Assembly (NCBI GenBank): GCA_025453925.1
Contig: JALOPK010000061.1
Coordinates: 1 to 13,464 of the forward strand
Reading direction: 5' to 3'
Length of the DNA: 13,464 nt
DNA from: Candidatus Eiseniibacteriota bacterium
GTDB lineage: Bacteria > JAFGKV01
Below, one piece after another: positions 1 to 13,464 of this stretch. Numbering within the stretch: position 1 is the first letter of the stretch; each line of letters begins with the position of its first letter. The position numbers and the translations under genes are program-made. Under the pieces are notes generated by a model. The model worked only from the letters and a program-made list of their open reading frames with translations. It ran no database searches and was not told the DNA's origin.

Positions 1-76
1 ACACTGCCTGGAGGAATTCCGGCTGGTTCGGATCCCGGGCGGCAACTCGGTCGTAGATCTCCTTCGCGAGACTCAT
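1..76 (-). CDS. gdhA: Glutamate dehydrogenase, N-terminal 25 codons only (partial at window edge)
   Basis: An ATG at 76-74 on the minus strand opens a frame that stays open for 25 codons to the window edge. A purine-rich ribosome binding site (GGAAGGGG, 90-83) lies 6 bases upstream. The peptide includes ARDPNQPEFLQAV, which matches the conserved N-terminal segment of bacterial hexameric glutamate dehydrogenase (E. coli GdhA has RDPNQTEFAQAV at the same place). The family interconverts glutamate with 2-oxoglutarate and ammonium, usually with NADP(H) in this bacterial branch. Catalytic and coenzyme-binding regions lie outside the window, so cofactor preference cannot be read. It is divergent from the large redox operon, with 374 bp between the start codons. 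The call rests on one short motif plus a good start and ribosome binding site. Confidence 0.75.
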   Translation of the reverse strand, partial: MSLAKEIYDRVAARDPNQPEFLQAV

Positions 77-321
77 ACTTTTCCCCTTCCATGGAGTGTT
101 ACCAGGGCTGAGCTGGGGTAAGTGGAACAGGAGGGAACACACGGCAACCTGCCAAGCTTGGCTGGACGCTGCGCCGACGTCAAGGGAAAACCCCGAGCCG
201 GATTCCGGGATCCCCACGGTGCCGGCGGGCTCCGAGTGCTGCGTGAGGTCCGGGGTCCCTTCGAGCGGGGGGAACAAGGTGCAACGCCGGGGTGGTGAGC
301 GGAGGACATGGTGAGTATATT

Positions 322-338
322 GAAGAACCCAATTCTTC
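322..338. promoter_or_regulatory. Small inverted repeat, possible operator
   Basis: GAAGAA (322-327) and TTCTTC (333-338) form a perfect 6-bp inverted repeat with a 5-base spacer. It lies in the AT-richest part of the divergent region, directly after a TATATT (316-321). The position would suit a repressor or activator site. It does not match the Rex consensus (TTGTGA-N4-TCACAA), and a 6-bp repeat can occur by chance. Confidence 0.3.
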
Positions 339-349
339 GACATGCCCGA

Positions 350-371
350 CCCCGACTCCGATCCGTCGGGG
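350..371 (+). promoter_or_regulatory. GC-rich hairpin in the probable operon leader
   Basis: CCCCGAC (350-356) pairs perfectly with GTCGGGG (365-371) around an 8-base loop, about 80 bases before the first start codon of the operon. If transcription starts near 316-340 it would be a 5' leader hairpin. No T-tract follows, so it is not a classical intrinsic terminator. A 7-bp GC stem is not rare in DNA of this composition. Confidence 0.3.
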
Positions 372-450
372 ATCCGGTGGTGCAACAGACCGGCTGCCGC
401 GGCCGGCGCACGGCGAGCGGCGCGTGAGACCATACCCCCAGGGAGCACCC

Positions 451-918
451 ATGCAGCATGAACAGCGGTGGTACGACGAGACGGACCGCATTCTGACCCG
501 CAACAACAACGACCCCAGCGCGCTCATCGCCATTCTCCAAGATGCGCAACGCAAGCTGGGGTACCTGCCGAAGGCCGTGCTGGCGAGAATCGCGGAGAAG
601 CTCCACGTCCCTTTGTCGAGAGTGTACGCGGTTGCTACTTTCTACAAGGCCTTCAAGCTGAAACCCGCCGGCAAGCACGTCGTTAAGGTCTGCCTCGGCA
701 CGGCATGCCACATCAAGGGCGGGCCACAGATCATGACCGCCTTCGAGAACGAACTGAAGGTCAAACCTGAAGACGTCACGCCGGACGGCGCGTTCTCCTT
801 CGAGTCGGTGCGGTGTGTCGGATGCTGCGGCCTTGCACCGGTGATCATGGTCGACGAGAATTTCCACGGCAAGGTAACGTCGAAGGACGTGAAGCAGGTG
901 CTTGCGCACTACCGATAG
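451..918 (+). CDS. nuoE: NuoE/HydC-like thioredoxin-fold [2Fe-2S] subunit
   Basis: This 155-residue protein matches the NuoE family (24-kDa subunit of complex I; HydC/HndA/StnA-type subunits of soluble bifurcating enzymes), which passes electrons to or from the FMN subunit. The [2Fe-2S] ligands are C81 and C86 (CLGTAC) and C122 and C126 (CVGCC), with normal family spacing. The N-terminal helical region (about 1-70) with YLPKAVLARIAEKL and VYAVATFYKAF is also typical. The ATG at 451 is chosen because GGGAG (441-445) lies 5 bases upstream and the length then fits. The frame is open further upstream to about 292, but that sequence is not family-like. It is the first gene of the cluster and lies far from its NuoF partner (5210), with the signalling genes between. 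The symbol is at family level only, because no membrane complex I genes are present. Confidence 0.92.
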   Translation: MQHEQRWYDETDRILTRNNNDPSALIAILQDAQRKLGYLPKAVLARIAEKLHVPLSRVYAVATFYKAFKLKPAGKHVVKVCLGTACHIKGGPQIMTAFENELKVKPEDVTPDGAFSFESVRCVGCCGLAPVIMVDENFHGKVTSKDVKQVLAHYR

Positions 919-939
919 CAGCGGAAGAGAGGTCACCCC

Positions 940-1293
940 GTGCGGCTTACCGAGATAGTTGCTCTGCTCAATGCCGACGCGCTCGTACTCGACGACGGCA
1001 TGGATCGTGAAATCGAGACGGTGCACGCGTCCGATCTCATCAGCGAGGTGCTGGCGTCGTGCTCGAGGGGTGCGCTCTGGCTCACGGGCCTGCTCGATCT
1101 CCAGATCGTGAACACGGCCGAGCTGTTCGATCTCGCTGCTGTGGTGTTCGTGGGAAACAGGAGACCGTCCGAGGGGATTCTCGCGCTGGCGCGGGACGAG
1201 GGCATTCCCATCCTCGCGACCAGACTCACGATGTTCGAGACCTGCGGGCTGCTGCACGCCAGGGGACTGCGTCCCGGAACGAGGGGGAGATAG
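940..1293 (+). CDS. DRTGG domain protein, copy 1
   Basis: A 117-residue protein starting with GTG at 940, supported by a GAGAGG ribosome binding site about 6 bases upstream and 21 bp after the NuoE-like stop. It resembles the DRTGG family: SDLISEVLAS near residues 31-40 is the characteristic core, followed by a short alternating strand/helix pattern and a conserved-looking C-terminal segment ILATRLTMFETCGLL (91-105). DRTGG domains occur alone or beside CBS domains and phosphotransacetylases, and their ligand is not well established. Small DRTGG proteins recur beside clostridial-type hydrogenase operons. It has no membrane segment or signal peptide. A diverged second copy lies at 3098-3442. 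The precise role is unknown; a regulatory small-molecule-binding role is my inference. Confidence 0.8.
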   Translation: MRLTEIVALLNADALVLDDGMDREIETVHASDLISEVLASCSRGALWLTGLLDLQIVNTAELFDLAAVVFVGNRRPSEGILALARDEGIPILATRLTMFETCGLLHARGLRPGTRGR

Positions 1294-1296
1294 CCT

Positions 1297-1755
1297 ATGG
1301 CCATCGAGGATCCCGTGCTGTTCCGCAGGGTGTTCAAGATCACAGGCGGCGATTTCCAGAACGCCGGCTCCGTGTCCAAAGAGATCAAGAAAGCGTTGAA
1401 GCAGCTCAATACTGACGCCGAGGTGATCTGGCGCGCCATGATCGTCTCCTACGAAGCGGAGATGAACGTGGTACTTTACGCCCGGGAGTGCGAGATGACA
1501 CTGGAGATATCGCAATCCGGCATCCATCTCGTGTTTGACGACCGTGGCCCCGGCATACCGGATGTCGGCCTGGCCATGACGGAAGGGTATTCGACCGCCA
1601 CGCGCGAAATGCGCGAGAGAGGATTCGGGGCCGGTCTGGGGCTTCCCAATATCAAGAAGACATCGGACCACCTCGAGGTGGTCTCCACGGTTGGGTTCGG
1701 AACCCGGCTCGACATTCGTCTCATGTTCCCCGCGGCGGTCTCCAAGGCAGCATGA
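1297..1755 (+). CDS. RsbW/SpoIIAB-like ATP-binding protein (HATPase_c)
   Basis: A 152-residue single-domain GHKL ATPase starting 3 bp after the preceding stop, with a strong GGGGGAG ribosome binding site (1283-1289). The N-box is in YEAEMNVVLYA (E53 and N57, the E-x3-N pattern of anti-sigma-factor kinases), the G1 box in DDRGPGIPD (81-89), and the G2 box in GFGAGLGLPNI (109-119). Such proteins bind or phosphorylate sigma-factor regulators (RsbW, SpoIIAB, RsbT) or act as stand-alone kinase domains. There is no dimerisation/phospho-acceptor histidine domain, so it is not a complete histidine kinase. No anti-anti-sigma factor or sigma factor lies in the window, so its target is unknown. Tight coupling to the DRTGG gene and the H-cluster protein suggests a joint signalling unit. 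Confidence 0.88.
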   Translation: MAIEDPVLFRRVFKITGGDFQNAGSVSKEIKKALKQLNTDAEVIWRAMIVSYEAEMNVVLYARECEMTLEISQSGIHLVFDDRGPGIPDVGLAMTEGYSTATREMRERGFGAGLGLPNIKKTSDHLEVVSTVGFGTRLDIRLMFPAAVSKAA

Positions 1756-1824
1756 GACAGACTAGTCGGCCTTGGCCATCGTCATTCTCCGGCGTCGCCC
1801 GCGGATGGATGAAAGAACGCACGC

Positions 1825-3135
1825 ATGCTGCTTGAGCACTATTCGCACTCCATCATGATAGACCGGAACCTCTGCACCGGCTGCGTGATCTGCACGCTGG
1901 CCTGCCCCGTGCAGGCCATTCGGGTGAGAGACGGCAAGGCCGACGTGGTAAAGAGCAACCAGTGCATCGACTGCGGTGAATGCCTCCGCGTGTGCCCGCA
2001 CCAGGCGGTTCGCTCAATGACCACCAAACGGCAGGACCTGACTGGCTACAAGGCGCTGGCGGCCCTTCCATCACCCGTGATCTACGCCCAGTTCGGCGAC
2101 ATGCACACGCCGAATGACGTGCTTCTCGCGCTGAAGGGCGTTGGGTTCGACTACGTCTTCGATCTGGCGGTGAACTGCGAGATGGTGTTCATCGCCATCG
2201 ATGAGTACCTGCGGCGGAATGCCGCGCCGCGGCCGATGATTTCCAATTTCTGCCCTCCTATCGCGCGCATGATCCTCAAGAGCTATCCGAATCTCGTGCC
2301 CAATATTCTTCCCATCGAGGTGCCGAGAGAGACCGCCGCCAAGACCGCCCGCAGGCGGATCGCCGAAGACCGCGGGATCGCCCCGGAGGACGTGGGCGTC
2401 TTCCACATCACCCCGTGTGCGGCTAAGGTGGTGTCCATCATGAGGCCGGTCGGGGTGGACAAATCGAACCTCGACGGCGCTATTGCCATTCGTGACCTGT
2501 ATGTGCCGATCAAGAACGCGCTGAATAACATCGGCGAGGTCGAAGACGAGTGGATTCTCCAGAAGTCCAGCGGCGTCGGCATCAGTTGGGCCATCGGCCG
2601 GGGCAGCGTTCGCGGGCTTCCCAATCGGCGGACCCTCTCGGTCACGGGCGTGAAGGATGTGATCCGAATTCTCGATGATGTGGACGCGGGAAGAGTCGAA
2701 GGCATCGACTACCTGGAACTCTCCATCTGCCCGGGCGGCTGCGTCGGGGGCCCCCTCGTCGTGGAGAACAAGCATGTCGCTACGAGCCGCATCGAGGATC
2801 TCATCGAGCAGTACGGAGTCCGCAGCAGGGTCGATACCCGCAAGGTGGTGCGTCAGTTCGAGCAGACCTACCTCCTGAGCAGTTCGCGGTTTCACGCGCA
2901 GGCGCCCGAGCCGCTGGATACGGACCTCCGCCGCGCCCTGGAGAAGATGAGCCGGATCGAGGAGCTGACCTCGATGCTGCCCGGGAAGCAGTGCGGCGCA
3001 TGCGGCGCGCCCTCGTGCCGGGACCTCGCCGAGGACATTGTTCGAGGGAACGCGACACCGTCGGACTGCGTGTTCATCCGCGTGAAGGAGTTGGAAGATG
3101 CGTGTGCGGGACATCGTGACGGCGCTGAGTCTTGA
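1825..3135 (+). CDS. Putative sensory [FeFe]-hydrogenase (H-cluster domain with ferredoxin-like ends)
   Basis: A 436-residue iron-sulfur protein. Residues 11-65 carry two [4Fe-4S] motifs (C17, C20, C23, C27 and C47, C50, C53, C57). Residues of about 85-345 form the [FeFe]-hydrogenase large-subunit domain. Its H-cluster ligand cysteines are present in the three signature loops: NFCPP (C143), TPCAAK (C198) and CPGGC (C302, C306). Residues 390-415 form an extra Fe-S motif, C-x2-C-x4-C-x16-C (C390, C393, C398, C415). The proton-relay cysteine preceding C143 is F142, and the Met and Glu of the MPCxxKxxE loop are T196 and S204. These changes and the signalling neighbours fit the putatively sensory [FeFe] groups (C or D) rather than a catalytic enzyme. 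It lacks a PAS domain. ATG 1825 is the only start in frame after an upstream stop, and its ribosome binding site is weak. The downstream DRTGG gene overlaps its end by 38 bp. Confidence 0.85.
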   Translation: MLLEHYSHSIMIDRNLCTGCVICTLACPVQAIRVRDGKADVVKSNQCIDCGECLRVCPHQAVRSMTTKRQDLTGYKALAALPSPVIYAQFGDMHTPNDVLLALKGVGFDYVFDLAVNCEMVFIAIDEYLRRNAAPRPMISNFCPPIARMILKSYPNLVPNILPIEVPRETAAKTARRRIAEDRGIAPEDVGVFHITPCAAKVVSIMRPVGVDKSNLDGAIAIRDLYVPIKNALNNIGEVEDEWILQKSSGVGISWAIGRGSVRGLPNRRTLSVTGVKDVIRILDDVDAGRVEGIDYLELSICPGGCVGGPLVVENKHVATSRIEDLIEQYGVRSRVDTRKVVRQFEQTYLLSSSRFHAQAPEPLDTDLRRALEKMSRIEELTSMLPGKQCGACGAPSCRDLAEDIVRGNATPSDCVFIRVKELEDACAGHRDGAES

Positions 3136-3442
3136 GATCATTCACGAGGGGGAGCACCTGGATGATCCCGTCGAAGGCGGCTATGTCGGTGACCTCCTGA
3201 GCGACGTCATCGCCTCGGCGCGGCGGCGTGACTTCTGGATCACCATACAGTCTCACGAAAACATCATTGCGGTGGCGACCCTGAAGGACCTGGCGGGAGT
3301 CGTGCTGGCGAAGAATACCACGCCGCACGCGGAGACGGTGGAGCACGCGAAGCGGGAGAACGTGACGCTGCTGAGATCGTCCATGACCTCGTACCAGCTC
3401 GTCGCACGTCTCGCCGGCCTGGGGATCTCCGGCGACCGGTGA
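3098..3442 (+). CDS. DRTGG domain protein, copy 2
   Basis: A 114-residue protein whose start lies inside the end of the H-cluster gene (38-bp overlap), with a GGAG ribosome binding site about 8 bases upstream of ATG 3098. GGYVGDLLSDVIASA (27-41) matches the DRTGG core better than copy 1 does, and the C-terminal LLRSSMTSYQLVARLAGLGI (91-110) aligns with the C-terminal segment of copy 1. The two copies share a fold and length but are clearly diverged, so they are probably old paralogues with distinct jobs. The overlap implies translational coupling to the putative sensor. The PHP gene begins in its last codons (GTGA overlap). The ligand and function are unknown. Confidence 0.82.
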   Translation: MRVRDIVTALSLEIIHEGEHLDDPVEGGYVGDLLSDVIASARRRDFWITIQSHENIIAVATLKDLAGVVLAKNTTPHAETVEHAKRENVTLLRSSMTSYQLVARLAGLGISGDR

Positions 3443-4191
3443 CCCCGCGGTGCTATCGGGCCGACCTGCACGTGCACACGTGCCTCTCGCCCTGCAGCGA
3501 CTTGGAGATGTCTCCCCAGGGCATTGTACAGACCGCTCTGACCCGCGGCATCGACATCATCGGCATCAGCGACCACAATTCGGCGGGGAATGCCGGCGCG
3601 GTCATGCGTGCCGCCGAGGGTTCGTCGCTTTCGGTCATCCCTGGCATGGAGATCACCACGGCCGAAGAAGTGCACGTCCTCGGCCTTTTCCCGACCCTGG
3701 AGGCGGCGGAGCGCGTGCAGAAGACAATGTATGCGGGTCTGGGAACCTCCGAGAACGAGGGGTACGTGCAGGAACAGGTACTCGCCAACGAGGCCGACGA
3801 GGTGGAGGGTTTCTGCGATCGTCTTCTCGTCGCCGCATCGCTCCTCTCGCTGGAACGAATCGTGAGACTTATTCATCAGGAGGACGGGCTCGCCATCGCC
3901 GCCCACATCGACCGGCAGGCTTATGGGATCATCGGGGTTTTGGGGTTCATTCCGCGGAGTCTTCCGTTCGATGCGCTGGAGGTAAGCCGGCATGTGCCGT
4001 TGCGGACGGCTCACCAGGCTTTCCCCATGTACGATCGCTGTCCTTTCACCACCAGCTCCGATGCCCATTACCTGAAGGACTTGGGCACAGCCTGCACACC
4101 TTTGCGCCTGGCCCAGCCCTCATTCGAGGAGCTCCGAATGGCATTCCGGGGCATGGATGGGCGCGGGGTAGACGTGGAGCGCTGTGCATGA
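3439..4191 (+). CDS. PHP-domain metal-dependent phosphoesterase-like protein
   Basis: A 250-residue PHP (polymerase and histidinol phosphatase) domain protein. Metal-binding motifs are in order: H11 and H13 (DLHVHT), D45-H46-N47 (GISDHNS), E71 (GMEIT), H79, H156 (AAHIDR) and D208/H210 (SSDAHY). All expected metal ligands appear present, so it should be a tri-metal hydrolase of a phosphate ester, as in TrpH/YciV relatives. The substrate cannot be read from sequence. The start is GTG 3439 in a 4-base GTGA overlap with the DRTGG gene, and the stop overlaps the next gene's ATG. PHP genes in this setting recur beside [FeFe]-hydrogenase operons, where they have been presumed to be signalling phosphatases. 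It is cytoplasmic, with no signal peptide. Confidence 0.9.
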   Translation: MTPRCYRADLHVHTCLSPCSDLEMSPQGIVQTALTRGIDIIGISDHNSAGNAGAVMRAAEGSSLSVIPGMEITTAEEVHVLGLFPTLEAAERVQKTMYAGLGTSENEGYVQEQVLANEADEVEGFCDRLLVAASLLSLERIVRLIHQEDGLAIAAHIDRQAYGIIGVLGFIPRSLPFDALEVSRHVPLRTAHQAFPMYDRCPFTTSSDAHYLKDLGTACTPLRLAQPSFEELRMAFRGMDGRGVDVERCA

Positions 4192-4724
4192 AAGAGCTGG
4201 CCCTGCATATTCAGGACATCGCGGAGAACTCGGTCCGGGCGGGCGCGGCCTTGATCGAGATCCAGGTCACGGAGGACGCGCGGGCCGACCGGCTCACCGT
4301 TTCCATTGTGGACAATGGATGCGGCATGGATCAGGAGACCGCGGCTCGCGCGCTTGATCCGTTCTTTTCCACCAAAGACGTCCGCAAGGTGGGCATGGGC
4401 CTTTCCCTCTTCCAGCAGGCCGCACGCCGCGCCGGGGGCGACATGGTGCTCCATACCGAGAAGGGAGCGGGAACGCGGGTCGTGGCGTACTTCCAGAGGT
4501 CCCATATCGACCGGCAGCCGCTGGGCGACATGGCGGCGACGATCACCGCCATCCTGCTTCAGAATCCTGCGGTCGAAGTGGTATTCTGCCACGCGACGGA
4601 CGACGACGAGTTCAGGTTCGATACCAGGGAGTTGCGAACGATCCTGGATGACGTGCCGCTCAGTGATCCAGAAGTGCTCCGGTTCATCTCGGGGCTCATA
4701 CGGGAGCGGCGTCATCTCACATGA
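4188..4724 (+). CDS. Histidine-kinase-type ATPase domain protein (HATPase_c) with a C-terminal extension
   Basis: A 178-residue protein starting at ATG 4188 in an ATGA overlap with the PHP gene. Residues 1-103 form a GHKL ATPase: N-box DIAENSVRAGA (E13, N14), G1 box DNGCGM (42-47), FFSTK (59-63) and G2 box GMGLS (69-73). These boxes are like those of true sensor histidine kinases, in contrast to the RsbW-like copy at 1297. There is no phospho-acceptor histidine domain, sensor domain or transmembrane segment. The last 75 residues, beginning SHIDRQPLGDM, are outside the ATPase fold and not recognised. It could phosphorylate a partner protein or work as an ATP-driven switch. No response regulator is encoded nearby. 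Co-translation with PHP suggests a kinase/phosphatase pair, which is inference. Confidence 0.87.
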   Translation: MKELALHIQDIAENSVRAGAALIEIQVTEDARADRLTVSIVDNGCGMDQETAARALDPFFSTKDVRKVGMGLSLFQQAARRAGGDMVLHTEKGAGTRVVAYFQRSHIDRQPLGDMAATITAILLQNPAVEVVFCHATDDDEFRFDTRELRTILDDVPLSDPEVLRFISGLIRERRHLT

Positions 4725-4756
4725 GCGTGTGCTCACCAGGCGAGGAAGGGTGACCA

Positions 4757-5140
4757 ATGGCAAAGCTGACCATCGACGAACTGAGACGTATCAGGGATGA
4801 GGCGAAACGGACCCGCAACCTTCGCGAGGGGGAGGGCAAGGCACGGATCACGGTGCACATGGGAACCTGCGGCATCGCCTCCGGCGCCCGGGAAGTGATG
4901 GATTCGCTGCTGCGGGCCATCGACGACCACGGAATCAAAGACGTGCTCGTCACCACCTCGGGCTGCGCCGGGCTGTGCAGCCACGAGCCAATGGCCACGG
5001 TCGAGTACCGCGACACCGCGCCGGTGAAGTATGCCAAGCTGACGCCCGAAGGCATCGTAAGAGTGTTGCTGGAGCACGCGGATGCGGGTAGCATCGTGCG
5101 CGAGTTCGCGCTGGCCATCGGCAGCGAGAAGATGAGCTGA
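4757..5140 (+). CDS. HndB-like [2Fe-2S] thioredoxin-fold ferredoxin
   Basis: A 127-residue protein with a strong GAGGAAGGG ribosome binding site (4742-4750) 6 bases before ATG 4757. After a charged N-terminal helix (1-27), the segment VHMGTCGIASGAREVMDSL (C38) and GCAGLC (C70, C74) match the small thioredoxin-like [2Fe-2S] proteins typified by HndB of the Desulfovibrio NADP-reducing hydrogenase. Only three cysteines are visible, against four in NuoE-type domains. As far as I recall, the three-cysteine pattern with TCGIA is normal for this branch, with the fourth ligand unclear. It sits directly upstream of the NuoF-type gene, as hndB does before hndC, and is likely a peripheral electron-entry or electron-exit subunit of the complex. 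Confidence 0.85.
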   Translation: MAKLTIDELRRIRDEAKRTRNLREGEGKARITVHMGTCGIASGAREVMDSLLRAIDDHGIKDVLVTTSGCAGLCSHEPMATVEYRDTAPVKYAKLTPEGIVRVLLEHADAGSIVREFALAIGSEKMS

Positions 5141-5176
5141 TCATGATCATGGTCTTGGCACCGCACACCCGACGCA

Positions 5177-5193
5177 GCTCTGAGGTTCAGAGC
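5177..5193 (+). promoter_or_regulatory. Intercistronic hairpin before the NuoF-type gene
   Basis: GCTCTGA (5177-5183) and TCAGAGC (5187-5193) pair perfectly around a 3-base loop (GGT). The hairpin lies in the 69-bp gap upstream of the NuoF-type gene, ending about 7 bases before its GGGGGA ribosome binding site. It could mark an RNA processing or stabilising site that sets the ratio of complex subunits to upstream signalling proteins. No T-tract follows, so it is not a standard terminator. Confidence 0.35.
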
Positions 5194-5209
5194 CGGTTAG
5201 GGGGAATGC

Positions 5210-7003
5210 ATGGATAGGTTTCGTTCGCACTGTCTGGTCTGCACCGGAACCGGATGCGTCTCCAATGGCGCGTTCGCCGTGAAGAGCGTTCTGGAGGCCG
5301 AGCTGAAGACCCGCGGCCTCGAACACGAGGTACAGGTGGTGGGCACCGGCTGCAACGGCTTCTGCGAGCGCGGTCCCGTGATGCTGGTCCAGCCCGAAGG
5401 GGTCTTCTACCAGCAGCTCAAAGTCGAGGACATACCCCATCTCGTCGAAGAGCATTTCCTCAAAGGCCGGCCGGTCACGTCGCTCATGTATTCGCCGACC
5501 ACGCAGGATGAAACCGTTCCGCTGATGCGGGATATCGGGTTCTTCAAGGATCAGGTCCTCGTCGCCCTGCGCAACAGGGGGCGCATCGATCCCGAGATGA
5601 TCGAAGACTACATCGGACATGACGGGTACTCGGCGCTGGAGAAGGTGCTCTCGCAGATGACCCCGGATCAGGTCGTGGCCGAGATGAAGAAGTCGGGCCT
5701 GCGTGGGCGCGGTGGCGCGGGCTTCCCCACCGGCCTGAAGTGGGAGTTCTGCCGTCGGGCGACCGGGTACCCGAAGTACATCATCTGCAACGGCGACGAA
5801 GGCGATCCCGGAGCATTCATGGATCGTTCGATCCTGGAAGCCGACCCGCACTCCGTGCTTGAAGGCATGGCCATCGGCGCGTATGCCATCGGGGCGCAGC
5901 ATGGCATCCTCTACGTGCGCGACGAGTATCCCCTGGCCATCAAACGGGTGGAGATCGCGATCCAGCAGGCGCGGAACCTCGGGCTTCTCGGCTCCGACAT
6001 CCTGGGGACCGGTTTCTCGTTCGATGCGAGAGTGGTCCGCGGCGGCGGGGCCTTCGTGTGCGGCGAAGAGACCGCGCTCATGGCTTCGGTGGAAGGCCGG
6101 GAAGGCCGGCCGCGGTTCAGGCCTCCCTTCCCCGCAGAGAAGGGTGTCTGGGGCAAGCCCACCAACATCAACAATGTCGAAACGTGGGCCAATGTGCCGC
6201 CCATCATCACTCGAGGCGCCGATTGGTTCGCATCGATGGGCACCGAAACGAGCAAAGGAACCAAGATCTTCTCGCTGGTCGGCACCGTGAACAACTCCGG
6301 TCTGGTCGAAGTGCCCATGGGCATCACGATCCGCAAGATCGTGTTCGACATCGGCGGCGGTATCCCGGGTGGGAGGGCCTTCAAAGCGGTACAGATCGGC
6401 GGCCCTTCCGGCGGCTGCATTCCGGCTGAACTGCAGGATACCATCATCGACTACGAGTCGCTCAGCAGAACGGGCGCCATCATGGGCTCCGGCGGCCTGG
6501 TGGTGATGGACGAGCGCACCTGCATGGTGGACGTGGCCCGCTACTTCCTCGAGTTCACCCAGAGCGAATCATGCGGGAAGTGCACCTTCTGTCGGATCGG
6601 TACCAAGCGGATGATGGAGGTCCTGACCAGGATCTGCGAGGGGAAGGGCGCGCCCAGCGACATCACCCTGCTTGAGGATCTCGCGGTCAGGATTCGAGAC
6701 TCGAGCCTGTGCGCGCTCGGTCAGACGGCGCCCAATCCCGTGCTGACGACGCTGCGGTACTTCCGGCACGAGTACGACGCGCACATCAACGAGAAGCGGT
6801 GCCCGTCCCATGTGTGCCCGGCGCTGCTTGTGTATGGAATCGACCCGGAGAAATGCACCGGGTGCACCCTCTGCGCCCGGGTCTGCCCCGTGAAGGCCAT
6901 CACCGGCGAACGCAAACAGGTGCACGTCATTGACAAGGCACTCTGCATCAAGTGCGGCCAGTGCTATGCCGCCTGCCGTTTCGATGCAATCACCAGGGAG
7001 TAG
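5210..7003 (+). CDS. nuoF: HydB/NuoF-type FMN subunit with NAD(P)H site and extra Fe-S domains
   Basis: A 597-residue flavoprotein with the full domain order of HydB/HndC/StnB-type subunits. Residues 1-90 are a thioredoxin-fold [2Fe-2S] domain (C11, C16, C48, C52). The FMN/NADH-binding NuoF core (about 110-510) has GLRGRGGAGFPTGLKW (163-178), NGDEGDPGAFMDRS (194-207), GGGAFVCGEETAL (278-290) and NINNVET. The [4Fe-4S] site is SCGKCTFC (C455, C458, C461) plus C501. CPSHVC (531-536) precedes two ferredoxin-type [4Fe-4S] motifs (C549, C552, C555, C559; C579, C582, C585, C589). This subunit exchanges electrons with NAD(H) and is the proposed bifurcation site in HydABC-type enzymes. ATG 5210 follows GGGGGA. 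An out-of-frame ATG at 5206 stops after three codons. Chain-terminal ferredoxin domains distinguish it from plain complex I NuoF. Confidence 0.95.
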   Translation: MDRFRSHCLVCTGTGCVSNGAFAVKSVLEAELKTRGLEHEVQVVGTGCNGFCERGPVMLVQPEGVFYQQLKVEDIPHLVEEHFLKGRPVTSLMYSPTTQDETVPLMRDIGFFKDQVLVALRNRGRIDPEMIEDYIGHDGYSALEKVLSQMTPDQVVAEMKKSGLRGRGGAGFPTGLKWEFCRRATGYPKYIICNGDEGDPGAFMDRSILEADPHSVLEGMAIGAYAIGAQHGILYVRDEYPLAIKRVEIAIQQARNLGLLGSDILGTGFSFDARVVRGGGAFVCGEETALMASVEGREGRPRFRPPFPAEKGVWGKPTNINNVETWANVPPIITRGADWFASMGTETSKGTKIFSLVGTVNNSGLVEVPMGITIRKIVFDIGGGIPGGRAFKAVQIGGPSGGCIPAELQDTIIDYESLSRTGAIMGSGGLVVMDERTCMVDVARYFLEFTQSESCGKCTFCRIGTKRMMEVLTRICEGKGAPSDITLLEDLAVRIRDSSLCALGQTAPNPVLTTLRYFRHEYDAHINEKRCPSHVCPALLVYGIDPEKCTGCTLCARVCPVKAITGERKQVHVIDKALCIKCGQCYAACRFDAITRE

Positions 7004-7025
7004 GGCGGTGAGTGGAGCAACAACC

Positions 7026-10000
7026 ATGACGAAGGTGAAGGTTACGATTGACGGCGTCGCCGTCGAGGCCGATCCCCAGGAGACCATTGTGCAAGTCGCC
7101 AGGCGGACCGGCGTTGCCGACATCCCGACTCTCTGCTACAGCCCGCTGCTTCCGCCCTATGGATCCTGTTTCGTATGCGTCGTCGAGGTTGAAGGCGCCC
7201 GAACCCTCCAGCCTGCGTGCGCCACGCGGGTGCGCGAAGGTATGGTCATCCATACGCAATCGGACCGGGTGCGCCAGACGCGCAAGATGGCGTTAGATCT
7301 CTTGCTGTCCGCCCACTGGGCCGACTGCATCGGACCATGCCAGATGGGCTGCCCGGCCGGTGTCGACGCCCAGGGGTACCTGGCCCTGGCCCGGGAAGGG
7401 CGCTATGCGGACGCCGTCGAACTCATCAAGCGAGTGAATCCGCTGCCGATCGTCTGCGGCAGGGTCTGCGTCCGGGCCTGCGAGGTCGCGTGCGAGCGCC
7501 AGAAGGTGGACGAGCCCGTGGGGATCAACTTCGTGAAGCGATACGCCGCCGAACTGGAGCAGGGCGAGGTGTTCGTGCCGCAGCCGGCTCCGGCCACGGG
7601 GAAACGCGTGGCAATTGTCGGGAGCGGCCCCGCGGGGCTCACCTGCGCCTATTACCTGGCCCTGGAAGGCGTCGCGTGCACCATCTTCGATGCATGGCCG
7701 AAGCCGGGCGGGATGCTTCGTTACGGAATACCTGAGTACCGTCTCCCCAAGCACCTGCTGGATCTCGAGATCGGCACCGTCACCCGCCTCGGCGTCGAGA
7801 TCAGAACGGGAGTGTGTCTCGGCACCGATGTGACGCTTACCGGTCTCCGGCGCGACCACGACGCGGTGTTCGTGGCAGTGGGAGCTCCCGTGGGGCAGAA
7901 GATGCGGGTCGACGGCGAGGACACGACGGAGGGCGTGCTCTCAGGGCTGGACTTCCTCACCCGGATTCTGCTTGGCAACCCGCTCCAGGTCCACGGCAAG
8001 GTGGTCGTGGTGGGAGGCGGCAATACGGCCATTGACGCCGCGCGAACCGCGTTCCGGCTGGGGGCCGACGAAGTGGTCATCCTGTACCGTCGCACGCGGA
8101 CCGAGATGCCTGCCGACGCAGTCGAGATCCATGCGGCGGTCGAGGAAGGCGTCGAACTCCAGCTTCTGGCCGCGCCCACCGGAATCGTCGCGGAGAACGG
8201 CAGGCTGAAGGGTATCAACGCTCTCCGCATGGACTTGGGCGAACCGGATGCCAGCGGAAGACGCCGGCCAGTTCCGATCCCCGGAAGCGACTACTTCATC
8301 CCGTGCGACTACGTGTTCGGCGCCATCGGCCAGGCCACCGACCTCTCGTGGGCGAAGGGCGCCGATGAGAGCGCCAGCGGGCTCTCGCGGACGAAGTGGG
8401 ATACGCTCACGGTCAATGACCGCACCATGGAGACCAACATCGGGGGCGTGTTTTCCGGCGGTGACGTCGTCACTGGCCCCAGCGTGGTAATCGAGGCCAT
8501 CAGCCACGGAAGACGCGCGGCCACAGCGATCCTCTCGTACCTGAAGACTGGGGCTGCCACAGCGGTCCCGAAGCCTTTCTACAGCACGCGGGAGCGCCTG
8601 GGAGCCGCCACCGGTGAAGACCTGGCCCACGTCGCAAAGGCTCCGCGAAGCGCCATGCCCGAAGCGGATGCGCATGCGCGAAAGCGCGCCTGGGACGAAA
8701 CGGAGCTGGGGCTCGGGGAGGATGCGGTCCGATATGAGACCGAACGGTGCCTGGTATGCGGCTGCCTGGATCTGGGTGACTGCGAACTCCAGAAGCTGGC
8801 TACCGAGTACGGCGCTGATCCGACACGCCTGAAGGGCGAAATCGTCCGGCACAAGCCTGACGAAAGCCATCCTTTTATCACGTTGGACAACAACAAGTGC
8901 ATCCTCTGCGGCAAGTGCGTGGCGATCTGCCGAGATCTCGTCGGTCCGGCCGCGCTGGGCTTCGTGACCCGCGGGTTCTCCACCACAGTGCGGCCGACCA
9001 TGGAAACGCCGCTGGCGGAATCGCCCTGCATCGGGTGCGGCAACTGCATCGATTCCTGCCCCACCGGCGCGCTCATGGACAGGCTGCGCTACCGCAAGCT
9101 CCGCGAATGGAAGGCCGAGTATCACGAGACGGCGTGCGCTCACTGCGCGGTCGGGTGCACCCTGCGGTTCGCCACCCTCGTGCCCGGGCTCTTCTGGGTG
9201 CAGACACCGGAGGAGATCGCTGAGCCATCCCGTACCTTCCTCTGCAAGAGCGGCCGCTACGGCCATCGCTACCTGACAGTGCCGGAGCGGCTGAACCAGC
9301 CGCTGATTCGGGAGAACGGCGCACTCCGCCCCGCATCGTGGGACGAGGCGCTGGACCGGGCGGCGGCCATCATGAAATCGGCTGCCGAGGCGGATGCCAA
9401 TGGGGTGGCAGTCATCGGAAGCGGCGCACTCACGCTGGAGGAGGCGTTCCTGCTTCAGAGACTGGGACGGCGGGCACTGGGCACGGCCCACGTGGTCACC
9501 GGCGCCCAACTCGCGGGTCGGGCCTTTGATCGAGGGCTGGACGGGCTCGTCGGGCTCACCGCATCCACGGTATCCATGGAGGCCCTGGACTCGGCCGATC
9601 TGGTCGTAGTCGCGGGAGTTGACCCGGCACAGGCCGCTCCGGTCGTGGATTTCCGTCTCCACCAGGCCCTCCTTCGGGGTGCGAAGGTGGTATACATCGG
9701 TCCGCTTTCGGTCGGGGCGGGCGCCAAGGCGACAGTTTCCGTGACCACGGACAGTGCCGCCCCCGTTGCGGTGGCATTGCTGCGCAGGCTCGCGACCGAA
9801 GGCGGTTTCGACCGGCCGTATCTCCGTGAACGGTGCTCCGGCTTCGACCGGCTCGAGTACCATCTGAGGAGCCTCTCGGAAGAGGAACTGCTGGATGCCG
9901 GGAGTGTGGACATGGAGACGCTGGTCTCCGCGGCCCTCTGCGTCCGATCCGTGACCGGCCGGGTGATCGGCATCGCGGGCGGCGGCGTGGAGGAGGAAGG

Positions 10001-10730
10001 CGCCCTGCGGGTGTTGACGCTTCTGCTCCTCTGTCTGGGCAAGCTCGGCGTCGAAGGCTCAGGTCTGATCATGCTCCGCGCGGAGGCCAATGATCAGGGA
10101 ATGCCGGCTGTGGGACTCCACCCCGAGTTCCTGCCCGGACGGATCGCCGCGAAGGGCGGCTCCCTCGGGGCCACCCGCACCGCCCTGGGTACGGTGCAGG
10201 CCGCCCTCGTGGTGGGCGATGATCCTCTCGGCACTGCGGGCGCACGCCCAATGGCGGCCGATGGCGTGGATCTGGTGGTCCTCGATGCACTCCCGACCGC
10301 CACCACCGGCGCGGCGCAGGTCGTGCTGCCCATATCCGCCCCTGCGGAAACCAGCGGGCGGTTCCTCAACTTCGAACGGCGCCTGATCCCCCTGGTCAAG
10401 TACGCCGATCCGCCTGGCGGGAAGGAAACATGGAAGGTGCTCGCCGCACTGGAGGCGCGTCTGGGGAGCGACGCCGGGTACGGGAGTCTGGCAGAACTCA
10501 TGTGCGCCGTCGATGGAGTACTGACAGGCGCCTGCGGTGTGTCCCCCACACCCGAGCCGTCGTATCTCCAGCGGTTCCTGACCCCAAGCGGGCTCGCCGA
10601 ACTCGGCCGGCCCGACGTGCTGGCAGGAGTCACCAAGCGGGCCGCTGCCGCTCAGCCGACGGGCACCATTTCCCGGTGGGTCGGTGAGTACCTGGCGCAC
10701 GCACAGACGGGTCCATCGGTCGAAGACTGA
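7026..10730 (+). CDS. Large fusion: NuoG-like Fe-S protein with inserted GltD/NfnB NADPH-FAD module (Stn-type large subunit candidate)
   Basis: This 1234-residue protein has several modules in order. Residues 1-75 are a NuoG-type [2Fe-2S] domain (C37, C48, C51, C65). Residues 95-175 are a GltD-type double [4Fe-4S] domain (C101, C105, C109; C144, C148, C152, C156). Residues 190-510 are a GltD/NfnB flavoprotein with FAD motif GSGPAG (199-204), second dinucleotide motif GGGNTA (330-335), the NADPH-type RRTRTEMPA (355-363) and FSGGDVVTGPS. CLVCGC (575-580) and C586 resemble the NuoG His-Cys cluster region. Two ferredoxin motifs follow (C625-C635, C668-C678), then a molybdopterin-oxidoreductase-type [4Fe-4S] (C704, C707, C711, C740) and a degenerate molybdopterin-type domain to the end. 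No H-cluster is present. ATG 7026 has GGAG 8 bases upstream; GTG 7008 is an alternative. The best functional guess is an NADP(H)-linked transhydrogenase subunit paired with the NuoE- and NuoF-like proteins. Confidence 0.88.
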   Translation: MTKVKVTIDGVAVEADPQETIVQVARRTGVADIPTLCYSPLLPPYGSCFVCVVEVEGARTLQPACATRVREGMVIHTQSDRVRQTRKMALDLLLSAHWADCIGPCQMGCPAGVDAQGYLALAREGRYADAVELIKRVNPLPIVCGRVCVRACEVACERQKVDEPVGINFVKRYAAELEQGEVFVPQPAPATGKRVAIVGSGPAGLTCAYYLALEGVACTIFDAWPKPGGMLRYGIPEYRLPKHLLDLEIGTVTRLGVEIRTGVCLGTDVTLTGLRRDHDAVFVAVGAPVGQKMRVDGEDTTEGVLSGLDFLTRILLGNPLQVHGKVVVVGGGNTAIDAARTAFRLGADEVVILYRRTRTEMPADAVEIHAAVEEGVELQLLAAPTGIVAENGRLKGINALRMDLGEPDASGRRRPVPIPGSDYFIPCDYVFGAIGQATDLSWAKGADESASGLSRTKWDTLTVNDRTMETNIGGVFSGGDVVTGPSVVIEAISHGRRAATAILSYLKTGAATAVPKPFYSTRERLGAATGEDLAHVAKAPRSAMPEADAHARKRAWDETELGLGEDAVRYETERCLVCGCLDLGDCELQKLATEYGADPTRLKGEIVRHKPDESHPFITLDNNKCILCGKCVAICRDLVGPAALGFVTRGFSTTVRPTMETPLAESPCIGCGNCIDSCPTGALMDRLRYRKLREWKAEYHETACAHCAVGCTLRFATLVPGLFWVQTPEEIAEPSRTFLCKSGRYGHRYLTVPERLNQPLIRENGALRPASWDEALDRAAAIMKSAAEADANGVAVIGSGALTLEEAFLLQRLGRRALGTAHVVTGAQLAGRAFDRGLDGLVGLTASTVSMEALDSADLVVVAGVDPAQAAPVVDFRLHQALLRGAKVVYIGPLSVGAGAKATVSVTTDSAAPVAVALLRRLATEGGFDRPYLRERCSGFDRLEYHLRSLSEEELLDAGSVDMETLVSAALCVRSVTGRVIGIAGGGVEEEGALRVLTLLLLCLGKLGVEGSGLIMLRAEANDQGMPAVGLHPEFLPGRIAAKGGSLGATRTALGTVQAALVVGDDPLGTAGARPMAADGVDLVVLDALPTATTGAAQVVLPISAPAETSGRFLNFERRLIPLVKYADPPGGKETWKVLAALEARLGSDAGYGSLAELMCAVDGVLTGACGVSPTPEPSYLQRFLTPSGLAELGRPDVLAGVTKRAAAAQPTGTISRWVGEYLAHAQTGPSVED

Positions 10731-11099
10731 CCAGCGGGGGCGGCTTCCCGGGCCGCCCCCAACGGCCACAACGATGTGGGATGCGGGCGAGCGTCCCGCC
10801 GATCACCGCGGGTAACCTCCCCCTTGGGAATGGGACGCGGGGCACACGTGACACTGTGGGTGTGAGATGCGGTGGCGGCAGACAGGAGCGGCCTCTGCCA
10901 GAATGTGCCGTCCCTTCGCGAACGGCCATGTATGCGCAGGGCAGCACGAGCACACCAGGGATTCGGCGGAGAGGACACCCCTTCTCCCCGCGGGAAATGG
11001 CGGGGTTGAGGGGGCGCACAGAGGGTCCTCGAAGGATTTCACCACCCGAGAGGCGGGATCCCGCGGATCAGCCCGCCATCTCCCGCCCGGAGCCATGGC
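10731..11099. other. Intergenic region upstream of the DNA glycosylase gene
   Basis: Apart from the hairpin at its left end, these 369 bp show no supported gene. The open frames across it give arginine/proline/glycine-rich products of the kind that GC-rich non-coding DNA produces. A 12-bp palindrome (GCGGGATCCCGC, 11053-11064) lies 36 bases before the next start, but it may be chance. No promoter with recognisable -35 and -10 boxes is visible. Confidence 0.6.
10736..10760 (+). terminator. GC-rich hairpin directly after the operon's last stop
   Basis: GGGGGCGGC (10736-10744) pairs perfectly with GCCGCCCCC (10752-10760) around a 7-base loop, starting 6 bases after the stop codon of the large fusion gene. 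The position fits a transcript end or 3'-stabilising hairpin. There is no T-tract after it, so termination without Rho is doubtful. Confidence 0.55.
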
Positions 11100-12020
11100 A
11101 TGCCCGAACTCCCCGAACTTGAAGGCTACGTCGAGGCGCTGACCGGCCGAATCATGGGCGAGAAGCTCGCCGGAATCGAGCTGCGCCATCCATTCCTGCT
11201 CCGCACGGTGGAACCGGCGCCCCGAGAGGTCGAGGGGAAGGTCGTGCGGGGCGTCCGGCGGATCGGCAAGCGTCTGGCCATCGGCCTCGACGACGATCTG
11301 TGGCTCATGCTGCATCTCATGCTCGGGGGGAGACTTCACTGGCATGAGGCGGGGCGTGGCCCCAAGGGACGCGGGCACCTCGCGGCCTTCACCTTCTCAT
11401 CCGGCATGCTCACCCTCACCGAGTTCGGCACCAAGAAACGGGCGTCGCTCCACATTGCCCGGGGTCCGGACGCCGTGCAGGCGTTCGATCGCGGCGGGCT
11501 CGAGCTACTCGATGCCGATCTGAACGCCTTTCGGCGCGTGCTCACCTCCCGCAATCACACCCTCAAGAGGGCCCTGACCGACCCGACCCTGTTCAGCGGT
11601 ATCGGCAACGCCTACTCCGACGAGATCCTGCACCGCGCGAGGTTGTCGCCGGCGACGCTGAGCCAACGACTCTCAGATGAGGAGACCGGGCGGCTCTACC
11701 TTGCCGCACGTGAGCTGCTGCGCGAGTGGATCACGCGGGTGCATGATGGGGCCCGCGGGGGCTTCCCGAAGGAGATCAATGCCTCGCGCGTCGCCATGGC
11801 CGTGCACGGCAGGTATGGGCAGGCCTGTCCGGACTGCGGCTCACTCGTGCAGCGGATCAGGTACGCGGAGACCGAGACGAACTACTGCGCCCGCTGCCAG
11901 ACGGGAGGCCGTCTTCTTGCCGACCGCTCTCTCTCGCGACTCCTCAAGAAGGATTGGCCCCGCACGCTGGAGGAATTGGAAGAGCGGGCGAGCACGATCG
12001 TCCAGCGGTCCGGGCCGTAG
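11100..12020 (+). CDS. mutM: Formamidopyrimidine-DNA glycosylase family protein (Fpg/MutM or Nei-like)
   Basis: A 306-residue base-excision repair enzyme. After removal of Met it begins PELPELE: P2 is the expected Schiff-base nucleophile and E3 the catalytic acid, which also fixes the start at 11100 (GGAG at 11089-11092). K57 in the loop RRIGKRL matches the conserved beta-hairpin lysine. The helix-two-turn-helix is at about 160-182 (FSGIGNAYSDEILHRA). A C-terminal zinc finger has C243, C246, C263 and C266 (C-x2-C-x16-C-x2-C). The family removes oxidised bases such as 8-oxoguanine and nicks the strand. The arginine usually found five residues before the third zinc cysteine (E. coli Fpg QRATFYC) is T258 here (ETETNYC), so substrate range may differ from true MutM and the symbol is provisional. 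It is monocistronic and probably unrelated to the upstream operon. Confidence 0.9.
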   Translation: MPELPELEGYVEALTGRIMGEKLAGIELRHPFLLRTVEPAPREVEGKVVRGVRRIGKRLAIGLDDDLWLMLHLMLGGRLHWHEAGRGPKGRGHLAAFTFSSGMLTLTEFGTKKRASLHIARGPDAVQAFDRGGLELLDADLNAFRRVLTSRNHTLKRALTDPTLFSGIGNAYSDEILHRARLSPATLSQRLSDEETGRLYLAARELLREWITRVHDGARGGFPKEINASRVAMAVHGRYGQACPDCGSLVQRIRYAETETNYCARCQTGGRLLADRSLSRLLKKDWPRTLEELEERASTIVQRSGP

Positions 12021-12116
12021 CCGCGTCGCTCTGCGGCGCGTGAGCCATGACATCTGGTCCTGGGCGATCCCACGCCAAAGGCGATCCCGGCACTGCACGG
12101 GGAATCCGTGGCTGGC

Positions 12117-12154
12117 TGTGCGCCACTATTCTCACATTAGAATAGTGACGCACA
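12117..12154 (-). terminator. Long inverted repeat between convergent genes, possible bidirectional terminator
   Basis: The 16-base arms 12117-12132 and 12139-12154 are complementary at 15 of 16 positions around a 6-base loop. The inner 9 bp (CACTATTCT / AGAATAGTG) are perfect and unusually AT-rich for this region. The single mismatch (12123 with 12148) is C-A in plus-strand RNA but G-U in minus-strand RNA. The hairpin is therefore fully paired when read from the FG-GAP gene side. There is no run of T on either side. It could be a terminator for both genes or a dispersed palindromic element. Confidence 0.5.
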
Positions 12155-12212
12155 CCGTCGAATGCCAGGGTCCCAGTGGCATTACCGCCTCATCCGGGCT
12201 CAGCCCGCCAAA

Positions 12213-12238
12213 CGGACGCGACAGAGCGCGTCCCTCCA
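12213..12238 (-). repeat. Small hairpin repeat, copy B (inverted)
   Basis: Read on the minus strand, this 26-base unit matches the unit at 12326-12351 at 21 of 26 positions. Its stem is GGACGCG / CGCGTCC with loop CTCTGT. Two stem base pairs differ from copy A, and both sides of each pair change together, so pairing is kept. This suggests selection or copying of a folded element rather than chance similarity. Confidence 0.65.
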
Positions 12239-12251
12239 GGGGCATCACCCA

Positions 12252-12272
12252 CTCCCCTGTTCCATGAATGGA
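12252..12272 (+). repeat. 21-base direct repeat, copy 1
   Basis: This 21-base segment matches 12309-12329 at 18 of 21 positions, including a shared core CCATGAATGGA. The core contains a short inverted repeat, TCCAT-GA-ATGGA. It sits immediately before the heptamer tandem repeat. Confidence 0.6.
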
Positions 12273-12274
12273 TG

Positions 12275-12298
12275 TTCGACGTTCGATGTTCAACGTTC
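12275..12298. repeat. Heptamer tandem repeat (TTCGACG-type, three units plus)
   Basis: TTCGACG, TTCGATG and TTCAACG follow each other without a gap (12275-12295), and TTC begins a fourth unit. On the other strand the unit reads as CGTCGAA/CATCGAA/CGTTGAA. Very similar heptamer runs are, from memory, scattered between genes in some uncultured PVC/FCB-type genomes; that link is unverified here. Confidence 0.6.
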
Positions 12299-12308
12299 TC
12301 CCCCTGCC

Positions 12309-12329
12309 CATCCCTGTCCCATGAATGGA
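12309..12329 (+). repeat. 21-base direct repeat, copy 2
   Basis: The second copy of the 21-base segment at 12252-12272 (18 of 21 identical). It runs directly into hairpin repeat copy A: the two share the bases TGGA at 12326-12329. Confidence 0.6.
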
Positions 12330-12351
12330 GGGACGACCTCCGTGTCGTCCG
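12326..12351 (+). repeat. Small hairpin repeat, copy A
   Basis: A 26-base unit with stem GGACGAC (12331-12337) / GTCGTCC (12344-12350) and loop CTCCGT. It matches copy B at 12213-12238 in inverted orientation, with two compensated stem pairs and one loop change. Confidence 0.65.
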
Positions 12352-12376
12352 CAATCCCTCGCCCCACACGCGCCCT

Positions 12377-13464
12377 TCACGGTAAGTCTGTCTCGAAGTC
12401 CTCCTCGCCGACGCGATTCGACCGCGCCAGCTCCTGCTCCTCAGCATCCACCGCCATCACCAGGTAGGTCCAGTTGGCAGCAGGATCGCCGATGCCGTTA
12501 GGGCTGGACCATGTCGTGGTGCCGTCAGGCACGACTGCGATGCGATTCACATACGTCGGAGGTGAGACGTCAGGGGCGAACCATGGCTCGTTCGCCATGC
12601 CGTAGATCCAGTACTCAGACGCGGGCGTCCACGTACTCCACTGCAGCACCAGATCGCCTCCGGCCAGCTCGCTGGAGAGATGCATCCAACTGAACACATA
12701 GGCTCTTCCCGCCCAGGAAGGGCTGCCGCTCGGAGTTTCATTGTACGCTCCGACCATCACATCGGGGTGGCCGTCGCCATTCACGTCCCCTGCCCCCGCC
12801 ACCGAGTAGCCGAAGTATCCCCACTGCTCCTCGTTCGGCGAGACGAGGGTGTAGAGCAGTCTCCCGGTTCGTCCGCTGAAGATATGCGCTCTGCCGGCCC
12901 CCTCCGGGCCGCTGCCGGGGTTCTCCCGGTTCGCGCCCACCATGACGTCATCGTAGCCGTCACCATTCATGTCCCCGACTCCCGCGACCGCCCGTCCAAA
13001 GTACCCGCCAGGGGTCTCGTTCGGTGAGATCAACTCATGGAGTGACTCCCCGCTCCGTCCACTGAAGATGTACGCTCTCCCCGCATCGAATGGAGTGCCA
13101 GGGGGATCTTCATAGGGAGCTCCCACGACGATATCGGGGATGCCGTCGCCATTCACATCCCCGGCCCCGCCAACCGAATGACCGAACTCGCCGAGCTCTT
13201 CCTCGTTGGGTGAGACCAGGGTATGGAGCAAGGCCCAGGTCTGCCCGCTGAACACATGCGCCCTCCCTGCCGCTTGCGGGCTAGGGCTGGTGGACTCCTG
13301 TGCGGCGCCGACCACGATGTCCGGGCGCCCATCCCCGTCGAGGTCTCCTACTCCGGACACCGAATGGCCGAAGAGATTGTTGCCCCCTGGCTGGTTGGGC
13401 GAGATCAGCGTGCGCAGTAGGCTCGCTGCTTCTCCGTCGAACACATAGGCTCTTCCCCTATATC
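12377..13464 (-). CDS. FG-GAP repeat protein, C-terminal part (partial, N-terminus beyond window)
   Basis: The minus-strand frame is open from the right edge (13464) to a TGA at 12379-12377, giving about 362 visible residues. It contains four tandem FG-GAP units of about 62 residues. Each has the order GRA[YH][VI]F..., SPN, FG, then a calcium-binding loop: GDLDGDGRPD, GDVNGDGIPD, GDMNGDGYDD and GDVNGDGHPD, followed by VVGA or MVGA. These are blades of an integrin-alpha-like beta-propeller, and a fifth GRAYVFS begins before the sequence switches. The last 100 or so residues (from about LQWSTW) look like a beta-sandwich, perhaps fibronectin-III-like, ending in SNRVGEEDF. GTG at 13444 is an internal valine codon of the first visible unit, not a start. 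Such proteins are normally exported; the signal peptide would lie outside the window. The specific role is unknown. Confidence 0.88.
   Translation of the reverse strand, partial: YRGRAYVFDGEAASLLRTLISPNQPGGNNLFGHSVSGVGDLDGDGRPDIVVGAAQESTSPSPQAAGRAHVFSGQTWALLHTLVSPNEEELGEFGHSVGGAGDVNGDGIPDIVVGAPYEDPPGTPFDAGRAYIFSGRSGESLHELISPNETPGGYFGRAVAGVGDMNGDGYDDVMVGANRENPGSGPEGAGRAHIFSGRTGRLLYTLVSPNEEQWGYFGYSVAGAGDVNGDGHPDVMVGAYNETPSGSPSWAGRAYVFSWMHLSSELAGGDLVLQWSTWTPASEYWIYGMANEPWFAPDVSPPTYVNRIAVVPDGTTTWSSPNGIGDPAANWTYLVMAVDAEEQELARSNRVGEEDFETDLP

Follow-up and report, generated by a model that had tools for sequence, protein, structure and literature searches.

The operon at positions 451–10,730 of the window (the whole 13,464-nucleotide stretch of DNA that was analysed) probably encodes a Stn-type (Nfn-Bfu) soluble electron-bifurcating transhydrogenase, with a StnC-like subunit placed on a NuoE/NuoF core and an accessory cassette of a separate lineage; we assign this reading a probability of roughly 85%. 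The enzyme class, which moves electrons among NADPH, NADH and ferredoxin in anaerobes, has been known since 2020, but the genomic setting, that of a Candidatus Fermentibacteria-like bacterium, is new. Judging from the sequence comparisons, the operon appears to be a chimera in which StnC was joined to a NuoE/NuoF core and a seven-gene cassette derived from a separate lineage of bifurcating enzymes. Such an operon would exemplify modular evolution of bifurcating enzymes at the gene level, whereby a single chassis (NuoE/NuoF and the cassette) accommodates HydA or StnC depending on the bacterium, and the history of StnC departs from that of the nine otherwise collinear genes.

The StnC-like subunit (7026–10,730, forward strand) is a protein of 1234 amino acids, with an ATG start and a confirmed full-length open reading frame, that consists of a NuoG [2Fe-2S] domain, an inserted GltD/NfnB NADPH-FAD module, a NuoG Fe-S region and an inactive FdhF-like domain. 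The Pfam matches are, in order, Fer2_4 (residues 2–79), Fer4_20 (103–178), Pyr_redox_2 (194–495), NADH-G_4Fe-4S_3 (575–598, covering only the model's latter half), Fer4_Nqo3 (616–683) and a molybdopterin oxidoreductase domain (755–1143; PF00384, E 4.1e-27). The GltD/NfnB module spans residues ~102–575 and contains the dinucleotide motifs GSGPAG at 199 and GGGNTA at 330; it interrupts the NuoG [4Fe-4S] motif, which runs from HxxxC up to C101 and resumes at C575–C586. The module is complete: residues 100–508 of the AF2 model, in which the Fe-S region 599–695 is predicted poorly, can be laid over NfnB with bound NADP(H) (5jca_L; Z 34.7, rmsd 1.4 Å over 401 residues). The domain succession read in the earlier note, namely, a NuoG [2Fe-2S] domain, then a complete two-motif GltD module, then the rest of NuoG, is thus borne out by the Pfam order, the motifs and the superposition; the lack of an FAD/NADPH pocket, which the note had named as grounds for abandoning its reading, does not apply.

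The best full-length matches of this protein are 9bov_A (E 4.8e-230) and 8oh5_C (E 4.1e-213), both solved bacterial Stn/NfnABC proteins, in agreement with the same note's choice of StnABC as the closest architecture and its view that the family is probably not new; formate dehydrogenases and hydrogenases, which as best full-length matches would by its own account have refuted it, score far lower and match single parts only. The protein is collinear end to end with Sporomusa ovata StnC and its Caldicellulosiruptor relative. K171 (equivalent to StnC K170, at the proximal [4Fe-4S] cluster) and R239 are kept in 27 of 27 family members, 25 cysteines between positions 37 and 740 (StnC clusters C1–C7) are invariant across the family, and the NADPH-type YRR...EMPA loop is invariant. 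The H-cluster domain (PF02906 and PF02256) is present at loci L109, L111 and L120 but absent from the A subunit in the window, and for this reason, we rejected a hydrogenase reading of this subunit. In the L109 cassette operon, HydA occupies the exact position of StnC, so the note's statement that the module sits at the place of a bifurcating hydrogenase's H-cluster subunit holds literally.

The core comprises a 155-amino-acid NuoE/HydC/StnA-like subunit with one [2Fe-2S] cluster (451–918, forward strand; PF01257, E 2.4e-51), the putative gate of the bifurcating core, and a 597-amino-acid NuoF/HydB/StnB-like subunit (5210–7003, forward strand; PF01512, PF10589, Fer4). The latter retains the FMN/NAD site, a 4Fe-4S cluster, two C-terminal 4Fe-4S clusters with all the C-terminal ligands (as judged by the Cys columns) as well as an N-terminal [2Fe-2S] site that is intact (C11, C16, C48 and C52). 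The best solved relative of NuoE is HydC of T. kivui (8a6t_C, 157 bits, vs 120 bits for StnA, 8oh5_A), and NuoF scores 882 bits with the A. mobile NiFe-HydB vs 761 bits with StnB. The C11 and C16 positions are Cys in all four cassette-associated Stn sequences and Gly in all 19 ordinary ones. Given that it neither groups with ordinary StnB nor carries Gly/Gly at these two N-terminal positions, as canonical StnB does, NuoF is by these signatures placed outside the ordinary StnB lineage, and the predicted extra [2Fe-2S] cluster, compared to the S. ovata Stn, is directly measurable. The BfuABC family has been delineated by IPR011538, IPR019554, IPR019575 and IPR017896 in the B subunit and IPR002023 in the C subunit (PMC9304861); the Pfam equivalents PF01512, PF10589, Fer4 and PF01257 are present here, with SLBB (IPR019554) unlisted at E<=1e-3.

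The ten-gene operon is found in identical order at L037/L032, L038 and L102; this recurrence in three other genomes, namely, a separate MAG (JAFGKV010000121) and two more, rules out chance or mis-assembly. The trees of the subunits are in conflict. In the NuoF tree, the root position of which is uncertain, a single clade of all Stn NuoF is rejected (p-AU 0.0007), whereas in the GltD-domain tree, cassette StnC is nested within ordinary StnC, and an ordinary StnC clade without cassette StnC is rejected (p-AU 0.0003). This conflict indicates that the A subunit does not share the history of the B subunit; the NuoE sequences are too short to resolve deep branches. On the GltD domain, the hypothesis that StnC entered the cassette operon only once is rejected (p 0.027), which suggests two independent entries. 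The full-length data do not suggest this, because monophyly of the four cassette StnC sequences is not rejected on them (p-AU 0.1). That result, along with the 51–63% identity of NuoF to its ordinary Stn partners, would also fit a rather unlikely alternative, in which the NuoF and NuoE differences reflect early divergence within ordinary Stn operons and the cassette is ancestral and was lost from the latter. Early divergence is at odds with the rejection of one Stn clade by the NuoF trees, with the placement of cassette StnC inside ordinary StnC, and with the uneven identities across the operon: StnC is only 38% identical in L102, where the other nine genes are 52–79% identical, vs 62% in L038, where the nine genes are 58–82% identical.

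The seven cassette genes, all on the forward strand, fill the interval between NuoE and NuoF. They encode a DRTGG-domain protein (940–1293; PF07085, E 1.1e-5), whose position is kept in L037, L038, L102 and many cassette loci; a conserved small HATPase of the anti-sigma/RsbW-like type (1297–1755; PF02518, E 1.8e-7); an [FeFe]-hydrogenase-like Fe-S protein of 436 amino acids (1825–3135; PF02906, E 1.4e-29, and PF04060); a second DRTGG-domain protein (3098–3442; PF07085, E 2.7e-6); a PHP-domain protein (3439–4191; PF02811, E 6.6e-8); a second HATPase, of the histidine-kinase type (4188–4724; PF02518, E 5.5e-15); and, in the HydD/BfuD position, a thioredoxin-like [2Fe-2S]-type small protein (4757–5140; a weak PF01257 match, E 4e-4, below the cut-off) with 78–90% identity across the three other cassette-Stn operons. 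The cassette is also found beside HydABC (L109, L111, L120, L154 and L156), NfnAB fusions (L103 and L104) and other enzymes. We found no description of a DRTGG/PHP cassette beside bifurcating enzymes in the open-access literature, although it might have been reported elsewhere. Most likely, the cassette regulates or matures the transhydrogenase complex. We tentatively entertain, as possible rather than probable, the broader reading that it serves as a module for controlling or assembling bifurcating enzymes in general, with the hydrogenase-like protein acting as an H-cluster-free Fe-S redox sensor and the A subunits being swapped. Such a module would be independent of the third substrate (H2, NADPH or others), the A subunits being HydA, StnC or NuoG/Fdh-like proteins, and StnC would have entered a fixed chassis at least once, perhaps twice.

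The 436-amino-acid protein contains two 4Fe-4S clusters, a C-terminal PF04060 FeS domain and an H-domain that lacks the proton-relay Cys and the small-subunit domain; its AF2 model (pLDDT 89.7) has the hydrogenase fold (TM 0.65–0.68). The four cluster Cys are kept in the protein from the window, and the relay Cys is missing in 23 of 23 rows, a pattern that is still compatible with a relay-less sensor. HydG is missing from 13 of the 29 genomes that carry this protein, and its occurrence in near-complete genomes without H-cluster maturases implies that it is not an H2 sensor there; it is probably an H-cluster-free sensor or regulator. That the cassette is instead the remnant of a hydrogenase operon, a regulator that senses H2 and has no role in the transhydrogenase, seems unlikely: the five loci where it adjoins HydABC and the presence of HydF, HydG and a hydrogenase fragment in the genome that holds the window (G000) are in line with such an origin, but the cassette is retained whole with StnC in two distant groups, also adjoins NfnAB fusions, and is present in G001 and G002, relatives of G000, and in G221, where both HydF and HydG are absent. 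By description alone, the protein resembles the group C1 [FeFe]-hydrogenases of Hydrogenedentota, which have degenerate H-cluster motifs and are partly encoded beside bifurcating-enzyme genes, and for which H2 sensing is an open question (PMC11406978). Unlike these, it adjoins a transhydrogenase, and the genomes of several relatives lack the maturases; if it belongs to group C1, H2 sensing would be impossible in the near-complete genomes without maturases.

Drawing on the mechanism of Stn-type enzymes (PMC10482914, PMC7483475), we infer that the subunits form a complex and propose its reaction, electron path and direction. A hydride would pass from NADPH to FAD in the GltD module, and single electrons would then travel through the Fe-S clusters of the StnC-like subunit to FMN in NuoF, and from there both to NAD+ and, at NuoF's ferredoxin-like C-terminal domain, to ferredoxin, with the latter branch gated by the NuoE [2Fe-2S] cluster. 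In the cell, the reaction might run in reverse, from NADH and reduced ferredoxin to NADPH. The same parts could in principle make a non-bifurcating or otherwise coupled NADPH-dependent oxidoreductase, such as an NADPH:sulfur reductase like Nso, given that NsoABC, a relative from Thermococcus, was initially reported to be a sulfur oxidoreductase dependent on NADPH (PMC10482914, PMC7483475); the complete bifurcating NuoEF core, including the C-terminal ferredoxin domain, and the bifurcation demonstrated for the close relative T. sibiricus Nfn-Bfu (PMC9304861) make this quite improbable. A formate dehydrogenase-type enzyme, with an active molybdopterin-like C-terminal domain and the GltD module serving NADPH coupling, can be dismissed despite the PF00384 match, given that residues 741–936, the expected active-site Cys/Sec region, contain no Cys, there is no in-frame TGA, and StnC has no formate activity, its FdhF-like domain being inactive (PMC7483475, PMC10482914). 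The domain tail, which the earlier note had thought might be new along with the gene context, is that of StnC; the context, with its seven-gene cassette and a NuoEF core unlike ordinary StnB, does stand out.

Among the known systems, HydABC/BfuABC (A. mobile NiFe, 7t2r; A. woodii, 7q4v) share with the operon the NuoE/NuoF core, the A subunit following NuoF and, in some genomes, the accessory cassette, but their A subunit differs from the one here, which has an NADPH-FAD module and no H-cluster domain. NfnAB of P. furiosus (5jca) resembles it in the GltD module; unlike in NfnAB, NfnA is absent, the proximal cluster has Lys rather than Glu, and bifurcation is expected at the NuoF FMN rather than at FAD. 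Mutual exclusion of Nfn and Stn was dropped as support because G001 has an adjacent NfnA-NfnB pair in addition to Stn. Nothing relevant emerged from scans with Rfam and PADLOC or from the tRNA scan. NfnABC of Caldicellulosiruptor saccharolyticus (9bov) and Thermococcus sibiricus (9n5u) have the same architecture, 9bov_A being the best match in both sequence and structure, but the archaeal A subunit is ~270 residues shorter, and the B subunits of both score below A. mobile HydB against this NuoF. S. ovata StnABC (8oh5; PMC10482914, PMC7483475) has in common with the operon the order of domains in its large subunit, K170/R239, the cluster cysteines, the inactive FdhF-like domain and the three core subunits; it differs in that its StnB lacks two of the four N-terminal [2Fe-2S] Cys and its three stn genes are consecutive, with no cassette. 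The StnC residue C114 is replaced by Ala here, and all 27 rows compared have Val, Ile or Ala at this position.

The ten genes between positions 451 and 10730 are co-directional and tightly packed: several overlap, and no gap exceeds about 70 bases. The last of them (7026-10730) encodes a protein of 1234 residues. Pfam domains in this protein are, in order, a NuoG-type [2Fe-2S] domain (residues 2-79), a GltD/DPD Fe-S domain (103-178), Pyr_redox_2 (194-495), a NuoG [4Fe-4S] motif represented by its second half only (575-598), a ferredoxin-like domain of the NuoG type (616-683) and, last, molybdopterin oxidoreductase (755-1143). H97xxxC101, which is the other half of the split motif, precedes the inserted module; in the sister operon L109, where the A subunit is a hydrogenase, the same Pfam motif is unbroken (residues 85-123). 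The domain order and the split motif bear out the earlier note, which placed a GltD module inside a NuoG-like protein, in both content and coordinates.

A phmmer search against all solved chains yielded two leading, nearly full-length matches, Caldicellulosiruptor NfnABC (9bov_A, E 4.8e-230) and Sporomusa ovata StnC (8oh5_C, E 4.1e-213, residues 1-1172); hydrogenases, complex I and formate dehydrogenases matched only partially. The proposal that StnABC is the nearest architecture, and the family not new, therefore stands. The AlphaFold2 model (residues 1-1190, 20 sequences) averages a pLDDT of 76.9, with values of about 90 for the GltD core but less than 50 at 599-695. In whole-chain comparison using VIA-align, the same two structures rank first, with an rmsd of about 30 A, which indicates that the domains are right and their mutual placement is not captured; residues 100-508 fit the NADP(H)-bound NfnB structure with an rmsd of 1.4 A. 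K171, equivalent to the cluster ligand K170 of StnC, and R239 are present in 27 of 27 homologues, the YRR of the NADPH loop is invariant, and all family-wide cluster cysteines are kept. Ala replaces StnC C114, a residue already described as not strictly conserved in the S. ovata paper. The C-terminal FdhF-like domain contains no Cys at 741-936 and no in-frame TGA, in agreement with the inactive domain of StnC.

In S. ovata (PMC10482914), NADPH reduces the FAD of the GltD module, which is not the bifurcating flavin, the StnC clusters carry electrons to the FMN of the NuoF subunit, and FMN together with the NuoE [2Fe-2S] cluster gates the flow to ferredoxin as NAD+ is reduced. Every part needed for such a mechanism is encoded in the window, and by analogy in both reaction and direction, the enzyme probably works like S. 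ovata Stn: electrons would pass from NADPH via FAD and the StnC clusters to FMN, and thence to NAD+ and, under the same gating, to ferredoxin.

The enzyme family is already known, and the novelty is the setting of the window operon, from which two testable predictions follow, an extra [2Fe-2S] cluster in the complex and a cassette protein without an H-cluster. The window NuoF scores higher against A. mobile NiFe-HydB (882 bits) and A. woodii HydB (822) than against the B subunits of NfnABC (803) and StnABC (761), and the best match of NuoE is T. kivui HydC. The NuoF tree unites the window with the other cassette-Stn operons (L037, L038, L102) in one group (100/98) and joins this group to L107 (100/99), a cassette operon whose A subunit is NuoG/Fdh-like, apart from ordinary Stn B subunits; placing every Stn B subunit in a single clade is rejected (p-AU 0.0007). 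NuoF has an N-terminal thioredoxin-type [2Fe-2S] site whose cysteines (11, 16, 48 and 52) are kept in all four cassette-Stn proteins and likewise in cassette hydrogenases such as L109; all 19 ordinary Stn NuoF from our survey of 386 genomes, by contrast, have Gly-Gly at 11 and 16, the replacement described for S. ovata StnB (PMC7483475). Given these four intact cysteines, the window complex should carry one [2Fe-2S] cluster more than ordinary Stn.

The large subunit has a different history. In a GltD-domain tree rooted with GltD/NfnB outgroups, the three close cassette StnC fall within ordinary StnC (96/91), with L102 on a separate branch; a clade of ordinary StnC without the cassette StnC is rejected (p-AU 0.0003). 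Across nine genes, identity to the window is about the same for L038 as for L102 (for example, NuoF, 82 and 79%; Fe-hydrogenase-like, 70 and 67%; DRTGG1, 64 and 70%, respectively), but StnC identity is 62% for L038 versus 38% for L102. From this conflict between the two trees and the per-gene identities, we conclude that the operon is chimeric. StnC may have entered the cassette operon once or twice; with full-length StnC sequences, a single entry is not rejected (p 0.1).

The cassette between NuoE and NuoF encodes, in order, DRTGG, HATPase, Fe-hydrogenase-like, DRTGG, PHP, HATPase and thioredoxin-like proteins. The hydrogenase-like protein, used to search for the cassette, has matches at E<=1e-40 in 35 of 386 genomes. 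It adjoins NuoE/NuoF, NfnAB or HdrA-like genes at 26 of the 36 loci read, the other 10 being solitary or truncated at a contig end. The partner is StnC at four loci, HydA at five, a NuoG/Fdh-like protein with NfnA at four (L107, L112, L114 and L119, the last three also with NfnB) and an NfnA-NfnB fusion at two (L103, L104); the rest of the 26 have NuoEF or HdrA-like genes with other or unseen partners. A tree of the hydrogenase-like protein unites the neighbours of cassette Stn, the NfnAB fusion and the L107 type in one group (SH-aLRT 99), and this grouping by transhydrogenase-type neighbours points indirectly to a transhydrogenase in the window as well. At L107, L112, L114 and L119, NuoE, NuoF, the NuoG/Fdh-like protein, NfnA and, except in L107, NfnB lie in a single operon with cassette genes, an arrangement that resembles StnC in unfused form, NuoG and NfnB being adjacent genes. 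In two further cassette operons, L111 (G122; includes HydA) and L113 (G106), NuoF (at 11182 and 11030) is 1017-1030 aa long with a GltD/NfnB-type module fused C-terminally, an alternative route by which the bifurcating core gains an NADPH-FAD module. L116 (G048; 3323-9821, minus strand) consists of the cassette, NuoE and NuoF followed directly by an RnfD-like gene, without an A subunit; this NuoEF module possibly feeds an Rnf complex. Stand-alone cassettes without NuoEF (L110 in G144, L115 in G281) lie directly upstream of apparent cell-division genes (mraZ, rsmH, ftsI and mur ligases, named from sequence starts only).

The hydrogenase-like protein is predicted to adopt the hydrogenase fold (pLDDT 89.7, TM 0.65-0.68), and most members keep the four cysteines of the [4Fe-4S] half of the H-cluster. 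The proton-relay cysteine is absent in all 23 proteins compared, and the small-subunit domain is missing. HydG is absent in 13 of 29 carrier genomes (11 of 25 near-complete ones), and HydF in the carriers G001, G002 and G221, so that in maturase-less genomes the protein cannot hold an H-cluster. By description only, it resembles the 'group C1' proteins of Hydrogenedentota, for which H2 sensing was left unsettled (PMC11406978). The window's own genome encodes both maturases: contigs C269 (L043) and C406 carry an [FeFe]-hydrogenase fragment, a hydrogenase-histidine kinase, a HydE-like protein, HydG and HydF. The absence of HydF and HydG from its near relatives G001 and G002 may reflect gain, loss or contamination.

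This genome is a 3.9 Mb MAG, 82% complete, that shares only the domain rank with the source of L102; among named relatives, a Candidatus Fermentibacteria MAG is the closest (StnC identity 77%). Two FdhA/NuoG-like genes on its contigs C339 and C393, each with one in-frame TGA, probably encode selenocysteine formate dehydrogenases. In the window, a MutM-like gene (11100-12020) and an FG-GAP-like ORF converge on a near-perfect 16-base inverted repeat with a 6-base loop (12117-12154), which is likely to be either a terminator or a short mobile-element end.
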